Assembly (NCBI GenBank): GCA_025363815.1
Contig: JANYLB010000032.1
Coordinates: forward strand, 62,001 to 126,000
Direction: 5' to 3'
Source of the DNA: Actinomycetes bacterium
Lineage (GTDB): Bacteria > Actinomycetota > Acidimicrobiia > IMCC26256 > JANYLB01
DNA: 64,000 bases
The translations under genes were made by a program, and so were the position numbers. The first letter of the stretch is position 1, and each line of letters begins with the position of its first letter. The notes below the pieces were generated by a model. It did no database searches, was not told the origin of the DNA, and saw nothing but the letters and a program-made list of their open reading frames with translations. This document shows positions 1 through 64,000 of this stretch, piece after piece.

Positions 1-2
1 TT

Positions 3-1088
3 CGAGACCTACTCGATCGCGCCCAGCGCGAGATCAACGATGGCAACCTTCCCTCCTGCCAGATCGCGCTCGCCCGCGGAGGAGAGCTGGAGGTATTCGA
101 GACCCTCGGTGATGCCACTGACGACTCCCGGTATGTCGTCTTCTCGTGCACCAAGGCGTTCGTTGCCGGCGCGATGTGGGCCCTCATCGGCGACGGCGTT
201 GTCGAGGTGGCCAAGCGCGTCGTCGACTACATCCCAGAGTTCGCGCCGAACCACAAAGACGTGATCACCGTCGAGCAGGTGATGCTGCACACCTCGGGAT
301 TTCCGAACGCGCCGCTCGGCCCGCCCGACTGGTTCACGCGTGAGGGCCGCCTCGAGATGTTCGCGAAGTGGAGGCTCAACTGGGAGCCGGGCACGGCGTA
401 CGAGTACCACGCGACGTCAGCCCACTGGGTGCTGGCCGAGATCATCGAACGCGTCACCGGCACCGATTTCCGGGACGTGGTGCAGGAGCGGGTCACCGAT
501 CCGGCCGGTCTTCCGCGCGTTCTCGGCATCCCCGAGGCCGATCAGTCCGGGATCGCCGACCTCGAGATCCGCGGGGAGGCGCCGTCGCCCGATGCGCTCG
601 AAGCTGCTTTGGGCATCCGCGAGCTCCCGGTAACCGAGGTCACTGATGAAGCGCTCATGATGTTCAACCGCCCCGAGAACCGCGCCGTTGGCGTGCCCGG
701 AGCGGGCGGGATCATGCGTGCAGCCGATCTGGCGCTGTACTACCAGGCGATCATGAACGACGACGGCACGATCTGGGATCCCGCGGTCCTTGGCGACGCC
801 ACCACCAAGGTACGCAACACGTTTGTCGATCCGATGACGGGCACCCCGACGAGCCGCACGCTCGGACTCGTCACCGCAGGCGATGACGGCCTAGCTGCGA
901 TCCGCGGGTTCGGTTACACGACCTCGCGGCGCGCTTTCGGCCACGCCGGCGCCGCCGGCCAGATCGCATGGGGCGATCCGGAGACCGGACTGTCGTTCGG
1001 CTTCTGCACCAACGGCAACGACATCGACATCCTGCGTCAGTGGCGTCGCGGTGTCGCGCTCAGCAGCCGAGCCGGAGCCACGATCTAA
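3..1088 (+). CDS. Beta-lactamase-family serine hydrolase, 5' truncated by the window
   Basis: The reading frame is open from the window edge (first full codon at 3) to a TAA at 1086-1088, so the start lies outside. The fragment has the class C beta-lactamase/esterase fold signature: an S-x-x-K motif (SCTK, about residue 53 of the fragment) followed by a helix, the usual L-H-T-S-G-F segment, a Y-H-A tripeptide in the place of Y-x-N, and a late H-A-G segment in the place of the K-T-G box. The family contains esterases, D-aminopeptidases and penicillin-binding-like hydrolases; nothing here fixes the substrate. A second member lies at 5315-6268. The fold is clear; the reaction is unknown. Confidence 0.85.
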   Translation, partial: RDLLDRAQREINDGNLPSCQIALARGGELEVFETLGDATDDSRYVVFSCTKAFVAGAMWALIGDGVVEVAKRVVDYIPEFAPNHKDVITVEQVMLHTSGFPNAPLGPPDWFTREGRLEMFAKWRLNWEPGTAYEYHATSAHWVLAEIIERVTGTDFRDVVQERVTDPAGLPRVLGIPEADQSGIADLEIRGEAPSPDALEAALGIRELPVTEVTDEALMMFNRPENRAVGVPGAGGIMRAADLALYYQAIMNDDGTIWDPAVLGDATTKVRNTFVDPMTGTPTSRTLGLVTAGDDGLAAIRGFGYTTSRRAFGHAGAAGQIAWGDPETGLSFGFCTNGNDIDILRQWRRGVALSSRAGATI

Positions 1089-1126
1089 ATCCTCCTGCTC
1101 GCTGCCGCCAAACCTGGGTGGACGGC

Positions 1127-2632
1127 CTAGCCAGTCTCGCCGAAGACGGGCGCGTTGGTATTGCGCTCGTAGACGGCGATGCCATCGATCGACTGCACGT
1201 AGTGGTAGTTCGCGTCGACGAGCGCCTGGATCGCAGGAAATTTCGAGATCGGGTAATACTGCGCGTCACGGATCGACGCGGGTGAAGTGTCGAGAACAAA
1301 GCGCGGTGGATGCGCCGCGAAATCGGCCAGGAACAGGCCGAGCGCGTTGGGGGTGGCGAGGTCGCCCGAGAGATCGCCCTGGGGTCGCCCACCCCAATGA
1401 CCGGTCACGAACGAATTGCTTGCGAACCTCGTCGCGGGCCGACGGTTCGATGCCCAATACACCTCGGGGAGCGCCCCCCACACGAGGATCCGGTCGCGCT
1501 GCGACGCGTTGCTCTCGATGAACCGACTGACCTCCTGGTATTGCGGCTCACCCCCGAACGGCTGCGCGAAGTAGCCGATGGTTGAAAACCCCACCGCCAG
1601 GAACCCGGCCGCGGCAATGGTCCCGACCCGGACCCGATCGGATACTCGGACAAGAACGCCGGACGCGATCAAGCACAGCGGAGGGAGGAGCTGTAGGTAG
1701 TAGTGCCCGAAGAACCGAAAACCGACGGCGACGGCCACCACGCCGGAGAGCAGCCAGAGCCAGAGATCGGTCTCGTCACGCTCGATGCGACTCTTACGCG
1801 CCCAGATCAGCGGGGCGACGACCGGGAGGTTGCAGAGCACGAACGCAATGCTCATCAGCGCGAAGAGGCCGAGAACATAGGCAGAGGCGGAACCGATGCC
1901 GAGGTACGAGCCGTTGCCGAGCACCGCCCAGAACAACAGCTGCGCCGGGCCGACCAGAAGCGCCACCAGCGCGAGCGGCATCACAAAACCGGCGCCGGCG
2001 TCGACCACGCCCCTTCGCTTTCGGAATCGCCACGCGAGGTACAGCACCGGGAGAAGGGTCACCGCGCCCGTCTGCTTCGCCAGTGTCGCCACGGCGACGG
2101 CGACGCCCGACGACGCGAACCTCTCGCGTCTCGCGAGCAGGATCGCCGCCGTAGCGAACGGAAGCATGAACACCTCGAAGTTCGCGGCCTGGCCGTCTTG
2201 GGGCGCGAAGCACACGGACGCGAAGACGAACAAGAGCCCTGCGATCCACCCGCGCCGGGCACTGTCGCGACGGCGACCCTCCGCGACGAGGAGGAGCGCG
2301 GTGAGCGCGACCGAGAACATCGCGACGACGCGTACGCCGGAGAGGTCGTTGCTCCCCGTGACGGCGAAGACCGCGGCGTAGAGATACGGCACGAGCGGCG
2401 GCTTGCGGTCGACCGCATCGTGATAGAGGCGACCCCCGTCGTTGATGACCTCGGCCTGGGTCGCGAGAAAGGTCTCGTCGGAATTGAAGACGGGAACGGT
2501 GAAGGCGGGGAGACGGAGCCCTACGGTCAGGAGCAGAAGCGCGCCGAATACGAGCGGCAGTCTCCATCTGGGCAACGTGGGTGAGGGGGGAGCGGAGTCG
2601 GTGACATCCGACCGCTCGAGGACCGTGGACAC
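1127..2632 (-). CDS. GT39-like polytopic membrane glycosyltransferase (ArnT/PMT type)
   Basis: This 501-residue protein has about ten hydrophobic segments. Its first extracytoplasmic loop carries the acidic F-N-S-D-E-T stretch and, further on, the Y-H-D-A-V-D-R-K-P-P-L segment seen in dolichyl-phosphate-mannose and ArnT-like transferases. Family knowledge implies transfer of a sugar from a polyprenyl-phosphate carrier to an acceptor at the outer face of the membrane. The C-terminal 100 residues form a soluble domain. The GTG start at 2632 is preceded by a GGAGG at good spacing. The gene is convergent with the serine hydrolase before it, with only 38 bases between. Acceptor and sugar cannot be read from sequence. 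Confidence 0.8.
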   Translation of the reverse strand: MSTVLERSDVTDSAPPSPTLPRWRLPLVFGALLLLTVGLRLPAFTVPVFNSDETFLATQAEVINDGGRLYHDAVDRKPPLVPYLYAAVFAVTGSNDLSGVRVVAMFSVALTALLLVAEGRRRDSARRGWIAGLLFVFASVCFAPQDGQAANFEVFMLPFATAAILLARRERFASSGVAVAVATLAKQTGAVTLLPVLYLAWRFRKRRGVVDAGAGFVMPLALVALLVGPAQLLFWAVLGNGSYLGIGSASAYVLGLFALMSIAFVLCNLPVVAPLIWARKSRIERDETDLWLWLLSGVVAVAVGFRFFGHYYLQLLPPLCLIASGVLVRVSDRVRVGTIAAAGFLAVGFSTIGYFAQPFGGEPQYQEVSRFIESNASQRDRILVWGALPEVYWASNRRPATRFASNSFVTGHWGGRPQGDLSGDLATPNALGLFLADFAAHPPRFVLDTSPASIRDAQYYPISKFPAIQALVDANYHYVQSIDGIAVYERNTNAPVFGETG

Positions 2633-2731
2633 CCGATCGCCTCCGTCTCGGGGGTCACAGTGTGGCCTGCCCCGGGCCGCCGCGGAGAACGCCTGCCCTG
2701 ACCTGCGGTGATGGCCCGCCAGAGCGGAAGG

Positions 2732-3784
2732 TCAGTCGACCTCTTCGAGGAGCCGTACCGCTTGGTGGTCGATGCGGTCGAAGAGCTCGGTACGCTCGCA
2801 GCCCTCGAGGTCGTCACGCCGGGCCAGAGTCACCGCATCCCGAATCGATCGGCCGATCTCGCGCAGCTCCTCCCGACGGGTGTCGATGCCATCGAAGTCT
2901 CGGAGGCGGGCCGCCTCGAACCGCCGGGCGTTGGCGATGGCCTGCGACGCCGGTGCCGCCAGCCGGGTCAGCACGTCAAGATCACCGGTCGAGTATCGAC
3001 GTCCCGGGAGCGCCGCGATCGTGAGCACCCCGAGCACGGCGTCGGCCCGCACCAGCGGAATCAGCGCGACCGATGCCGCCTGAGTCGAACCCGACGTCTT
3101 GTCGCAGAGCTCGCGAGGGAGCGGGCCGACGAGCAGGAAGGGCTCACGCGCCATCGCCACCTGTAAGAGCACTGACTCGGCCACGAGGCGGCGTCCGCCC
3201 GTGGCCGGGGAACCGCGGGTCCAGACCTCCTCTAGGTGACCTCCGTCGGTCAGGAGCGCGATCGACGCCACCGACGCACCCACGAGGCGATCGCCCTCGT
3301 GGAGGATCTGGGCGAGCACTTGCTCCAGGTCAATCGACGTGGTGACGGTTTCAGTCGCCTCGGCGATAGCCGCCGACATGAGCATCCGCTCCGCGAGGAC
3401 GAGGTCCAGGTCCTGGGCCCGCCGGCCGAGGAGCCCGAGCTGCTTGAGGTGGCGTTCCTTCTCGAGGACGTAAACCGAGAATCCCGCGGCAAAGACGATC
3501 ATCCCGATACGCATGGCCTCCGGGTCAAACCACATTGCCTGGCTCTTGAAGCCGTTCCATAGATCGTTGGCGATCGTCGTCACCGCGAGCCCAACGAACA
3601 CCAGGAGCATCACGAGCACGATCTGGAACCTTCGGCGCTGAATCTCGACAGGGGTGACAAAGCCGTCGGGGCGCAGCCCCACCAGCCGTTCCTCGCGCTG
3701 TATATCAGCGCGCAGATCGTCGATCTCGACCTTGCGATCTTGGCGCCGATCTCGGGTCTTGCGCTTCTGCATCAAGGCGGTCAT
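2732..3784 (-). CDS. Membrane-anchored GAF-domain sensor protein
   Basis: I chose the ATG at 3784 (350 residues) because GAAGGGAA lies just upstream; the frame stays open a little further to 3814. The N-terminus is a short basic, probably coiled-coil stretch. Two transmembrane helices follow (roughly residues 55-75 and 88-108), then a cytoplasmic GAF domain from about residue 135 to 300 and an Arg/Glu-rich helical tail. There is no kinase, GGDEF, HTH or phosphatase domain, so the output is unknown. It is divergent from the alcohol dehydrogenase at 4028, and a palindrome lies in the region between them. GAF domains bind small ligands such as nucleotides or haem, which suggests a sensory role. 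Confidence 0.75.
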   Translation of the reverse strand: MTALMQKRKTRDRRQDRKVEIDDLRADIQREERLVGLRPDGFVTPVEIQRRRFQIVLVMLLVFVGLAVTTIANDLWNGFKSQAMWFDPEAMRIGMIVFAAGFSVYVLEKERHLKQLGLLGRRAQDLDLVLAERMLMSAAIAEATETVTTSIDLEQVLAQILHEGDRLVGASVASIALLTDGGHLEEVWTRGSPATGGRRLVAESVLLQVAMAREPFLLVGPLPRELCDKTSGSTQAASVALIPLVRADAVLGVLTIAALPGRRYSTGDLDVLTRLAAPASQAIANARRFEAARLRDFDGIDTRREELREIGRSIRDAVTLARRDDLEGCERTELFDRIDHQAVRLLEEVD

Positions 3785-3937
3785 CGTCCGTTCCCTTCGC
3801 GATCGAAGTCCCACCGTCGAGGCACGGCGGACGCCTCCTGCAGCCTGCTCTCGGTATCGGCGGAAGGGGTGACGATTCTTGAGCGGCTGACCACGAGACG
3901 ACCCGAAATCCCGCTACGGGAGCACCGACGCAGAAAC

Positions 3938-3953
3938 CTGACACGCGTGTCGG
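3938..3953. promoter_or_regulatory. Palindromic operator candidate (CTGAC-N6-GTCGG)
   Basis: CTGAC (3938-3942) and GTCGG (3949-3953) flank ACGCGT, giving a 16-bp inverted repeat with one mismatch to the CTGAC-N6-GTCAG pattern found elsewhere in the window. It sits in the 243-base divergent intergenic region, 74 bases ahead of the alcohol dehydrogenase start. It resembles a site for a dimeric TetR- or GntR-type repressor; the regulator is not identified. The rest of 3785-4027 shows no gene. Confidence 0.45.
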
Positions 3954-4027
3954 ATAACGTGCGCGCCGCCACGTCTCCCACAACTTGAACCGCCCAACCC
4001 GAAACCTCACCACGATCGAGGGACCGC

Positions 4028-5260
4028 ATGAGAGCACTCGTCTTCGGTGTCGCGCCCGAACCCCAGCCCGAGCCCGAGTCCGACAACCCATTGCTGCGCG
4101 GCCTCGCGCACGCGCCCATGCGGCTCGAGCGGGACCACGCCGACCCGGGATTCCTCCGGCCCGACTGGGTCGTGACCCGCCCGCGCCTCGTCGGGATCTG
4201 CGGCTCCGACTCGAAGCAGGTCTTCATGGATTGGGGCGATGTCGGGTCGCCCGACAACCCCTTGAAGGCGTTCTTCTCCCTTCCGCAGGTGCTCGGGCAC
4301 GAGGTGGTCGCCGATGTGGTCGCCCTCGGACCCGAAGCCGAAGGGCTCGAGATCGGCGACAGGGTGGTTCTGAACCCGTGGCTGTCATGCGGCCCTCGCG
4401 GCGTGAGCCCGATCTGCGAGGCATGTGAGGTCGGCGACTACTCGCTGTGCTGGAACTTCGGCGTCGGTCCGATCGCGCCCGGCATCCACATCGGCACGTC
4501 CAAGGATGCATCCGGCGGCTACGCCGATCTCATGCCCGCGCACGACTCGATGCTCTACAAGGTTCCCGACTCCATCCCCGACGAGCTAGCGGTGTTCGCC
4601 GACCCGTTCGCGGTGTCACTCCACGCGATCACGCGTCACCCACCAACGCCCGGCGGCAAGGCGATGGTCTACGGCGCCGGCGCGCTCGGAACCTGCGCCA
4701 CCGCGATCCTGCGCGCGCTGTACCCCGATGTCGAGGTGCTCGTCGTCGCCCGCTTCGAGGCCCAGGCCGCGATGGCCCGATCACTGGGCGCGACAGTGAT
4801 CGGCCACGAGCCTGCGATTCGTGTGATCGAAGAAGCCGCGGCCTGGTCGGGGGGCCGGCTGGTCGCGAGCGACGGCCTACCGATGGCCTACCCCGGCGCG
4901 ATCGATGTCGTCTATGACACGGTGAGCAAGAAGGAGACGTTCGAGATCGGCTCGCGGGTGCTGAAGGCTAGGGGCACCCTGGTGAAGGCCGGCGTGCACG
5001 GTCCGACCCAGTGGGAAGACACTCCCCTGTACTTCAAGGAGCTCGCGATGGTCGGCTCCAACGCGTTCGGAATCGAGGAGGTCGACGGCGTGCGCCGTCA
5101 CGGCATAGAGCACTATCTCGACTTCGTCGGCTCCGGCCGGATCGACCTCACCGGCATGCTCACCCACACCTTCGACCTCGACAACTGGCGCGACGCCTTC
5201 ACCGCCATCGCCACCCAGGACACATCAGGAGCGATCAAGACGGCCTTCGACTTCCGCTGA
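4028..5260 (+). CDS. Zinc-dependent medium-chain alcohol dehydrogenase
   Basis: This 410-residue MDR-superfamily protein carries the catalytic-zinc segment G-I-C-G-S-D (about residue 58), a G-H-E-V-V segment, and a four-Cys structural-zinc lobe near residues 120-142. A Rossmann motif G-A-G-A-L-G-T lies near residue 220. It should oxidise an alcohol, or reduce an aldehyde or ketone, with NAD(P). The start is supported by GAGGGA five bases upstream. The last codons and stop lie in a 15-bp tandem duplication. It is preceded by a palindromic site and followed by a hairpin shared with the convergent hydrolase. The substrate is unknown; the setting among lipid-catabolic genes suggests a long-chain or alicyclic alcohol. 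Confidence 0.88.
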   Translation: MRALVFGVAPEPQPEPESDNPLLRGLAHAPMRLERDHADPGFLRPDWVVTRPRLVGICGSDSKQVFMDWGDVGSPDNPLKAFFSLPQVLGHEVVADVVALGPEAEGLEIGDRVVLNPWLSCGPRGVSPICEACEVGDYSLCWNFGVGPIAPGIHIGTSKDASGGYADLMPAHDSMLYKVPDSIPDELAVFADPFAVSLHAITRHPPTPGGKAMVYGAGALGTCATAILRALYPDVEVLVVARFEAQAAMARSLGATVIGHEPAIRVIEEAAAWSGGRLVASDGLPMAYPGAIDVVYDTVSKKETFEIGSRVLKARGTLVKAGVHGPTQWEDTPLYFKELAMVGSNAFGIEEVDGVRRHGIEHYLDFVGSGRIDLTGMLTHTFDLDNWRDAFTAIATQDTSGAIKTAFDFR

Positions 5261-5277
5261 GCCGACTTCCGCTGAGC
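5248..5277. repeat. 15-bp tandem duplication over a stop codon
   Basis: CGACTTCCGCTGAGC occurs twice in direct succession (5248-5262 and 5263-5277). The first copy contains the last codons and TGA of the alcohol dehydrogenase. The second repeats them beyond the stop, so the duplication did not change the protein. Confidence 0.9.
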
Positions 5278-5294
5278 CGACCTCGACGCCGGGC

Positions 5295-5319
5295 CCTGAC
5301 CCCGACCTTCAGGGTCAGG
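5295..5319. terminator. Hairpin between convergent genes
   Basis: CCTGACCC (5295-5302) and GGGTCAGG (5312-5319) form a perfect 8-bp stem around a 9-base loop. It lies between the end of the alcohol dehydrogenase and the end of the convergent serine hydrolase, whose stop codon is inside the right arm. There is no U-tract, so it is an attenuating or bidirectional stop by position rather than a textbook terminator. Confidence 0.5.
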
Positions 5320-6268
5320 TGAACGATTCGATGAGGCGGTGGAGATCGACTTTGACCGCGGGCTGGAGCTCGACGGGCGACCTACCGAGCCGTACGACGA
5401 CGAGGTCGAGCGGCGGCACCACGAGGGTGTACTGGCCCTCGTAGCCGTGTGCTCCGAACGTGCCGAAGGCGTCGTCCCAGAGCCACCACTGGGCGCCGTA
5501 GCCGTGCGGCTCCTCTGGGGGAACAGGCGGAGACGTCATGGCCCGGGCATGGTCGACCCAACCCTCCGGCAGGATACGCGTGCCGTTGACCATCCCGTCA
5601 TGGAGATAGAGCTCGCCGAACCGGGCAAAGTCACGCGCGGTCGCGTAGACGTACGACGATCCGACGAACGTGCCCGTCGCATCGAAACGCGGAGTCGCCG
5701 AGGTCATCCCGGCCGGGGCGAACAGCTCCCGATCAAGGTATGACCGCGTTCCCGCCTCGCCGTCACCGGAGATCGCCCGCCCCGCGATGGCGCTCACGAT
5801 GTTCGTGGTACCGCTCGAGTAGCTCCACACCGCTCCCGGCTCGTGCGCGAGCGGGCGCGACTCCGCGTACGCGGCGACGTCGGCGGCACCGGAGCCGAAG
5901 AGCATCTCAATCACGTCGGACACCTGGTCGTCGACGTAGTCCTCTACAAACTCGAGCCCGCTGCGCATGTGCAGCAGCTGGTCGAGGGTGATCTCGCGCC
6001 GCGGATCGTCGTCGTCCTGCCAGCGTGGCACCGCCGCCGGCGCTGCGATGTCGAGTCTTGCGTCTCGTACCAACAGTCCGACCAGCGCGTGCGTGATGCT
6101 CTTTGCCATCGACCACGAGATGAGGGTCGTGTCTGGTCCGGTTTCGGGCCCGTACTGCTCGGCGACTACCTCACCGTGGTGCACGACGACGATCGCGTGC
6201 GTTTCGCCGAGCTCGGGTGGCTGCGAGAACGCCCGCTCGAGCACGTCAGCCACAACCGAGGGCGTCAT
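5315..6268 (-). CDS. Beta-lactamase-family serine hydrolase
   Basis: This 317-residue protein is complete. It shows S-M-A-K (S-x-x-K nucleophile motif, about residue 53), then L-L-H-M-R-S-G-L, Y-S-S in the place of Y-x-N (near residue 145), and a late H-G-Y-E-G-Q segment in the place of K-T-G. No signal peptide is visible, so it is probably cytoplasmic. Its ATG overlaps the stop of the short upstream amidohydrolase remnant by ATGA, which suggests the two were once an operon. It is related in fold to the hydrolase at 3-1088 but not a close copy. Esterase or amidase activity is likely; the substrate is unknown. Confidence 0.85.
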   Translation of the reverse strand: MTPSVVADVLERAFSQPPELGETHAIVVVHHGEVVAEQYGPETGPDTTLISWSMAKSITHALVGLLVRDARLDIAAPAAVPRWQDDDDPRREITLDQLLHMRSGLEFVEDYVDDQVSDVIEMLFGSGAADVAAYAESRPLAHEPGAVWSYSSGTTNIVSAIAGRAISGDGEAGTRSYLDRELFAPAGMTSATPRFDATGTFVGSSYVYATARDFARFGELYLHDGMVNGTRILPEGWVDHARAMTSPPVPPEEPHGYGAQWWLWDDAFGTFGAHGYEGQYTLVVPPLDLVVVRLGRSPVELQPAVKVDLHRLIESFT

Positions 6269-6621
6269 GGCTTCGAGAGCGCCAACGCGTTCTCGCGCAT
6301 GATCAGGCGGATCTCGCTATCGGCGAACCCGTGCCGGAAATCGGACCCGAAAAGGATCCGCTCCGCGCCGATCACATCCCGGACCGCAATGAGATCGTCC
6401 TCGTAGTAGGGGTTGTCAGCGTCGAAGGCTTGATAGTCGAGCGACACGGCGATCTCCAGAGCATGTCTCGCGGCAGGCCCGAGACGACGGGCGGCACATC
6501 GGTTCACGGTAGCCCCCTGGCTCGCCGCGCCAACCCGGCCTCGGCCTGGTTCGCATCGTCGAAACCTGGATCGACTGCTACCGCCCGTTGGTACCGGTCG
6601 TTCGCGGATTCGGGTGATCAC
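6265..6621 (-). pseudogene. C-terminal remnant of an amidohydrolase-2 family gene
   Basis: Only the last 60 or so residues of this 118-codon frame look like a protein family. They contain G-A-E-R-I-L-F-G-S-D-F-R-H-G and then I-M-R-E-N-A-L-A-L, the usual C-terminal end of amidohydrolase-2 enzymes, with Pro of the D-[FWY]-P-H motif replaced by Arg. The first half is Arg-rich, out-of-frame-looking sequence. All of the barrel upstream of this segment, including the metal-binding N-terminus, is missing. The stop overlaps the next start (ATGA), so the remnant is the tail of a deleted operon gene. This entry accounts for the roughly 310 bases between 6268 and 6578. Confidence 0.65.
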
Positions 6622-7777
6622 TCACCCACGCAAGGATGCGGAAGTACAGCTCAAAGATCTTGGGGGCATAGGTCGTCGATGTAGCCCAGGTACCGGTGAG
6701 GCCGTTCCAGGTCGGCGAGCGGCCCTTCAGGAAGAAGCTGGGCAGCTTGGGATCGACAGGCGGGTTCCCGAGGTTCGTCGCGGTCACCGTCGCGTCGGCA
6801 TAAGCGCGGAGCAGTTGGATCTGTGCTCGCACTCCGGTGCGCGCGTCGGGGTAGCCCCGACCGGTGCTGCACGAGTCGCATGCACCGATCCCGGCGAAGT
6901 TGTTGTCGGCCGGGTGGACCTGGCCGCGATCGGGAAAGAAGAACAAGCCGGTCTCGAGAACTGACTGCGCGAACGCAATGTCTCCGCGCACGCCGGCGGC
7001 GTCGCCCTCGCTGATGTAGATGGCGGTCAACTCTTCGATCGACACCGTCGTCCGCGCGTCACGGCGCTGCGCACGGAACCAGCGCGCGAGATCGGTGCCG
7101 GTGAGCCGACCGGCACCCATGATCGGCGTGTCGGGTCCAGCCTGCACCGACGTCCAGCGGTCGAGTTGGAAACGCGCGGTGGCGGCAACCTGCTCGGCGT
7201 CTGCCGCGGCACGCGCCGCGCCGGGGAGCGCATTGTCGAGTCTTGTCACCTCGCGTTGAATCTCGTCACGCGCCGTCCTGGCCGTGTCGGTGGCCCGCTG
7301 CGCGCGCACCCGCGCCCGCCGGAACTCTTGCAGCACGTCCTGCTGACGGTTCCCGACCCGGTGGGTCAGCTCCTGGTTACGGCTCAGCTCGGCCGCGTCC
7401 GCGGCGTCGAGGATCCCTGAGATCACATCGGCACCCGAGCCTCCCTGAACGTAGGCCTGGACCACCACCCGAGCGACGCGCGCCTTCGCGACACCTGCCT
7501 CAGCCTGCGCCGTCTTCTCCGCAACATCCAGCCCCGCGAGCGTCACGTCGGCGCTCGCCTGCCGGCCGCGGGCAAGGCCCAGATCGGCCGTGATCCCATC
7601 GCGCTGGGCTGCAGTCCGGGCTACTTCGGCGTCGGCAGCCCGTACCGTCGCCGACAGCGGTGGGATCCGGCTCGCCGGTTCTGGCGAAATCTCTGCCGCC
7701 GAGGAAGGCGCGGCGGGTAGCGCCGTCGCGGTCACGACGGCCAGCAGCGCACAGGCGAGGAGGGATCGAAAGGTCAC
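6578..7777 (-). CDS. Secreted coiled-coil glucosaminidase (GH73-like peptidoglycan hydrolase)
   Basis: The 399-residue product starts with a signal peptide (hydrophobic residues 5-24, cleavage near A-A-E). An Ala/Arg-rich coiled coil spans roughly residues 35-215, as in RipA/EnvC-type wall hydrolases. The C-terminal domain has the glucosaminidase pattern: Y-I-S-E-G-D, then G-D-I-A-F-A-Q-S-V-L-E-T-G, N-N-F-A-G-I-G-A-C-D-S-C, and G-V-R-A-Q-I-Q-L-L. The Glu in L-E-T-G lies in the position expected for a catalytic acid. It should cleave glycan strands of the wall outside the membrane. The start is a GTG without a clear ribosome site. Family assignment is good; the exact bond cut is inferred. Confidence 0.85.
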   Translation of the reverse strand: MTFRSLLACALLAVVTATALPAAPSSAAEISPEPASRIPPLSATVRAADAEVARTAAQRDGITADLGLARGRQASADVTLAGLDVAEKTAQAEAGVAKARVARVVVQAYVQGGSGADVISGILDAADAAELSRNQELTHRVGNRQQDVLQEFRRARVRAQRATDTARTARDEIQREVTRLDNALPGAARAAADAEQVAATARFQLDRWTSVQAGPDTPIMGAGRLTGTDLARWFRAQRRDARTTVSIEELTAIYISEGDAAGVRGDIAFAQSVLETGLFFFPDRGQVHPADNNFAGIGACDSCSTGRGYPDARTGVRAQIQLLRAYADATVTATNLGNPPVDPKLPSFFLKGRSPTWNGLTGTWATSTTYAPKIFELYFRILAWVSDHPNPRTTGTNGR

Positions 7778-7928
7778 AGGAGCGACATCGGCATCGGGGG
7801 CATGCGCCCTGAAGCAGCCCGCCAGTGTGACGCATCTGGAAGGGTCGATTCACCGAGGCCCCGAAAGGCCACGAACGCCCCTCAGGCCGGGAGGTCGCCC
7901 GAGCCGTCAACTGACTCGCAGGAGCGGC

Positions 7929-8306
7929 TCAGCGAACGCCGTGAAACGCGCGGCTGAGCAGCGGTGACGTGGCATCGAGCACGGTGCCCGTGTCGACAGA
8001 GGCGAAGAGTCGGGGCGACCACGCCGGTGCCGCTTCGACCGATACCTGAGTCGGTTCCAGGGATGGCTCGGGAGCAAGCTCGGGCGAAATCGTCACCACC
8101 GCGGCCTCGGGTTGCGACCGGAGATCGTGCAGATCCCAGTTCCGGGGCGGCGTCAGCGTATCGGCGTGGCGACGGCAGAGACAGCAGGCCGCGGCCGGCT
8201 TGTGGTCGCCCAGGTCATCGATCCACACGACGCGAGCCTCGCCGTCGAAGTCGACGCGCGCGATCGAGGGAGCTGAACAGAACTGCCGCGCGCACACGCC
8301 ACCCAC
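7929..8306 (-). CDS. DUF3499-type actinobacterial protein
   Basis: The open frame runs back to 8573, but similarity to the DUF3499 family begins only at C-A-R-Q-F-C. I therefore place the start at one of two GTG codons, 8306 (125 residues) or 8297. The conserved core has two cysteine clusters, C-x4-C at the start and C-C-x2-C-x2-H followed by A-D-T-L-T-P-P-R-x-W, which look like a small zinc-binding unit; between them is a W-I-D-D-L segment. The C-terminus is Pro/Glu-rich and unlike the family. DUF3499 proteins occur across Actinomycetota and have no known function. The next upstream gene, 116 bases away on the same strand, is of DUF3039 type. Confidence 0.75.
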   Translation of the reverse strand: MGGVCARQFCSAPSIARVDFDGEARVVWIDDLGDHKPAAACCLCRRHADTLTPPRNWDLHDLRSQPEAAVVTISPELAPEPSLEPTQVSVEAAPAWSPRLFASVDTGTVLDATSPLLSRAFHGVR

Positions 8307-8422
8307 GAGCCGAAAGGTACCGCATGGCCTACGTCGATGCGCGGACGGTTCCCGCAGCGGCAGGCCAGCCCGTTGTTCGCCCACCGAGATCCGCCACCCA
8401 TCAGCGATCGATGGATGGATGC

Positions 8423-8701
8423 TCAGAGCTTCCAGCCGGCAGCCTTGCGTTCTTTGCAGGTCGGACAAACCGGGTAGCGCTCGGGATCGCGCGCCGGGAC
8501 CCACTTCTTTCCGCACAGCGCGGTGATGGCCTCGCCTGTCACCATCGCCCGCATGATGTCTTCCTTGCGGCAATAGTGCGAGAAACGGTCATGCTCACCG
8601 TCATCGGTGCGGGAGACCTCGCGTTCTTCAACCGGCGTCTGGACCGGAGCCTGCACGGGGACGATGACTGGCGTTGCGGTGTCGTTGCGCACGTCGGCCA
8701 T
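8423..8701 (-). CDS. DUF3039-type small actinobacterial protein
   Basis: A 92-residue protein starting at ATG 8701; the frame extends further upstream but would run into the divergent gene. The C-terminal half holds the family pattern: H-D-R-F-S-H-Y, then G-E-A-I-T-A-L-C-G-K-K-W-V-P-x-R-D-P-E-R-Y-P and C-P-T-C-K-E. The Cys residues (A-L-C-G and C-P-T-C) suggest a metal site. The first 35 residues are Pro/Val/Thr-rich and probably unstructured. DUF3039 is an actinobacterial family of unknown function. It is divergent from the small membrane protein at 8757, with 55 bases between. Confidence 0.8.
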   Translation of the reverse strand: MADVRNDTATPVIVPVQAPVQTPVEEREVSRTDDGEHDRFSHYCRKEDIMRAMVTGEAITALCGKKWVPARDPERYPVCPTCKERKAAGWKL

Positions 8702-8756
8702 CGTACCGCCGAAGACCGACGCGACTCGTTGCCCCGCCCTCGACGTAGCCTGAATC

Positions 8757-9005
8757 GTGGAACCCGACCAGTCCAACCACCCGGACTCCAACCGCCCCGA
8801 CCAGCCCGAGCTGCCGTCGGTGCACGAGTTTCGCAACGGGTCCTTCACATTCGAGGGCCAGATGGAGCGGCTCCAGCACTGGGTTGTCGAGATCAACCGC
8901 CGGGGTGGCCGAGACAAGCAGATCGTGCGGATTGCCGTGATCGCGGGTCTGGCGCTGCTCCTTCTCGCCTACTTCTCCGGGATCTTCTGGGGCCTCTTCG
9001 TTTGA
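8757..9005 (+). CDS. Small single-pass membrane protein
   Basis: An 82-residue product with a GTG start at 8757. The first 30 residues are Asp/Pro/Asn-rich and hydrophilic, then come an amphipathic stretch with H-W-V-V-E-I-N-R-R and one transmembrane helix (about residues 60-78) ending in a short Phe-rich tail. No known family is recognised. It is transcribed divergently from the DUF3039 gene and converges with the P450 gene 17 bases downstream. The strong TM segment and tight fit between neighbours favour a real gene over chance. Confidence 0.6.
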   Translation: MEPDQSNHPDSNRPDQPELPSVHEFRNGSFTFEGQMERLQHWVVEINRRGGRDKQIVRIAVIAGLALLLLAYFSGIFWGLFV

Positions 9006-9022
9006 GGACCGACACGGCCGGG

Positions 9023-10210
9023 TCAGCGGGGGCGGAACGGGATGTTCGAGAAGCCGGCGACGTTGGCCATCTGCACTCGGCGCAGGCCCGACTCGTCGAT
9101 TTCGTAGCGCGGCCAGCGCTTCCGGATCTCCTCGAACGCGACCCGACTCTCGAGCCGTGCCAGCGCGGCTCCGAGACAGGAGTGGATGCCATGGCCCAAT
9201 CCGACCGACAGTTGGAGCGGGCGATCGATGTCGAACCGGTCCGGATCGTCGTAGGCGCGTTCGTCGTGGTTCGCGGCGCCCGTGAGCAACAACACCGGCG
9301 AGCTTTCGGGAATCGTCACGCCGTGCAGGGTTACGGCTGTTCGGGTGAAGCGACCCTGGTACTGCGACGGCGCCCAGAATCGCAGGATCTCCTCGATCGC
9401 GCCCGCGAGCGCTCCAGGATCGTCGACGACCTTCTGCCATTCCCTCGGGTTGCGGGCGAAGAGCACGAGGCCGCTGCCGACGAGCTTGGTGACCGTCTCG
9501 CTCCCAGCCCCCGCGAGCAGCGTCGCGAAGCTCGCGACCGCTCCGTCTTCGAGCCGATAGGTGGAGCCGTCGTCTGCCGGCACCTCTGCATCGATCAACG
9601 CGCAGAGCATGTCGTCGGCGGGGTGGCGACGCTTCTCCGCCACCAGGTCGAGGAGGTACAGAGACGCGAGAAGTCCGGCCTCCATGCCCTCCCTGGTCGG
9701 CTTCGGATCGTCGGGCTCTCTGTGCAGCATCGCGTCGACCCAATGGCGGATCTGCTGCCGATCACCTTTGGGGACACCAAGAATCGCGCTGATGACCTCG
9801 ACCGGGAACGGCGCTGCCAGGTCCGCCACCACGTCGAACTCCTCTGCCGATCCGACCTCGTCGAGGTATTCAGTGACCACGCGGCGCACCAGCGGCTCGA
9901 GGTCGGAAACGGCTTTCGGGGTGAACACCCGGCTCACCAGCCGACGAAGACGCTCATGCTCCGGCGGATCGAGAAAGATGATGCTCCCGTCGACCGTGAC
10001 GGACCGAGGATCGGTGAGCTGATCGATGGTCACGCCGTGCGTGCTGCTGAAGACCTTCCAGTCCCGATGAGCGTTGACGACGTCGTCGTAGCGCGAGAGG
10101 GCCCAAAAACCGTACTGGTCGTTGTGATACACGGGCGAGTGATCCCGCAGCCAACCGTAGGTCTCATACGGATCGTCGAAGAAGTCAGCGGAAAACGGAT
10201 TGAACTCCAT
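9023..10210 (-). CDS. Cytochrome P450
   Basis: The start at ATG 10210 gives 395 residues, normal for a soluble bacterial P450; the frame is open to 10273. It has the I-helix A-G-S-E-T, E-E-I-L-R-F (ExxR), and the haem-Cys loop G-H-G-I-H-S-C-L-G near residue 340. It should be a cytoplasmic monooxygenase fed by a ferredoxin and reductase that are not encoded nearby. Its neighbours give no pathway, but the window is rich in lipid and steroid-like catabolic enzymes. A second, separate P450 lies at 24781. The start region is 68 bases from the divergent PAP2 gene. Confidence 0.92.
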   Translation of the reverse strand: MEFNPFSADFFDDPYETYGWLRDHSPVYHNDQYGFWALSRYDDVVNAHRDWKVFSSTHGVTIDQLTDPRSVTVDGSIIFLDPPEHERLRRLVSRVFTPKAVSDLEPLVRRVVTEYLDEVGSAEEFDVVADLAAPFPVEVISAILGVPKGDRQQIRHWVDAMLHREPDDPKPTREGMEAGLLASLYLLDLVAEKRRHPADDMLCALIDAEVPADDGSTYRLEDGAVASFATLLAGAGSETVTKLVGSGLVLFARNPREWQKVVDDPGALAGAIEEILRFWAPSQYQGRFTRTAVTLHGVTIPESSPVLLLTGAANHDERAYDDPDRFDIDRPLQLSVGLGHGIHSCLGAALARLESRVAFEEIRKRWPRYEIDESGLRRVQMANVAGFSNIPFRPR

Positions 10211-10278
10211 GCCGCGCAGTATCGGGCCCCGAGGCGCCCGCGCGCAATCGGACGGCGCGGCGATGCGGGACAACGGCG

Positions 10279-11181
10279 GTGACCGACCCGGCGCTGGTCG
10301 AGCGCTCGGTTCCCGATACCCGGTTCCGTCTGCTGCTAGCTACCGCGGCTCTCGCGGCACTTGCCTTCACCGGCGTGTACCTCATCGCCGTGCACACGCA
10401 TTGGGGCCAGCGTCTCGATGCGACGGCCCTCGAGGGCAGCAGCCGCGTCGACCGACCTCGCGTGCAGCGAGCTACCGAAAACCTGCTCACGACGGTCACA
10501 GTCGGTTCGGTGGCTTTCGTGGGTGTAGGCATAGTGCTCGTGGCGCTCGGTCGGGGCCGGTTCCACCTCGCGGTCGCCGCCGGGCTCGTCGCGTTCGGCT
10601 CCGATGTCAGCGCCGAGCTCCTGAAGCGCGTGATCCTGACCCGCCCCGACCTGACCGGACCGGGCCCGCACGGCCTCGTCAACACCTTCCCCAGCGGCCA
10701 CACCACTGTCGCGATGTCCCTGGCCCTCGCCGCGGTGCTCGTCACCCCGGCGCGCGCCCGCGGGCTCGTCGCGGTCATCGGTGCCAGTTACGCGATCGGT
10801 ATCGGCGAGGCCGTGCTCATCTCCGGTTGGCACCGGCCCAGCGACGCGATCGGGAGCTATCTCCTTGTCATGATGTGGGCGGCGCTCGCGGCGTCGTGGC
10901 TCGCGAGCTCGCACGCGCGCCTGGTTCGCAGACCCAGATCCGCATCTTGGGGAACGCCCATCATCAGTCCGGTGATCGCCGCGCTCGGAGCGGCCACGCT
11001 CGCCGTCTCGTTCATCGGCATGGCGACCGTGGCCGTCGCGCTACGAGCTGATCGGCTCGACGCGGTCGGTCTCGACACCGCCTACTTCGCGGCGGCGGCA
11101 GCGATCCTGGGGGTGGGCGCGCTCGTGACCACCACGTTCGTGTCCCTGCTCCGCGGCCTCACGCTCGACCCCATCGGGTAA
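10279..11181 (+). CDS. PAP2-family membrane phosphatase
   Basis: This 300-residue integral membrane protein contains the three motifs of type 2 phosphatidic acid phosphatases in order: K-R-V-I-L-T-R-P (about residue 115), P-S-G-H (near 137), and S-G-W-H-R-P-S-D (near 181). About six hydrophobic segments are visible. The family removes phosphate from lipid phosphates or undecaprenyl pyrophosphate at the outer membrane leaflet; which of these applies is not visible. It starts at a GTG and ends just ahead of a convergent gene, with a short hairpin over the junction. Confidence 0.87.
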   Translation: MTDPALVERSVPDTRFRLLLATAALAALAFTGVYLIAVHTHWGQRLDATALEGSSRVDRPRVQRATENLLTTVTVGSVAFVGVGIVLVALGRGRFHLAVAAGLVAFGSDVSAELLKRVILTRPDLTGPGPHGLVNTFPSGHTTVAMSLALAAVLVTPARARGLVAVIGASYAIGIGEAVLISGWHRPSDAIGSYLLVMMWAALAASWLASSHARLVRRPRSASWGTPIISPVIAALGAATLAVSFIGMATVAVALRADRLDAVGLDTAYFAAAAAILGVGALVTTTFVSLLRGLTLDPIG

Positions 11182-11192
11182 CCCCATACCCG
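11175..11192. terminator. Short hairpin between convergent genes
   Basis: CGGGTA (11175-11180) and TACCCG (11187-11192) form a 6-bp stem with a 6-base loop at the junction of the PAP2 gene and the convergent lipocalin-like gene. It has no U-tract; position is the main reason to call it a stop. Confidence 0.35.
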
Positions 11193-11193
11193 T

Positions 11194-12312
11194 TCAGGTG
11201 GCGGTCGCGGCGCCGTCGGCGAGGTTGAACTTCGGGAACTCTCCGAAAATGCCGTGCTCGTGGAGGCCGTAGCCGACCTCGCCGTCGGCGTCGCCGCCTT
11301 CGACGACGAAGCGCGCCGCGTGGTCGACAACGCCGTACCAGGCCCACGTGTCCAGATCGGCCATGTCCCATGTCTTGGCCTCGACGAGGAGGTCGCCCAT
11401 GTGCATACCGTGGCGGAAGTCGTCGCCAACTCCGTATCCAGTGCCGACGGCGATGTAGTTGTGCACCAAGGGCGTCACCCGAACCGCGAACGAGCCCCGT
11501 GGCGCATCGGGGAAACGCAGGACCGACGGCGTCGAGATCATGCGCGTGCCCGCGTCCAGCGCGTGTTCGAACACGGGGCTGCCGAGCCACTCGGCCTCGC
11601 GCTCGGGATCGGCCCAGATCAATACGGCTTCGTTCATCGGCCGCGAACCGTCGGGCTCCTCGTTCACGATGTAGAGGATCGAGAAGTCGTCGAACTGCAT
11701 CGGCGCGTAGTTCCAAAGCCCTGCCATCTGTCCGGTTTCGCCGCGGATTCCGGGTGGCTCGACCTCGCCGACCGGGCGCACGCCCCACGACCGGTCGCGC
11801 GTGCCCTTCCAGCGATCCGGTGTGACCGCGATCGTCTCGCCTGCAACCTCGAGCGTTCCGGTCCAGCAGCCGGTCTGGGCGAATCGCATTGTGTCGAACA
11901 AGACCCGTCCGAACTTGCGGATGTACTGGCGGGGTTCCTCGAAGGCAGGGATCGCACCGTCCCAGGTGAGGTCGCAGGCAATCTCGTTACCGGTCGGCTC
12001 GAGAATGAACCGCAGCTTCTTCAGCGGTTCGACGATCTCGACACGGAACGGCCCGACGGAGGTGTCCATCCGATCGTCGAGAACCTTCGAGGCCCGCACG
12101 ACTCGGTGCTTGTCACCGCGCCGCACGCACGCAAACGCGTCCTGGGTCCCGAGATTGGGGTACTGACCCATCCCCATGACCATGAACAACTCGTCGCTCG
12201 AGCCGTGCAGGTTGAAGTAGTACCGGTCGTAGAAGTTGCGGTCGCTGGTTCCGACGTGACGAATCGTCTCCGCGACCTGATGAACGGGGTAGTCATCCCA
12301 AGACGAGAGCAC
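11194..12312 (-). CDS. Lipocalin-like (AttH/CrtC-related) protein of unknown function
   Basis: A 372-residue protein with a GTG start behind a strong AGGAGG. It has no signal peptide or membrane segment. It begins with D-D-Y-P-V-H-Q, later has F-Y-D-R-Y-Y-F-N-L-H-G and, about halfway, a K-G-x-R-D-R-S-W-G-V-R-P segment. This R-D-x-S-W-G pattern occurs in beta-barrel proteins related to AttH and carotenoid 1,2-hydratase and in actinobacterial DUF7064/7065-type proteins. A role in binding or hydrating a hydrophobic substrate is possible but not shown. It lies 20 bases downstream of the small acidic-tailed protein and may be cotranscribed with it. Confidence 0.6.
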   Translation of the reverse strand: MLSSWDDYPVHQVAETIRHVGTSDRNFYDRYYFNLHGSSDELFMVMGMGQYPNLGTQDAFACVRRGDKHRVVRASKVLDDRMDTSVGPFRVEIVEPLKKLRFILEPTGNEIACDLTWDGAIPAFEEPRQYIRKFGRVLFDTMRFAQTGCWTGTLEVAGETIAVTPDRWKGTRDRSWGVRPVGEVEPPGIRGETGQMAGLWNYAPMQFDDFSILYIVNEEPDGSRPMNEAVLIWADPEREAEWLGSPVFEHALDAGTRMISTPSVLRFPDAPRGSFAVRVTPLVHNYIAVGTGYGVGDDFRHGMHMGDLLVEAKTWDMADLDTWAWYGVVDHAARFVVEGGDADGEVGYGLHEHGIFGEFPKFNLADGAATAT

Positions 12313-12332
12313 GGTGCCTCCTGAACCTGATC

Positions 12333-12611
12333 TCAGGGCTCCGTGGGCGCGTTCGTTGCCTGGTCGACCGCGATGCTCTCGGTCGTCGCTTCGCCGCCCT
12401 CTATATGGGCGGTATCGCCGTTCTCGCCGTTCTCGCCGTCGTCGCCGTCGTCGCCGTCGGCGAACATCGACATCAACGGCATTGGCCCAGGGACCTGTGG
12501 CGCGTTGGGATCGGGTGTCTGTTGGCGCTTATGGCGCTTCTCCGCCTGTTTCGACAAGCGCGCCCGTTCTTTCTCGCGCTTGGCGAATGTCGCCCGGTTC
12601 TTCTTGGCCAT
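12333..12611 (-). CDS. Small basic protein with acidic repeat tail
   Basis: A 92-residue protein behind GAGGAGG. The first 30 residues are Lys/Arg-rich (starting M-A-K-K-N-R-A-T-F-A-K-R-E-K-E) and likely helical and nucleic-acid-binding. A Pro-rich hinge follows, then an Asp/Gly/Glu tract encoded by 9-base tandem repeats. Similar short basic N-termini occur in small proteins next to cold-shock genes, and the cold-shock gene is 31 bases upstream here on the same strand. It may be an RNA-associated partner; no family function is known to me. Confidence 0.65.
   Translation of the reverse strand: MAKKNRATFAKREKERARLSKQAEKRHKRQQTPDPNAPQVPGPMPLMSMFADGDDGDDGENGENGDTAHIEGGEATTESIAVDQATNAPTEP
12414..12459. 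repeat. 9-bp coding tandem repeat
   Basis: About five near-identical units of the type GCCGTTCTC/GCCGTCGTC on the plus strand encode the Asp-Gly-Asp/Glu-Asn tract of the small protein on the minus strand. The repeat could vary in length between strains by slippage, in steps of three codons. Confidence 0.75.
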
Positions 12612-12642
12612 CGCGGGCCTCCTCGTTCTCGACGCCCGCTAG

Positions 12643-12843
12643 TCAGACCGCCCGTACGTTCTGCGCTTCCTCGCCCTTTCGGCCCGGCGCTACGTCGAAC
12701 TCGACCTTCTGGCCCTCTTCCAGCGACCGGTAACCGTCACCCTGGATCGCCGAGAAGTGGACGAACACGTCGTCACCATCTTCACGCGAGATGAATCCGT
12801 AACCCTTTTCTGCGTTGAACCACTTGACGGCGCCTGTTGCCAT
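12643..12843 (-). CDS. cspA: Cold-shock domain protein (CspA family)
   Basis: A 66-residue single-domain cold-shock protein. It begins [10 protein letters not shown] and shows both RNA-binding motifs, K-G-Y-G-F-I and D-V-F-V-H-F, at the usual spacing, with the usual length. The frame extends 14 codons further up, but the family start is the ATG at 12843, preceded by GGGAG. It is an RNA chaperone that prevents secondary structure in mRNA. The 133 bases upstream, to the thiolase gene end, hold no gene and probably carry its promoter and a long 5' leader, which is common for cold-shock genes. Confidence 0.95.
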
Positions 12844-12976
12844 GTCGTTGATGCTCCCTGTGCTGTTCCGGTACGTGTAGCCCACCGCGCCGACCGGGCG
12901 GTGAACGATCCAGGCTACCAGCCGTCAGCCCGGCATCTCAGCCGGGAGCCGGGAGCCGACAGGGTCCCCAGGACAG

Positions 12977-14167
12977 CTATCCGGCGTCGCGCCCGACGAT
13001 CGAGACGAAGGACACCATCTCCCCCGGGTAGCCACCCAGGTTGTGGGTCAGCGCGAGCGGCCGCTCATTGGCAATGCGACGGTCGTCTGGCGCCTCACCG
13101 CGGAGCTGTAGCCAGCACTCGAACATCATCCGCAGACCCGACGCGCCGACCGGATGCCCGAAGCTCTTCAAGCCTCCGTCGGGGTTGACGGGCAACGCGC
13201 CGTCGAGATCGAAGGTACCCGCGAGCGCTTCCTTCCAGGCCGAGCCCCGCTCGGCGAAGCCGAGGTCCTCCATCAGCACCAGCTCGGTGGGCGTGAAGCA
13301 ATCATGCACCTCCGCCATCGCGAGCTCGTGTCGAGGGTCGGTGATCCCCGCCTGCGCGTACGCGTCGGCCGCGCTGACCTCGACCTCGGGGAAGTGGGTG
13401 TAGTCGTAGTCGGGATCGGTCAACCCCGATCCGTTACCGGCCACGAACGAGAGTGCCTTGATGTAGATGGGACGATCGGTGTAGCGGTGCGCGTCTTCTG
13501 CGCGCACGACGATTGCCGCCGCGGCACCATCGGCTACACCTGCGCAGTCAAGGATGCCGAGCAGGCCGGCAACCCTCGGTGACGCGCGGATCGTCTCCAG
13601 ACTCATCTCCTTGCGGAACTGCGCGCGCGGGTTTCGTGCGCCGTTGAAGTGGTTCTTCCACGCGATCCGCGCGAGGACCTCCCCTATCTGTGCTTCGTCG
13701 ACGCCGTATTTCTTCGCGTACGCCGGCGCGACCATGCTGAACATCGCCGCCGCGGTCAGCGTCCGACCGGTACCGTCGCTCGGGATCGGGAAAGCGTTCA
13801 ACCCCGCGTACCCGCTGTCCTTGACCTTCTCGGCACCGACTGCCATCGCGACGTCGTACGCACCCGACGCAACCGCGTAGGCCGCCTGACGCAACGCCTC
13901 GGATCCGGTCGCGCAATAGTTCTCCACCCTGGTCACCGGCTTGCCCTCGAGCTTCAACGGTCGAGCCAGAGTGATCCCGCTCATCCCGCTCTGGGCGGTA
14001 CCGAACCAGTAGGCGTCCACATCGTTCTTGTCGATGCCCGCCGACGCGAAGGCCTGGCCCGCGCCGTCGATGACCAGGTCGTCGAGGCCGCGATCGAAGC
14101 GCTCGCCGAACGCGGTGCAACCCATCCCGACGATCGCGACGCGGTCCTTGATTCCGTTGGAGCTCAT
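12977..14167 (-). CDS. Thiolase / SCP-x-like acetyl-CoA acetyltransferase
   Basis: This 396-residue thiolase-fold protein has the nucleophilic Cys in N-Y-C-A-T-G (Cys85) and the C-terminal active-site His in S-F-G-H-P-V-G-A-S-G. The C-terminal H-N-L-G-G-Y-P-G segment resembles the SCP-x and lipid-transfer branch rather than classical FadA. Its ATG overlaps the TGA of the HMG-CoA-synthase-like/DUF35 gene (ATGA), so the two are translated together. In archaea, thiolase, HMG-CoA synthase and a DUF35 protein form one complex; the arrangement here fits that idea. Alternatively it acts as a retro-aldol or thiolytic enzyme in steroid-type side-chain removal (Ltp2-like). Confidence 0.85.
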   Translation of the reverse strand: MSSNGIKDRVAIVGMGCTAFGERFDRGLDDLVIDGAGQAFASAGIDKNDVDAYWFGTAQSGMSGITLARPLKLEGKPVTRVENYCATGSEALRQAAYAVASGAYDVAMAVGAEKVKDSGYAGLNAFPIPSDGTGRTLTAAAMFSMVAPAYAKKYGVDEAQIGEVLARIAWKNHFNGARNPRAQFRKEMSLETIRASPRVAGLLGILDCAGVADGAAAAIVVRAEDAHRYTDRPIYIKALSFVAGNGSGLTDPDYDYTHFPEVEVSAADAYAQAGITDPRHELAMAEVHDCFTPTELVLMEDLGFAERGSAWKEALAGTFDLDGALPVNPDGGLKSFGHPVGASGLRMMFECWLQLRGEAPDDRRIANERPLALTHNLGGYPGEMVSFVSIVGRDAG

Positions 14168-15558
14168 CTTCTGGGCCTCGCCTTCCAGAAATAATCGTGG
14201 ATGCCGTCAGCGGTGAACAACCGGCGGAAGGTCATCTCGACCCGATCACCGATGTGGACGTCGTCGGCGTCGACATCGGTGAGCTCGAGGGGGAACCGCC
14301 CGCCGCCGTCAAAGTCGACGACGGCAAACACAACCGGTGGGCTCTGCGAATACGCAAGCCGGTCAACAGTGAACGCCACGATCGTTCCCATCGCGTCGGC
14401 CATCGGCACGGGCGTCTCGCCGGGCGCCGGGGGGAGGTGCAACCCCGCGTCGCGTTCGTCGCGGGAACCAACGAACCCGAACTTCCAATCCTCGACGCGA
14501 CTCGCGGCCGATGACGAGACACGCGCCGGCTCGGGTCGGCGTGGCGGCTCGACCGTTACCATCTGGCGCCAGGTGAGGAACTTCCCGTAGGACAGGTCGG
14601 CCGCGGCTGCGATCTGATCGGCCACCGGCGAGGTGTGATCGTACGCGGTCAGCGCGTCGGTGGCGCGGAAGATCAGCACATCGACACCGTCGGCGAGCAC
14701 GACAAGCGCGATCACCTCACCAGGATTCGCTTGCTCGAGCGCACTGGCGATCAACAGGCCGGGCTGGGCCGTTCCGGTGTTGCCCACGACGGCACCGAGG
14801 TCGTCGACCACGCGGGAGGCGTCGACCCCGAGACGCCGAATCGACGCCCGCACAGCCCGGGCGTGCAAACCGGTGACGACGAGCCGGTCGACCGATTCGG
14901 GCGCCAGCGCGGTCGCCTTCAGCGCGGCGTTCCACGCCCGCTCCGCGAGCGGTACGTATCTGGTCTCGCCGAAACGCTCCTCCCATACCTTCGAGCGGCT
15001 GTCGCCCGGTTTACGCCACCGGTCGACGAACTCCCCGGTGGCGGCGCCCGCACCCAGGAACTCGGCGATGACCGGCCCGTCGGTGTCGTCGCCGACGAGC
15101 AGCGCGGCCGCGCCGTCGCCACCGGCCGCCTCGTCGGGGCTCGTGGGCAGGCCGGTGCGAAGGTCCGCGCTCACCACTAGCGACGAGCCTGATCCTTCCA
15201 GCGCGACGCGCAACGCGCCGACCCCAGATCGCGCGGCACCGCAGAAGTCGAAGGCGGGGCTGTCGGAGTCGAGCCGCAGAGCGGCGTGAATCGCCGTCGC
15301 GTTGGTCTTGTCCAGGTAGGCCGGATCAGTCGTCGAGAAGAAGAGCGCACCGACCTCGGCGTCGGGTACAGCGCGCCGCGCCGCGCGGCCGGCAGCGACA
15401 CCCATCGTGGTCGTGTCCTCGTCATACGACGCTACTGAGCGGGTCCCCTTGCCTCCACCCGCGCCGAAGGTCTTCGCGATATCGGAACGCTGCAGGCGTC
15501 GGTAGGGCACGTAGCCCGCGGCGCTGATGATGCCTCTGATACTTCCTGCGTCGGCCAC
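14164..15558 (-). CDS. Fused HMG-CoA-synthase-like and DUF35 OB-fold protein
   Basis: With a GTG start at 15558 the product has 464 residues; the frame is open to 15657, but that would overlap the divergent gene at 15596. Residues 6-330 are an HMG-CoA-synthase/KAS III-type thiolase fold with the nucleophile in A-F-D-F-C-G-A-A-R-S-G (Cys106) and a late N-T-G-T-A-Q-P-G glycine-rich loop. The last 130 residues are a DUF35-type acyl-CoA-binding OB-fold (D-R-V-E-M-T-F-R-R-L-F-x3-G-I-H-D-Y-F-W-K). These are normally separate proteins. It probably makes or breaks a carbon-carbon bond on CoA thioesters together with the overlapping downstream thiolase. True HMG-CoA synthesis is possible but unproven. 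Confidence 0.8.
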   Translation of the reverse strand: MADAGSIRGIISAAGYVPYRRLQRSDIAKTFGAGGGKGTRSVASYDEDTTTMGVAAGRAARRAVPDAEVGALFFSTTDPAYLDKTNATAIHAALRLDSDSPAFDFCGAARSGVGALRVALEGSGSSLVVSADLRTGLPTSPDEAAGGDGAAALLVGDDTDGPVIAEFLGAGAATGEFVDRWRKPGDSRSKVWEERFGETRYVPLAERAWNAALKATALAPESVDRLVVTGLHARAVRASIRRLGVDASRVVDDLGAVVGNTGTAQPGLLIASALEQANPGEVIALVVLADGVDVLIFRATDALTAYDHTSPVADQIAAAADLSYGKFLTWRQMVTVEPPRRPEPARVSSSAASRVEDWKFGFVGSRDERDAGLHLPPAPGETPVPMADAMGTIVAFTVDRLAYSQSPPVVFAVVDFDGGGRFPLELTDVDADDVHIGDRVEMTFRRLFTADGIHDYFWKARPRR

Positions 15559-15595
15559 GGCCGACGAGTCTACGACCCCACCTAGAGTGATCCCC

Positions 15596-16873
15596 ATGCG
15601 ACTCGGTGACATCGCGAACGCCGATGCGCAGGAGTTCGGCAAGCCACTCGATGGCATCCGGATCCTTGCGGCGGAGCAGATGCAGGCACTCCCCTACGCG
15701 ACCCAGCTTCTCGCGCGCCTCGGCGCAGAGGTCGTGAAGGTCGAACACCCCGTCCACGGCGAATCGGGTCGGGGCTCCACTCCCGCGATGACCGACCCCG
15801 ATGGTCGCTCCGTCGGCGCGACATACCTACGCAACAACCTCGGCAAGCGAAGCCTCGGAATCGACCTGAAGACCGCCGAGGGTCGCGACCTGTTCCTCGC
15901 TCTGGTGCTGCGATTCGACGTCGTCGCCGAGAACTTCAAGGCAGGCACGATGGGCCGTCTCGGTCTCGGCTACGACGTGATCGCCGAGCACAACCCCCGT
16001 GCCATCTATGTATCGCTCTCCGGCTTCGGCGACGGCTACGCCGACGCCGCCGAATCTCCCTACCGCGATTGGCCTGCCTACGCCTCGATCGTCGAGGCGA
16101 TGTCGGGTATCTACGAGTGGAAGGCAGGGCCCGACCGGCCCCCGGTCGCGAACCCCGTCGGCGCACTCGGCGACATCTCCTCCGCTCTGTTCGCGACCAT
16201 CGGGATCCTGGCCGCGCTACGCCATCGCGACAACACCGGACTCGGCCAGTACGTCGACGTCGCGATGTTCGACGCCGTGATCGCCATGACCGACGTCGTA
16301 GCCAACTTCTGGTCACTCGGCGTGCGGCCGGAACCGGGCAAAGAGCTGCAGATCATTCTCGACGGGTTCCGCACCTCCGACGGCTACGTGGTGGTGCAGA
16401 TCGTGCGCGAGCACCAGTTCGGCAAGCTCGCCGATCTCATCGGGCATCCCGAGTGGAAGAACGATCCCCGCTTCGCTACCCGCGCCGGGTGGGCGCCGAG
16501 TCTCGAGGAGGTGATCCGCCCGGCAATGGAGGCCTGGACGAAGACCCGCACGAAGCTCGAGGCGACCCACGCCCTCACCGCTGTCGGTATCGCCGCGGGC
16601 CCGAGCAACTCGGCGGCCGACGTGATCGCCGATCCGCACGTCGCCATCAGGAACATGCTCGTGGAGATGCCCCGCACCGACACCGCCTCCGACGGCAGCC
16701 CCCTCGAGCCGGTGCTGATCCCCGGCAACCCGGTCAAGCTATCGAAGATGGCCGAAGGTCCGGAGACGCGTGTTCCGTGGGTCGGCGAGCACACCGAGAC
16801 CGTGCTGCGCGAAGAGCTCGGCCTCTCCGACGGTGATCTCGCCGAGCTGCGCGCCGGCGGCGTCATCGCCTGA
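15596..16873 (+). CDS. Family III CoA-transferase (CaiB/BaiF)
   Basis: The family similarity begins at ATG 15596 (425 residues). The N-terminal pattern is complete: D-G-I-R-I-L-A-A-E-Q, G-A-E-V-V-K-V-E-H-P, N-K-R/G-K-R-S-L-G-I-D-L-K and F-K-A-G-T-M-G-R-L-G. Such enzymes move CoA between carboxylic acids, activating a substrate without ATP. It is divergent from the HMGCS-like/DUF35 gene by 37 bases and leads rightward into the acyl-CoA dehydrogenase operon, so it may activate the acid that the operon degrades. Three more members lie in this window (18189, 40291, 41481). Confidence 0.92.
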   Translation: MRLGDIANADAQEFGKPLDGIRILAAEQMQALPYATQLLARLGAEVVKVEHPVHGESGRGSTPAMTDPDGRSVGATYLRNNLGKRSLGIDLKTAEGRDLFLALVLRFDVVAENFKAGTMGRLGLGYDVIAEHNPRAIYVSLSGFGDGYADAAESPYRDWPAYASIVEAMSGIYEWKAGPDRPPVANPVGALGDISSALFATIGILAALRHRDNTGLGQYVDVAMFDAVIAMTDVVANFWSLGVRPEPGKELQIILDGFRTSDGYVVVQIVREHQFGKLADLIGHPEWKNDPRFATRAGWAPSLEEVIRPAMEAWTKTRTKLEATHALTAVGIAAGPSNSAADVIADPHVAIRNMLVEMPRTDTASDGSPLEPVLIPGNPVKLSKMAEGPETRVPWVGEHTETVLREELGLSDGDLAELRAGGVIA

Positions 16874-16929
16874 GGCCTGATCCCGTGCGCAGGGGGCGCG
16901 CCACCCCCGTCCTCCCGTAGGATCCGGAT

Positions 16930-16944
16930 CTGACGACCCGTCAG
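16930..16944. promoter_or_regulatory. Palindromic operator candidate (GATCTGACG-N3-CGTCAGATC)
   Basis: GATCTGACG and CGTCAGATC form a perfect 9+9 inverted repeat with a 3-base centre (16927-16947). The core CTGAC...GTCAG has a 5-base spacer instead of the 6 seen at other sites. It lies 36 bases upstream of the acyl-CoA dehydrogenase start, where a repressor would block transcription of the operon. Confidence 0.55.
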
Positions 16945-16980
16945 ATCATCAGATCCAAGAGAGCCCGCCCCGGAGCGCCC

Positions 16981-18186
16981 ATGGACTTCGACTTCTCACC
17001 CGACCAGCGCGACTTCGCCGCCGAGGTGGAGCAGTACCTCGACGACCACGACGACCACGAGGTCTTCGACGTCACCCGCGAGAACATGGCCCAGATCGTC
17101 GACACACCGAAGCGCCGAGCCTTCATGAAGTCGCTTGGAGAGCACGGCTGGCTCGGTCTGACATGGCCGAAGCAGTACGGCGGCTCCGAAGGAGAGGGCG
17201 TCTACGAGTTCATTCTCAACGAAGCCCTCGCCGGGCGCGGCGGGCCGCAGATCGGCAAGGGCGTAGGCATCATCGGCAAGACGCTCATCGCGCACGGCAA
17301 CGACTTCCTGAAAGAGAAGTTCCTGCCGATGATCCTGCGAAACGAGGTCGAGTTCGCCGTCGGCTACAGCGAGCCCGACGCGGGGTCGGACGCAGCGTCG
17401 ATGCGTCTCAAGGCCGAACGGACCGAGCGCGACGGACAATCCGGTTGGCTGCTGAATGGCCAGAAGACGTGGACCACTTCGGCCCACTTCGCCGAGTGGT
17501 ACTGGCTCGGCACCCGCACGGATCCCAACGAGAAGCACCGAGGGATCACGTTGATGCTCGTGCCGCTCGACCAGCCCGGCATCGAGATCCGCGGGATCTG
17601 GACGATGGGAGACGAGCGCACCAATGAGGTGTTCATCGAGAACGTCTTCGTCGCCGACGACTATGTAGTCGGCGACGTTGGCAAGGGCTTCCAGTACATC
17701 TCGCAGGCGCTCGACCTCGAACGCTTCACCATGTTCACGTTCTCGCCGATCAAACAACGCCTCGACGTGCTCACCGACTATGTGCGCACCGCGACGCGAG
17801 ATGGCGAACCGCTCCGCAATGATCCGGTCGTTCGACAACGCATCGCGCGCCTGCACACCGACGCCGAGGTCGCTCGTGTCCTGGGTCTGCGTGTCGTCGA
17901 CGAATCGGTCAAAGCCGAGAAGGTGCCGGGTGCGCCACCTCCGTCGATCGAGTCGTCGCAGTACAAGCTCTTCGCGACCGAGTTCTCCCGTCGGCTGGCG
18001 AACGCGTCGATGGACCTAGGCGCGCCGGGAACTCAGCTTCGCGTGCGCACCCAAGACGCCCCGATGGCCGGTCGGTCCGAGTCGACCTACCGCTACACCG
18101 TGATCGACACCATCGGCGGCGGGTCATCCGAGATACAGAAGAACATCATCGCCCGACGCGGCCTCGGACTCCCGAAGAACTTCTGA
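16981..18186 (+). CDS. Acyl-CoA dehydrogenase (long subunit type)
   Basis: A 401-residue flavoprotein of the acyl-CoA dehydrogenase family. It has the N-terminal D-F-S-P-D-Q-R-D-F start, Y-S-E-P-D-A-G-S-D, W-x-L-N-G-Q-K-T-W-T-T-S, and the C-terminal G-G-G-S-S-E-I-Q-K-N-I-I-A-R-R-G-L-G-L-P. It introduces a double bond next to a CoA thioester using FAD. It heads a five-gene operon, and the last gene (20342) is a shorter acyl-CoA dehydrogenase. In cholesterol catabolism such pairs form alpha2beta2 enzymes; that is the likely state here. The start follows GGAG and the operator candidate at 16930. Confidence 0.93.
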   Translation: MDFDFSPDQRDFAAEVEQYLDDHDDHEVFDVTRENMAQIVDTPKRRAFMKSLGEHGWLGLTWPKQYGGSEGEGVYEFILNEALAGRGGPQIGKGVGIIGKTLIAHGNDFLKEKFLPMILRNEVEFAVGYSEPDAGSDAASMRLKAERTERDGQSGWLLNGQKTWTTSAHFAEWYWLGTRTDPNEKHRGITLMLVPLDQPGIEIRGIWTMGDERTNEVFIENVFVADDYVVGDVGKGFQYISQALDLERFTMFTFSPIKQRLDVLTDYVRTATRDGEPLRNDPVVRQRIARLHTDAEVARVLGLRVVDESVKAEKVPGAPPPSIESSQYKLFATEFSRRLANASMDLGAPGTQLRVRTQDAPMAGRSESTYRYTVIDTIGGGSSEIQKNIIARRGLGLPKNF

Positions 18187-18188
18187 GC

Positions 18189-19358
18189 ATGGTCGCTAAA
18201 CCTCTGCTCGATGGAGTCACAGTTCTCGACCTGGCCAGCGTCGGCCCGGCCGCGCGCACCTCACGCTGGCTGGCCGACTACGGCGCCGTCGTCGTGAAGA
18301 TCGGTCCGACACCCAAAGACGGCGGGGTTCAGATCACGCCTCCGTTCTACGCGTACGCGGGTCACCGCAACATGCAGCGCGCACTCTTCGACCTGAAGAG
18401 CGAGACCGGTCGCGACGCGTTCCTTCGCCTCGCCGCGTCTGTTGATGTCGTGATCGAGAGCTTTCGACCCGGGGTCGTCGACCGGTTAGGAGTCGGCTAC
18501 GAGGCAGTGCGTCGCGTGAACCCTGGCGTCGTCTACTGCTCCACCAGTGGCTACGGCCAAGACGGGCCCTCCTCGCAGTGGGCCGGCCACGACCTCAACT
18601 ATCTAGCCCTCGGCGGCTACCTCGACTGCTCCGGCCGTGACGCCGACGGGGGGCCCGCACTTCCCGGCGCGACCATCGGCGACGGTGCCGGTGGCGGCAT
18701 GCACGCTGCGATCGCGATCCTCGCTGCGCTGGTGCACCGTGGAACCACCGGGGATGGCACCTACCTCGACGTCTCGGTTGCCGATGGCGTGCTCGCCCTG
18801 ATGTCGCTGAACATCGACGAGTACCTCGCCACCGGCGCGGTACCTGGCCCTCGACACGATCTACTCACCGGTCGCTACGCGTGTTACGACGTCTATCCGT
18901 GTCGCGACTCGAAGTGGCTCGCGGTCGGCGCGATCGAGCCGCGCTTCTACGCCAACCTGTGTAGCGAGCTCGGCTGTGGGCAATGGGAGGGGCACCAGCA
19001 CGACGACGCCCTACAACCCGAGATCCGCGCCGACTTCCTCGCCGCGTTCGCGACCCGCGACCGTGACGACTGGGTCGCGACGCTGGGGCCGGCCGACGCC
19101 TGCGTGAGCGCGGTGAACACGGTGCCCGAGCTGGTCGAGGATCCGCACCTGGTTGCCCGCCGGGCATTCGCCGACGCGCACGCCGACGGCCACGGCAACT
19201 TCCGCCAGGTCGGCTACGTCCTGGCCGGGATGGAACGCGGGCAACCAACCGTCGAGGTACGCCTGTCGGCCGTCACCGACACCGACGCCCTCCTGGTTGC
19301 CGTCGGCCTCGAGCCCGAGGCGGTCGCCGCACTACGAGCAGAAGGAGCCATCGCGTGA
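18189..19358 (+). CDS. Family III CoA-transferase (CaiB/BaiF)
   Basis: A 389-residue CoA-transferase starting two bases after the preceding acyl-CoA dehydrogenase. It shows D-G-V-T-V-L-D-L-A, Y-G-A-V-V-V-K-I-G, F-D-L-K-S-E-T-G-R, F-R-P-G-V-V-D-R-L-G and Y-C-S-T-S-G-Y-G-Q-D-G-P. Its stop overlaps the GTG of the next gene. Position inside a beta-oxidation operon implies that it loads CoA onto the acid substrate or a late intermediate. The substrate is unknown. Confidence 0.92.
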   Translation: MVAKPLLDGVTVLDLASVGPAARTSRWLADYGAVVVKIGPTPKDGGVQITPPFYAYAGHRNMQRALFDLKSETGRDAFLRLAASVDVVIESFRPGVVDRLGVGYEAVRRVNPGVVYCSTSGYGQDGPSSQWAGHDLNYLALGGYLDCSGRDADGGPALPGATIGDGAGGGMHAAIAILAALVHRGTTGDGTYLDVSVADGVLALMSLNIDEYLATGAVPGPRHDLLTGRYACYDVYPCRDSKWLAVGAIEPRFYANLCSELGCGQWEGHQHDDALQPEIRADFLAAFATRDRDDWVATLGPADACVSAVNTVPELVEDPHLVARRAFADAHADGHGNFRQVGYVLAGMERGQPTVEVRLSAVTDTDALLVAVGLEPEAVAALRAEGAIA

Positions 19359-19864
19359 GCGACGCGAGATCGCCCGAGGCCCTGATCGGGACACCGCAGT
19401 ACGAGGAGATCGGTGAGTTCCCCGTGGAGCAGGGATATATCTGGTCCACCTGCTCATCGGTCGAGAATGGCAATCCACTCTTCTGGGACGCCGTCGTCGC
19501 GGACAAGATCACCGACGGTCCGATCGCTCCTCCGACGATGCTCTCCGTGTGGTTCCGGCCGCACAATTGGTCCCCGGGGCGCACGGAACCAGCGGTCCCG
19601 CTTCAGGTGCACTTCGACCTGAAGGAGCACTTCGGCCTTCCCGAAGCCGTCATCTCCGACAACACCATCGTGTTCCACGAGCCGGTGCGCATCGGCGACG
19701 TGATCACCAGCCGCCAGGTGCTCCGGTCGGTGAGCGGTCCCAAGACGACGAAGCTCGGCACAGGGCGCTTCTGGGTGATCGACGTCGAGTATCTCAACCA
19801 GCGCGGTGACGTCGTCGGCGTCGAGTCGTACACCGGCTTCGGCTACCAGCGAGGAACCCGATGA
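19355..19864 (+). CDS. MaoC-like hot-dog protein, probably non-catalytic hydratase subunit
   Basis: A 169-residue protein with an N-terminal MaoC/FAS1-type hot-dog fold. The usual active-site loop with D-x4-H is here V-E-N-G-N-P-L-F-W-D, so the Asp/His dyad is absent. It overlaps its neighbours by 4 bases on both sides (GTGA, ATGA). The next gene is also a hot-dog protein and keeps the dyad. By analogy with the ChsH1/ChsH2 enoyl-CoA hydratase of cholesterol side-chain breakdown, the two probably form one heteromeric hydratase that accommodates a bulky substrate. Confidence 0.8.
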   Translation: MSDARSPEALIGTPQYEEIGEFPVEQGYIWSTCSSVENGNPLFWDAVVADKITDGPIAPPTMLSVWFRPHNWSPGRTEPAVPLQVHFDLKEHFGLPEAVISDNTIVFHEPVRIGDVITSRQVLRSVSGPKTTKLGTGRFWVIDVEYLNQRGDVVGVESYTGFGYQRGTR

Positions 19865-20325
19865 TCCTCGACGAAGTGCACCAGGGCGACATGCTTCCCG
19901 AGCTGCGCTACGACGTAACAGCGAGCACGATCGTCCTCGGCGCGATCGCGAGCCGCGACTGGCGCCCGATGCACCACGACCACGAGTTCGCGGTGAACCG
20001 CAACGGCACTCAGGACATATTCATGAACACCCCGAACCAGGCCGCGTGGTTCGAGCGTTACGTCACCGACTGGACCGGACCCTCGGGCCGCCTGGGCCGG
20101 ATGAGGTTCAGGATGTTGGGATCGGTGTTTCCCGGCGACACGATGCGCTTGACCGCGACGGTCGAAGACGTCACCACCGACGACGCCGATTGCGGTTGGG
20201 CCTCGCTGCTCGTGACCCTCTCGGTCGACGGTGACACCAAGACCGACTGCTCGGTGCGGGTCGCGCTCCCCACCTCCGAAGATGACAACCCCTGGAAGCG
20301 ACGCGGCAACGCGTGGCAGCCCTGA
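19861..20325 (+). CDS. MaoC-like dehydratase, probable catalytic subunit
   Basis: A 154-residue hot-dog protein. The segment S-R-D-W-R-P-M-H-H-D-H matches the hydratase 2 motif with catalytic Asp and His, so this is the likely active half of the pair with the gene before it. It should add water to a trans-2-enoyl-CoA. The start ATG overlaps the previous stop. The next gene begins 16 bases on. Together the block supplies dehydrogenation and hydration, but no 3-hydroxyacyl-CoA dehydrogenase is in this operon; the SDR at 43529 could do that step. Confidence 0.85.
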   Translation: MILDEVHQGDMLPELRYDVTASTIVLGAIASRDWRPMHHDHEFAVNRNGTQDIFMNTPNQAAWFERYVTDWTGPSGRLGRMRFRMLGSVFPGDTMRLTATVEDVTTDDADCGWASLLVTLSVDGDTKTDCSVRVALPTSEDDNPWKRRGNAWQP

Positions 20326-20341
20326 TCCGGTAGAGGAAACG

Positions 20342-21445
20342 ATGGACCTCAGCTTCTCCGAAGAGCAAGACATGCTGCGCGAGATGGTGCGCGGCGTGTG
20401 CAGCTCCTACGCGCCGCTCGACACCGTGCGCGCGATGGAAGACGACCCCATCGGCTTCCCCCCCGAGCTCTGGAAGCAGCTCGGCGAACTCGACCTGATC
20501 GGGCTGACCCTGCCCACCGAGTACGGCGGCTCCGGGATGTCGCTGCTCGACGCGACCGTTGTATACGAGGAGTTCGGCCGGTCACTCGCGCCGTCGCCCC
20601 ATTTTGTCAGCGCGGTCATGAGCGGCGGTGCACTGCTGCGCGCCGGCTCCGAATACCAGAAGAACACCTGGCTCCCGAAGATCGCGTCGGGCGAAGAGAT
20701 CTTCACCGTTGCCTGGATCGAGCCCGAGCGTGGCTTCGGTCCACGCGGCGTCGCGCTGAACGCGCGCGCCGACGGCGACAGATTCGTTCTCGACGGGGTG
20801 AAGTGGCACGTTCCCTTCGCCGAAGCTGCCACCCGCTTGCTCGTGCTCGCGCGCACCGTTGACGGAATCGATCTCTTCGTTGTCGACCGCCGCGCGCCGA
20901 GCCTCCACCTCGATCAGCAACACACCATCGCCTCCGACACCCAGTACCAGGTCACGTTCGACGGCGTGGGCGCCGAACGCGTCGGCGACGCCGGAACCGG
21001 CTGGGAAACCTGGCACGAGACGATGCTCGACGGCATCATCCTGCAGGCCGGGCTGGCTAGCGGCGGAGCCGCCTACGCGCTCGAGATCACCGTTCAATAC
21101 GCAAAGGACCGTCAGCAGTTCGACAAGCCGCTCGGCGCGTTCCAAGCCATCTCCCACTATCTCGCCGACGCGTCGACCGCGGTCAAGGGCGGGGCGATCC
21201 TCGTGCACGAAGCGGCGTGGGCGCGCGCGAACGATCGAGCCGTGGAACGGCTCGCACCGATGGCGAAGCTCTTCAACGCCACGACCTTCCGTGACGTGAC
21301 CGCTATGGCCCAGCAGGTCTTCGGCGGGGTCGGCTTCACCCTCGACTACGACGTGCAGCTCTACTTCCGGCGCGCCAAGCAGCTCCAGATCTCGTGGTGG
21401 GACGACCGCTACCTCGAGGAGCTCATCGCCGACGCGACCTTGTAG
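20342..21445 (+). CDS. Acyl-CoA dehydrogenase (short subunit type)
   Basis: ATG 20342, after a GAGG, gives 367 residues, shorter than the first dehydrogenase of the operon. It starts M-D-L-S-F-S-E-E-Q-D-M-L, keeps Y-G-G-S-G-M and the C-terminal V-F-G-G-V-G-F-T-L-D-Y-D-V-Q-L-Y-F-R-R-A-K, but the mid-domain Y-S-E-P-x-A-G-S-D motif is degenerate (W-I-E-P-E-R-G-F-G). This is typical of the second chain in heteromeric acyl-CoA dehydrogenases of actinobacterial sterol catabolism. It most likely pairs with the 16981 product. It converges with the methyltransferase 10 bases on. Confidence 0.9.
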   Translation: MDLSFSEEQDMLREMVRGVCSSYAPLDTVRAMEDDPIGFPPELWKQLGELDLIGLTLPTEYGGSGMSLLDATVVYEEFGRSLAPSPHFVSAVMSGGALLRAGSEYQKNTWLPKIASGEEIFTVAWIEPERGFGPRGVALNARADGDRFVLDGVKWHVPFAEAATRLLVLARTVDGIDLFVVDRRAPSLHLDQQHTIASDTQYQVTFDGVGAERVGDAGTGWETWHETMLDGIILQAGLASGGAAYALEITVQYAKDRQQFDKPLGAFQAISHYLADASTAVKGGAILVHEAAWARANDRAVERLAPMAKLFNATTFRDVTAMAQQVFGGVGFTLDYDVQLYFRRAKQLQISWWDDRYLEELIADATL

Positions 21446-21455
21446 ATACAGCCGC

Positions 21456-22262
21456 TCACACCCTGCCTACGATCACCACCATCGAGCGCTCCAATGGGAA
21501 AGCACCTTCCATGCGACCGACCGCGTCGGCAACGACACGATCCCGGACGTCCGCACGCAGCGCCCCGAAGAACGCCGCGGTATGCGCCATACCGAGACGC
21601 CAGTGCGCAAGATCCTCGGCCGAGAGTTCGGGGAACGCCACCCGTCGCGTCAGCACGACGACGTCGGAGAAGCCCGCGGCCCGGGTCACGGCAGCCGCTC
21701 GCTCCTCGGTGGAGAGCTGCGGCACGGCGTCACGCTTCATAGCCGAGTAGACCTCGGGCGCCGACCATCCGACAGCCGCCAACGCGCCTTCCGCCGCGTC
21801 CTTCGCCGGATGCGCATCGCCTTCGGCGTACGCAGACGCGACGACCGCGCCCCCCGGCCGCAGGACGCGCGCTGCCTCACGCAGCCCGCGCTCCGGGTCT
21901 GTCAGATGGTTGTAGGAGAACGCGGCAATGACCACATCCACCACCGCGCCGCGGATCGGCAACGCGCCCGCGTCGCCTACGACCGCAGGCGGTCGGGCCG
22001 CCTGGTCGTAGGCCAGCATCCGGAGGGCGAAGTCGAGCGCGCAGACCCCCGCTCCCTTTGCGATCGCAGCACGCGACGCCGCGCCCGTCCCTGCACCGAC
22101 GTCAAGCACGAGCCGACCGGCGAACGCAACCGGGCAGGCGTCGAGAAGCACCTCGGCGAGGCGGTTGTAGATCAGGCCAGGGCCGTTCTCCCATGCGGCA
22201 CCCGATCCTGAGTACGCATCGGCGAGGGATCGGGGTTCGCCTGAGCGTGATGGTTCGCTCAT
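21456..22262 (-). CDS. Class I SAM-dependent methyltransferase
   Basis: A 268-residue protein with motif I L-D-V-G-A-G-T-G-A-A-S-R near residue 52, an acidic position two strands later (A-L-D-F), and V-I-A-A-F-S-Y-N-H in the motif IV region. The C-terminal part is a cap with a R-R-V-A-F-P-E-L segment. The pattern resembles UbiE/Methyltransf_11 enzymes. The acceptor, small molecule or lipid, is not visible. It stands alone: convergent with the dehydrogenase operon and divergent from the surface protein gene, with 199 bases upstream that should hold its promoter. Confidence 0.85.
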   Translation of the reverse strand: MSEPSRSGEPRSLADAYSGSGAAWENGPGLIYNRLAEVLLDACPVAFAGRLVLDVGAGTGAASRAAIAKGAGVCALDFALRMLAYDQAARPPAVVGDAGALPIRGAVVDVVIAAFSYNHLTDPERGLREAARVLRPGGAVVASAYAEGDAHPAKDAAEGALAAVGWSAPEVYSAMKRDAVPQLSTEERAAAVTRAAGFSDVVVLTRRVAFPELSAEDLAHWRLGMAHTAAFFGALRADVRDRVVADAVGRMEGAFPLERSMVVIVGRV

Positions 22263-22461
22263 CGACCGAGTGTGACAGGTCGAAGGTCAAGAAGCCGTGG
22301 GCCCCTCCTTCGGCTCGCCCCGTCCGATCCAACCCAGGATTGTTGGCACAGGCCGAATAGGCCGGCGCGAACAACCCCCGGCGCCCCAGGATTCGCCACC
22401 AGAGTGGCCAGAGGTGACAGGGAGGCCCGACTGGGGCTATTCTGCCCAACGGGGAGGATCC

Positions 22462-23187
22462 ATGGAAGGTGCTTTGGGCCGGCGACTCCCCCGTGGAGTC
22501 GCCCAGATGTTGGTGGTTTTGGCCGTGGCGACCGCGGGTTTGTTCGTCGCCGCGCTCCCAGCCCGCGCCGAGCAGCTGCGAACGACCGTCTCCGGCTACG
22601 GAGTTCGGGTTCGCGTCTACAACCAGATGTGCGACAACGGGTTCCAACACACCCGCCTCAACGTGAACAACCTCTCGAGTCAGCCGGTCACGATCGACGT
22701 CACCGATCCCGAGGCCCGCAGCATCGAGTACGGGCCGTCTGGGTTTATCCCGGCGGGAACTGCCAAGTCGGTGAGCATCACCGCCAACCCGAACGCCCCG
22801 GCTCGAAACGCGACCGTCACCGTCAATCCCGGCGGCCCGCTCGCGATACCGATCCCGTACAAGCAGTGCGTCGAGGTCGTACCGACAACCGTCGTCTCGA
22901 TTCCTCCTTCACCGCACGACCCGGGCACCACCCCGATCGCGCAGGTCCTCCCCGGGGTCACTGCCAGGGCCACCCCGGCCGTCACGACGGTGGTGGAGGC
23001 GGCCACGCTGCCGTTCACCGGTGCCGATGTCCGTTTCATCTCCGCGTTGGCCGGCTTGTTCGTTGTCCTCGGTGGCTTCTTCATGTTGCTTCAGTTCCGC
23101 AACGACTCGTACAACACGTTGCTTCTCGGAGAAGTACTGACCCACCGTGGTCTCTTCGTGCCCGCTGGGGGCAGCGAAGAGGCGTGA
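22462..23187 (+). CDS. Secreted LPFTG surface protein
   Basis: ATG 22462 lies behind GGGGAGGA and gives 241 residues. A signal peptide is evident (hydrophobic residues 14-33, A-R-A cleavage near 36). The mature part has a beta-rich domain with C-x30-type spacing to a second Cys, then a Pro/Thr linker, L-P-F-T-G-A-D at 183-189, and a hydrophobic helix (about 190-213). Sortase substrates end with a few basic residues after the helix. Here 29 more residues follow, so it may be a membrane protein whose LPFTG is used unusually, or not a sortase substrate. No sortase gene is in the window. Confidence 0.75.
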   Translation: MEGALGRRLPRGVAQMLVVLAVATAGLFVAALPARAEQLRTTVSGYGVRVRVYNQMCDNGFQHTRLNVNNLSSQPVTIDVTDPEARSIEYGPSGFIPAGTAKSVSITANPNAPARNATVTVNPGGPLAIPIPYKQCVEVVPTTVVSIPPSPHDPGTTPIAQVLPGVTARATPAVTTVVEAATLPFTGADVRFISALAGLFVVLGGFFMLLQFRNDSYNTLLLGEVLTHRGLFVPAGGSEEA

Positions 23188-23215
23188 TCCGAGCGCGGGT
23201 CGAGCCGGTGCGACG

Positions 23216-23374
23216 ATGACCGGCTACAGCGTTTTCGCGATCATCGCAGTAATCCTTGTCGTCTTGATCTTCTCGGCGATATTGCGCGCCCGGCGGAACC
23301 TACGCGAGGTCGAGCGTGAGGTACGTCGGTGGGGTCGCGATGCCGAAGATCCATCTCCGCCGCCCAAGAGTTGA
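23216..23374 (+). CDS. Small membrane protein with charged tail
   Basis: A 52-residue product starting at ATG 23216, 28 bases after the surface protein gene. A single helix (residues 6-24, Ile/Val-rich) is followed by R-A-R-R-N-L-R-E-V-E-R-E-V-R-R-W, an amphipathic charged helix, and a Pro-rich end. No family is recognised. The position between two envelope genes on the same strand suggests one transcription unit with them. Confidence 0.6.
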   Translation: MTGYSVFAIIAVILVVLIFSAILRARRNLREVEREVRRWGRDAEDPSPPPKS

Positions 23375-23414
23375 ACCGCGCGGATACGCGCGGTCGCGAC
23401 TAATTTCTCGCGCC

Positions 23415-24764
23415 ATGACATCAGTCCCGTTCGAACCACTCGCCGGTCGATACGAGCTTCGCCAACGCCTCGCCGCGTCTTCGGCGGCGGAGGTCTTCCT
23501 CGCCCACGATCGCGACCTCGATCGAGCGGTAGCGATCAAGGTCCTTTCCGCCGATCTCGCCGCGGACCCTCAGGTAGTAGATCGGTTCCGCCGAGCTGCG
23601 ACCTCGACGGCAACGATACGCGACCCCCACGTCGTGACGGTCTACGACTGGGGCGAGGTCGGCGGCACTGTGTTCGTCGCGATGGAGTACGTCGACGGAA
23701 CGAGCCTCGCGGCCACGCTCACCGAGGCCCGACGACTCACCCCCGATCGAGCGGCCGACATCGGTGCGGACGTCGCCCTGGGCCTCGCCGCGGCCGAGCA
23801 GTCCGGCGTCGTACACGGCGGACTCACCCCGAGCGACATCCTGCTCGGTCGCAATGGCGACGTGAAGATAGTTGACTTCGGCACCGCCGCCGCGGGTCTC
23901 ACCGGGTTCGCGGGCGCGGGCGCCGGCGTCACCGCGGCCCGGTACGCCGCGCCGGAGCAGCTGCAGGGAAGCGCGGCGGATGCGCGCAGCGATCTCTACG
24001 CGCTGGGATCGATCCTCTACGAAGCGGTCAGCGGGACACCGCCATTCGACGCGGCCGATGTCGTCACCATCACCGAGCGCAAGCTCCGTGAACGGCCATC
24101 GCCCCTCTCCACCCGTACCACTGGCATTCCCCCTGCGCTCGACGCGATCATCGAGCGGTTGCTCGAGACCGAGCCCTCGCGGCGCTATTCAACCGGTGCC
24201 GATGTGGCCGCCGACCTGCACCGCCTCTCCGCGACGCTCGTAGTCCCCGTCGCCGGGGCCACCGCTCCCGTCGCCGTGACTACCGCTCCCACCACGGCGA
24301 CGAACATCCGCCCGGCGGAGGCAGCGGAACCGAGAAGTCGCACAAGACCGCTCTGGATCGTCGGCGCGCTCGTGATCCTCGGGCTCGTCGTGGCCGGCCT
24401 CGTGGCGTGGGCGGTCTCTAGCGACAACAACGCAAAGAACGCCCGGGTCGACGTGCCCGCCGTCGTCGGCCAACGCGTCGGAGCGGCCACAGCCGCCGTC
24501 ACCGCGGCCGGCTTGAGCCCGACGACGGTGAACGAACCCAACGATCAGTTCGCCGCCAACCTGGTGTTCGGGCAGACCCCCCCTGCGGGTACCAATGCGG
24601 CCAAAGGCTCCGTCGTGGTCCTCCATGTGAGCACCGGTGCGACGACCACCACGTCCACATCGACCACCACGTCCACGTCGACCTCGACCTCGACCTCCAC
24701 CTCAACCAGCACCTCGACCAGCACGACCACAACGACCGCGCCTCCGACGACCTCCACGAGCTGA
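23415..24764 (+). CDS. PASTA-domain transmembrane pseudokinase (PknB-like)
   Basis: With ATG 23415 the protein has 449 residues. Residues 10-270 have the Ser/Thr kinase fold: V-A-I-K (Lys42), D-F-G (154-156), Y-A-A-P-E (178-181) and later D-L-Y-A-L-G. However, the Gly-rich loop is A-A-S-S-A-A-E, the helix-C Glu is Ala (R-F-R-R-A-A), and the catalytic loop reads H-G-G-L-T-P-S-D-I-L instead of H-R-D-L-K-P-x-N-I-L. The catalytic Asp and its partners are therefore missing. A transmembrane helix (about 311-335), one PASTA domain (343-405) and a Thr/Ser tail follow. It probably senses wall fragments and signals by binding rather than phosphorylation. Confidence 0.85.
   Translation: MTSVPFEPLAGRYELRQRLAASSAAEVFLAHDRDLDRAVAIKVLSADLAADPQVVDRFRRAATSTATIRDPHVVTVYDWGEVGGTVFVAMEYVDGTSLAATLTEARRLTPDRAADIGADVALGLAAAEQSGVVHGGLTPSDILLGRNGDVKIVDFGTAAAGLTGFAGAGAGVTAARYAAPEQLQGSAADARSDLYALGSILYEAVSGTPPFDAADVVTITERKLRERPSPLSTRTTGIPPALDAIIERLLETEPSRRYSTGADVAADLHRLSATLVVPVAGATAPVAVTTAPTTATNIRPAEAAEPRSRTRPLWIVGALVILGLVVAGLVAWAVSSDNNAKNARVDVPAVVGQRVGAATAAVTAAGLSPTTVNEPNDQFAANLVFGQTPPAGTNAAKGSVVVLHVSTGATTTTSTSTTTSTSTSTSTSTSTSTSTSTTTTTAPPTTSTS
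24641..24740 (+). repeat. Thr/Ser-coding low-complexity repeat
   Basis: Short ACC, TCG and ACG units repeat through about 100 bases and encode the C-terminal Thr/Ser tail of the pseudokinase. A similar tract lies at 53300-53430 in the NlpC/P60 gene. It is coding low complexity, not a CRISPR or regulatory repeat. Confidence 0.8.
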
Positions 24765-24780
24765 GCCGTACCGGTGGCCC

Positions 24781-25974
24781 TCAGACGCGCAGGGTCACCG
24801 GCAATGACTTCAACGCGTTGTTGAGATTCGATCGCTGACGCGTCGGTTCGCCGGCGGTTTCGATGATCGAGAAGGTGTCGAGCAGCTCCTCGAAGAACAC
24901 GCGGCCTTCCATCCGGGCGAGGTGGACGCCAAGGCAGAAGTGCTCGCCGGTACCGAACGAGAGGTGCGGGTTCGGATTCCGGGAGATGTCGAACCGATCT
25001 GGGTCGGCGAAGACCAACTCGTCGCGGTTCGCCGACGTGTACACCATCGCCAGCTTCTCGCCGGGGGCGATCCGCTGGCCGCCAAGTTCGGTCTCCTCGG
25101 TCGCGGTGCGACGGAAGTAGTGCAGCGGGTTCGCCCAGCGGAGGATCTCCTCGACCGCCGCCGGTACCAGGGTGGAATCGGCCCGCAACGCGTTGAGCTG
25201 ATCGGGATGTTGAAGGAGCGCGAGCAGACCCGAAGACAACATGGAGCGCGTCGTGTCGTTGCCCGCGGTCACCAGCTGGACAAAGAAGCTCCCGAACTCG
25301 GGGTCGGTCATCGCGTGCCCATCGACCTCACAGGCGAGCATGTAGGTCATGAGGTCGTCGGCCGGCTCGGCCCGCCGTTGACCGGCCAGCTCGATCGCGT
25401 ACATCGCCATCTCGATCGTCGCGCTCATCGCCTCGTCGCCGACTCCGGCAGCGATGTCGGGGTCTTGGCCGCCGGAGTTCCGCTCCGACCAGGCGTGGAT
25501 CTTCGGCCAGTCGTCGCGCGGGATCCCGACGAGCTCTCCGACGACCTGCGACGGGAGGTGCGCACACACGTCGTGGACGAAGTCGACCGTTGCACGATCG
25601 CCAACCCGACCAAAAATGGCACGACACATCAGTCGGATCCGCTGCTCCAGCTCGCCGATCACCAACGGCGTGAACCGGGGCGCGACGTTGCGTCGATGGT
25701 CGATGTGGCGCGGTGGATCCATGGCCAGGAGCATGTCTCTCATCATCGCAAGCGTCTCCGGCGGAAGGTCTTCGAGCACGACGCCGCCCACCTCGGCCGA
25801 GAACACCCGGGGGTGGCGCGCGACGTTGGTGACGTCGGCGTGGCGGAGCACCGCCCAGTAGCCGGTGCCATCGGGCATCGGCTGCCAATGCACCGGATCC
25901 TCAGCTCTAAGCCGCTCGAACTCGGCGTGAGGCGGGGAAACGACATAGGTGTCAGGGCTGTAGAGATCGATCAC
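24781..25974 (-). CDS. Cytochrome P450 (second)
   Basis: The frame runs to 26391, but a GTG at 25974 behind GAGGAG gives 397 residues, the normal size, and matches where family similarity begins. Visible motifs are T-A-G-N-D-T-T-R in the I helix, E-E-I-L-R-W (ExxR) and the haem loop S-F-G-T-G-E-H-F-C-L-G. This I-helix and haem-loop type is common in actinobacterial CYP125/CYP142-like and other lipid P450s. It sits 22 bases behind the SnoaL-like gene, so the two are likely cotranscribed. Substrate unknown; a hydrophobic ring or chain is likely from context. Confidence 0.92.
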   Translation of the reverse strand: MIDLYSPDTYVVSPPHAEFERLRAEDPVHWQPMPDGTGYWAVLRHADVTNVARHPRVFSAEVGGVVLEDLPPETLAMMRDMLLAMDPPRHIDHRRNVAPRFTPLVIGELEQRIRLMCRAIFGRVGDRATVDFVHDVCAHLPSQVVGELVGIPRDDWPKIHAWSERNSGGQDPDIAAGVGDEAMSATIEMAMYAIELAGQRRAEPADDLMTYMLACEVDGHAMTDPEFGSFFVQLVTAGNDTTRSMLSSGLLALLQHPDQLNALRADSTLVPAAVEEILRWANPLHYFRRTATEETELGGQRIAPGEKLAMVYTSANRDELVFADPDRFDISRNPNPHLSFGTGEHFCLGVHLARMEGRVFFEELLDTFSIIETAGEPTRQRSNLNNALKSLPVTLRV

Positions 25975-25996
25975 TGAAGCTCCTCGCTGCTCCGGG

Positions 25997-26467
25997 TCAG
26001 CGGCCGGCGTCGAGGCGATCCGGCTCGACGTCGTAGTAGGTGCGCCAGAGCATCCGGACGTCGCGACGGGCAAACCGCCACGGACCCTCTGAATCAGTTT
26101 GCTCGTATCGGTCGTCGTACCGGATCGCCACCACCCGATCGCGTACCGGCCCACCTGATGCTTCGGTCGTCTCGTGGATGTGGTGAGCGAAGCAGTAGGT
26201 CTGGCCCGACACGACATCTCCTTCGCGCTGCGTGCGGTGGTTGCCGACGAAGTGGAGCGTCCGCAGATACCGGCGAACTCCCGCCACCATCGCAGCGATC
26301 TCGTCTCCGTGCCATCGCCGCACCTCGCCGGTGGCGTCGTGCACCGAGAGATCCGCGTCGGGCGTCCACAGAGAGCTGAACCAGTCGACATCGAGCGCGT
26401 CGACAGCCATCGCGTAGGAATCGACGAGCTCCCTGAGCTCGAAGCGATCCTCTACTGAGAAGGTCAC
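25997..26467 (-). CDS. SnoaL-like/NTF2-fold protein
   Basis: A 156-residue protein that starts at a GTG overlapping the upstream stop (GTGA at 26464-26467). It has the pattern of SnoaL-like ring cyclases and scytalone-dehydratase-type NTF2 folds: R-F-E-L-R-E-L-V-D-S-Y-A-x4-D-x-L-D, W-F-S-S-L-W-T-P-D-A, then H-F-V-G-N-H and W-R-F-A-R-R-D-V. The family includes dehydratases and cyclases, and members next to P450s are common in actinobacterial sterol-type clusters. The exact reaction cannot be read. Confidence 0.8.
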   Translation of the reverse strand: MTFSVEDRFELRELVDSYAMAVDALDVDWFSSLWTPDADLSVHDATGEVRRWHGDEIAAMVAGVRRYLRTLHFVGNHRTQREGDVVSGQTYCFAHHIHETTEASGGPVRDRVVAIRYDDRYEQTDSEGPWRFARRDVRMLWRTYYDVEPDRLDAGR

Positions 26468-27498
26468 GACTTCGTGAGCGGATGGTTCTGGAAGAACTTC
26501 CAGATGACGTCGTCGGCCGAGATCGTGAAAGTCGTCGGGCCGACGACCGCCGCGATCTGCTTGGAGAACGCGCTCCCCGGCCAGGAGTGTCCGCCACCTT
26601 CGATCCGGTAGAGCTCGACGGTCGCGTTCTTCGGGCATCGGTAGCCCACCACGGTCACATCGTCACCGATCTTCGTCCGGGATGTCCGCGCCGCGCAGTG
26701 GTTGCGCTTCGCCCACGCGGCCGTGATCTTCGGGATCGACGGACCCTTGGCCGCCGCACGGGCCGCAGAAGCAGCCGTTGATTCGCCGACGGTCTTGCCG
26801 GATCCGTCGGGATTCGGGAGGGAAGCAACCGCGGGGCCGTATCCACCGTCGAAGGCGACAAACCTGTCCTTCGTGCCGTGGAAGGTGACCACCGGCACGG
26901 GACGCTTCGGGTGGCAACCCTTGATGTCGCGGATGCCCGCGACCGGAGCGACTGCCGCGACCCGATCGGCGTACGCGCACGCAACCGCAGACGACATGAA
27001 CGCGCCGTTCGAGAGCCCAGTCACGAACACGCGGTTGGTGTCGACGCACAGCGTCGACTCGAGCTGGTCGAAGAGATGCCCGAAGAACTTCACGTCGGCG
27101 CCGGCGAGGCTCGTGTCCCAGAGCGGGACCGGTCCCGATCCGGTGGGCGTGATCGTGATGAATCCCTTCGCGTCACCCATCGCGCCGAGCATCGTATGGC
27201 TCTTGTGGATCCCGGCCGTCTCCGCGTAGCCGTGGAGATCGACGATTACAGGGAGAGGAGTGGTGCCGTCGTAGACCGGGGGCACGTGCTGGAAATACGT
27301 GTAGGTCGCACCGTTCAACAGCATCGTCACCATCGTCTCGCCCGGCGACACTTTGGTCCCGTTCTGGCAGCCGGCTGATCCGGCGGCCTTCACGCGGGGA
27401 GCGGCCGATGCGCCGGCAGACGCGGCAGGGCCGGCGGCTCCCACGAGTGCGGCCGCTAACAGCAGGACGAGTAGACGCACAGACACGAAACCCCCCAA
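26464..27498 (-). CDS. Secreted PHB-depolymerase/LpqC-like esterase
   Basis: A 344-residue alpha/beta hydrolase with a signal peptide (hydrophobic residues 6-27). The catalytic triad is visible: G-L-S-N-G-A-F (Ser), F-H-G-T-K-D-R (Asp) and G-G-G-H-S-W-P (His). The D-L-H-G-Y oxyanion-hole segment lies near residue 90, and C-V-D-T-N-R-V-F-V-T-G precedes the nucleophile as in esterase PHB depolymerases and feruloyl esterases. It should act outside the cell on polyester or ester substrates. It leads a three-gene unit with the SnoaL-like and P450 genes. Confidence 0.87.
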   Translation of the reverse strand: MGGFVSVRLLVLLLAAALVGAAGPAASAGASAAPRVKAAGSAGCQNGTKVSPGETMVTMLLNGATYTYFQHVPPVYDGTTPLPVIVDLHGYAETAGIHKSHTMLGAMGDAKGFITITPTGSGPVPLWDTSLAGADVKFFGHLFDQLESTLCVDTNRVFVTGLSNGAFMSSAVACAYADRVAAVAPVAGIRDIKGCHPKRPVPVVTFHGTKDRFVAFDGGYGPAVASLPNPDGSGKTVGESTAASAARAAAKGPSIPKITAAWAKRNHCAARTSRTKIGDDVTVVGYRCPKNATVELYRIEGGGHSWPGSAFSKQIAAVVGPTTFTISADDVIWKFFQNHPLTKS

Positions 27499-27542
27499 AT
27501 GACGACGCCGGAGGGACCGACGTCCGCGCGCAGATTAGCGGT

Positions 27543-28376
27543 TCAGCACGCCGATCCAACTCCAGGCGACCCTGCCTCCGGCTCCGGGCGTCGCCAATGG
27601 GGTTCGCGCCGTTGCGCGAACGCACGGGGACCTTCATCCTGATCGGGATGACCCCACAACCCGACCAACTCGTCGGCACCGGCCCGGCAAGCGTCGGTGA
27701 GCCCGTGCTCGAGCGCCCCCCACAGCGCACGCTTCGTCGCGGCCATCGCCGCCGGCGAGTTTCGGGCGATCGTCTCGCCGAGCTCCTGGGCCCGATCCCG
27801 TAGGAGCTCGGGCGGGTCGACGATCTCGCTGATAATGCCGAGCTCGTACGCGCGGATGGCAGGCATCCGCTCGTAGCTGCCGATGAGAGCCATCCGAAGG
27901 ACCGGTTCCATAGGTGAACGTCGGGCCATGCCGATGGCTTCGGTCGCCGAGACCTGCCCGACGCTCACGTGCGGATCGAAGAACGTCGCGGTTCTAGCCG
28001 CGATCACGATGTCGGCATCGGCCACGAAGTGCAGTCCCCCACCGGCGCAGACCCCGTTCACTGCGGCGATAACGGGCTTCCAGACCTGGCAGTGCCACGC
28101 CGTCATCCGCAGCTCAAAGTCGCGCGTTCGTCGGCTCTGCTCGCGAAACGCCTCGCGATCCGACGCGAGCTCGCGCACATCGAGGCCGGTCTGAAACGAC
28201 GCGCCGTTACCCGTGTTCACGATCACCCGCACCTCGGGATTCGCGTTTAGCTCGGCCCAGGCCGCTTCAAGCTCCGTGAACATTGTCGCGTCGATCGCGT
28301 TGGCGCGTTCCGGACGGTCGAACACAAGCCAGCCCACCGGGCCGACCCGCGTGACCTCGAGCGTCGAGTAGCTCAC
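27543..28376 (-). CDS. Enoyl-CoA hydratase/isomerase family protein
   Basis: A 277-residue crotonase-fold protein with N-G-V-C-A-G-G-G-L-H and A-D-A-D-I-V-I-A-A, the oxyanion-hole regions. The segment D-P-H-V-S-V-G-Q lacks the usual catalytic Glu of P-E-x-x-L-G, and the second Glu is also not obvious, so this may be an isomerase, hydrolase or other crotonase rather than a plain hydratase. It is the last gene of a four-gene unit, starting inside the stop of the acyl-CoA synthetase (4-base overlap). It is clearly paralogous to the gene at 29761. Confidence 0.88.
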   Translation of the reverse strand: MSYSTLEVTRVGPVGWLVFDRPERANAIDATMFTELEAAWAELNANPEVRVIVNTGNGASFQTGLDVRELASDREAFREQSRRTRDFELRMTAWHCQVWKPVIAAVNGVCAGGGLHFVADADIVIAARTATFFDPHVSVGQVSATEAIGMARRSPMEPVLRMALIGSYERMPAIRAYELGIISEIVDPPELLRDRAQELGETIARNSPAAMAATKRALWGALEHGLTDACRAGADELVGLWGHPDQDEGPRAFAQRREPHWRRPEPEAGSPGVGSAC

Positions 28377-29764
28377 CGCGCCTTCTCCTCGTAGCGCTCC
28401 TGTAGCTCGCGCCGCAGGACCTTGCCGATCTCACTGCGCGGCAGCGCGTCGATTCGATGGAACGCGGTGGGCACCTTGTACGCCACAAGCTGGTCCCGGC
28501 ACAGGGCCGCTAGTTCGTAGTCGGGCGCGTCGCCTACGACGAAGGCGACCGGAACCTCACCGAGGCGACGATCCGACACGCCTACCACCGCGACATCGCT
28601 GACCCCGGGCGAGAGGCGGATCACCTCCTCGACCTGCTCGGGGAACACCTTGTTGCCGCCGCGGTTGATCACGTCACCCATTCGGCCTTCGATCCAGACG
28701 AAGCCGTCGTCGTCGATCCGGGCGATGTCACCGGTGCCCACGAATCCGTCGGCGTCGACCCGGTCGTCGAACGCGGCGCCACCTGTGTACCCAATCGCCC
28801 GGCTGGGCGGTCGCACCAGGAGCTCGCCGGTCTCGGCCACGATTCGCAACTCGACTCCGGGATGGGGCTTCCCTGCCGCACCGATCTTTTCCGGATGCGC
28901 GTTGGCATCGGCCGCGGTCCAACCGATCACCTCTCCGATCTCGGCTTGGCCGTAGCCGTTGAGCACCGTGACGCTGAACTTGGCGGTGAACCGCCGGGCC
29001 GCTAACGGCGACAACGGCGCGGTGATGCTCCGCACGTACCGCAGCGGTGCGAGATCGATGACGTTGCTGTCGTCGCAGAGCATGATCATCGCGGCGGGCG
29101 GCAACACCGTCGAACGGATCTCGTGATCGCGCACGAGCCGGGCGAAGCTCGATGTCTCGAAGTGGTCCATGATCACGAGCGCGGCACCGGCCCGAAGGCC
29201 GAAGAGGGCGTTGTAGATCCCCGCGTTGAGCGCAAGCGACACCGGAATCAGGTTGGGCGTCGGGTCCGAGGTGGCGGTCCCCGCCTTTGCCTTCCCGCGC
29301 AGCGGCGCGAGGACTCGGTCGATCAGCTCGAAGTATGCAGCGTGGGTGTGCAGGATCGCCCTGGGTCGTCCGGTCGTGCCCGATGTCCAGGTGACGAACG
29401 CGACGCCTGGCCCGTCGTAGGTGCTCGGATCGGTTCGGATCTCGAGGCCGTCGGAACCAAGAACCACCGCCGGGCGGGTGGTCACGAGACCAGCCGCGAA
29501 CTCAGCCTCGGGAAGGCGTGGGTTCAGCGGAACGAACACTCCACCGGCGAGCCAGACCGCCATCATTGCGACGATCGCGTCGGGCCCATTAGGTAGCTGT
29601 ACCGCCACCGCGTTGGCCGGTTCGACCCCGGCAGTGGCGAGCTGAACAGCGAGCGCTCGTGCCTTGGAGCGCGCGTCACCGGCCGTCAGCGTCGTGTGCT
29701 CGCCGATGAGCAGCGGCACGTCATCACCGAAAGGGTGCTCGATCAACAGCGACGCGAGGTTCAC
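28373..29764 (-). CDS. AMP-forming acyl-CoA synthetase
   Basis: A 463-residue ANL-superfamily ligase. It has the P-loop-like T-W-T-S-G-T-T-G-R-P-R, N-G-Y-G-Q-A-E-I-G-E, G-D-I-A-R-I-D-D-D-G-F and E-G-R-M-G-D-V-I-N-R-G-G-N-K-V-F, with the C-terminal catalytic Lys region L-P-R-S-E-I-G-K. It activates a carboxylic acid to the CoA thioester using ATP. It is a bit shorter than most family members. It overlaps the crotonases on both sides by 4 bases and so is part of one translationally coupled operon (31832 down to 27543). The acid is unknown. Confidence 0.92.
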   Translation of the reverse strand: MNLASLLIEHPFGDDVPLLIGEHTTLTAGDARSKARALAVQLATAGVEPANAVAVQLPNGPDAIVAMMAVWLAGGVFVPLNPRLPEAEFAAGLVTTRPAVVLGSDGLEIRTDPSTYDGPGVAFVTWTSGTTGRPRAILHTHAAYFELIDRVLAPLRGKAKAGTATSDPTPNLIPVSLALNAGIYNALFGLRAGAALVIMDHFETSSFARLVRDHEIRSTVLPPAAMIMLCDDSNVIDLAPLRYVRSITAPLSPLAARRFTAKFSVTVLNGYGQAEIGEVIGWTAADANAHPEKIGAAGKPHPGVELRIVAETGELLVRPPSRAIGYTGGAAFDDRVDADGFVGTGDIARIDDDGFVWIEGRMGDVINRGGNKVFPEQVEEVIRLSPGVSDVAVVGVSDRRLGEVPVAFVVGDAPDYELAALCRDQLVAYKVPTAFHRIDALPRSEIGKVLRRELQERYEEKAR

Positions 29765-30573
29765 GGACGCTCGAGCGGTGCCCAGATTGGTTCACGTTTC
29801 TCGGCGAACGCGCGCGGGCCCTCTTGCTGATCGGGATGGCCCCAGAGCGAGGCAAGGTGCTGAGAACCGATCCGACACGCATCGGTGAGACCGTGTTCCA
29901 GTGCGGCCCACAACGCCTTCTTGGTCGCGGCCATCGCCGCCGGTGAATTCTTCGCGATCGTCTCGGCGAGCTCCTGGCCCCGTTCGCGGAGCCGCTCCGG
30001 TGGATCGACGACCTCGCTGATCATGCCGAGCTCGTACGCTCGAGCGGCCGAGATGCGCTCGTACTTCCCCATGAACGCCATCCGCATGACGGCCTCGACG
30101 GGCATCTTTCGGATCAACCCGATCGCCTCGATCGCGACGACTTGGCCCACCGACACGTGGGGATCGAAGAACTGCGCGTCGCCGGCGGCAATCACGATGT
30201 CGGCGTCGGCGACCCAGTGGAATCCTCCACCCGCGCAGATCCCGTTGACCGCGGTGATCACCGGCTTCCACACCTTCTGATGCCACGCGGTGAAGTGCAG
30301 ATCGAACTGCTCGATGCTCTCGCGGTAGCGCTCCATACCCTGGCCGTCACTCGCGAGCTCGGTTACGTCGACTCCGGTCTGGAACGCGCGACCCTCGCCC
30401 GTGTGCACGATCACCCGGACCGCGGGATCGCGGTCGAGCTCCGTCCACGCGTCGGCGAACTCGTCTCGCATGTCGGAGTTCATCGCGTTCAACTGCGCGG
30501 GGCGGTTGTTGATCAACCAGCCGACGGGACCCTGGCGCTCCACGATCAAATGTCGGTAGCTGCCGGTGCTCAC
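29761..30573 (-). CDS. Enoyl-CoA hydratase/isomerase family protein (paralogue)
   Basis: A 270-residue crotonase very similar along its length to the 27543 product, including D-P-H-V-S-V-G-Q in the place of the catalytic Glu loop, N-G-I-C-A-G-G-G, and W-A-A-L-E-H-G-L-T-D-A-C-R near the C-terminus. The two flank the acyl-CoA synthetase gene, which suggests duplication within the operon and either a heteromeric enzyme or divergence of function. Overlaps of 4 bases join it to the acyl-CoA dehydrogenase upstream and the synthetase downstream. Confidence 0.9.
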   Translation of the reverse strand: MSTGSYRHLIVERQGPVGWLINNRPAQLNAMNSDMRDEFADAWTELDRDPAVRVIVHTGEGRAFQTGVDVTELASDGQGMERYRESIEQFDLHFTAWHQKVWKPVITAVNGICAGGGFHWVADADIVIAAGDAQFFDPHVSVGQVVAIEAIGLIRKMPVEAVMRMAFMGKYERISAARAYELGMISEVVDPPERLRERGQELAETIAKNSPAAMAATKKALWAALEHGLTDACRIGSQHLASLWGHPDQQEGPRAFAEKREPIWAPLERP

Positions 30574-31832
30574 GACCGCGGGACCTCCTGCCAGGGCGTG
30601 TCGCGATACGGATCTGGTTCGCGCGCCAGGCCGAGCACCTTCTCACCGACGATGTTGCGGTTCACCTCGCTCGTACCGCCTTCGATCGTGTTCGCCCGGC
30701 TTCGCAGCATGCCGGCGACTTCGAAGGGCATGCTCGCAGCCCACGATTCATCCTCGCCCGCGGGCCATGCCGCTGCGTCTACCCCGAGGAGATCGGTGGC
30801 GAGCAGCTGGATGCGCTGGTTCAGCTCGCCCTGGTGGATCTTGCCCATCGACGCCGCCGGTCCCGGGTGGACTCCGGCCTTCGCATTGGCGCTCACCCGT
30901 TGGTTGGTCCAGCCACGGATCCGTTCCTCGCCGTAAACGCGCATCAACTCCTGACGGACGCGGACGTCGGCCCACCGCCCGTTCTCGCGCGCCAGGCGCA
31001 CCAGTCGGGCGCTGCCGGCTCCGCCGATGCGGTCAACGCCACCCGAGCCGCTGCCCGAGACCATCTGCCGTTCGCCGGCGAGCGTCGCACCCGCAACCCG
31101 CCAGCCATCGTTCTCGGCGCCGATCCGGAACGCGTCGGGGATCCGCACGTCGTCGAGGAACACCTCGTTGAAGTCGATCTCACCGCCGATGTGGCGGAGC
31201 GATCGAACCTCCACCCCGGGAACGCGCAGGTCGACCACGAAGTAGGTGATCCCCCGCCGCTTCGGCACCGACGGGTCGGTACGGGCGAGGCAAACGGCGA
31301 ACTCCGAGATATGGGCCCATGTGCTCCACACCTTCTGCCCCGAGAGCACCCACTCGTCGCCGTCACGCGTGGCCCGCATCGCGAGTGAAGCCAGGTCGGA
31401 ACCGGCACCCGGTTCACTGAACATCTGGCACCATCGCTCCTCGTTGCGCACCAGCGGCGGGAGGAAGCGGAGCCGTTGCGCCTCTGTGCCGTACAAGAAC
31501 AATGCCGGTGCGGTGTTGTTCAGGCCAAGCGGGTTCAGCCGCCCGAGATTGTGCGGTGCGAGAATTTGCTCGGAGATCTGCGCCTGCTCGGGAGTGAGAT
31601 CCAAACCGCCGTACTCGACCGGCCAGGTGGAGACCGCGAGCCCCGATTCGGCGAACGTCGGGTACCAGGCGTCGTACGCTTCACGCGACCGCACGGCACG
31701 AATCGCGTCACGACCCGCGGGTGCGGCGGCGCGCCACGCCTCCGGGACCTGGGCTTCGATCCACTCCCCGACCCGCGTGCGGATGTCGAGCGCGGACGAC
31801 GAGCGATCGAGGAGGACGCGGCGAGACGTCAT
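30570..31832 (-). CDS. Acyl-CoA dehydrogenase
   Basis: ATG 31832 gives 420 residues; the frame is open to 31967, but that would cross the divergent gene. It has Q-M-F-S-E-P-G-A-G-S-D-L-A, W-V-L-S-G-Q-K-V-W-S-T-W-A and the C-terminal N-T-I-E-G-G-T-S-E-V-N-R-N-I-V-G-E-K-V-L-G-L. It is the first gene of the four-gene operon acyl-CoA dehydrogenase, crotonase, acyl-CoA synthetase, crotonase, all overlapping by 4 bases. The operon can activate, dehydrogenate and hydrate, but no thiolase is present. Confidence 0.93.
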   Translation of the reverse strand: MTSRRVLLDRSSSALDIRTRVGEWIEAQVPEAWRAAAPAGRDAIRAVRSREAYDAWYPTFAESGLAVSTWPVEYGGLDLTPEQAQISEQILAPHNLGRLNPLGLNNTAPALFLYGTEAQRLRFLPPLVRNEERWCQMFSEPGAGSDLASLAMRATRDGDEWVLSGQKVWSTWAHISEFAVCLARTDPSVPKRRGITYFVVDLRVPGVEVRSLRHIGGEIDFNEVFLDDVRIPDAFRIGAENDGWRVAGATLAGERQMVSGSGSGGVDRIGGAGSARLVRLARENGRWADVRVRQELMRVYGEERIRGWTNQRVSANAKAGVHPGPAASMGKIHQGELNQRIQLLATDLLGVDAAAWPAGEDESWAASMPFEVAGMLRSRANTIEGGTSEVNRNIVGEKVLGLAREPDPYRDTPWQEVPRS

Positions 31833-31847
31833 GCGAGTGCCGACTCT

Positions 31848-31857
31848 AGAATATTCT
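31848..31857. promoter_or_regulatory. AT-rich palindrome in a divergent promoter
   Basis: AGAATATTCT is a perfect 10-bp palindrome in the 85-base region between the divergent acyl-CoA dehydrogenase (31832) and hot-dog dehydratase (31918) genes. It is strikingly AT-rich for this GC-rich DNA and is placed to control both directions. It is unlike the CTGAC sites and may belong to another regulator. Confidence 0.4.
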
Positions 31858-31917
31858 TTCAGTCTGCTGAGCTGGCGAACATGTACGGGCCGCCTCGGCC
31901 GCGAGAGGATCTGACCG

Positions 31918-33213
31918 GTGAGTCCGTCTGAAGGTGAGGTCGAGCCCGCGCCGAGCGCCTCGATCACGGATCAGGGCGTCGCGGCGCTGCGTCGACGAAT
32001 CGGCATCGCCCACCCGCACCCACAGCCGCCGCACTACCGATTTCCGAACGAAGACACATTCCGTCATGTCGCCGAGTCGTGTGGCGACGACAACCCGCTC
32101 TGGTCCGACCCCGAACACGCAACCGCCAGTCGTTGGGGTGGGCCGCTCGCACCTCCGTATCTCGTCGGCGGTGACACCTTGATCGGCGAGGACGAGGTCA
32201 CCACGCTCGAGCCCGACCTCGAGTTGGTCTTGCGTGGCGATCCCATCCGAGGCGCGCACGCGTTCTATTCGGGGAGCTTTCGCGAGTGGTGGGCGCCGCT
32301 GCACCCCGGCACACGGGTAACCCGTCGCAACGCGCTCGTCGGCGTACACGACAAGCAGGGTGACTTCGCCGGGCGAGCGATCCATGAATGGACCGCCGAG
32401 GTGTTCTCTGCGCTCGGTGGGCCCACCCTCGCCGCGCAGTACCGGTTGATGATCCGCACCGAGCGGGAGAAGGCCGGCCAGCGCGGCAAGTACGACGACA
32501 CCGAGATCCGTCCCTACACCGACGACGAGCTCGCGCTCATCGACGCCGCGTACGCGGCCGAACCGCAGACGCGGCGCGGGAGCCAGCCCCGATGGTGGGA
32601 ACAGGTCACAGAGGGCGACGAGGTCGGACCCCTGGTGAAGGGTCCGCTTCGGGTCACCGACCTCATCTGCTGGCACGTCGGGATGGGCATGGGGCTCTAC
32701 GGCGTCAAGGCGCTACGCCTGGGTTACCAACAGCGCCAGCGTGTCCCGCGCTTCTTCCGTCCCGACGACCTCAACGTCGCCGACGTGGCGCAGCGCGTCC
32801 ACTGGGACGCCGAATGGGCGCGCCGGGCGGGCAACCCGGCGATCTACGACTACGGACGCATGCGAGAGACCTGGCTCATCCACCTGTGCACCGACTGGAT
32901 GGGCGACGACGCCTGGCTCTGGAAGCTCGATTGCCAATTCCGCAAGTTCAACTACGTAGGCGACACCCATTGGATGCGCGGGCGGGTGACCCGAAAGTAC
33001 CTCGCCGAAGGCGGCCGGCCGGCCGTCGACCTCGAGATCTCGGGCCAGAACCAGCGGGGTGAGACCTCCACACCCGGGCACGCCACCGTGCTGCTTGCGA
33101 GCCGCGAGCACGGTCCGGTCCGGCTCCCCGACCCACCCGGTGACGCGACCACGGCGCAGGCCACGCTCGACGCGCTAGCGGCCCGGTTCGCCGACCAGGA
33201 GGACGATCTGTGA
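31918..33213 (+). CDS. Two-domain MaoC-like acyl dehydratase
   Basis: A 431-residue protein with a GTG start behind AGAGGA. The N-terminal hot-dog domain (about residues 30-170) contains E-S-C-G-D-D-N-P-L-W-S-D-P, the FAS1/MaoC hydratase loop; a second hot-dog-like domain covers about 215-420. This double-domain form is common in actinobacterial acyl-CoA metabolism. It overlaps the crotonase downstream by 4 bases and is divergent from the dehydrogenase operon. It likely hydrates or dehydrates a bulky enoyl-CoA. Confidence 0.82.
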   Translation: MSPSEGEVEPAPSASITDQGVAALRRRIGIAHPHPQPPHYRFPNEDTFRHVAESCGDDNPLWSDPEHATASRWGGPLAPPYLVGGDTLIGEDEVTTLEPDLELVLRGDPIRGAHAFYSGSFREWWAPLHPGTRVTRRNALVGVHDKQGDFAGRAIHEWTAEVFSALGGPTLAAQYRLMIRTEREKAGQRGKYDDTEIRPYTDDELALIDAAYAAEPQTRRGSQPRWWEQVTEGDEVGPLVKGPLRVTDLICWHVGMGMGLYGVKALRLGYQQRQRVPRFFRPDDLNVADVAQRVHWDAEWARRAGNPAIYDYGRMRETWLIHLCTDWMGDDAWLWKLDCQFRKFNYVGDTHWMRGRVTRKYLAEGGRPAVDLEISGQNQRGETSTPGHATVLLASREHGPVRLPDPPGDATTAQATLDALAARFADQEDDL

Positions 33214-34025
33214 CCACCTACCCCGAGGCCGTCGATGGCTTGGTCGTCACCCACGACGGCCCTGTCCTGCGCCTCATTCTCGATCGCCCGGCCCGAAAGA
33301 ACGCTCTGACCGACGACATCGTGCTCGCGCTCATCGGCGCGTTCGATGCGGCCGGCCTCGACGAATCGGTACGAGTCGTCGCGCTCACGGGAACCGGCGG
33401 CGACTTCTGCTCCGGGTTCGACCTCGGCCTGCGCTCCGGTTCGCCCGGCGATGCTCACCCCCGCGTCGGCGCAGTACAGCGGCGAATGCAGACGCACGTC
33501 AACCGCCTGATCCCGGCGATGCTCGAGACGCAGGTGCCGATCGTCACCGCTGCGAGCGGCTGGTGCATCGGCCTCGGGCTGAACCTTCTCCTGGCGTCGG
33601 ACTTCGCCATCGTCGCCGACGATGCCCGCCTCCGCGCGCCGTTCGCCTCGTTCGGCTTCACTCCCGATTCCGGCGCGTCCTGGCTGTTGCCCCGTCTCAT
33701 CGGCGTCACCAGAGCAAAGGAAATGCTGCTGCTCGGACGAGAGGTCAGCGGCGTCCGCGCCGGGGAGTGGGGCCTCGTCCACCGCTGGGTCGCCCGCGCC
33801 GACCTCGACGCGGCGGCGGCCACGCTCATCGACGAGCTCGCGTCGGCCGCGACCGTTGCCGTCGGCCTGACCAAGGCGCTCATCCAGCGCGGGCTCACCG
33901 TCGATCTCGCGCACCAGCTCGCCGACGAGGGTCTCGCGATGGAACTCTCGAGCCGCAGCGATGACTTCCGTGAGTACGCCAAAGCTCGTCGCGACAAGCG
34001 CGACCCCGACTTCCAGGGCCGCTGA
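33210..34025 (+). CDS. Enoyl-CoA hydratase/isomerase family protein
   Basis: A 271-residue crotonase with R-P-A-R-K-N-A-L-T near residue 28, G-D-F-C-S-G-F-D and C-I-G-L-G-L-N-L-L-L-A-S-D. The segment F-A-S-F-G-F-T-P-D-S-G-A-S-W-L-L is the P-D-x-G branch where Asp replaces Glu, as in several isomerases. Its GTG lies inside the stop of the hot-dog gene. It is only distantly similar to the 27543/29761 pair. Ends 90 bases before the convergent acyl-CoA synthetase; that gap shows nothing clear. Confidence 0.9.
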   Translation: MTTYPEAVDGLVVTHDGPVLRLILDRPARKNALTDDIVLALIGAFDAAGLDESVRVVALTGTGGDFCSGFDLGLRSGSPGDAHPRVGAVQRRMQTHVNRLIPAMLETQVPIVTAASGWCIGLGLNLLLASDFAIVADDARLRAPFASFGFTPDSGASWLLPRLIGVTRAKEMLLLGREVSGVRAGEWGLVHRWVARADLDAAAATLIDELASAATVAVGLTKALIQRGLTVDLAHQLADEGLAMELSSRSDDFREYAKARRDKRDPDFQGR

Positions 34026-34114
34026 CCAATCCCGAGCCCTGCGTTTGTCCGTCGCCACCACAGAACCAGCGCGCATCGGCGACGTCAAGCCGTTGTCGGG
34101 AAAGTCGAGATCGG

Positions 34115-35746
34115 TCAGCGCTTCTCGTAAGTGACACCGCTCGCGTCGAGGTCCCAGGTGGCGTCGGTGACTCCCTCGTCACGCAGGTCTCGCTTCAGGA
34201 CCCGCCCCACCGGGCTGCGAGGAAGTTCGACGCGGAACTCGATGTAGCGGGGCAGGGCGAAGTACGGGAGCTCACCCACGCACCAGCGGAATAGCTCCTC
34301 TTCGGTCACCGACGCGTCGGTGACGAGGACCGCGGTGATCTTCAGGTCGTCTTCGGTGATGTCACTGGGCACCGCGTGCACCACGACATCGGCGATGGCC
34401 TCGTGCTTCACGAGGATCGCCTCGACCTCGAAGCTCGAGATGTTCTCGCCGCGGCGACGCAGGTAGTCGGCCTTGCGGTCGACGAAGAAGAGATAGCCGT
34501 CGTCGTCGATCCGGCCGATGTCGCCGCTGTGGAACCAGAGGTTTGCCAACGCCGCGACCGTTGCCTCCGGCCGGCCCCAGTACCCCTCGAACATCACGTG
34601 CGGCCGCTTCGGGCGCAGCACAATCTCACCGGCCTCGCCGCGCGACAGCTCGCGGTCGGCGTCGTCGAAGATCCGCACGTCGAAGTACTCGTCGTTGATG
34701 ATGCCGGCCGCGCCGGGCCGCTGCTCCACTCCGAGCGGTGTCCACGACGGAAGGCTCGCCTCCGTCATGCCGAATGCGCCACTGAACACGTCGACACCGA
34801 AGCGTTCTCGGAGCTTGCGGTCGATCTCCACCGGCATCGGCGCCGCGCCGATCAGGCGCATCGACGTGTTCGCCTCGGGCGCGCCCGAATTCGGCATGTC
34901 GGGGCGGGGGTCATCGTTCGCGAGGAGGTAGGCCATTGAACCCAACAGCGAGACGACCGTACCGCCCACCCGGTTGATCTCCGGCCAGAATCCCGATACC
35001 GAGAACTTGCCCGAGATCGCCGAGGCGCCGCCGGCTACGAGCGCGCCTACGAGCCCGGTGGTGAGCGCGTTGAAGTGGAACAACGGCAGCGGGGTCCACA
35101 GCACGTCGTCGGCGGTCCGGCGCCAGCACGTCGCGATCTGGGTGCTCAGAGCCACGTGGTAGTTGTGGCTGAGCATGCAGCCCTTCGACGGGCCGGTGGT
35201 TCCACCGGTATAGACGATCGTCGCGAGGTCGCCCGGTCCGACATCGGTGCGAGGTTCGTCTGGCGCGAGCCGGAGCATGTCGCTCCACGCGTGCACCGTC
35301 ACCCCCTTGATGTCGGCACCGGCGTCGCCGACCACGACGACGTGCTCGAGCGTGTCGATGTCGGCCGCGATCGCGCCGATGCGGTCTACGAGGTCAGCCT
35401 GCACGACGACCACGCTTGATTGTGAGTCGGCAAGCTGGTGGCGGAGGTAGTCGCCCTTGAACGCCGAGTTTATGGGCGCGCCGATGGCACCGGACATGAC
35501 GGTGCCCCACCACGCCAACATCGCCTCGGGGGAGTTCTCGAGCAGTGTGGCGACGCGATCGCCGGGACGAACACCGAGGTGCGCCAGCGCCGCGGCGAAC
35601 CGCCCCGATATATCGGCGACAGCGGCCGCGGTGAACGCGGTTCCGCACACGTCGAGATACGGCCCGTCAGGGTCCGACTCGAGTCGGGCACGCAGAAGAT
35701 CCGGGAGCGAGTGCTGCTCCTCTCCGATCCAGACATCAGAAGCCAC
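34115..35746 (-). CDS. AMP-forming acyl-CoA synthetase (FadD-like)
   Basis: A 543-residue ligase with Y-T-G-G-T-T-G-P-S-K-G, F-G-M-T-E-A-S, H-S-G-D-I-G-R-I-D-D-D-G-Y-L-F-F-V-D-R and R-R-G-E-N-I-S-S-F-E, ending in the region L-P-R-S-P-V-G-R-V-L-K-R. Full-length for the family. It starts at GTG 35746 behind GGGGAAAA. The operator candidate at 35807 lies 60 bases upstream and is shared with the divergent alpha/beta hydrolase. The two genes may act in one pathway, with hydrolysis giving the acid that is then activated. Confidence 0.93.
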   Translation of the reverse strand: MASDVWIGEEQHSLPDLLRARLESDPDGPYLDVCGTAFTAAAVADISGRFAAALAHLGVRPGDRVATLLENSPEAMLAWWGTVMSGAIGAPINSAFKGDYLRHQLADSQSSVVVVQADLVDRIGAIAADIDTLEHVVVVGDAGADIKGVTVHAWSDMLRLAPDEPRTDVGPGDLATIVYTGGTTGPSKGCMLSHNYHVALSTQIATCWRRTADDVLWTPLPLFHFNALTTGLVGALVAGGASAISGKFSVSGFWPEINRVGGTVVSLLGSMAYLLANDDPRPDMPNSGAPEANTSMRLIGAAPMPVEIDRKLRERFGVDVFSGAFGMTEASLPSWTPLGVEQRPGAAGIINDEYFDVRIFDDADRELSRGEAGEIVLRPKRPHVMFEGYWGRPEATVAALANLWFHSGDIGRIDDDGYLFFVDRKADYLRRRGENISSFEVEAILVKHEAIADVVVHAVPSDITEDDLKITAVLVTDASVTEEELFRWCVGELPYFALPRYIEFRVELPRSPVGRVLKRDLRDEGVTDATWDLDASGVTYEKR

Positions 35747-35806
35747 GGTATTTTCCCCAATCGTGTCTCGGTGCTGCCCATGAATCTAACGGATCCGCGC
35801 ATATCC

Positions 35807-35822
35807 CTGACACGCGCGTCAG
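35807..35822. promoter_or_regulatory. Palindromic operator candidate (CTGAC-N6-GTCAG)
   Basis: CCTGAC (35806-35811) and GTCAGG (35818-35823) form a perfect 6+6 inverted repeat around ACGCGC. It lies between the divergent acyl-CoA synthetase and alpha/beta hydrolase genes, 60 and 71 bases from their starts, so one dimeric regulator could control both. Confidence 0.6.
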
Positions 35823-35893
35823 GAAACTGTATCTCGGGCCCATCGGTGCCGACCGCCGCAGATCCGCCATAGCCAGTCCTAGGATGCCCTCCG

Positions 35894-36607
35894 GTGGGTA
35901 CCACGATCGTCTTGGTGCACGGTGGAACGGTTACGGCGCGCATGTGGGATGGGGTACGCCTGCATCTCGATACGCCGGCCATCGCGCCGGATCTCCCCGG
36001 CCGCCGCTACCGGCCGGCCGACCTCGGCACCACGACGCGCCAAGACTGGATCAATGCCGTTGCGGCCGACGTGACCGCGGCGGCGCTCGACCGGGTCGTG
36101 CTCGTAGGGCACTCGTCGGGCGGATACGTGATCCCCGGCGTAGCCGCCCTGCTCCCCGAAGTCGTAGCGCACCTCGTATTCATCGCGGCGACGGTGCCGA
36201 GCGAGGGCATGCGCCCCGTCGACTTCCTGAATCCGAAGCTCACTCAGATCGCGCTGGAGAACGAGACGGCGATGCGCGAGAGTGCGCAAGGGCGGACCCT
36301 CGGCGGCTTGGCCCACGGCGAACCTCCGATCGAGACCGAGCTCACCATCGTCGAGAACGAAGGTCGCCTCGGCCTCGAGGCCCCAGGGCCCCTGTTCGAG
36401 CGCTTCACCTGGGTGGGAGTGCCGCGCACCACGCCGCGCGCGTTCATCCGCTGCACGGCCGACCGGGTCGTGACTCCTACGCTCGTCGACCAGATGATCC
36501 GGAACATGGGCGGCGCGGAGCTCGTCGACATCGATGCCGGCCACGACGTGGCCGGCACTGCGCCCGAGGCACTCGCGCGGTTGCTCGACGGGATCGCGAC
36601 ACGCTGA
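35894..36607 (+). CDS. Alpha/beta hydrolase
   Basis: A 237-residue single-domain hydrolase. It has V-L-V-H-G-G (oxyanion hole), G-H-S-S-G-G (nucleophilic Ser near residue 76), a late R-C-T-A-D-R (acid) and D-A-G-H-D-V (His). No signal peptide. The start is a GTG; an ATG at 35884 is in another frame. It is similar in size and pattern to small esterases and C-C bond hydrolases. It is divergent from the acyl-CoA synthetase across an operator candidate. Confidence 0.88.
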   Translation: MGTTIVLVHGGTVTARMWDGVRLHLDTPAIAPDLPGRRYRPADLGTTTRQDWINAVAADVTAAALDRVVLVGHSSGGYVIPGVAALLPEVVAHLVFIAATVPSEGMRPVDFLNPKLTQIALENETAMRESAQGRTLGGLAHGEPPIETELTIVENEGRLGLEAPGPLFERFTWVGVPRTTPRAFIRCTADRVVTPTLVDQMIRNMGGAELVDIDAGHDVAGTAPEALARLLDGIATR

Positions 36608-36654
36608 CCGGCGCGGCGCTGCTCCCATCCTGAACTCCGAGAGAAAGGCCAACC

Positions 36655-38022
36655 ATGGCCGATGAACCCGAGCACACCTACGCGCAGCGGATGTTCCCCG
36701 CGCCCATAGATCATGGGATCGCGGAGCCCGAACGGGCCGTGTCGAGCGTGCCTGCCGGAACGAGCTCGTACCTCGAAGGTGCGGGCGGAGCCGGAAAGAC
36801 CTGGTACCAGGGCGGTGGAGGCCTGGGCGAGAAGGCCGTGCAGGAGATCGTCATCTACCCACCCACCGGTGGGTTGGAGACCCAAGGCGATCCTTGGGAG
36901 CCAGTGAAGATCGGCATCCTCGTCGACATGGACCTCGGTCAACTCCTCGCCGACTGGATCGACCCGACGATCCTCGCGATCGAGGACGCTATGAACGAAG
37001 GGGTCTGGGGCCGGAGCCCGATCGCGTTGATCACGGCCGACGCACGCGGACTCCCGCGCGAGAACTACCGCAAGGTGATCGCGGGCTACGAGTGGCTGGT
37101 CGAGCAGGGCTGCGTCGTGATCCTCGGCCCGATGATCTCCGACAACTCCCTCGCCCTTCAGGACACGGTGAACAAGGCTCGCGTCCCGGTGATCGGCTGG
37201 ACCGGCGCCCACAGGTTCTCGAGCGAATATTGCTTCACGATCGCGAACGGCGACATCCCCACCGAAGGCGTGATCTGCGCGAACTGGTTTCGTCAACGAG
37301 GCATCGAACGCGTTGGTCTCTTCTGGGAAGCCGGGTCATCGGGTGGCGACTACGCCGAGTACTTCCGCCAGACCGCGTTGCGCCTCGGCATCACTGTCAC
37401 CCGCGAGGTCATGCTCGAACCGAACCCGCGCAACCTCGGCCAGCACCTGCGCGAGATGCGTGACAGCGGCACTCAGGGCATCTACTACGGCGGCTACGGC
37501 TACGCGACGTTCCACTTCGCGGAGGCGTTCCGCGCCCTCGATTGGGATCCGCCCCGCATCATGGGTACCGCGTTCATGTTCTATTCGAACTCGAACGAGT
37601 GGGCTGCCGGCCTCGAGGGCTGGCATGGCATCGACCAGCTCGGTGAAGACGGCACGAACCCGAACTACGAGGCGATGACACGGCGGTTCCAGGCCCGGTT
37701 CGGTCGGCCGGCCCGCAACGTGGTCGTGGCGCTCGCGTACGACACCGCCAGAGCCGCTATCCACGGGATCGCGAACGCGAAGTACCCGGTTCCGTGGGAG
37801 GTGCGCGACGGGCTCGAACGCATTCGGTGGATGCCGGCGGTGAACGGCGGTCCTGCGACCTACATCCAGTTCGGGCCGTCCGACCACAAGGGCTACAAGG
37901 GTGACTTCCTGACCGTGCGTGAGCTGCGCAACGGCGAGCTCCGCTTCGACGGATACTTCCGCCCTCAGTGGCCGTCGAACAGCGAGAGTCCGAGCGCAAC
38001 CGGCCCGGAGGAGTCCCAATGA
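36655..38022 (+). CDS. LivK-like (Peripla_BP_6) binding protein without signal peptide
   Basis: A 455-residue protein behind AGAAAGG. A Gly-rich N-terminal extension of about 75 residues is followed by the type I periplasmic-binding fold: V-K-I-G-I-L-V-D-M-D, then G-P-M-I-S-D-N, G-L-F-W-E, and Y-G-G-Y-G-Y. There is no signal peptide, lipobox or membrane segment, and no ABC permease or ATPase gene nearby. It is therefore probably a cytoplasmic ligand sensor, comparable to AmiC. A second signal-less member is at 59851. Both lie near an amidohydrolase-2 gene. Its stop overlaps an ATG that opens only 12 codons. Confidence 0.82.
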   Translation: MADEPEHTYAQRMFPAPIDHGIAEPERAVSSVPAGTSSYLEGAGGAGKTWYQGGGGLGEKAVQEIVIYPPTGGLETQGDPWEPVKIGILVDMDLGQLLADWIDPTILAIEDAMNEGVWGRSPIALITADARGLPRENYRKVIAGYEWLVEQGCVVILGPMISDNSLALQDTVNKARVPVIGWTGAHRFSSEYCFTIANGDIPTEGVICANWFRQRGIERVGLFWEAGSSGGDYAEYFRQTALRLGITVTREVMLEPNPRNLGQHLREMRDSGTQGIYYGGYGYATFHFAEAFRALDWDPPRIMGTAFMFYSNSNEWAAGLEGWHGIDQLGEDGTNPNYEAMTRRFQARFGRPARNVVVALAYDTARAAIHGIANAKYPVPWEVRDGLERIRWMPAVNGGPATYIQFGPSDHKGYKGDFLTVRELRNGELRFDGYFRPQWPSNSESPSATGPEESQ

Positions 38023-38057
38023 AGAACCTCGCCACAACTCTCGCTCATTGGAGCTGA
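38019..38057 (+). other. Orphan 12-codon start overlapping a stop (ATGA)
   Basis: ATG at 38019 shares ATGA with the stop of the binding-protein gene and reads M-K-N-L-A-T-T-L-A-H-W-S, then TGA. Such an overlap is the normal mark of a coupled downstream gene, but the frame ends at once, inside the end of the convergent gene. It may be the scar of a deletion, a leader peptide, or chance. Confidence 0.3.
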
Positions 38058-38785
38058 TCGAGCGGGAGGCGATCCGATTCGGCGGGCTGGCGCCCGATGC
38101 GCAAAGGCGCGAGAGGCGCGTCGACGAGCAGGATGCGCTGCCAGGTTGCCTTCAGATCCGCGAGCGCGTGGCGCCAAGGCTCCAGCTGCTCACCTCGCTG
38201 CGCCTGCTCGAACGCGGTCCACGTCGCCCAGTCGGGGATCGCCCAGATCACGATGCACTCGGAGTCGCTGATCATCGCGACCTCGAAGGCACCCACGAGG
38301 GTGAGTCCGAGACTCTCGACCAGCGCCTTGCCCACGTCACGCAGCGCGTCGAGGTACTCGGGCGCGGCGCCGGGAGGGAGGGTGACGATCTCGTGCGCGT
38401 AGGTGATGCCCCGTACGCCGTCGGCAATCAGCTCATCGATCGGACGGGTCCACGGCGCCGGTACGAGAATCCGATCGACACCGCCGCGTCGGAACTCTGA
38501 TGCGGTTGCCCACCACGCCGCGAGCGAAGGATCCTGGAGCGACGCGTGCGACAGCTCATGGTCGAAGTTCGCGGCGAGACCGTCCCACCCATCGAGCTCC
38601 CAGAGGTTGACGACCTCCGGCCAGCGGCCGGTAGAACCGACGGTGCCCCATACCCCGAAGCACCGCTGGTTCCGCTCTTCGATCGCGACCGGAACCCAGT
38701 TCGCGGTCATGTGGTGCATGTACTGGGCGCGGTGTTGGCCGCGAATGTCGATGAACTCGTGGATGTAGACCTTGTCGTTCGGCAT
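38045..38785 (-). CDS. NIPSNAP-like dimeric alpha/beta-barrel protein
   Basis: Although the frame is open to 39550, recognisable protein begins at ATG 38785 (246 residues). It starts M-P-N-D-K-V-Y-I-H-E-F-I-D-I and shows two repeats of a ferredoxin-like pattern, with G-V-W-G-T-V-G-S-T-G-R-W-P-E-V-V-N-L-W in the first half and W-A-I-P-D-W-A-T-W in the second. These features are like NIPSNAP and stress-response dimeric barrel proteins. It is divergent from the amidohydrolase at 38912 and sits beside the signal-less binding protein. The function is unknown. Confidence 0.7.
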   Translation of the reverse strand: MPNDKVYIHEFIDIRGQHRAQYMHHMTANWVPVAIEERNQRCFGVWGTVGSTGRWPEVVNLWELDGWDGLAANFDHELSHASLQDPSLAAWWATASEFRRGGVDRILVPAPWTRPIDELIADGVRGITYAHEIVTLPPGAAPEYLDALRDVGKALVESLGLTLVGAFEVAMISDSECIVIWAIPDWATWTAFEQAQRGEQLEPWRHALADLKATWQRILLVDAPLAPLRIGRQPAESDRLPLDQLQ

Positions 38786-38843
38786 CAGCCTCGAGAACCG
38801 CCCTTCATCAGTTCCAACGGTACCTCTGCCCGGAGCAGTGATA

Positions 38844-38853
38844 CCGGGCCCGG
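38844..38853. promoter_or_regulatory. CCGGGCCCGG palindrome in a divergent promoter
   Basis: A perfect 10-bp GC palindrome in the 126-base region between the divergent NIPSNAP-like gene and the amidohydrolase. It is placed as an operator but is GC-rich, so chance is possible. A run of T residues follows it on the plus strand (38859 on). Confidence 0.3.
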
Positions 38854-38911
38854 ATAGACTTTTTGCGCCGTTGTTGAATGCTCGAAGCATGTCGCGAAAG
38901 GGGCCTGGCGG

Positions 38912-40198
38912 ATGTCGGTCGAGGAAATGATCTTCATCAGTGTCGACGACCATGTCGTCGAGCCACCCACCATGTTCGACGGGCGTCTCCCCGCCAAGTA
39001 CGCCGACCTCGCACCCAAAGTCGTCCGCACTGATTCCGGGAACGACGTCTGGGTGTTCGACGGCTCCGAGATCCCCAACATCGGGCTGAACGCGGTGGCC
39101 GGGCGACCGCGCGAAGAGTACGGCATCAACCCGACCTCCTTCGAGGAGATGCGTCCCGGTTGCTACGACATCGATGAGCGGGTGAAAGACATGAGCGCGG
39201 GTGGCGTGCTCGCGTGCATGTGCTTCCCGTCGTTCCCATCGTTCTCGGGCCGGCTGTTCGCGAACGTCGACGACAAAGACGTCGCGCTCGAGGTAACACG
39301 TGCCTACAACGACTGGCACATCGACGAGTGGTGCGGCACACACCCCGGCCGGATGATCCCGATGGCGTTGCCGATCCTGTGGGATCCCGAGCTCTGCGCG
39401 GCGGAGATTCGTCGTGTCGCAGCGAAAGGTTGCCACTCCCTGACCTTCACCGAGAACCCTGCCGCGCTCGGCCTCCCGAGCTTTCACAGCGACCACTGGG
39501 ATCCGATGTGGCGCGCGCTGGTGGAGGAAGGGACGATCCTGAACGTGCACCTCGGTTCGTCGGGCCAGCTCGCGGTCACCGCGCCCGACGCGCCGATGGA
39601 CGTGATGATCACGTTGCAGCCGATGAACATCTGCATGGCCGCCGCCGATCTCGTCTGGTCACGCGTGTTCAAGGAGTTCCCGGACATGAAGGTCGCGCTC
39701 TCCGAGGGCGGAACCGGATGGATCCCGTACTTCCTCGACCGCCTCGACCGCACCTACGCCATGCACCACGCATGGACCGGCCAGGACTTCGGCAACAAGG
39801 TGCCGTCCGACATCTTCCGGGAGCACATTCTCACCTGCTTCATCGCGGATCCGATCGGTCTCGCGCTGCGTAATGACATCGGCATCGACAACATCTGCTG
39901 GGAGCAGGACTACCCGCACTCCGACTCATCGTGGCCGAACGCGCCCGAGGAATTGGTGAGCATGGCCGCCGAGCACGCGGTGCCCGACGCCGATCTGAAC
40001 AAGATCACCCACGAGAACGCGATGCGCTGGTATCGCTTCGACCCGTTCACTCACCGCGCCCGCCCCGACTGCACCGTGGGCGCGCTCCGGGCCGAGGTCG
40101 CCGGCCACGACGTAGCGGTCAGGTCGATGGACCAGGGCCGCCACGCCGGCGCGGGCAAGGCCACTCTCGGCGACCTCGCCGCCCGCGCCACCGCCTGA
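38912..40198 (+). CDS. Amidohydrolase-2 family protein
   Basis: A 428-residue metal-dependent hydrolase. The N-terminus has I-S-V-D-D-H-V-V-E-P-P-T-M-F (the D-x-H-x-x-E metal motif), then F-P-S-F near residue 107, N-V-H-L-G-S-S-G in mid-protein, E-G-G-T-G-W-I-P-Y, and near the C-terminus W-E-Q-D-Y-P-H-S-D and E-N-A-M-R-W-Y. This branch, common in mycobacteria and Acidimicrobiia, includes decarboxylases and C-C hydrolases such as ACMSD relatives. A second one lies at 58606. It is followed by an operator candidate and the CoA-transferase pair. Confidence 0.9.
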   Translation: MSVEEMIFISVDDHVVEPPTMFDGRLPAKYADLAPKVVRTDSGNDVWVFDGSEIPNIGLNAVAGRPREEYGINPTSFEEMRPGCYDIDERVKDMSAGGVLACMCFPSFPSFSGRLFANVDDKDVALEVTRAYNDWHIDEWCGTHPGRMIPMALPILWDPELCAAEIRRVAAKGCHSLTFTENPAALGLPSFHSDHWDPMWRALVEEGTILNVHLGSSGQLAVTAPDAPMDVMITLQPMNICMAAADLVWSRVFKEFPDMKVALSEGGTGWIPYFLDRLDRTYAMHHAWTGQDFGNKVPSDIFREHILTCFIADPIGLALRNDIGIDNICWEQDYPHSDSSWPNAPEELVSMAAEHAVPDADLNKITHENAMRWYRFDPFTHRARPDCTVGALRAEVAGHDVAVRSMDQGRHAGAGKATLGDLAARATA

Positions 40199-40232
40199 AC
40201 CATCACCCCGCGTTCTTGGTGGAGACCAGGGC

Positions 40233-40248
40233 CTGACATCAGTGTCAG
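40233..40248. promoter_or_regulatory. Palindromic operator candidate (CTGAC-N6-GTCAG)
   Basis: CCTGACA (40232-40238) and TGTCAGG (40243-40249) form a perfect 7+7 inverted repeat with TCAG between. It lies 42 bases upstream of the CoA-transferase start at 40291 and matches the spacing of the site at 35807. Confidence 0.6.
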
Positions 40249-40290
40249 GTTTTGCGCGATGATCCTCCTCTCGACCGAGGGGGGAACAAG

Positions 40291-41484
40291 ATGCCGGGGG
40301 CATTGGACGGCGTGCGGGTGCTCGACCTGTCGTGGGGCATCGCGGGCTCGATGGGCGTGCTGCTCCTCGCCGAGCAAGGGGCCGACGTGGTCAAGATCGA
40401 GCCGCCGGGCGGCGATCCCTTCCGGGACTACAGCGGCCATGCCGTCTGGAACCGGTCCCGTAGGGCGGTCACCATCGATCTCAAGCGGCCAGAGGGTGTC
40501 GAGGCGTTCCACCGCCTCGCCGAAAGCTCGGATGTGGTCGTCGAGACGTTTCGTCCCGGTGTCACCGACCGCCTCGGGATCGGGTTCGACGCGCTACACG
40601 CCGCCAACCCACGTCTCGTGTACGCGTCGTGCCCCGCCTATCCGAACGGCCACCGGCTCGCCGATCAACCCGGGTACGACGCACTCGTGCAGGCGAGCAG
40701 CGGTCAGCAGTGGGATCAACCCGGCTGGCGACTCGGGCCGATCTTCCTCGCGCTGCCGCTGCCCAGCGTCGCGGCGATGTTCCTCGTACCGACCGGCATC
40801 CTCGCCGCGCTCATCGCCCGCGAAGAGACCGGTCGCGGCCAGCATGTGCGCACGTCGCTCCTGCAGGGCGCATTGCTCTATACGACCCAGATCTGGTCAC
40901 ACGTCGAGAACGCCAAAGCGGACTATCACGAGGTGATGAGCAAGGCGCACCCACCGGGTGTGCACCAGGAGTTTCTGTTCGAGGTGGAGAGCGGCGACTG
41001 GCTCCACACCTGCATCATGAGCGGGCTTACTCCCGTGCGCGGACAGGACGAGATTCTCGGCCTCGGCGACGGGCCATCCAACAACGAGAGATTCGCGATG
41101 CTCTCCGAGGAGGAACGGGCGCAGTTCACCCCACGACGCCGGGTCGCGTACAAGGAGTGGGACGGCAACGCGCTCGTCGAGGAGTTCCGCGCCAACAATC
41201 ACGCCGTCGAGCCGGTGATCAGCATGGAGAACGCACTCGGAGGCAGCGGAGCACCCCATCCCCAGCTGGTGGCTAACGACATGATCGCCACCGTCGAGGA
41301 TCCCGACCTCGGAACCACCACCCAGATCGGTGTACCCATCCACCTGCTCGGCACACCCGGCGCCATCCAAGGACCGCGACCACGGGTCGGCGAGCACAAC
41401 GACGAGATATTCGGGGCGCTCGGCTACACGCCCGACCAGATCGCCACCATCACCGGATCCGGCCTCACGGGAGCATCCAGATGA
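40291..41484 (+). CDS. Family III CoA-transferase (CaiB/BaiF)
   Basis: ATG 40291 follows GAGGGGGGAA and gives 397 residues. It has D-G-V-R-V-L-D-L-S-W-G-I-A, G-A-D-V-V-K-I-E-P-P, D-L-K-R-P-E-G-V-E-A-F and F-R-P-G-V-T-D-R-L-G-I-G. The middle is less standard: Y-A-S-C-P-A-Y-P-N-G in the place of the usual G-x-G. Its end overlaps the next CoA-transferase by ATGA. Two adjacent different family III genes are typical of heteromeric or sequential transferases, e.g. in bile-acid and carnitine-type pathways. Confidence 0.92.
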   Translation: MPGALDGVRVLDLSWGIAGSMGVLLLAEQGADVVKIEPPGGDPFRDYSGHAVWNRSRRAVTIDLKRPEGVEAFHRLAESSDVVVETFRPGVTDRLGIGFDALHAANPRLVYASCPAYPNGHRLADQPGYDALVQASSGQQWDQPGWRLGPIFLALPLPSVAAMFLVPTGILAALIAREETGRGQHVRTSLLQGALLYTTQIWSHVENAKADYHEVMSKAHPPGVHQEFLFEVESGDWLHTCIMSGLTPVRGQDEILGLGDGPSNNERFAMLSEEERAQFTPRRRVAYKEWDGNALVEEFRANNHAVEPVISMENALGGSGAPHPQLVANDMIATVEDPDLGTTTQIGVPIHLLGTPGAIQGPRPRVGEHNDEIFGALGYTPDQIATITGSGLTGASR

Positions 41485-42689
41485 ACGCGCTCGAAGGTGT
41501 CACGCTCATTGACTTTGGCCAGTATCTAGCCGGGCCGTTCGGACCGATGGTGATCGGCGACCTCGGCGCCTGCGTGATCAAGGTCGAGCCGGTCACCGGC
41601 GACGGCATGCGCAATGTGAACAAGCCCTTCTTCGGCTGCCAGCGCGGCAAGCGCGACATCGCTCTCGATCTCAAGACGGAACGCGGTCACGAGATCGCGC
41701 TGCGACTCATAAAACGTGGCGACATCGTGCACCACAACATGACCGCAGGTGTAGCGAAGAGACTGCGGATCGCGTACGACGACTGCATCGCAGTCAACCC
41801 CGACGTCGTGTACTGCAACACCTGGGCCTACGGGCTCGAAGGACCGCTCGCCCGGTTCGGCGGGCTCGATCCACTCTTCCAGGCCGCCGCGGGGATCGAG
41901 TACGACGCGGGTCCGGTACAAGAAGGCAACCCGCCGCTGTACCTGCGTTTCGGGATGACCGACACCGCGAACGCGATGCTGTCCGTCGTCGGCTGCCTCG
42001 CGGCGTTGTATCACCAACGCCGAACCGGAGAGGGCCAGGAGCTGTGGACCTCGCTGCTCGATGGCGCGGCGGCGCTCGAGGCCGACGCGATGCTCATCGA
42101 CGGCGTCCCCGTCGAGCGGCCGCACCTCGACAAGGGCCAGCACGGAATCGATGCCTGCTACCGGCTCTACCAGACCTCCGACGGTGGCTACATCCAGATC
42201 GCGGCGGTCAAGCCGGAGCACTGGGTCGCGCTGTGTGCCGCACTCGGCCTTCCCGAGCTCGCCGACGACGCGCGCTTCGCCAACGCGCCGGCCCGGCGCA
42301 CCAACCGGGCCGCGCTCGAAGCCATCTTTGAACCGGCATTCGCGGCCCGGACGGGTGTGACTTGGTCGCGCCGGTTCAGTGATGCCGGCGTCCCGAGCCA
42401 GGTTCCGACCGAAACCCACGAGGGTGAGCTGACTCTCTTCGACTCCGACAACGAACGCCTGGGCCTCGTCACCGAGTACGAACACCCCCTCATGGGTCGC
42501 ATGCGCCAGTTCGGGAACCTCGTCGACTTCTCCGACACGCCCGGACACATATCGGGGCCACCGCCGATGGTCGGCCAGCACACGCGTGAGATCCTCAGTT
42601 GGCTCGACTACTCCGATGATGCGATCGACGAGCTACGCGGCGAAGGGGTCGTGTACTGGCCCGACGACAGCTACCCCTGGAGCGTCTGA
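41481..42689 (+). CDS. Family III CoA-transferase (CaiB/BaiF)
   Basis: A 402-residue member, translationally coupled to the previous one. It shows L-I-D-F-G-Q-Y-L-A-G-P-F-G, L-G-A-C-V-I-K-V-E-P-V-T-G-D, R-G-K-R-D-I-A-L-D-L-K and a C-terminal P-P-M-V-G-Q-H-T-R-E-I-L. The strong start (D-x-x-x-x-L-A-G-P) resembles classical CaiB/Frc better than its partner does, so this may be the active chain if the two form a heterodimer. Converges with the crotonase at 42708. Confidence 0.92.
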   Translation: MNALEGVTLIDFGQYLAGPFGPMVIGDLGACVIKVEPVTGDGMRNVNKPFFGCQRGKRDIALDLKTERGHEIALRLIKRGDIVHHNMTAGVAKRLRIAYDDCIAVNPDVVYCNTWAYGLEGPLARFGGLDPLFQAAAGIEYDAGPVQEGNPPLYLRFGMTDTANAMLSVVGCLAALYHQRRTGEGQELWTSLLDGAAALEADAMLIDGVPVERPHLDKGQHGIDACYRLYQTSDGGYIQIAAVKPEHWVALCAALGLPELADDARFANAPARRTNRAALEAIFEPAFAARTGVTWSRRFSDAGVPSQVPTETHEGELTLFDSDNERLGLVTEYEHPLMGRMRQFGNLVDFSDTPGHISGPPPMVGQHTREILSWLDYSDDAIDELRGEGVVYWPDDSYPWSV

Positions 42690-42707
42690 GCGCCCCGCGC
42701 GAATGGG

Positions 42708-43448
42708 CTAACCGGCTGAGTTGAACGCGTCGAGCGCAGCGCGGGTCTCGGCGCCCCCGAGCAGCTCGGCGAACGCGGCTTCCTCACGGGCCCGAGCGGC
42801 CACGATTGCCGGCGCATGGGCTGTGATCATTGCCCGCTTGATCGCCTGGAGCGCGCTCAGCGACATGACCGCGATCGATTTGGCCAACTCGAGCGCGTTC
42901 GCCAACAGCTCGTCGTCGGGATAACGCGCGAAGGCGATGCCGCACTCGACCGCCTGCTCCGAATCGAGCCAGGTGCTGGTGAAGAGCACGAACGCAGCCC
43001 GCTGCCAACCCATGCGGGCCGGGAAGAGATAGCTGCTCGCGGCCTCCGGCGGCACGCCCATCTCTGCGAACGGCGCACGAAAGCGCGAGCTGTCGGCCAC
43101 CAGAACCAGATCGCAGTGCGGCAGTAGCGTGAACCCGATCCCGATGGCGAAGCCGTTGACCGCGGCGATCAGCGGCTTGTCGAATGCCTGCACAGCTTCG
43201 AGCAGCACCGGGAAGCCCGCATCGGCCGGCTCCCCCGCAGCGAGCTTCGCCATCTCCTTGAGATCCTGACCCGCGGAGAACGCTCTACCGACACCGGTGA
43301 GCACAACGACATGCACAGAGTCGTCGGCCCGAGCGTCGTCGAGCGCGGCCGCGAGATTCTGGTAGAGCACAGCGTCGAACGCGTTCAGCGCCTCGGGTCG
43401 GTCGATCGTGATCAGCCGGACGGCACCGTCATCGGCGGTCTGGATCAT
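42708..43448 (-). CDS. Enoyl-CoA hydratase/isomerase family protein
   Basis: A 246-residue crotonase: R-P-E-A-L-N-A-F-D near residue 18, G-R-A-F-S-A-G-Q-D-L-K, N-G-F-A-I-G-I-G-F-T-L-L, and F-A-E-M-G-V-P-P-E-A-A-S-S-Y-L-F, the P-E-A-A-S-S-x-x-F type typical of ECI/PaaG-like isomerase-related proteins. It is divergent from the SDR at 43529, with 80 bases between. Confidence 0.9.
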   Translation of the reverse strand: MIQTADDGAVRLITIDRPEALNAFDAVLYQNLAAALDDARADDSVHVVVLTGVGRAFSAGQDLKEMAKLAAGEPADAGFPVLLEAVQAFDKPLIAAVNGFAIGIGFTLLPHCDLVLVADSSRFRAPFAEMGVPPEAASSYLFPARMGWQRAAFVLFTSTWLDSEQAVECGIAFARYPDDELLANALELAKSIAVMSLSALQAIKRAMITAHAPAIVAARAREEAAFAELLGGAETRAALDAFNSAG

Positions 43449-43472
43449 GGCCGGACCACGCAGTTGTTCAAG

Positions 43473-43497
43473 CGATCAAACTGTAGTTCACTGATCG
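43473..43497. promoter_or_regulatory. Nested palindromes in a divergent promoter
   Basis: CGATCA (43473-43478) and TGATCG (43492-43497) form a perfect 6+6 inverted repeat with 13 bases between, and AACTGTAGTT (43479-43488) is an inner inverted repeat. The region separates the divergent crotonase and SDR genes and is AT-richer than its surroundings. It does not match the CTGAC motif. Confidence 0.35.
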
Positions 43498-43528
43498 GCT
43501 CCCCCATCCGGCCGACCCGCGGAGCAGC

Positions 43529-44311
43529 ATGGAACTCGACCAATCAACGGCGCTGATCACGGGTGGCGCGTCGGGACTCGGCGCGGCGACGGCGCGGCAT
43601 CTCCACGGGCTCGGTGCTTCGGTCGTGGTGTTCGACCGCGATGCGGCGAAAGGCGAGCAGATCGTCAGCGAGCTCGGAGAGACGGCTCGCACCAAAGCTG
43701 TGTTCGTCGCCGGTGACGTACTTTCGACCGACGACACCGAACGGGCGATCGCGGCCGCCACCGAGCTGGGCGGTCTGCGCGTTGTCGTCGCGTGCGCCGG
43801 TGGAGCGCGTGGTGTGCAACGCACGCTCGGACGCGACGATCAGCCGCACGATCTCGATCTGTTCGCCGACACGATCCAGTTGAACCTTGTCGGTTCGTTC
43901 AACACCGCGCGGCTCGCCGCGGCTGCTATGGCAGCCCAGGAACCCCGCGACGACGGCGAGCGCGGCGTCATCGTATTCGTGGCGTCAATAGCCGGCTACG
44001 AAGGCCAGATCGGACAGGTCGCCTACGGCTCGGCGAAAGCCGGGATCATCGGCATGACGCTCATCGCCGCCCGCGACCTCGCGTCTCGAGGCATCCGGGT
44101 CAACGCGATCGCGCCCGGCACGATCCGCACGGAGGCCTGGGATCTCGCGCCGGCCGAGATGCTCGAGAGCTTCGAGTCGAAGGTGCCGTTCCCGCGTCGC
44201 CTCGGTGACCCGTCCGAGTTCGCGGCCCTCGTCGAGCACCTGGTGACCAACCGGTACCTGAACGGACATGTCGTCCGGCTCGATGGAGCGATCCGCTTCG
44301 ATCCTCGCTGA
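43529..44311 (+). CDS. SDR family, HSD10-like 3-hydroxyacyl-CoA dehydrogenase candidate
   Basis: A 260-residue short-chain dehydrogenase. T-G-G-A-S-G-L-G (NAD binding) is near residue 11, followed by V-V-V-F-D-R-D (Asp for NAD preference), N-L-V-G-S-F-N-T, S near 151 and Y-G-S-A-K (Tyr/Lys pair), and N-A-I-A-P-G-T-I-R-T-E. The overall pattern is closest to type II 3-hydroxyacyl-CoA dehydrogenase (HSD17B10-like), which oxidises 3-hydroxyacyl-CoA and hydroxysteroids. This fills a step missing from the acyl-CoA operons in the window. Confidence 0.88.
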   Translation: MELDQSTALITGGASGLGAATARHLHGLGASVVVFDRDAAKGEQIVSELGETARTKAVFVAGDVLSTDDTERAIAAATELGGLRVVVACAGGARGVQRTLGRDDQPHDLDLFADTIQLNLVGSFNTARLAAAAMAAQEPRDDGERGVIVFVASIAGYEGQIGQVAYGSAKAGIIGMTLIAARDLASRGIRVNAIAPGTIRTEAWDLAPAEMLESFESKVPFPRRLGDPSEFAALVEHLVTNRYLNGHVVRLDGAIRFDPR

Positions 44312-44440
44312 CAAGCGCCCACCATGACCATCGGGCACCGACGGTCAGACCACGCAATTCTCTCGTAGTCGGGCATTTCCGAAGCAGAATCTCGACCCGG
44401 TCGCGCCCCCACCAGACGCCCGGAATCGCCGGACAGGCAA

Positions 44441-44458
44441 CTGACACGCGACCGTCAG
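44441..44458. promoter_or_regulatory. Variant CTGAC/GTCAG palindrome
   Basis: CTGAC (44441-44445) and GTCAG (44454-44458) flank ACGCGACC. The spacer is 8 rather than 6, but the left half, CTGACACGCG, matches the sites at 3938 and 35807. It is 90 bases ahead of the GGDEF-EAL gene. The rest of 44312-44547 holds no gene I can see. Confidence 0.35.
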
Positions 44459-44547
44459 CCAACGTTCACTCTCAAGGACGTCCCGCTCTGCGCCGAAGTA
44501 GGTGGTGACACGCGCGAACGCGGGTGCCGCCGGTCGTGAAAGGCGCC

Positions 44548-46911
44548 ATGGGAACCCCCGGGGCAGGGACAAGGGAGTCGAGTGCGTCCAACGTCGACGC
44601 TGCGGGTTCGCGCGCATCCTTGATCGTCGCCGCCCTCGGGACCGGTTGGGTGTTCACCATCGCCTTCGGGCTCCTCGGGTCGGCCGCCGACCCGACCTTC
44701 GTGCTCCTCGGCATCGGCGCGCCGATCGCGATGGTCGTCGGCATCCGCCGCTACCACCCGGCGGGTCGCGGGCCCTGGGTCGCGATGGGCGGCGCGCTGA
44801 TCATCTTCCTCGTGGGGGTGGGGCTGCGCGTCTCGTTCAAGACCCTGGGCGACCTCTCGGCGAGCCGGTCGCTGCTCCCCGACCTCGTGACCCTGCCGGG
44901 ATACCTGCTGCTGGGCGTCGGGCTTCTCGGTATCGCGCGGATCCAACGCGGCGGCCGTCGCGACGTCGACGGGTTGCTCGACGGCGCAATCGCCGCCCTC
45001 GCCGCGTTGACGCTCGCGTGGATCTACCTGGTCAATCCGGCGCTGTTCCACTCCAACGCACCGCTCAGCGTTCGCGTACTGCTCTCGTGCTACCCACCCC
45101 TATCGGTATTTCTCGTCGCGATCGCAGCGCGCATCGCGTTCGGGTGCGGCCAGGGCGTCCGCCGCGCTCCGGCCTTCTACCTGCTCCTCGTAGCGATGTC
45201 GGCAATGCTCGTCGGCGACGTGGCCTACATGCTTGTCGAGACCCACCTCGCGTCGATCCCCAACAACCTGCTCGACGTCCCGTACGCGATGACCTACGTC
45301 GCCGTCATCACACTCGTCCTGCACCCCTCAATGCGCGAGCTCACCGAAGCTGCTCCCGAGGAGCCGGACGTGCCCGGGAAGGGCCGGCTCGCGCTGATCG
45401 CGGTCGCACTCGGCGTTCCCGGTCTCATCACCGTCACCCGAGTCGAGGCCCGACCCGGCGACCGCGTCATGCTGGGCGCGATAGTCGTGTTGCTCACCGC
45501 GGCGGCTACGTGGCGGATGCTGCGGGCGATTCGCGCCTACGCAACGTCACAGGAACGCCTGGCGCACCTGGCGACGCACGACACGTTGACCGGACTTCCG
45601 AACCGGATGTCCGTACAGACCGCGGTCGACCTGACGCTGGCCAGTCGTGGTACCGACGACGGTCTGATCGCCCTGCTGTTCCTCGACATGGATCGGTTCA
45701 AGCTCGTGAACGACAGCCGGGGTCACGGAATCGGCGACGAGCTCCTGGTGGCGGTCGCCCAACGCCTCACGGCGACGACCCGACCCGGCGATCTGGTCGC
45801 GCGCATCGGCGGAGACGAGTTCGTCTTGGTCGTGCACGGCCTCCGCACGGTCGCCGATGCGTTGGAGGTGGGCGAGCGCACTCGGCTCGCCTTCGGAGTG
45901 CCTTTCATCGTCGGCAACGACGAGATCGCTTCAACCGTGAGCATCGGCATCGCGATCTCCGACCCCTCCGACCACTCGCGCGACGCCGAATCGCTCCTCC
46001 GCGACGCCGACACCGCCGTGTACCAGGCGAAAGAGGCAGGCCGCGACGCGGTAACCGTGTTCGACACGTCGATGCGCGACCGGGCGACTCAGCGGCTGGC
46101 CCTTGAGCACGACCTTCGCCGGGCACTCGAACTCGGTGAGTTGCACCTCCACTACCAGCCGGTCGTCAAGCTCCCCGGCGGCGAAATCGAGGGGTTCGAG
46201 GCGTTGCTGCGGTGGGCTCACCCAACCCGGGGTCAGATCCCACCCGTCGCGTTCATCCCCCTCGCCGAGGACACCGGCCTGATCGTCCCCATAGGGGCGT
46301 GGGTGATACGCGAGGCGTGCCGTCAGCTCGCGCGATGGCGCAAGACGCTGCCGAATGGCCACCAGCTCACGATGGCAGTCAACCTGTCGGCCCGCCAACT
46401 TCGCGACCCGGAACTAGTTCAGTGCGTGCGCGATGCGCTCCGGGACGAGGGGCTGTCGCCGGGTTCGTTGTGCCTCGAACTCACCGAGAGCCTGCTGATG
46501 AACAACGCAGCCGCGGCGGCCGACCTGCTCGAGACGCTCCGCTCACTCGACGTGAAACTCTCCATCGACGACTTCGGAACCGGGTACTCGTCGCTGTCGT
46601 ACCTCCGCCGCTTCCGGGTCGACAACGTGAAGATCGACCAATCGTTCGTCGACGGGCTCGACGATGATGATTCGTCGGACGAGACCCTCGTTGCCGCGAT
46701 CCTCGCGATGGCAAAGGCACTGCGGGTCGCGACGATCGCCGAAGGGGTGGAGACCCCGGCTCAGGCCGAGCGGCTGCACGCCCTCGGTTGCCAGACCGCG
46801 CAGGGGTACTTGTTCTCCCGCCCGGTCCCGTCCGATCAGGTTCCCGCGGTCGCGCAGCGCCTCGGCGTGGTCCGGCGGCTCAATCTCGTCCGCGACAGCG
46901 AAACCGCGTGA
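44548..46911 (+). CDS. Membrane GGDEF-EAL protein (c-di-GMP turnover)
   Basis: ATG 44548, five bases after AAAGG, gives 787 residues; a GTG at 44524 is an alternative. About eight transmembrane helices (residues 20-300) form a sensor part. The GGDEF domain (about 335-500) keeps G-G-D-E-F and is preceded by H-D-T-L-T-G-L-P-N-R. The EAL domain (515-770) keeps E-G-F-E-A-L-L-R-W, D-D-F-G-T-G-Y-S-S-L and K-I-D-Q-S-F-V. Both active sites look intact, so it could make or degrade cyclic di-GMP. The gene ends 7 bases from a convergent GNAT-like gene. Confidence 0.93.
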   Translation: MGTPGAGTRESSASNVDAAGSRASLIVAALGTGWVFTIAFGLLGSAADPTFVLLGIGAPIAMVVGIRRYHPAGRGPWVAMGGALIIFLVGVGLRVSFKTLGDLSASRSLLPDLVTLPGYLLLGVGLLGIARIQRGGRRDVDGLLDGAIAALAALTLAWIYLVNPALFHSNAPLSVRVLLSCYPPLSVFLVAIAARIAFGCGQGVRRAPAFYLLLVAMSAMLVGDVAYMLVETHLASIPNNLLDVPYAMTYVAVITLVLHPSMRELTEAAPEEPDVPGKGRLALIAVALGVPGLITVTRVEARPGDRVMLGAIVVLLTAAATWRMLRAIRAYATSQERLAHLATHDTLTGLPNRMSVQTAVDLTLASRGTDDGLIALLFLDMDRFKLVNDSRGHGIGDELLVAVAQRLTATTRPGDLVARIGGDEFVLVVHGLRTVADALEVGERTRLAFGVPFIVGNDEIASTVSIGIAISDPSDHSRDAESLLRDADTAVYQAKEAGRDAVTVFDTSMRDRATQRLALEHDLRRALELGELHLHYQPVVKLPGGEIEGFEALLRWAHPTRGQIPPVAFIPLAEDTGLIVPIGAWVIREACRQLARWRKTLPNGHQLTMAVNLSARQLRDPELVQCVRDALRDEGLSPGSLCLELTESLLMNNAAAAADLLETLRSLDVKLSIDDFGTGYSSLSYLRRFRVDNVKIDQSFVDGLDDDDSSDETLVAAILAMAKALRVATIAEGVETPAQAERLHALGCQTAQGYLFSRPVPSDQVPAVAQRLGVVRRLNLVRDSETA

Positions 46912-46918
46912 CGAAAGG

Positions 46919-47752
46919 CTACGAAGCCACCGTGGCGGTGATCGATGCGAACGCGTCGACGAGCGCTTCCCAGTCGGGAGCCCGAACGGCCTCTTCCATC
47001 CCCCGACCGTCAATGAGTAGCTCATAGGTCGCCGGATCGAGCGACGCGAGACGGGGCAGGTAGGTACGCACATCGCAGTAGACCGGCAGGCTCGCCGGCG
47101 AGTCGAGATAGCGCAGCGGCTCGCAACCGGCGAAGCGCTCGTACGCGTCGTGCGAGATCGTCTGGATCAGATCCAGCACGACGAGATCGAGCACCGCGAT
47201 GACCCAACCGACATCGCAAAGGTACGCCCCCCGGCAGATCGCCTGGTACAGCGAACCGCTGACAAGGCTCTGGGTGACGCTGGCGCGATAGTCGCGATCG
47301 ACCGCGATCGTGGCGACATCCCACACGTGGTTCGGGTCGAGATCAAGGCCAGATCGGCGAAGCGTGTCGTCGAGCGGAAGACCCCAGGTCGTTTCGATGT
47401 CCACGAGGGTCTTGAAGCCGGCCGGTGAGGGCAGCAACAGTCGCACGCTTCCGACCGGGAGATTGCGGCGGTGGTCGATGACGCAGAAGAAGAACGTCGA
47501 CGGCTCGTACGCGCCGTACTCGGCCGCGAGGAGATCGGGGCTGTTGCCGAACTGCTCCGCGAAGACGTTGCGTTCAACCGCGCGTGGGAGCGCCGACTCC
47601 TCGGAGGCTCCGGTGAACCCGTAGAGGCCGAACGGCTCGGGGGGATCGCCGGCCTCGGCAACGACGCGTGAGGCGAGCTCTCGCAGCTCCTCCCGCGCGA
47701 GATCGAGCGTCGAAGCAACCGCGCGTTCACCGTCTTCGATTCCCAGCCGCAT
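46919..47752 (-). CDS. GNAT-fold protein resembling acyl-homoserine-lactone synthases
   Basis: A 277-residue protein with no clear named family. Several segments follow the autoinducer synthase or FeeM-like N-acyltransferase layout: E-R-N-V-F-A-E-Q-F-G near residue 62, P-V-G-S-V-R-L-L-L in the strand that carries the G-x-x-R-L signature, and V-W-D-V-A-T-I-A-V-D-R-D-Y-R before the acyl donor-binding helix. Length exceeds the typical 200 residues. It is divergent from no partner regulator; no LuxR gene is nearby. The similarity is at motif level only. If correct, it would make an N-acylated small molecule; if not, it is a GNAT-like orphan. Confidence 0.55.
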   Translation of the reverse strand: MRLGIEDGERAVASTLDLAREELRELASRVVAEAGDPPEPFGLYGFTGASEESALPRAVERNVFAEQFGNSPDLLAAEYGAYEPSTFFFCVIDHRRNLPVGSVRLLLPSPAGFKTLVDIETTWGLPLDDTLRRSGLDLDPNHVWDVATIAVDRDYRASVTQSLVSGSLYQAICRGAYLCDVGWVIAVLDLVVLDLIQTISHDAYERFAGCEPLRYLDSPASLPVYCDVRTYLPRLASLDPATYELLIDGRGMEEAVRAPDWEALVDAFASITATVAS

Positions 47753-47837
47753 CCGGGGAAGTATGGGCGCTCACGGAGAGCGTTGTCCAGGCCGCGGACT
47801 GCATCAGCCCGGCAATTCGACCTACGGCCGGAGCCGG

Positions 47838-50153
47838 TCAGCGGGAGATCGCGTAAAGGTAGATCACAAGGCTCGTGCCCAACCGCTGGAACTGATCGCC
47901 GGTGAGGCCGACCTGGTCCGCGCTCGATGCCAGCCGTTGGGCATCGGCAGCCGGGTAGACGGGCGTGACGGCCACCGGGCCCGTGTTCGCCGGCGGCGTG
48001 AAGGGTTGGGCCGGCGGGCCGGCGATGGCGAGTAGGTACTGGAGCAGCTGGGCGCCGAGCCGCGCGACCCCGGTGCGATCGGTGCCGTAATAGGCGGCGG
48101 CCCGATCGAGCAGCGGCAGCTCGTCTCTCTGGAACCGGGTGGTGAACGCGACCGTGACGATCCGGACCGAGACCAGCTTCTGGGCGACATTGCCGGCAGC
48201 GTCGACGGCTATGACGATCAGCGTCTTGACCCCTGGTGTGCGGGTGTCGAGGCTCGCGCCGTTCGCGGTGGTCGCGGCGCACGCCGCGAGGCTCGTCTCG
48301 TCGGCGCAGGCGAACTGCGCGGGTACAGCCGCGTTCAATCCGAACAATCCACCGTTGATCGGCCCGACGAGCGCGATCGTCGGCGGGGTCGTGTCGATGA
48401 CGGTGGTGCGGGTCAGCACCGGGTTGGGTTGTCCGCCCGAGGGGTTGCCACCGTTACAGGTGCGCGTGAGAGGGACCTGACCGACGCCGGTCAAGGCGTC
48501 GGTTTCGGTGTATTGCGAAAGCTGAGTCTGCACATCGACGTTCGGTGTCGTGCCCGCTCGAATGACCACGTCGACCGCGGGTGGGGTGTAGGTCGTCGCC
48601 GCAGTGGTCCCACCGTCGATGGGACCGGCGATGTTCAACTCAGCCTTGCCGGCGGTGACCGTCACCGACGCCGCAGACCGCGCGTTGGCAGTGCCGGTGC
48701 CTTGCACCAGCGACGCCGAGATCGCGGTTCCGTTGGCCGGGATCGCCAGAGTGAAGATCACGTTGGTCCGGGTCATGAGCGCCGGAACGCTTGCCTCACC
48801 GGGGGCGAACCTCATGGTGAGGCTCCGTCCCGTTCCGACCTGGATCGGCGCGTACACGGTGGCGGGCAACGGTGGGTTCCCCAGCGGCGGATTCGGGTTG
48901 CAGGTGACCGGGATGGCGTTCCCCGCGTTGTAGCTCTGGGCGGCGAGTGCGGGATCCACGACGCGGTACCCGGCGGTCGTCCTGGCACTGTTGCCGGCAG
49001 TGTCTCTGGCGTCGACCGTGAAGATGTGGGCCCCGATCGTGGTCGAGATCGGCGCGCCGTTGACGACGCTGCCCGTGCAGGCCTCGACCGCGGTCGTGGA
49101 GTCGGAGCAGAGGAAGCTCGCGTTGACGACCTGACCCGGGGCGAAGACCGAGCCGTTCTGCGGTGACGAGATCGTGACGACCGGTGGGGTGTTGTCAATC
49201 ACATTGTTGCGGAAGACGTTGATGGTGACGGTTCCGGTGCCGGTGAGGCCGCCGGGGTCGGTCGCGGTGAATGTGAACGAGTCGACCCCCGCGTAGGTGG
49301 CGTCGCTGGTGTAGCTGAGCGCGGGAGCCACGCCGGTCAGGACACCGTGCGCGGGTGGCGTCGCCACGGCGAACGTGAGCTGTGCGGGCGTGTTGTCGGC
49401 ATCGGTGGCTGAGAGCGTGATCGACTTCGCCATGCCCTGGCCGACCGCAACGGTCTGGTTTTTTGCCACAGGTGTCTGCGGCCCGGCCGGAACGGTCGTC
49501 GTCGCGATCACCGTGCTCGGGTCGTTCGGCGCACATGTGGCGACGACCCGCCCGACGAACTGCGCGTCGACGTTGGCGACGATCTGGTAGGGAGTACGCC
49601 AGACGACGCCTGGGCCTGCGGCCGCGCTCGTGATGGTTCCGGTCACCACCAGATCGGGAGTCGGGTACGTCCCGCCGTCGATTGGCTGGCTTCCGGTGTT
49701 CGTGATGACGACGCTGTCACCTTGGATGCTCGCCGTCGCAGTGAGGTTGCTGCCTGCCTTCGGCGGCGCGCTCACGCTCGTGACCATGAGGCCGGCAGGG
49801 ATCCGGTACGAAGTCGTACCACCTCGGTACGTCGCAGTGACGGGCGGCGGGTCCTGGGCGAACGGCACGACGAAGCGGTAGGTCACGCTGTTGCCTACCG
49901 CAGCCGGATCGATGGTGTCTGTGATCGTGGCCGAGTAGGTAGCCGGCTGGTTTCCGAACCCGTTGGTCGTGCACGTGTACGCAACGTTGGTCGCGGTCGA
50001 GGTGTCGGCGAAGGCGCCAGGGGCGATCGCGCTCGACACGAGGCCGATCGCGATCGCGATCGCGCTCGTCACGGATACGAGCCGACGCACTGGTCCTCTT
50101 GCCGAGCTTCCCCGACGGTTGTTGCGAGACATAGATCCCGAACCTGCGCCCAT
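47838..50153 (-). CDS. Large secreted Ig-like surface protein
   Basis: ATG 50153 follows GGGGAG and gives 771 residues. A signal peptide with a long basic N-region (hydrophobic 28-45, A-F-A cleavage near 49) is followed by beta-rich repeats. One clear Ig/cadherin-like domain (about residues 225-310) reads A-K-N-Q-T-V-A-V-G-Q-G and D-S-F-T-F-T-A-T-D-P-G-G-L; two further Ig-like units begin D-x-T-P-P-V/T-I (near 318 and 620). The final 100 residues are Ala/Leu-rich and helical. It has no LPxTG or membrane anchor. An extracellular adhesion or matrix role is likely. Confidence 0.75.
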   Translation of the reverse strand: MGAGSGSMSRNNRRGSSARGPVRRLVSVTSAIAIAIGLVSSAIAPGAFADTSTATNVAYTCTTNGFGNQPATYSATITDTIDPAAVGNSVTYRFVVPFAQDPPPVTATYRGGTTSYRIPAGLMVTSVSAPPKAGSNLTATASIQGDSVVITNTGSQPIDGGTYPTPDLVVTGTITSAAAGPGVVWRTPYQIVANVDAQFVGRVVATCAPNDPSTVIATTTVPAGPQTPVAKNQTVAVGQGMAKSITLSATDADNTPAQLTFAVATPPAHGVLTGVAPALSYTSDATYAGVDSFTFTATDPGGLTGTGTVTINVFRNNVIDNTPPVVTISSPQNGSVFAPGQVVNASFLCSDSTTAVEACTGSVVNGAPISTTIGAHIFTVDARDTAGNSARTTAGYRVVDPALAAQSYNAGNAIPVTCNPNPPLGNPPLPATVYAPIQVGTGRSLTMRFAPGEASVPALMTRTNVIFTLAIPANGTAISASLVQGTGTANARSAASVTVTAGKAELNIAGPIDGGTTAATTYTPPAVDVVIRAGTTPNVDVQTQLSQYTETDALTGVGQVPLTRTCNGGNPSGGQPNPVLTRTTVIDTTPPTIALVGPINGGLFGLNAAVPAQFACADETSLAACAATTANGASLDTRTPGVKTLIVIAVDAAGNVAQKLVSVRIVTVAFTTRFQRDELPLLDRAAAYYGTDRTGVARLGAQLLQYLLAIAGPPAQPFTPPANTGPVAVTPVYPAADAQRLASSADQVGLTGDQFQRLGTSLVIYLYAISR

Positions 50154-50355
50154 CTCGTTCTCCCCGGTGTCGCATTCCCGCCCGAACTGACAGTTCGCGA
50201 CTGGGGCGATTGTGCACAGGAACCCGTGTCACTCAAACCAACAGCAGCCCAAGTCCGACAATGGGCTGGGAATTGGGGTGGTGTTGATCTGGCGGACCCC
50301 GGCTCAGCTGCGCACAATGGTGCGTGGCAATCGACATGACATACGCGGGTCGGAA

Positions 50356-52266
50356 ATGGTCGTAGGCCCGCTCGAGCAGGCGCTCGACTACGCCCCCACC
50401 GGCATTGCCTTGCTCACCGGCGACGGTTGCATCCGGTGGGCGAATCGTCGGCTGTGCCGGATGCTGCGGCGCGACGCCGACGATCTTGTCGGTCTGGCCC
50501 TCTCCGAGCTCACCGATCCCAACGGTCCCAACGACTCGACCGACCGCGAGGTCTCGGCCGACCAGCTCGAAATCGGCCAGATGAGTGATCGCGGGCGTTT
50601 GCGGTTCCTGCGACCCGACGGCACATCAGTCTGGGGCGGCCTCGCGCTCAGCCGGCTCCCCGACGAAGTCTCCGAGACCGTCATGGTCGCGCAGATCAAC
50701 GATCTCTCTGCCCTCATGCGCGCCGAGGAGCAGCTCGGCATGGTGGTCCAAGGCTTGGACGATGGCATCGTTACCTTCGACCCACACGGGCGCGTAGCGA
50801 GCTCGAACCCCGCCGCGTCGCGCCTCCTCGGCATCGTGGCCACCGAGCTGCTCGGTGAGGTCAGCCAACCCGATTGGGCGATGATCGACGAAGACGGCGA
50901 ACCCGTCGCGCCGCAGGGTCGGCCCGAGGCCATGGTCGCGCGCACCGGAGAACCGGCGCACCAGTCGCTGGGCGTTCCCCTGGACGATGACACCGTGCGC
51001 TGGCTCCAGGTCTCGGCGCATCCGATCGAGCGACCAAACGGCGAACGCTGGGTCGTGGCGAGCTACCGCGACGTCTCAGAACATCGCAGAGTCGAGGCCG
51101 AGCTCGCGGTGTCGCTCGCCGCGGACAGGGCGAAGAGCGAGTTCTTGTCGCGCATGAGCCACGAACTTCGAACGCCGCTCAACGTGGTGCTCGGCTACGC
51201 GCAGCTGCTGCAGATGGATGACCTCGCGCCGACACACCGCGACTCCGTCGATCAGATCCTCACCGCAGGCCGCCATCTGCTCGAACTCGTGGAAGAGGTG
51301 CTCGACCTCGAGCGCATCAAACGGGGGCGGCTCGAAGTCGTCCTACAGCCGGTACCCCTCCTCGATGCGTTGCGTGAGGTGCTCGAGCTCGTCCAGCCGC
51401 TCGCCGACGCCAGCATCGTCACCGTCGAGCTGCGCGCAGGGACCGAACCCGAGATCATGGCCGTCGCCGACGCAGTGAGACTGCGTCAGGTTCTGCTGAA
51501 CCTGCTCACGAACGCGATCAAGTACAACCGCAGGGGAGGGCGGGTGACGCTCGCCGGACGCGAGATCGGCGGGATGATCGTCGTGCGCGTGCGCGACACC
51601 GGTCGTGGTATCGCACCCGACCAACTCACCCGCATCTTCCTTCCGTTCGAGCGGCTCGAAGCCGACGCGCTCGGCATAGATGGAGCCGGTGTCGGGCTCG
51701 CGCTATCGAAGCGGCTCGTGGAGGCGATGGGAGGTCAGATCGGGGTCGAGTCGACGCTCGGCGTGGGCAGCACCTTCTGGTTCATCGTGCGCGCCGGTGT
51801 GGCCGGCAAGGCCGATCCCAATCCGCCCCCCATATTCGAGCCGCTGAGCCCGAGCGCGGCCGCCGACCTCGCCCGTCGCGCCGACGGCCCGCGCCGGCGC
51901 CTGCTCTACATCGAAGACAACACCGCGAGCCGCACGCTCCTCGAACAGCTTGTCGCGCATCGAGGTGGCTTCGACGTCGTGGCCGCCGGGACCGCTGCCG
52001 AGGGATTACAACTCGCACGCGAAACCGCACCCGACACCATCCTTGTCGACCTACACCTCCCAGACGCCTCCGGAGAAGACCTGCTCCGGGAGCTGCAAGC
52101 CGATCCGAATACGGCATCCACGCCCGTGGTCGTGCTGACCGCCGACGCGACCCCGGCGCGTCGGAACGCGCTGCTCGAGATGGGCGCCGCCGCGTACCTG
52201 ACCAAGCCGCTAGATGCCGCTGCGCTGTTCGTGACGCTCGAGACGTTCGGCCAGGCGCGTGAGTAG
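50356..52266 (+). CDS. Hybrid histidine kinase with PAS domains and receiver
   Basis: ATG 50356 (M-V-V-G-P-L-E) gives 636 residues; the frame is open back to 50212. Two PAS domains (about 5-125 and 130-250) are followed by HisKA with R-M-S-H-E-L-R-T-P-L-N (His269), an HATPase domain with N-L-L-T-N-A-I-K-Y-N and D-T-G-R-G-I, and a C-terminal receiver domain with L-V-D-L-H-L-P-D (Asp565). No membrane segment, so it senses a cytoplasmic signal. The next gene is an OmpR-type regulator, 52 bases on. The receiver may form a phosphorelay or give negative feedback. Confidence 0.92.
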   Translation: MVVGPLEQALDYAPTGIALLTGDGCIRWANRRLCRMLRRDADDLVGLALSELTDPNGPNDSTDREVSADQLEIGQMSDRGRLRFLRPDGTSVWGGLALSRLPDEVSETVMVAQINDLSALMRAEEQLGMVVQGLDDGIVTFDPHGRVASSNPAASRLLGIVATELLGEVSQPDWAMIDEDGEPVAPQGRPEAMVARTGEPAHQSLGVPLDDDTVRWLQVSAHPIERPNGERWVVASYRDVSEHRRVEAELAVSLAADRAKSEFLSRMSHELRTPLNVVLGYAQLLQMDDLAPTHRDSVDQILTAGRHLLELVEEVLDLERIKRGRLEVVLQPVPLLDALREVLELVQPLADASIVTVELRAGTEPEIMAVADAVRLRQVLLNLLTNAIKYNRRGGRVTLAGREIGGMIVVRVRDTGRGIAPDQLTRIFLPFERLEADALGIDGAGVGLALSKRLVEAMGGQIGVESTLGVGSTFWFIVRAGVAGKADPNPPPIFEPLSPSAAADLARRADGPRRRLLYIEDNTASRTLLEQLVAHRGGFDVVAAGTAAEGLQLARETAPDTILVDLHLPDASGEDLLRELQADPNTASTPVVVLTADATPARRNALLEMGAAAYLTKPLDAAALFVTLETFGQARE

Positions 52267-52318
52267 CCTCTCGGTGAGCTGTAGAGCGGAGGTAGGACCG
52301 GGGGGAGGCCAGCTGATC

Positions 52319-53041
52319 ATGGCGGAGAAGATGGTCAACGCCACACCCGATGGCCGGCCCCTGGTGCTCGTGGTCGACGACGACGACCCGAGCCGTTCAC
52401 TCATCCGTCAGTACCTCGAGCGCACCGGGTACGCGGTGTCGGAGGCCGGCGATGGGCCCGCCGCGCTCAAGGCGGTGACCGTCGAGCGGCCCGAGGCGAT
52501 CGTGCTCGATCTCGGGTTGCCCGGCCTCGACGGCCTCGACGTGTTGCGCACGATCCGGCGCGCCAGCGGGGTGCCCGTGATCGTGCTCACCGGACGAGAC
52601 GAAGAGGTCGACAAGCTCTCGGGGTTCGACGCCGGCGCCGACGACTACGTGGTGAAACCGGTATCGCTCCCAGAGCTCGGCGCCCGGCTCCGTGCGGTGT
52701 TGCGGCGCGGCGAACCGGTCGTGGCCACCGAGCGTTTCGAGCTGGACGGACTCGTCATCGATCTGGCCGCCGCCACAGTTACCCTCGACGGAAACCCGGT
52801 GGAGCTCACGGCCAAGGAGTACGCGCTCCTCGCGTTCTTCGCCCAGTCGGGAGGGCGGTGCCTCGACCGCGAGGAGCTGCTGCATCATGTGTGGGGCTCC
52901 GTTGGCGACTGGCAGGACAGCGCCACCGTCACCGAACACATCCGCCGCATCCGCCGCAAGATCGATCCCGATCCTGAAAACCCTCGGTTCATCGAGACGG
53001 TTCGAGGCCTGGGTTACCGGTTCGCCACAGCCGAATCCTGA
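52319..53041 (+). CDS. OmpR-family response regulator
   Basis: ATG 52319 behind GGGGGAGG gives 240 residues; a GTG at 52259 would extend it and overlap the kinase gene. The receiver has D-D-D-D near 20, the phosphoacceptor in I-V-L-D-L-G-L-P-G (Asp64), and a Lys in D-Y-V-V-K-P. The C-terminal winged helix has E-L-T-A-K-E-Y-A-L-L and the W-G-S-V-x-D-W-Q-D-S-A-T-V-T-E-H-I-R-R-I-R-R-K pattern. It binds DNA. It is most likely the partner of the kinase upstream. Confidence 0.94.
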   Translation: MAEKMVNATPDGRPLVLVVDDDDPSRSLIRQYLERTGYAVSEAGDGPAALKAVTVERPEAIVLDLGLPGLDGLDVLRTIRRASGVPVIVLTGRDEEVDKLSGFDAGADDYVVKPVSLPELGARLRAVLRRGEPVVATERFELDGLVIDLAAATVTLDGNPVELTAKEYALLAFFAQSGGRCLDREELLHHVWGSVGDWQDSATVTEHIRRIRRKIDPDPENPRFIETVRGLGYRFATAES

Positions 53042-53171
53042 ACGCGCGTGCTCGATCGCGGCACCTGAAGTGTTCTTCGCCCGTTCGGGCACCATTCACC
53101 CCCGGGTCGACATCACCGCGGCGAACTCCACTAGACATGAGACGTCGATCGGACCGACCTAGGAGCGACGG

Positions 53172-54566
53172 GTGTTCTGGGGTCAACCGCGCGAGCAGGC
53201 CAGACACGCCGTCGTCACGACAGCCGTCGCGATCTTGATCTTGGCCGGCGTTGCGCCGTCGGCGCGTGCGACCTCTACGGCCACGCCACCACCAACCCTT
53301 TCCGATCCGACGACGACCACGTCGACGCAGACCTCCACGACCTTGGCGGAGCCGTCGACCACCACTTCGATGGCGCCCGCTACGTCCACGTCCACGTCGA
53401 GCTCGACCACGACCTCTCTGTCCAGGACAACGGCTCCGCCTGAGAACCCGACGCCGGGTGAAGCCCCGACGCCCGCGATGATCCTGGCGCAGCTCCGGCC
53501 AACGGTCGCGGCGCCGCCCCAGACCGGTCCCCCCGATGTCGCTCGGGAGCTGGCGCTACCGAGCGACTCGCTCACGGCTGCGATGGCGGAGCTCGACGCG
53601 CTCCAGGCAATCGCCCGAGGGCTCACAAACGCATACCCACCGCTGGTCGCGTCGGCAGAGTCGACGCGCCTCGCCGCAATCGAAGCCGCGCGATCCGTAG
53701 AGCGCACGCGCACGGCCCACGACCAAGCCCGAAGTCGAGTCGCGCGAACGATGCTCGACGCGGCGCGCTCGAGCCGACCAACTGAGCTGTCGGGCTCCGA
53801 CCTCGGGGCCAGGCGCGACCTCAAGTTGCTGCAGGCAACGATGCTTGCCCTTCGCAGGGAGGAAGCCCACCAGGACCGAATCTCCACCGATGCGGAACAC
53901 GTTCGCGCCTACACCGAGGCGCTGCGCGCCAACCATGCGGCGGCCGCGGTAGCTGTGTACGCCGAGATTTCAGGGGTCACCGCCAAGCTCACATCGACGC
54001 GAGTGGGCGTCGCCTTCGCCGGGCATGCGACCGCCGTCGACCCCGGCCCGACCGAGGTCGCGCGGCTCGCACGAGCCGCCGAGCTCGCGCTCGATTCCAA
54101 CATCGGCGTAGCTGGGTCACGGCGGCAGCTCGCCGAAGCGGTCGGTGCCCAAACCCAGCTCGACCCCGTGCGATTCGACACCGAATGGGCTGCGACCCCC
54201 GTGCCCGCCCTTCGGTCGACCTACTTCGCGTTGTCGCAGGTCGGCAAGCCCTACGTGTACGCCGCGGATGGCCCCGAGAGCTACGACTGCTCCGGTCTCA
54301 CCCGACGCGCCTGGCAGCAGGCGGGGATCTCGCTCCCCCACTTCTCGGGTGCGCAGCTCCACTCAGGTCTGCCGGTCGCACCGGCCCAGGTCCGGCCCGG
54401 CGACCTCCTCACTTACGGCCCAGACGGGAGCGAGCACGTGGTCCAGTACATCGGAGCCGGCTTCGACGTCGAGGCGATGGGGCGGCAGTGGGGCATCGTG
54501 ATCGAACGCGCCGACACCAATGCCGCCGGTGGCAACTTCGCCGGCGCATCACGACCTCTCCCCTAG
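53172..54566 (+). CDS. Secreted NlpC/P60 cell-wall peptidase
   Basis: GTG 53172 gives 464 residues. A signal peptide (hydrophobic 15-28) is followed by a Thr/Ser-rich linker, then an Ala/Arg-rich coiled coil (about 130-320) and a C-terminal NlpC/P60 domain with Y-D-C-S-G-L (Cys373) and V-R-P-G-D-L-L-T-Y-G-P-D-G-S-E-H-V (His). The family cuts gamma-D-Glu-dibasic acid bonds in stem peptides, which is relevant because the MurL/MurD operon that makes D-Glu is 1.2 kb downstream. It lies 130 bases after the response regulator, which may control it. Confidence 0.93.
   Translation: MFWGQPREQARHAVVTTAVAILILAGVAPSARATSTATPPPTLSDPTTTTSTQTSTTLAEPSTTTSMAPATSTSTSSSTTTSLSRTTAPPENPTPGEAPTPAMILAQLRPTVAAPPQTGPPDVARELALPSDSLTAAMAELDALQAIARGLTNAYPPLVASAESTRLAAIEAARSVERTRTAHDQARSRVARTMLDAARSSRPTELSGSDLGARRDLKLLQATMLALRREEAHQDRISTDAEHVRAYTEALRANHAAAAVAVYAEISGVTAKLTSTRVGVAFAGHATAVDPGPTEVARLARAAELALDSNIGVAGSRRQLAEAVGAQTQLDPVRFDTEWAATPVPALRSTYFALSQVGKPYVYAADGPESYDCSGLTRRAWQQAGISLPHFSGAQLHSGLPVAPAQVRPGDLLTYGPDGSEHVVQYIGAGFDVEAMGRQWGIVIERADTNAAGGNFAGASRPLP
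53300..53430 (+). repeat. Thr/Ser-coding low-complexity tract
   Basis: ACC, TCG, ACG and ACT codons alternate through this region of the NlpC/P60 gene and encode a Thr/Ser linker after the signal peptide. It resembles the tail tract of the pseudokinase. Confidence 0.65.
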
Positions 54567-54586
54567 CCCTTGCCCGGCCATCACAT

Positions 54587-54602
54587 CTGACGTTGCCGTC
54601 AG
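54587..54602. promoter_or_regulatory. Palindrome CTGAC-N6-GTCAG (operator or terminator)
   Basis: CTGACG (54587-54592) and CGTCAG (54597-54602) form a perfect 6+6 inverted repeat with a 4-base centre. It matches the spacing of the sites at 35807 and 40233. It lies 21 bases after the NlpC/P60 stop and 78 bases before the STAS start, so it could be an operator or an intrinsic stop stem; no U-tract is present. Confidence 0.45.
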
Positions 54603-54679
54603 CATCGAGTGCCGCTTTGAGTCTTGGGGGGCGCTGCGCGACGCTGGTCGCGGCGGTCAGACCGACGGGAGGGCAAACG

Positions 54680-55000
54680 ATGAGCTACGGAGCACCCGCA
54701 TTCGAACGCATCGAGCGCAACGGCGTGCCGACGCTCGTCATCACCGGTGAAGTCGACCTCGCCTGCGTCGACGAGCTCCGCGATCAGCTGCATGCGATCA
54801 CCTCGGCTCCCCTGGGTACCGGTGTTGTCGATCTCTCCGGCGTGACGTTTCTCGACTCGAGCGGCCTCGGCGTCCTCATCGCGGCGAAGAAGCACGCCGT
54901 CGCCGCCAACGCTGATCTCGCGCTCGCAGCGCCTTCACCGCCGTGTCGTAAGGTGCTCGAGATCAGCGGCGCCGATCAGTACTTCGAGATACGCGACTAG
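54680..55000 (+). CDS. STAS-domain anti-sigma factor antagonist
   Basis: ATG 54680 behind GGGAGGG gives 106 residues, the normal size for SpoIIAA/RsbV proteins. It starts with I-E-R-N-G-V-P-T-L-V-I-T-G-E-V-D-L and has F-L-D-S-S-G-L-G-V-L with the phosphorylatable Ser (60/61). It should bind a serine-kinase anti-sigma factor and so release a sigma factor; neither partner is in the window. It lies between the NlpC/P60 gene and the MurL operon but seems to be its own unit. Confidence 0.93.
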   Translation: MSYGAPAFERIERNGVPTLVITGEVDLACVDELRDQLHAITSAPLGTGVVDLSGVTFLDSSGLGVLIAAKKHAVAANADLALAAPSPPCRKVLEISGADQYFEIRD

Positions 55001-55095
55001 CACGAGCAGCCCGGAGCCCAGCCGGTACGATCGGGTGCATTCCTCCTGAGCCCGCTTCCGCCGCCCCTTCGAAGCACGGTGACGCAACGATCTGG

Positions 55096-55863
55096 GTGAA
55101 CGGCACGCTCTACGATCGTGATGCCCTCCCCCCCGAGCTCACGATTCTCTTCGGGACCTCGCTCGGCCTTTCGCCCGTCTGTTACCCGAGGGAGAGACTC
55201 CTGCTACGCCAGAACCTCGACATCCTCGGGCGCGCCGCCGAGTCGGTCGGGTACTCGAGCTTCGATGCTGATGAAGCAGCGGAAACGATCTCGTGGATCG
55301 ATGCACCGGAGTCGGTGGTCGCTCTGGTCCCTTCCCCTGCCGACCACCGCGCCGCGCCGCCCGGCAACGACTGGTTGCTCGTAGGCGCTCCGTTCAGCGC
55401 GCCTGACGCGTCGGATCCACTTCACCTCGGGGTCTCGATCCATCGCCGGAACCACCACAACCCCATGATCAACACGCTTTTCCTGGGCGACGGCGAGCTG
55501 CTCGCCGGAACCCGTGAGGCCATCGCCACCGGCCTGGACGACGTCGTCTGGTTGAACCTCGACGACAACGTGTCGTGCATCGCCTCGGGTGCACTCTTTG
55601 CCGAGATCGACGCCGAGGTGGTCACCCCACCGCTCGCCGATGGCGTCCCCGACAGCGCATGGCGAGCCGCGTGCATCGATGAGACGGGTGCCGTGGAGCT
55701 CCACCTCGACCTCAAGGAGCTGCTCGCCGCCCAATCGGTCGCATGCGTCTGGCCTTGGGGATCCGCGCAGGCCGTCGGCACGATCGACCAGACGTCGTAC
55801 GCCAACGCGTCACTCGCGACGAGGCTCGTCACCTCGATCACAACCGCAGGGGGTCGACGATGA
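55096..55863 (+). CDS. Class IV aminotransferase-like protein, PLP lysine not seen
   Basis: This 255-residue frame uses GTG 55096, but I-W-V-N-G just upstream is also in frame (from 55090), so a rare start further up is possible. The layout is that of fold-type IV PLP enzymes (D-amino-acid and branched-chain aminotransferases). The N-terminal W-V-N-G-T-L and the C-terminal N-V-S-C-I-A-S-G-A-L-F-A-E-I-D-A-E-V-V-T-P-P-L-A-D-G-V match the family's E-G-S-x-S-N-x-F-x-x-x-D-G-x-L-x-T-P-P. In the family lysine region this protein reads H-R-R-N-H-H-N-P, with no Lys; the only Lys lies late. It overlaps murL by ATGA. Most likely a non-catalytic or repurposed partner; see the finding. Confidence 0.6.
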   Translation: MNGTLYDRDALPPELTILFGTSLGLSPVCYPRERLLLRQNLDILGRAAESVGYSSFDADEAAETISWIDAPESVVALVPSPADHRAAPPGNDWLLVGAPFSAPDASDPLHLGVSIHRRNHHNPMINTLFLGDGELLAGTREAIATGLDDVVWLNLDDNVSCIASGALFAEIDAEVVTPPLADGVPDSAWRAACIDETGAVELHLDLKELLAAQSVACVWPWGSAQAVGTIDQTSYANASLATRLVTSITTAGGRR

Positions 55864-57230
55864 CGGACCGCACCGACCACGGGCTCACCGGACCGTTCAC
55901 GTTCGAGCGCGCCTCGATCGACCGCAATCAGGTCGAGCTCGGGTATCGGATCGGCACTGCGGTTGGTACTGGCATCGAGCTCACCGAGATAATCGAGTTT
56001 CCGTTCTCGCTCGGCGACTCCGCGGCGGTTCGTGCCGCGGTCCGGACCCTGCACCTCATCGCCGGGGTCTCGTACTACAAGTGCGTCGCGCCGACGGCGC
56101 TCGTAACCCACCCGTTGGTATCCGCCGAGCGCGCGCTGCTCCGCGCGCTGTACGACGAGGGTTTGCGCGAGTTCGCGTACCGCAACGACCTCGCGATACC
56201 GCTCCCGGTTGAGCTGCGTGAGACCAATGACAATTCGTCCGTGCCGCTCCCGCTCATCGCGCCTGTACCCCTCGAGAACATCGGCGCGCTCATCCCGGTA
56301 GGAGGCGGCAAGGACTCCGCTCTCGTTGCCGACCTGGTTGCCGACGGCCGGCTCATGACCGTCAATCCCACTGCCGCCCACGAACGGCTCGCTGCTTCCC
56401 TGGGGCGACCATTGCTCGGGGTCACGCGGCGGCTCGATCCGCGCCTGCGAGAGCTCATCGCCGCGGGTGCCCCGAACGGGCATGTTCCGGTGACCGCGAT
56501 CAACTCCGCGATCGCGGCGATCGTCGCGGTCGTGTGCGGCCTCCGCGACGTCGTAATGGGCCTCGAGCGCTCGGCCTCCGAACCGAGCCTCGTTGTCGAC
56601 GGCATCGAGATCAACCATCAGTTCTCGAAGTCACTTCGGGCAGAGCAGCTGCTGCGGGCGATTTTCGAACCGCTCGGAATCCGCTACTTCTCCCTGCTCC
56701 GACCGCTCACCGAGCTCGCGATCGGCACGAGCCTCGCCCGGCGCGGCCTCACCGACGACATCGTCTCGTGCAACCGGGTCTTCACCGTCTGGAACGAGAC
56801 CACCGCCAGCCGAGAGCAACGACCGTGTGGCCAGTGCGCTAAGTGTCTGTTCACCGCGCTCGTGCTGGCCCCGTCCCTCGACCCGAAGGCCGTGTACGCA
56901 CACTTCGGCCACCACGTCTTCGACGAGCTCGAGAACATCGACGGTGTAAGGGCGCTCTGGTCGGACGCCAAGCCTTTCGACTGTGTAGGTGAGCGCATGG
57001 AATCAGTATCGGCCCTGACGGTGCTGGCCGACTCCTCGGTCTGGCGGCACCACGCGGTTGTGTCCGCCCTTGCTCCCGAAGCCCGTTCGTTGCTCGAGTC
57101 GCACGGCACCAGCACCGGCGACTATCTCCACGTCGGGTCGGTCGACGGGCTGCCCGAGGAGTACCGCGATCGCATCTGCCGGATCGCATCCGAGATCGAA
57201 CCGATTCAGGGACCTGCCGATGCGAGTTGA
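55860..57230 (+). CDS. murL: MurL, UDP-MurNAc-L-Ala-L-Glu epimerase
   Basis: ATG 55860 gives 456 residues. The sequence follows the MurL family: I-P-V-G-G-G-K-D-S-A-L-V (residues 143-155), R-R-L-D-P-R-L-R-E-L, A-G-A-P-N-G-H-V-P-V-T-A-I, L-E-R-S-A-S-E-P, I-N-H-Q-F-S-K-S, F-S-L-L-R-P-L-T-E-L, and C-G-Q-C-A-K-C with K-P-F-D-C-V-G-E near the end. The family, described in Xanthomonas, converts the L-Glu of UDP-MurNAc-L-Ala-L-Glu to D-Glu with ATP, so racemase MurI is not needed. Its partner is a MurD that takes L-Glu, and a MurD-type ligase begins 11 bases before its stop. The gene is the core of the operon 55096-58488. Confidence 0.9.
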   Translation: MTDRTDHGLTGPFTFERASIDRNQVELGYRIGTAVGTGIELTEIIEFPFSLGDSAAVRAAVRTLHLIAGVSYYKCVAPTALVTHPLVSAERALLRALYDEGLREFAYRNDLAIPLPVELRETNDNSSVPLPLIAPVPLENIGALIPVGGGKDSALVADLVADGRLMTVNPTAAHERLAASLGRPLLGVTRRLDPRLRELIAAGAPNGHVPVTAINSAIAAIVAVVCGLRDVVMGLERSASEPSLVVDGIEINHQFSKSLRAEQLLRAIFEPLGIRYFSLLRPLTELAIGTSLARRGLTDDIVSCNRVFTVWNETTASREQRPCGQCAKCLFTALVLAPSLDPKAVYAHFGHHVFDELENIDGVRALWSDAKPFDCVGERMESVSALTVLADSSVWRHHAVVSALAPEARSLLESHGTSTGDYLHVGSVDGLPEEYRDRICRIASEIEPIQGPADAS

Positions 57231-58488
57231 CGACCTGCGTGGTCGACGGGTCGCGCTCCTCGGCCTCGGGATCGACGTACGCGCCGCGCTCCCCGCGATC
57301 ATGGCGGCCGGACCGAGTGAACTCGTCGTCGTCGACGAGAGCCTGACCGCCCGCGAGCACGAAGGTCTTCCGGTGGCATCGCTCGGTGCAGCGACACGGA
57401 ACGCGGAGATCCTCGTGCGCTCCCCCGGCTTCCCCCGCTACGTCGCGCCCATCGGCGACGCGATCGCCGGGGGCACGATGATGACCACTCCCGTCGACCT
57501 GTGGGCATGCTCGCTCCCCGGAAACCAACGGTTAGTGATGGTGACAGGGACCAAGGGCAAGTCGACGACCACCGACCTGATAGGCCACCTCGCCGGCCGT
57601 TCGGGTCTCCAGGTAGGAGTGGCCGGAAACTTCGGGATCCCGGTGTTCTCCGACGCCTGGGACCATGACGCGCCAATCGTCGTCATCGAGGTCTCGAGCT
57701 ATCAGGCGAGCGATCTCCACAATGTGCCGGAGATCGCGGTCCTCACCTCGCTCGCCGAGGATCACCTCGACTGGCACGGCAGCTACGAGCAGTACCGCAG
57801 CGACAAGCTCCGCGTCGTCGGAAACGACGGACGCGCGGCCACTCACGTGTTCGTCCCCCGCGCCGAAGCGGCCGCGATCGACGCGACGCGAGCCTTCTCC
57901 GCGAATCTCGTCGACGTGCCCGAGCACGCGCTTCGACTCCCAATCCACCGCGTGCAGAACGCCGCACTCGCGGCGCGCGTGGTTGGCGCGCTGGGTGCGA
58001 CCGGCATCGGTGACGCCGAAATCCTCGATGCAGCCGAGCGCTTCCTGCCCGGCCGGCTCGCGACCTGCGCCGGACCCGCCGATGGTCTGTGGATCGATGA
58101 TGCCCTCGCTACGAACCCCTCCGCGGCCGCCGCCGGCCTCGCTTGGGCTCGATCGCTCGATCGCCCGACGATCGTGTTGCTCGGCGGCGTTGACCGCGGG
58201 GTGAACCCGAGCCCGCTGAAAGAAGAGATCGCGCGGTGGCCCACTGGGCGCATCCGCGCGGTGACACTTCCCGACAACGGAGCCGCGCTCGCAGCGGCAT
58301 GCGGCATCGAGGTGGTCAGCGCCGCGGAGACGGTTCCCGACGCGGTCGCGGGCGCGGCCGACGCACTCCCCCGCAACGGCATCGTCATGTTCTCGCCTGC
58401 GGCACCGACCCCGCCCGCGGTCGGAACCTGGAAGATCCGCTCCGACGCGTTCCGAGCCGCAGCCGCTGCCCTGCGTGACGGCTCCTGA
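57220..58488 (+). CDS. murD2: MurD-type UDP-MurNAc-L-Ala-glutamate ligase (MurD2 candidate)
   Basis: A 422-residue Mur ligase starting inside murL. The P-loop T-G-T-K-G-K-S-T (109-116), N-F-G-I-P near 145, E-V-S-S-Y-Q near 160, and E-D-H-L-D-W-H-G near 190 are the MurD pattern. N-terminal G-L-G-I-D replaces the typical G-x-G-x-S. The C-terminal half keeps D-D-A-L-A-T-N-P. In Xanthomonas MurD2 adds L-Glu and MurL then epimerises it; the coupled gene order here predicts the same. That the enzyme prefers L-Glu is an inference; only its partnership with MurL supports it. Confidence 0.9.
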   Translation: MRVDDLRGRRVALLGLGIDVRAALPAIMAAGPSELVVVDESLTAREHEGLPVASLGAATRNAEILVRSPGFPRYVAPIGDAIAGGTMMTTPVDLWACSLPGNQRLVMVTGTKGKSTTTDLIGHLAGRSGLQVGVAGNFGIPVFSDAWDHDAPIVVIEVSSYQASDLHNVPEIAVLTSLAEDHLDWHGSYEQYRSDKLRVVGNDGRAATHVFVPRAEAAAIDATRAFSANLVDVPEHALRLPIHRVQNAALAARVVGALGATGIGDAEILDAAERFLPGRLATCAGPADGLWIDDALATNPSAAAAGLAWARSLDRPTIVLLGGVDRGVNPSPLKEEIARWPTGRIRAVTLPDNGAALAAACGIEVVSAAETVPDAVAGAADALPRNGIVMFSPAAPTPPAVGTWKIRSDAFRAAAAALRDGS

Positions 58489-58605
58489 CCACCGCGGCCT
58501 CGCCGAATAGGTACTCGTGATGCCCGACACCTCGGAACACCTGGCCGATGCCCGGGTCTCAGTCAACGGCCCAACCGCGTCGGTGAGCAGGGCGTGCACG
58601 AGTAA

Positions 58606-59814
58606 TCACACGGGTGGCGGCTCCCACACCCGATCCGGAGCGCCGACGCCGTAAAGCTTCGCGGCGTTGTCCCAGAGCACCTTCCGACGGGTGATGGCGT
58701 CGAGTCTGCCGAACGCTTCGTCGATCCGCTCTCGCACGTTGCCATACAGGCAGACCGGATGCGGGTAGTCGGTCTCGAACAGCACGTTGTCGGCGCCGAT
58801 CACGTCGAGGTCGCGTTGGGGCGCGTGCGACTCGAAGAACGAGCACGCGTACACCTGGCGGTGGAAGTAGTCGCTCGGGCGCATGTCGAACTCGGGTCGC
58901 TCGGCTCTCATCGTCGAGTACTCGAAGCAGTAGTCGGCCGACTCGAGCACGAACGGTACCCACCCGATGCCGCTCTCGACCGAGACAAACCGAACTTCGG
59001 GATGACGGGGAAGAACCCCGCTCAACAACAGATCGGCGACCTGCATCGCGTTGCCGAGGAACAGACCGAGGCTGGTGGTGACGAGGGTCGAGCCGACGCC
59101 GTGTGCCTTCACCCGATCGCGGTTGAAGGAGTCGGACATGTCGCCCGAGCCGATGTGGAAGTTGAGCGAGAGGCCGGTCTCGGCCGCGACGCGGTATAGC
59201 GGGTCCCAGTGGCGGTCGCCCAGATGCGGCTGGCCTAGCACCTGCGGCTCCCCTGAGAACAAGATCCCTTTGTGTCCGATCGCGGCGCAGCGCTCGACCT
59301 CGCCGACAGTCGCCTCGATGTCCCAGAACGGTGTGGCCATGATCGGAATGAAACGGCGCGGGTCGGGCGAGCACCATTCGATCAGCCAGTCGTTGTAGGC
59401 CTTGACGCAGGCGAGCATGAGATCCGGATCGCCGAGCTCGAGGAATCCCTGGTTCCCGAACCCACCGATGTTGGGATACAGCGCCATCGCCCAAATGCCG
59501 ACCGAGTCCATGTACGCGAGCCGCGCCTCGGCATCGTGCGCGGCAAGCGGCGCCTCCTCCATCGTCTTCGGGCACGAAGGGAACGGCTTGGGCCAGCCCG
59601 CGACCGCAGTCATCCCGATCGGGATGGGCTGCGCGTTGGCACCGATCTGCCACGCGTCGACGCCGCGTTCGGTGCGGACCATCCGAGGGCCGAGATCGCG
59701 CCACTTCGCAGGCAGTCGATCACGCCAGACCCCGGCTGACTCGGTGATGTGGGTGTCGCAGTCAATGACCCAGTCGCTGATCTGGCTCTCGGGTTGGTTC
59801 ACTGGTTCGTTCAT
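58606..59814 (-). CDS. Amidohydrolase-2 family protein (second)
   Basis: ATG 59814, seven bases after GAGGGGG, gives 402 residues. It shows W-V-I-D-C-D-T-H-I-T-E (metal motif), L-Y-P-N-I-G-G-F near 110, N-F-H-I-G-S-G in the middle, E-S-G-I-G-W-V-P-F, and V-L-F-E-T-D-Y-P-H-P near the C-terminus. Similar in pattern to the 38912 product. It is 36 bases downstream of, and on the same strand as, the signal-less binding protein at 59851, so they are probably cotranscribed. Confidence 0.9.
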   Translation of the reverse strand: MNEPVNQPESQISDWVIDCDTHITESAGVWRDRLPAKWRDLGPRMVRTERGVDAWQIGANAQPIPIGMTAVAGWPKPFPSCPKTMEEAPLAAHDAEARLAYMDSVGIWAMALYPNIGGFGNQGFLELGDPDLMLACVKAYNDWLIEWCSPDPRRFIPIMATPFWDIEATVGEVERCAAIGHKGILFSGEPQVLGQPHLGDRHWDPLYRVAAETGLSLNFHIGSGDMSDSFNRDRVKAHGVGSTLVTTSLGLFLGNAMQVADLLLSGVLPRHPEVRFVSVESGIGWVPFVLESADYCFEYSTMRAERPEFDMRPSDYFHRQVYACSFFESHAPQRDLDVIGADNVLFETDYPHPVCLYGNVRERIDEAFGRLDAITRRKVLWDNAAKLYGVGAPDRVWEPPPV

Positions 59815-59850
59815 CGGCATCCCCCTCGTGATCACACGCGCCCCACCGGA

Positions 59851-60903
59851 TCAAGTCTCGGCCAGCTCCCGGGAGACACCGTCTTCCCACCGGCGCAACA
59901 CGAGGTACTCACCCTTGAGCGCGGCACGTTCCCACTGACCGAATCCCATCGTCGTCCCGGCCCGGCCCGTTGCCGCCGGCAGCAGCTTGATGCGCTCGAG
60001 ACCCTCACGGATACCAGCCCGGGTCAGATGATCAGCGCGCCCGGCCGCCTCGGCCACGAGTCGACCGAGATCGTGCTGTCCAGGCAGACCCGGGCCCGGC
60101 ATCGCGGCACCGACCTGCTCCTGCAACGCGGCGAGCGTCTCGTTGCTCCCCGACACCGAGTCGCAGTAGGTCCAGCCGTTCCAGGCCCGAGCCCAGTCGG
60201 CGTTCGCGTAACCGAACATCAGGGCGGAGTTGGTCACGACCGGCGGATTCCATCGGAGCTCGCCGAGCGCCCGGGCCAGCGGATACGCAGAGAGGCCCAG
60301 GCCCAGGTAGACCACCGCGTCGGCGTCGGTCGCCCGCAGCGACTCGACTGTGGCGCGGAGGTCGTCGGTCACCGGCGACACTCCGACCCGGCCGACCAGG
60401 TCAACGCCGAACGCGGGGCAGGCATCATCGAAGAACGAGGCGTAGCGCCGGCCGATGGTCGAGCGGTCGTACACGAGCGCGACACGAGTGAGTTCTCGAT
60501 CGCAAAGGTGACGCGCCAGCACGTTCGGCTCCTCTTCGAGCGACCCGATCTGGTAGTGAAACATCCATTCGCTGCGCGTCTGCTCGCTACCGGTGTAGTT
60601 GATGCACGCGATCTCCGCCGCGTCGGCGAGATCGCGCACCACCAGGCCGTTGTCGGTGATCGCGGGGCCGATCACGGCGAGCACACCGGCCGAGGCGAGG
60701 CTCTCGAACGCCGTGACCACGGAGTTGGCAGTCCCACGCGGCAGTCCCGCCGCGTGGACGTGCAGGAACTCGACCCGCCGGTCAAGCCGATCGCCGACGA
60801 GTGAGACGCCAACGCGCGCGGCGCGTTCGAAGCTCGCGTCCTGGTCCGGTAGGGAATGATCGTGTAACACCCCGATGAGCAGCGACTCCGGTCTGTCGGC
60901 CAT
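59851..60903 (-). CDS. LivK-like (Peripla_BP_6) binding protein without signal peptide (second)
   Basis: ATG 60903 gives 350 residues; a GTG at 60933 adds ten more but still no signal sequence. The type I binding fold starts at once: S-L-L-I-G-V-L-H-D-H-S, with G-P-A-I-T-D-N-G near 90, V-A-L-V-Y-D-R and Y-L-G-L-G-L. No lipobox or membrane segment and no ABC transporter genes are present. It pairs with an amidohydrolase as the 36655 gene does, which supports a sensor or carrier role inside the cell. Confidence 0.82.
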   Translation of the reverse strand: MADRPESLLIGVLHDHSLPDQDASFERAARVGVSLVGDRLDRRVEFLHVHAAGLPRGTANSVVTAFESLASAGVLAVIGPAITDNGLVVRDLADAAEIACINYTGSEQTRSEWMFHYQIGSLEEEPNVLARHLCDRELTRVALVYDRSTIGRRYASFFDDACPAFGVDLVGRVGVSPVTDDLRATVESLRATDADAVVYLGLGLSAYPLARALGELRWNPPVVTNSALMFGYANADWARAWNGWTYCDSVSGSNETLAALQEQVGAAMPGPGLPGQHDLGRLVAEAAGRADHLTRAGIREGLERIKLLPAATGRAGTTMGFGQWERAALKGEYLVLRRWEDGVSRELAET

Positions 60904-61076
60904 GCGGTCACCGTACCTGTGCTTCTGAGCCACTCACCACCTACGGCCTACCTCCAGGCGCTGGTCGAAGCGGGCATCTTGCGGCGCGAGCTCTACCGGA
61001 GGGCGGCTGGGTATTGAATCGCGAAGCCGCGCAAAGGGTTGTACGTCCACGCGCAAGGAGCGGACCAGATCTGGTC

Positions 61077-62267
61077 TCAATGCACGGGCGCCCGACGACG
61101 TCGAGCAAGTCGCATGATTGGACGTTCGAGTAGGTACCAGCTTGCCGTGGCGATTGCCACGGAACCCGAGTACGCGAGAACCACCAGAAGGTCGCGTGGG
61201 ATCCAGCCGTGCTCGTAGAGCTCACCACCGACAAAGGTGTGCCACAAGTAGATGCCATAGCTCACCGTGCCGATAAAGGCGACGGCCGGCCAGGCGAGCG
61301 CACGCCGGACCACACCTCCGGCGCCCGGGGCTAGGACCGCGGGTACGACCAGGAACAGAGCAACGAGGACGCGCAGAAGTTGCTCGCGCATCTTGCCTTG
61401 GGAGCTGCTGTCCTGGTTGCACTGCACTGCGAACAACACCGCGGCGGCGATCCACCACCCTCCCGCAGGGCGCCCGATCCGTGCGAGCCGAGCCTCCCAG
61501 CGCCGGTCTCGCTGCGCTCGCGCATTGAGCACGGAGAGCAACATCCCGAGGCCGAGTGCGGGAAGGGCGGGTGGCAGCACTTCAAGAGCAGCCGGGGGAT
61601 GCCCGAAGATCGACGCCCACAGCGCGACGATGCCGGCTGCGACTACAACCCCGACGCCTACAAGCTCGGCCGCAAAGGCGCTCCGCCGTCCAGCCAGCTT
61701 GCGCTGGGTGAATGCCCACAACGGAACGAATAGGTAGAAGCTCACCTCTACGGCGAGTGACCACGCGACGCTGATGCCTCCGAGTCGCTGCCAGCTCAGC
61801 GGCGGGAAATACGTCTGGGTCAAAGTCAGGTACGACCACACCCTCCCTTGCGGGAAGTCGATGCTGCCGAACAAAACCAGCACACCCAGCGCGAACCAAT
61901 ACGCGGGATAGATGCGCAAGAAGCGTCGAGGCGCGTACTCACGGATAGAGGGACGCGGTCGGTCGGACAGGTGCGCGAGCGCGAAGGGTCGGTAGATTAG
62001 GAATCCGGACAGGACGAAGAAGATCTGGACTCCCGTGTCCAGGTGGAAGACCACGCTGAGCGCATGTGCTCGCAGCTCCGGTGAGAGCAGTCCACCGTGA
62101 TAGAGGAACACGGCGGTCACAGCGAGCGCCCGCAGCCCGTCAAGGCCTGGGAAGCGGTCCGATTGGGTCGGCTCTGGGGCTGTTTCCATTTCCGGCACAA
62201 ATGCTCCGTGCTTCCACAACCAGACTTTGCGAATCCTATTCATTGCCTCGCTTACTTCCCACGCCAC
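61077..62267 (-). CDS. Acyltransferase-3 family membrane protein (OafA-like)
   Basis: A 396-residue polytopic protein; the ATG at 62267 is the track start, and ATGs at 62243 and 62189 are possible because family similarity begins at F-P-G-L-D-G-L-R-A-L-A-V. It has V-F-L-Y-H-G-G (active-site His), F-F-V-L-S-G-F-L-I-Y-R-P-F, and about ten hydrophobic segments. The family acetylates or acylates sugars, peptidoglycan or lipids at the membrane. The acceptor is unknown. The 173 bases between 60904 and 61076 hold no gene I can support. Confidence 0.88.
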   Translation of the reverse strand: MAWEVSEAMNRIRKVWLWKHGAFVPEMETAPEPTQSDRFPGLDGLRALAVTAVFLYHGGLLSPELRAHALSVVFHLDTGVQIFFVLSGFLIYRPFALAHLSDRPRPSIREYAPRRFLRIYPAYWFALGVLVLFGSIDFPQGRVWSYLTLTQTYFPPLSWQRLGGISVAWSLAVEVSFYLFVPLWAFTQRKLAGRRSAFAAELVGVGVVVAAGIVALWASIFGHPPAALEVLPPALPALGLGMLLSVLNARAQRDRRWEARLARIGRPAGGWWIAAAVLFAVQCNQDSSSQGKMREQLLRVLVALFLVVPAVLAPGAGGVVRRALAWPAVAFIGTVSYGIYLWHTFVGGELYEHGWIPRDLLVVLAYSGSVAIATASWYLLERPIMRLARRRRAPVH

Positions 62268-62299
62268 ACGAGGCCAACCGCTCCTCCTCCCGCAGTTCG

Positions 62300-62548
62300 C
62301 TCAGATCCGGCGACCCGCGGTCCTCCGCGCGGGATTGGCGAAGGGAACCGGTTTCAACTCGCTGCGGCAACCATTACGTCGGCCTCCTGATCCGGCACGG
62401 CGAGAGCGTGTAGGCGGTTCAGCGAAGCCTTGGTCATGCGTCCGCAGCTCAGACGCTCGACCTCTACTCGCATCTCTGGCCGGATAGCGACGACCGCACC
62501 CGCGCCGTGGTTGGCGCCAAGCTCCAGTCCGCGCTCAGTCCGCGCTGA
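62300..62548 (+). pseudogene. Decayed tyrosine recombinase (phage-type integrase) C-terminus
   Basis: Within the 436 bases between the acyltransferase and the SDR, the plus strand encodes a broken integrase end. In one frame G-L-A-K-G-T-G-F-N-S-L-R lies at about 62330-62366, matching the family G-F-H-D-L-R-H. A frameshift near 62370 then gives H-Y-V-G-L-L-I-R-H-G-E-S-V, a TAG at 62411 where Lys is usual, and V-Q-R-S-L-G-H-A-S-A-A-Q-T-L-D-L-Y-S-H-L-W-P-D-S-D-D-R-T-R-A up to TGA 62548. It therefore has one frameshift and one nonsense codon. I see no att site, tRNA or other mobile genes. Confidence 0.75.
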
Positions 62549-62703
62549 GGTCGAAAACCTACGAGAGTCGGCGCGAGATGACGCGAGACGAAACCGCAGG
62601 CTGAGCGGTGCGTCGCCGTCGAGCCGCAGGTCACCGGAACGTGCACGGACCGTACCTGTGCAAGTGTGCGACACGCATGGCGACGACGAAGGGGACCCCT
62701 GAG

Positions 62704-63498
62704 ATGAGCAGCTCTGCAAACGACGTCCGACCAGACCTGACCGGAAAGGTTGCGATCGTGAGCGGTGCGTCCAGAGGAATCGGGCGGGGTCTGGCCCTCG
62801 GGCTCGCCGCGGCCGGCGCGGCCGTGGTCTGTTCCGCCCGCACCACGGCCGATCATCCCAACGACCTCCACCTCCCCGGCACGATCGACGAGACCGTCGC
62901 TGCGATCCGCGCTGCCGGCGGCGAGGCGCTGGCCGTCCGGTGCGACATCGGCATCGCCGAAGACATCACCGCGCTTGTCGACGCGACGGTCGCCGCGTAC
63001 AGCCGCCTCGACGTGCTGGTGAACAACGCGATGGCGCCGACCCGGGGACTGTTCCCCGATACCACAGAGGAGATGTGGGACGAGTCGATGCGGATCAACG
63101 TCCGCAGCCTCTTCCTCACCTCCAAGGCCGTCGTCGGACCGATGCGCGAGCAGGGCGGAGGCAGCATCATCAACATCTCGTCGGGCGCGGCCGATCCATA
63201 CATCACAGGAATGCCACCGGGCTACGTGACCTATTCGGTCGCGAAGGCGGCGCTGGAGCGGTTCAGCACCGCGCTCGCCGGTGAGCTCGCCGAGTTCGGA
63301 ATCGCGGTCAACGCGCTTCGTCCCGGTGCGGTGAAGACCGAGATGACAGTGCGCGAGCTCGGCGAGGACTACGACTGGACTGGCTGGACCGGCCCCGACG
63401 CCGTCGTTCCCGCCGTCAACTTCCTCGCCGTCCAAAACGGCAACGGGTTGACCGGTCGCATCCTCGAGTCAACCCAGTTCGGTATCACCTGGCCCTGA
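62704..63498 (+). CDS. SDR-family oxidoreductase
   Basis: ATG 62704, after AGGGG, gives 264 residues. It has V-S-G-A-S-R-G-I-G near residue 17, N-N-A near 95, S-S-G near 158 and Y-x3-K (Y-S-V-A-K), with R-P-G-A-V-K-T-E after. The classical SDR layout points to an NAD(P)-dependent oxidoreductase on a hydroxyl or ketone. The C-terminus G-L-T-G-R-I-L-E-S-T-Q-F is less common. It stands alone after the integrase remnant. Confidence 0.9.
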   Translation: MSSSANDVRPDLTGKVAIVSGASRGIGRGLALGLAAAGAAVVCSARTTADHPNDLHLPGTIDETVAAIRAAGGEALAVRCDIGIAEDITALVDATVAAYSRLDVLVNNAMAPTRGLFPDTTEEMWDESMRINVRSLFLTSKAVVGPMREQGGGSIINISSGAADPYITGMPPGYVTYSVAKAALERFSTALAGELAEFGIAVNALRPGAVKTEMTVRELGEDYDWTGWTGPDAVVPAVNFLAVQNGNGLTGRILESTQFGITWP

Positions 63499-63517
63499 CC
63501 GAGCTCAGACCAGACGC

Positions 63518-64000
63518 TCAACCAGAGGGAAGATCAACTCCCGATCCGTCGCCTCTCGCGACCGAAATCCGTGCGCCATCAGCAGCGGAGGAAGCCCGGA
63601 TCGCGTCGAGCACCTCGACGCACGCGAGGCCGTCGGCGAACGTCGGCACCGGCACAGTCGACACATCGTCGAGTCGCGTCCCGTCGATAGCCGAGTGCAG
63701 GGCCCTCAGCAACTGCGTGTACGGCCCGAGCTCTAGGTGCGTGTATCGGTGACGGGGATCGTCGCTGACCTCGGGTTCGACTGCCAGCATCAGATCGGCA
63801 TCGACCGGGAGCGGGCGGCTTCCATCGGCATCGGCGATCCACGCGGCATCCCCGTCGATCCACACCGTGCCCGAGATACCGGCCACGCGAGTCAGGCCGG
63901 TCGGCGGACCCCAGGCCGCGGCCGTCTGTTGCATGACACCCTCCACGCCGCTGCGAAGCCTGAAGCGGACTGTGAAGCTGTCTTCGGCAAGCCGTCCGCC
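63518..64000 (-). CDS. Gfo/Idh/MocA-family oxidoreductase, C-terminal part (cut by the window)
   Basis: The minus-strand frame is open from the window edge at 64000 to a stop at 63518; the GTG at 63946 is internal, because the frame continues with A-E-D-S-F-T-V-R-F-R. The visible 160 residues match the C-terminal domain of Gfo/Idh dehydrogenases: T-V-W-I-D-G-D-A-A-W-I near 55, Y-T-Q-L-L-R-A-L-H-S-A-I-D-G-T, and P-T-F-A-D-G-L-A-C-V-E-V-L-D-A-I-R-A-S. The NAD-binding N-terminus is outside. Substrate unknown. Confidence 0.8.
   Translation of the reverse strand, partial: GGRLAEDSFTVRFRLRSGVEGVMQQTAAAWGPPTGLTRVAGISGTVWIDGDAAWIADADGSRPLPVDADLMLAVEPEVSDDPRHRYTHLELGPYTQLLRALHSAIDGTRLDDVSTVPVPTFADGLACVEVLDAIRASSAADGARISVARGDGSGVDLPSG

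Follow-up and report, generated by a model that had tools for sequence, protein, structure and literature searches.

PASTA-type Ser/Thr kinases such as PknB and StkP consist of a kinase domain, a single membrane helix and a PASTA part, in that order, and an intact HRD Asp and activation-loop Thr are expected of them. These proteins have been studied as enzymes, and the non-catalytic roles of their wall-sensing part and of their kinase fold are hard to separate. N-lobe dimerisation activates both PknB and PknD, according to extracts of PMC3601408. A pseudokinase is defined in extracts of a review as a protein that has the protein-kinase fold and lacks at least one of the VAIK Lys, the HRD Asp and the DFG Asp (PMC12599244). 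In the same extracts the actinobacterial ActPs3 family is described as carrying VALT, lacking DFG and having its activation loop deleted, and the pseudokinase domain of MviN is said to keep the equivalents of the dimer residues and, once phosphorylated by PknB, to recruit FhaA (PMC12599244). PASTA appears in this review solely in its reference list (PMC12599244), and extracts of another paper raise no more than the possibility that CD2148, a kinase of C. difficile, is a pseudokinase (PMC9674922). Among the titles and abstract openings of the open-licence literature we found no PASTA pseudokinase, a scope by which priority is not established.

Here we describe a candidate for this missing combination. 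The window, by which we mean the whole stretch of 64,000 nucleotides that was analysed, corresponds to C2:62001-126000 of a 2.68-Mb genome in 62 contigs that is 89% complete. Judged by its sequence and those of its relatives, one protein encoded in it is a real, conserved PASTA pseudokinase receptor of single origin.

Domain layout and kinase motifs

The gene and its parts are as follows, with family counts given in PknB numbering where a PknB residue is named.

23415..24764, + strand: whole coding sequence of the PASTA pseudokinase receptor, ATG start at 23415, 449 aa
23439..24239, + strand: pseudokinase domain, about residues 9-275, by Pfam Pkinase, Foldseek and a model with pLDDT mostly >90
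23472..23495, + strand: degenerate glycine-rich loop, AASSAAEV, residues 20-27; both loop glycines (Gly20 and Gly21) are gone in 7/8 members with an N-lobe
23538..23540, + strand: retained VAIK lysine, Lys42, equivalent to PknB Lys40; present in 7/8
23595..23597, + strand: helix-C Glu replaced by Ala, residue 61, equivalent to PknB Glu59; Glu gone in 8/8
23814..23837, + strand: HGGLTPSD where HRDxKPxN is expected, residues 134-141, without the catalytic Asp; Arg137 is Gly in 9/9 and Asp138 is gone in 9/9
23874..23882, + strand: retained DFG, residues 154-156; the DFG Asp (Asp156) is present in 6/9
24351..24407, + strand: transmembrane segment, residues 313-331, by hydropathy; model helix 314-341
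24447..24635, + strand: single PASTA domain, residues 345-407, by Pfam; PASTA matched in 8/8 members scanned
24645..24761, + strand: Thr/Ser-rich C-terminal tail; the last 40 residues are 93% Thr or Ser

The start position is shared with the aligned orthologues, whose start codons were chosen by us. Pfam matches Pkinase at residues 17-260 (E 7.6e-33) and PASTA with an E of 1.1e-11, and along the protein a kinase domain of PknB type is followed by the transmembrane helix, the one PASTA domain and the Thr/Ser tail. This is the kinase, single helix and PASTA layout of PknB and StkP; the PASTA domain would accordingly be placed outside the membrane and the pseudokinase domain, by analogy with PknB, on the cytoplasmic side. 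The Thr/Ser content of the tail ranges from 62 to 93% across 8 members of the family.

Mtb PknB is the best sequence match (38% identity) and supplies the top Foldseek matches, with a target TM of about 0.84-0.93; the PknB L33D and D76A mutant structures are among the Foldseek matches, by their titles. An AlphaFold model made with 49 sequences (mean pLDDT 84.8, vs 37.6 for a single-sequence prediction) shows both lobes of the domain in full, then a long helix and a unit that resembles PASTA, and since active relatives stand in its alignment it speaks for compatibility with the fold and not for a measured active-site state. The NCBIfam NF033483 score is 317.9 bits, under the curated cut-off of 450.

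In the window copy VAIK, DFG and APE are intact, and substitutions affect the glycine loop, the helix-C Glu, the Arg and Asp of HRD and the Lys and Asn after it. An earlier note on this DNA, made from the sequence, had named the kept motifs together with changes in the glycine-rich loop, the helix-C Glu and the catalytic loop (HGGLTPSD), and every one of these was read correctly; the transmembrane helix and single PASTA domain that it described are likewise found by hydropathy and Pfam. The loss goes further than that note listed, with the HRD Arg gone too and the equivalents of PknB Thr171 and Thr179 also lost, so that the intact HRD Asp and activation-loop Thr of PknB and StkP are absent here. 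The P+1 Thr (Thr179) is lost in every member that has a letter at that column. Lys140 is lost in 8/9 members and Asn143 in 6/9, the change of this Asn to Asp in the window copy being a mild one, with Asn present in 3/9 relatives.

The other kinases aligned from the order and class, 37 canonical PASTA kinases and 36 further ones, all have an intact HRD (73/73), and against this background the motif loss goes well beyond chance. The change of Arg to Gly is uniform across the family, which points to one event. In the canonical set of 37 PASTA kinases, identity reaches 92% or more at 97 columns (Mtb PknB numbering), of which 39 are retained in at least 7/9 pseudokinases and 58 are not. An invariant acidic residue able to replace the catalytic Asp was sought in the loop and none was found. 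With the fold kept (Pfam, model and Foldseek), the HRD Asp replaced by Gly and this Asp gone in 9/9 members, the protein falls within the published definition of a pseudokinase, and phosphotransfer is presumably absent from the domain. The window copy itself, in which the VAIK Lys and DFG Asp are retained, may bind ATP and have some activity.

Distribution, descent and selection

Of the 58 genomes searched in the order, 10, from three families, have a single-PASTA relative with H-G-[GSAP] for HRD: the only genome of f1, 6/7 in f11 and 3/4 in f16. It was not found in G044 (f11, 68% complete) or G036 (f16, 72% complete). The initial search covered 61 genomes (the window's own and 60 relatives) and gave the H-G-x change in 5 of 30 loci kept; profile A1, built from those 5, scored 708-816 bits for family members in the 58 genomes of the order, vs at most 379 for canonical kinases. 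The copies in G026, G015, G034, G029 and G032 (truncated) were first found by queries without their sequences, while in the search with alignment A2 most places recovered were the alignment's own rows. No further relative above the canonical score range was found in the class (395 genomes) or the phylum (396), where the best 4 candidates per genome were scored, a procedure that could miss strongly degraded copies. Among named genomes the change occurs in one of 80 loci only, on a contig identical to that of G022, by a scan whose patterns were set around DFG and APE and which favours copies retaining both. That contig, CAMBEL010000070.1 (L067), is titled as a Bifidobacterium breve MAG and is identical in every letter to a part of the G022 contig; G022 falls in the window's order by genome search, and the title is probably a mislabel.

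The earlier note had pointed to orthologues with the H-G-G change as a check on its reading, and all 10 members found among the 58 genomes carry H-G-x. Decay confined to this locus was rejected, the altered form being present in 10/58 genomes of the order and orthologues mostly keeping HRD not being seen among them.

The kinase motifs beyond HRD differ among members. The window copy and those of G041, G010, G022 and G038 have lost HRD and retained VAIK and DFG; G034 has lost HRD and the VAIK Lys and retained DFG; and G026, G015 and G032 have lost HRD and DFG and retained VAIK, G032, which is cut by a contig end, having the same sequence as G015 at the DFG place. In G029 DFG is lost and the N-lobe is wholly absent, the Pfam Pkinase match starting at profile position 80, and a search for an N-lobe remnant upstream of this stub in all frames of the contig found none (best E 0.41). 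Across the family DFG is thus lost in 4/10, the VAIK Lys in one and the entire N-lobe in one, and the sequences compared show a pseudokinase family that is still losing kinase parts across lineages. Pfam Pkinase and PASTA are nevertheless matched in 8/8 members scanned, with the membrane helix and tail also kept in 8/8, and the nine complete copies are open frames without stops. The portion common to all full-length members is the C-lobe, linker, helix and PASTA.

In a tree calculated without the motif columns, the 8 pseudokinases with a full-length N-lobe form one clade vs 70 other rows (99/96), and this clade is present in 98% of 200 bootstrap trees. For that tree the gene of G034, which has a long branch, was trimmed to its first 270 residues, replacing L203, and L184, L187, L189 and L190 (long branches), L200 (the same sequence as L015), G029 (no N-lobe) and G032 (cut) were omitted. 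Support for a single group was weak (55) in an earlier quick tree that included the motif columns and, as a very long row, L203, the gene of G034. In the tree of canonical PknB, f1, f3, f11 and f16 lie close together, a comparison that fits vertical descent of the pseudokinase as far as gene trees can indicate.

The estimate of selection comes from one pair, G022 and G038, the G015-G032 pair being too close (dS 0.013). Between G022 and G038 the pseudokinase domain has dN/dS 0.12 at dS 0.55 (Nei-Gojobori), which shows purifying selection on the domain in this pair, and the whole gene has dN/dS 0.217. The active PknB of the same two genomes gives 0.076 and 0.151 for the matching domain and whole gene. 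Over the transmembrane and PASTA part of the pseudokinase, dN/dS is 0.92 on a dS of only 0.08, changes too few to read. We also observed that dS in these two genes (L159/L160) is uneven, 0.55 over the kinase domain vs 0.08 over the transmembrane and PASTA part, with a milder trend of dS along the gene in the active PknB pair; recombination or selection on synonymous sites are possible causes.

Gene neighbourhood

Two genes lie directly before the pseudokinase in the window.

22462..23187, + strand: LPFTG protein, directly upstream neighbour; status as a partner not supported
23216..23374, + strand: 52-aa single-helix small membrane protein, between the LPFTG gene and the pseudokinase; a neighbour only

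The row of three genes that the earlier note described is there, on one strand with gaps of 28 and 40 bases. That note called the first product an LPFTG surface protein; the motif is there, and the surface or sortase label is uncertain, as the hydrophobic stretch behind the motif runs on into some 30 polar residues. We take a polar tail of that length to be unusual for a sortase substrate, and by its sequence the LPFTG protein may not be one. The 52-aa protein has a weak resemblance to CcmD (21.6 bits vs a curated cut-off of 25.6). More widely, in 12977-34025 the pseudokinase lies amid ORFs that we read as acyl-CoA dehydrogenase-, CoA transferase- and enoyl-CoA hydratase-like, together with a P450, and not amid wall genes.

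The earlier note suggested that the LPFTG and small membrane proteins could be functional partners of the receptor, and that conservation of the neighbours be checked. Seven window genes around the pseudokinase gave zero matches (E <= 0.01) in 8 relative loci, and the idea of a conserved operon was rejected for these loci, two of which, G041 and G026, lack the upstream flank. In G022 the pseudokinase has a flavin monooxygenase as neighbour and in G041 a sulfatase. For the small protein, 12 related genomes were searched and none gave a match below E 0.001. The LPFTG protein is matched weakly in 2/57 other genomes, only one of which, G041, the nearest relative, also bears the pseudokinase. There the match (40% over 81 residues) covers bases 4133-4372 of a 4377-base contig and is cut by its end, while the pseudokinase begins at base 131 of a different contig, in the first 130 bases of which the small protein was sought and not seen. 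The two genes may therefore adjoin each other in G041, and apart from this one fragment the proposed partners are not conserved. That the three window genes make up a functional unit is suggested by their close spacing on one strand and by the contig-end positions in G041; with neither partner matched in the 8 relative loci, we regard such a unit as very improbable. What stands of the earlier proposal is the pseudokinase receptor, with H-G-x in 10/10 members, and what mostly falls is the partnership.

Candidate functions and comparison with known systems

The reading that we favour, and hold to be somewhat better than an even case, is that of a PASTA receptor family of single origin in which catalysis is gone and the kinase domain is kept for a non-catalytic job on the PknB pathway. 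Outside the membrane, the PASTA domain and Thr/Ser tail would place or gate the protein by cell-wall state, as PASTA biology suggests, and binding of wall fragments by the putative receptor is plausible. Inside, the kinase-derived domain would serve as a binding module on the active PknB pathway, be it co-receptor, scaffold or decoy; most likely, we infer, it is a co-receptor or scaffold for an active PASTA kinase. In 9/10 pseudokinase-bearing genomes there is a PknB of active type whose open frame spans 625-667 aa. The host genome has four other kinase genes above the Pfam cut-off, all with HRD, and one further weak match below it. Two more of its genes contain PASTA domains, on contig C45, where its own PknB is encoded, and on C22. 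Conserved gene neighbourhood gives no pointer to the PknB pathway as partner because no neighbour is conserved.

In members with an intact N-lobe, contact could be made through the conserved back-to-back N-lobe face, with the equivalents of PknB Arg10, Leu33 and Asp76 kept in 8/8, 7/8 and 7/8. These residues are also found in 34, 35 and 36 of 36 other kinases aligned, so their retention is weak evidence for such a contact. An N-lobe dimer as the function of the whole family was ruled out by G029, which has no N-lobe, and by G034, which has lost the equivalents of Leu33 and Asp76. A more specific and more tentative version of the non-catalytic reading takes its model from HER3, a dead co-receptor: the wall-sensing pseudokinase would pair with an active PASTA kinase and switch it without catalysis, and the lineage would have pared it down step by step, from a domain almost whole to the C-lobe stub of G029. 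We think this possible and would not bet on it; if true, a non-catalytic function of a PASTA receptor could be read from what evolution left.

Catalysis might instead be residual or repurposed, with ATP bound through the Lys and DFG Asp and phosphate or AMP moved by another residue. The window copy and four close relatives do retain both residues, and SelO, in extracts of the review, has H-G-x for HRD yet AMPylates (PMC12599244). However, the Lys is gone in G034, DFG in G026, G015 and G029 and the N-lobe in G029, the glycine loop and helix-C Glu are gone too, and the loop holds no invariant acidic residue to stand in for the catalytic Asp, all of which makes this explanation improbable for the family. 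A functionless, decaying gene would account for the continuing loss of kinase parts and for long branches such as that of G034; it is hardly credible given nine complete copies that are all open, a dN/dS of 0.12 for the kinase domain in a single pair, and a spread over three families and 10/58 genomes, the 8/8 copies checked having an intact helix, PASTA and tail.

The remaining alternative is a stand-alone scaffold like MviN, in which PknB would phosphorylate the linker, an FHA protein would be recruited and wall synthesis restrained, PknB itself not being directly affected. The C-lobe, linker, helix and PASTA shared by all full-length members suit it, as do the MviN-FhaA precedent and the two FHA genes that lie about 5 kb from the active-type PknB gene of the host genome, with one more elsewhere. 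The linker phosphosites are candidates only, motif matches in Thr-rich linkers carry little weight, and MviN differs in architecture, so we consider this scaffold a doubtful though serious possibility. Phosphothreonine-FHA motifs in the linker, inspected by eye, were dropped as uninformative in Thr-rich sequence.

Among described families, the MviN (MurJ) pseudokinase domain of Mycobacterium, from ActPs3, resembles the window protein in being actinobacterial, membrane-bound and wall-linked and in keeping N-lobe dimer residues. MviN itself passes the membrane several times, transports wall lipid, and has a sugar-binding domain and no PASTA. ActPs3 is marked by loss of the VAIK Lys and DFG and deletion of the activation loop, whereas the window copy keeps VAIK and DFG. 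The AMPylase SelO, as far as extracts describe it, shares an H-G-x loop for HRD and differs in architecture, without PASTA; the Asp-Asn pair at the end of its loop, which has a role in SelO, is not conserved in the PASTA pseudokinases. EssB/YukC of type VII secretion is similar, in extracts of the review, as a membrane-anchored pseudokinase acting as a scaffold (PMC12599244), but it has all three motifs degraded, belongs to a secretion system and is without PASTA. The motif sets described there for ActPs1, ActPs2, GLW, DYD and DLHK do not match a copy with VAIK and DFG kept and HRD lost, and the variable CP1 pseudokinases were compared by two table entries alone (PMC12599244).

The closest likeness is to PknB (Mtb; NF033483), which shares the order of kinase, helix and PASTA, is the best match in sequence and structure and has the VAIK and DFG kept here. 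Unlike PknB, the window protein is without the catalytic Asp, HRD Arg, helix-C Glu, glycine loop and activation-loop and P+1 Thr, and it has one PASTA domain where PknB has several, with a score under the NF033483 cut-off. A family in nature whose catalysis was lost once, and whose kinase parts then went in steps while helix and PASTA stayed, would make the separation of enzymatic from non-catalytic roles in PASTA kinases testable, and with it the few bacterial pseudokinase families on record would gain a wall-receptor architecture.
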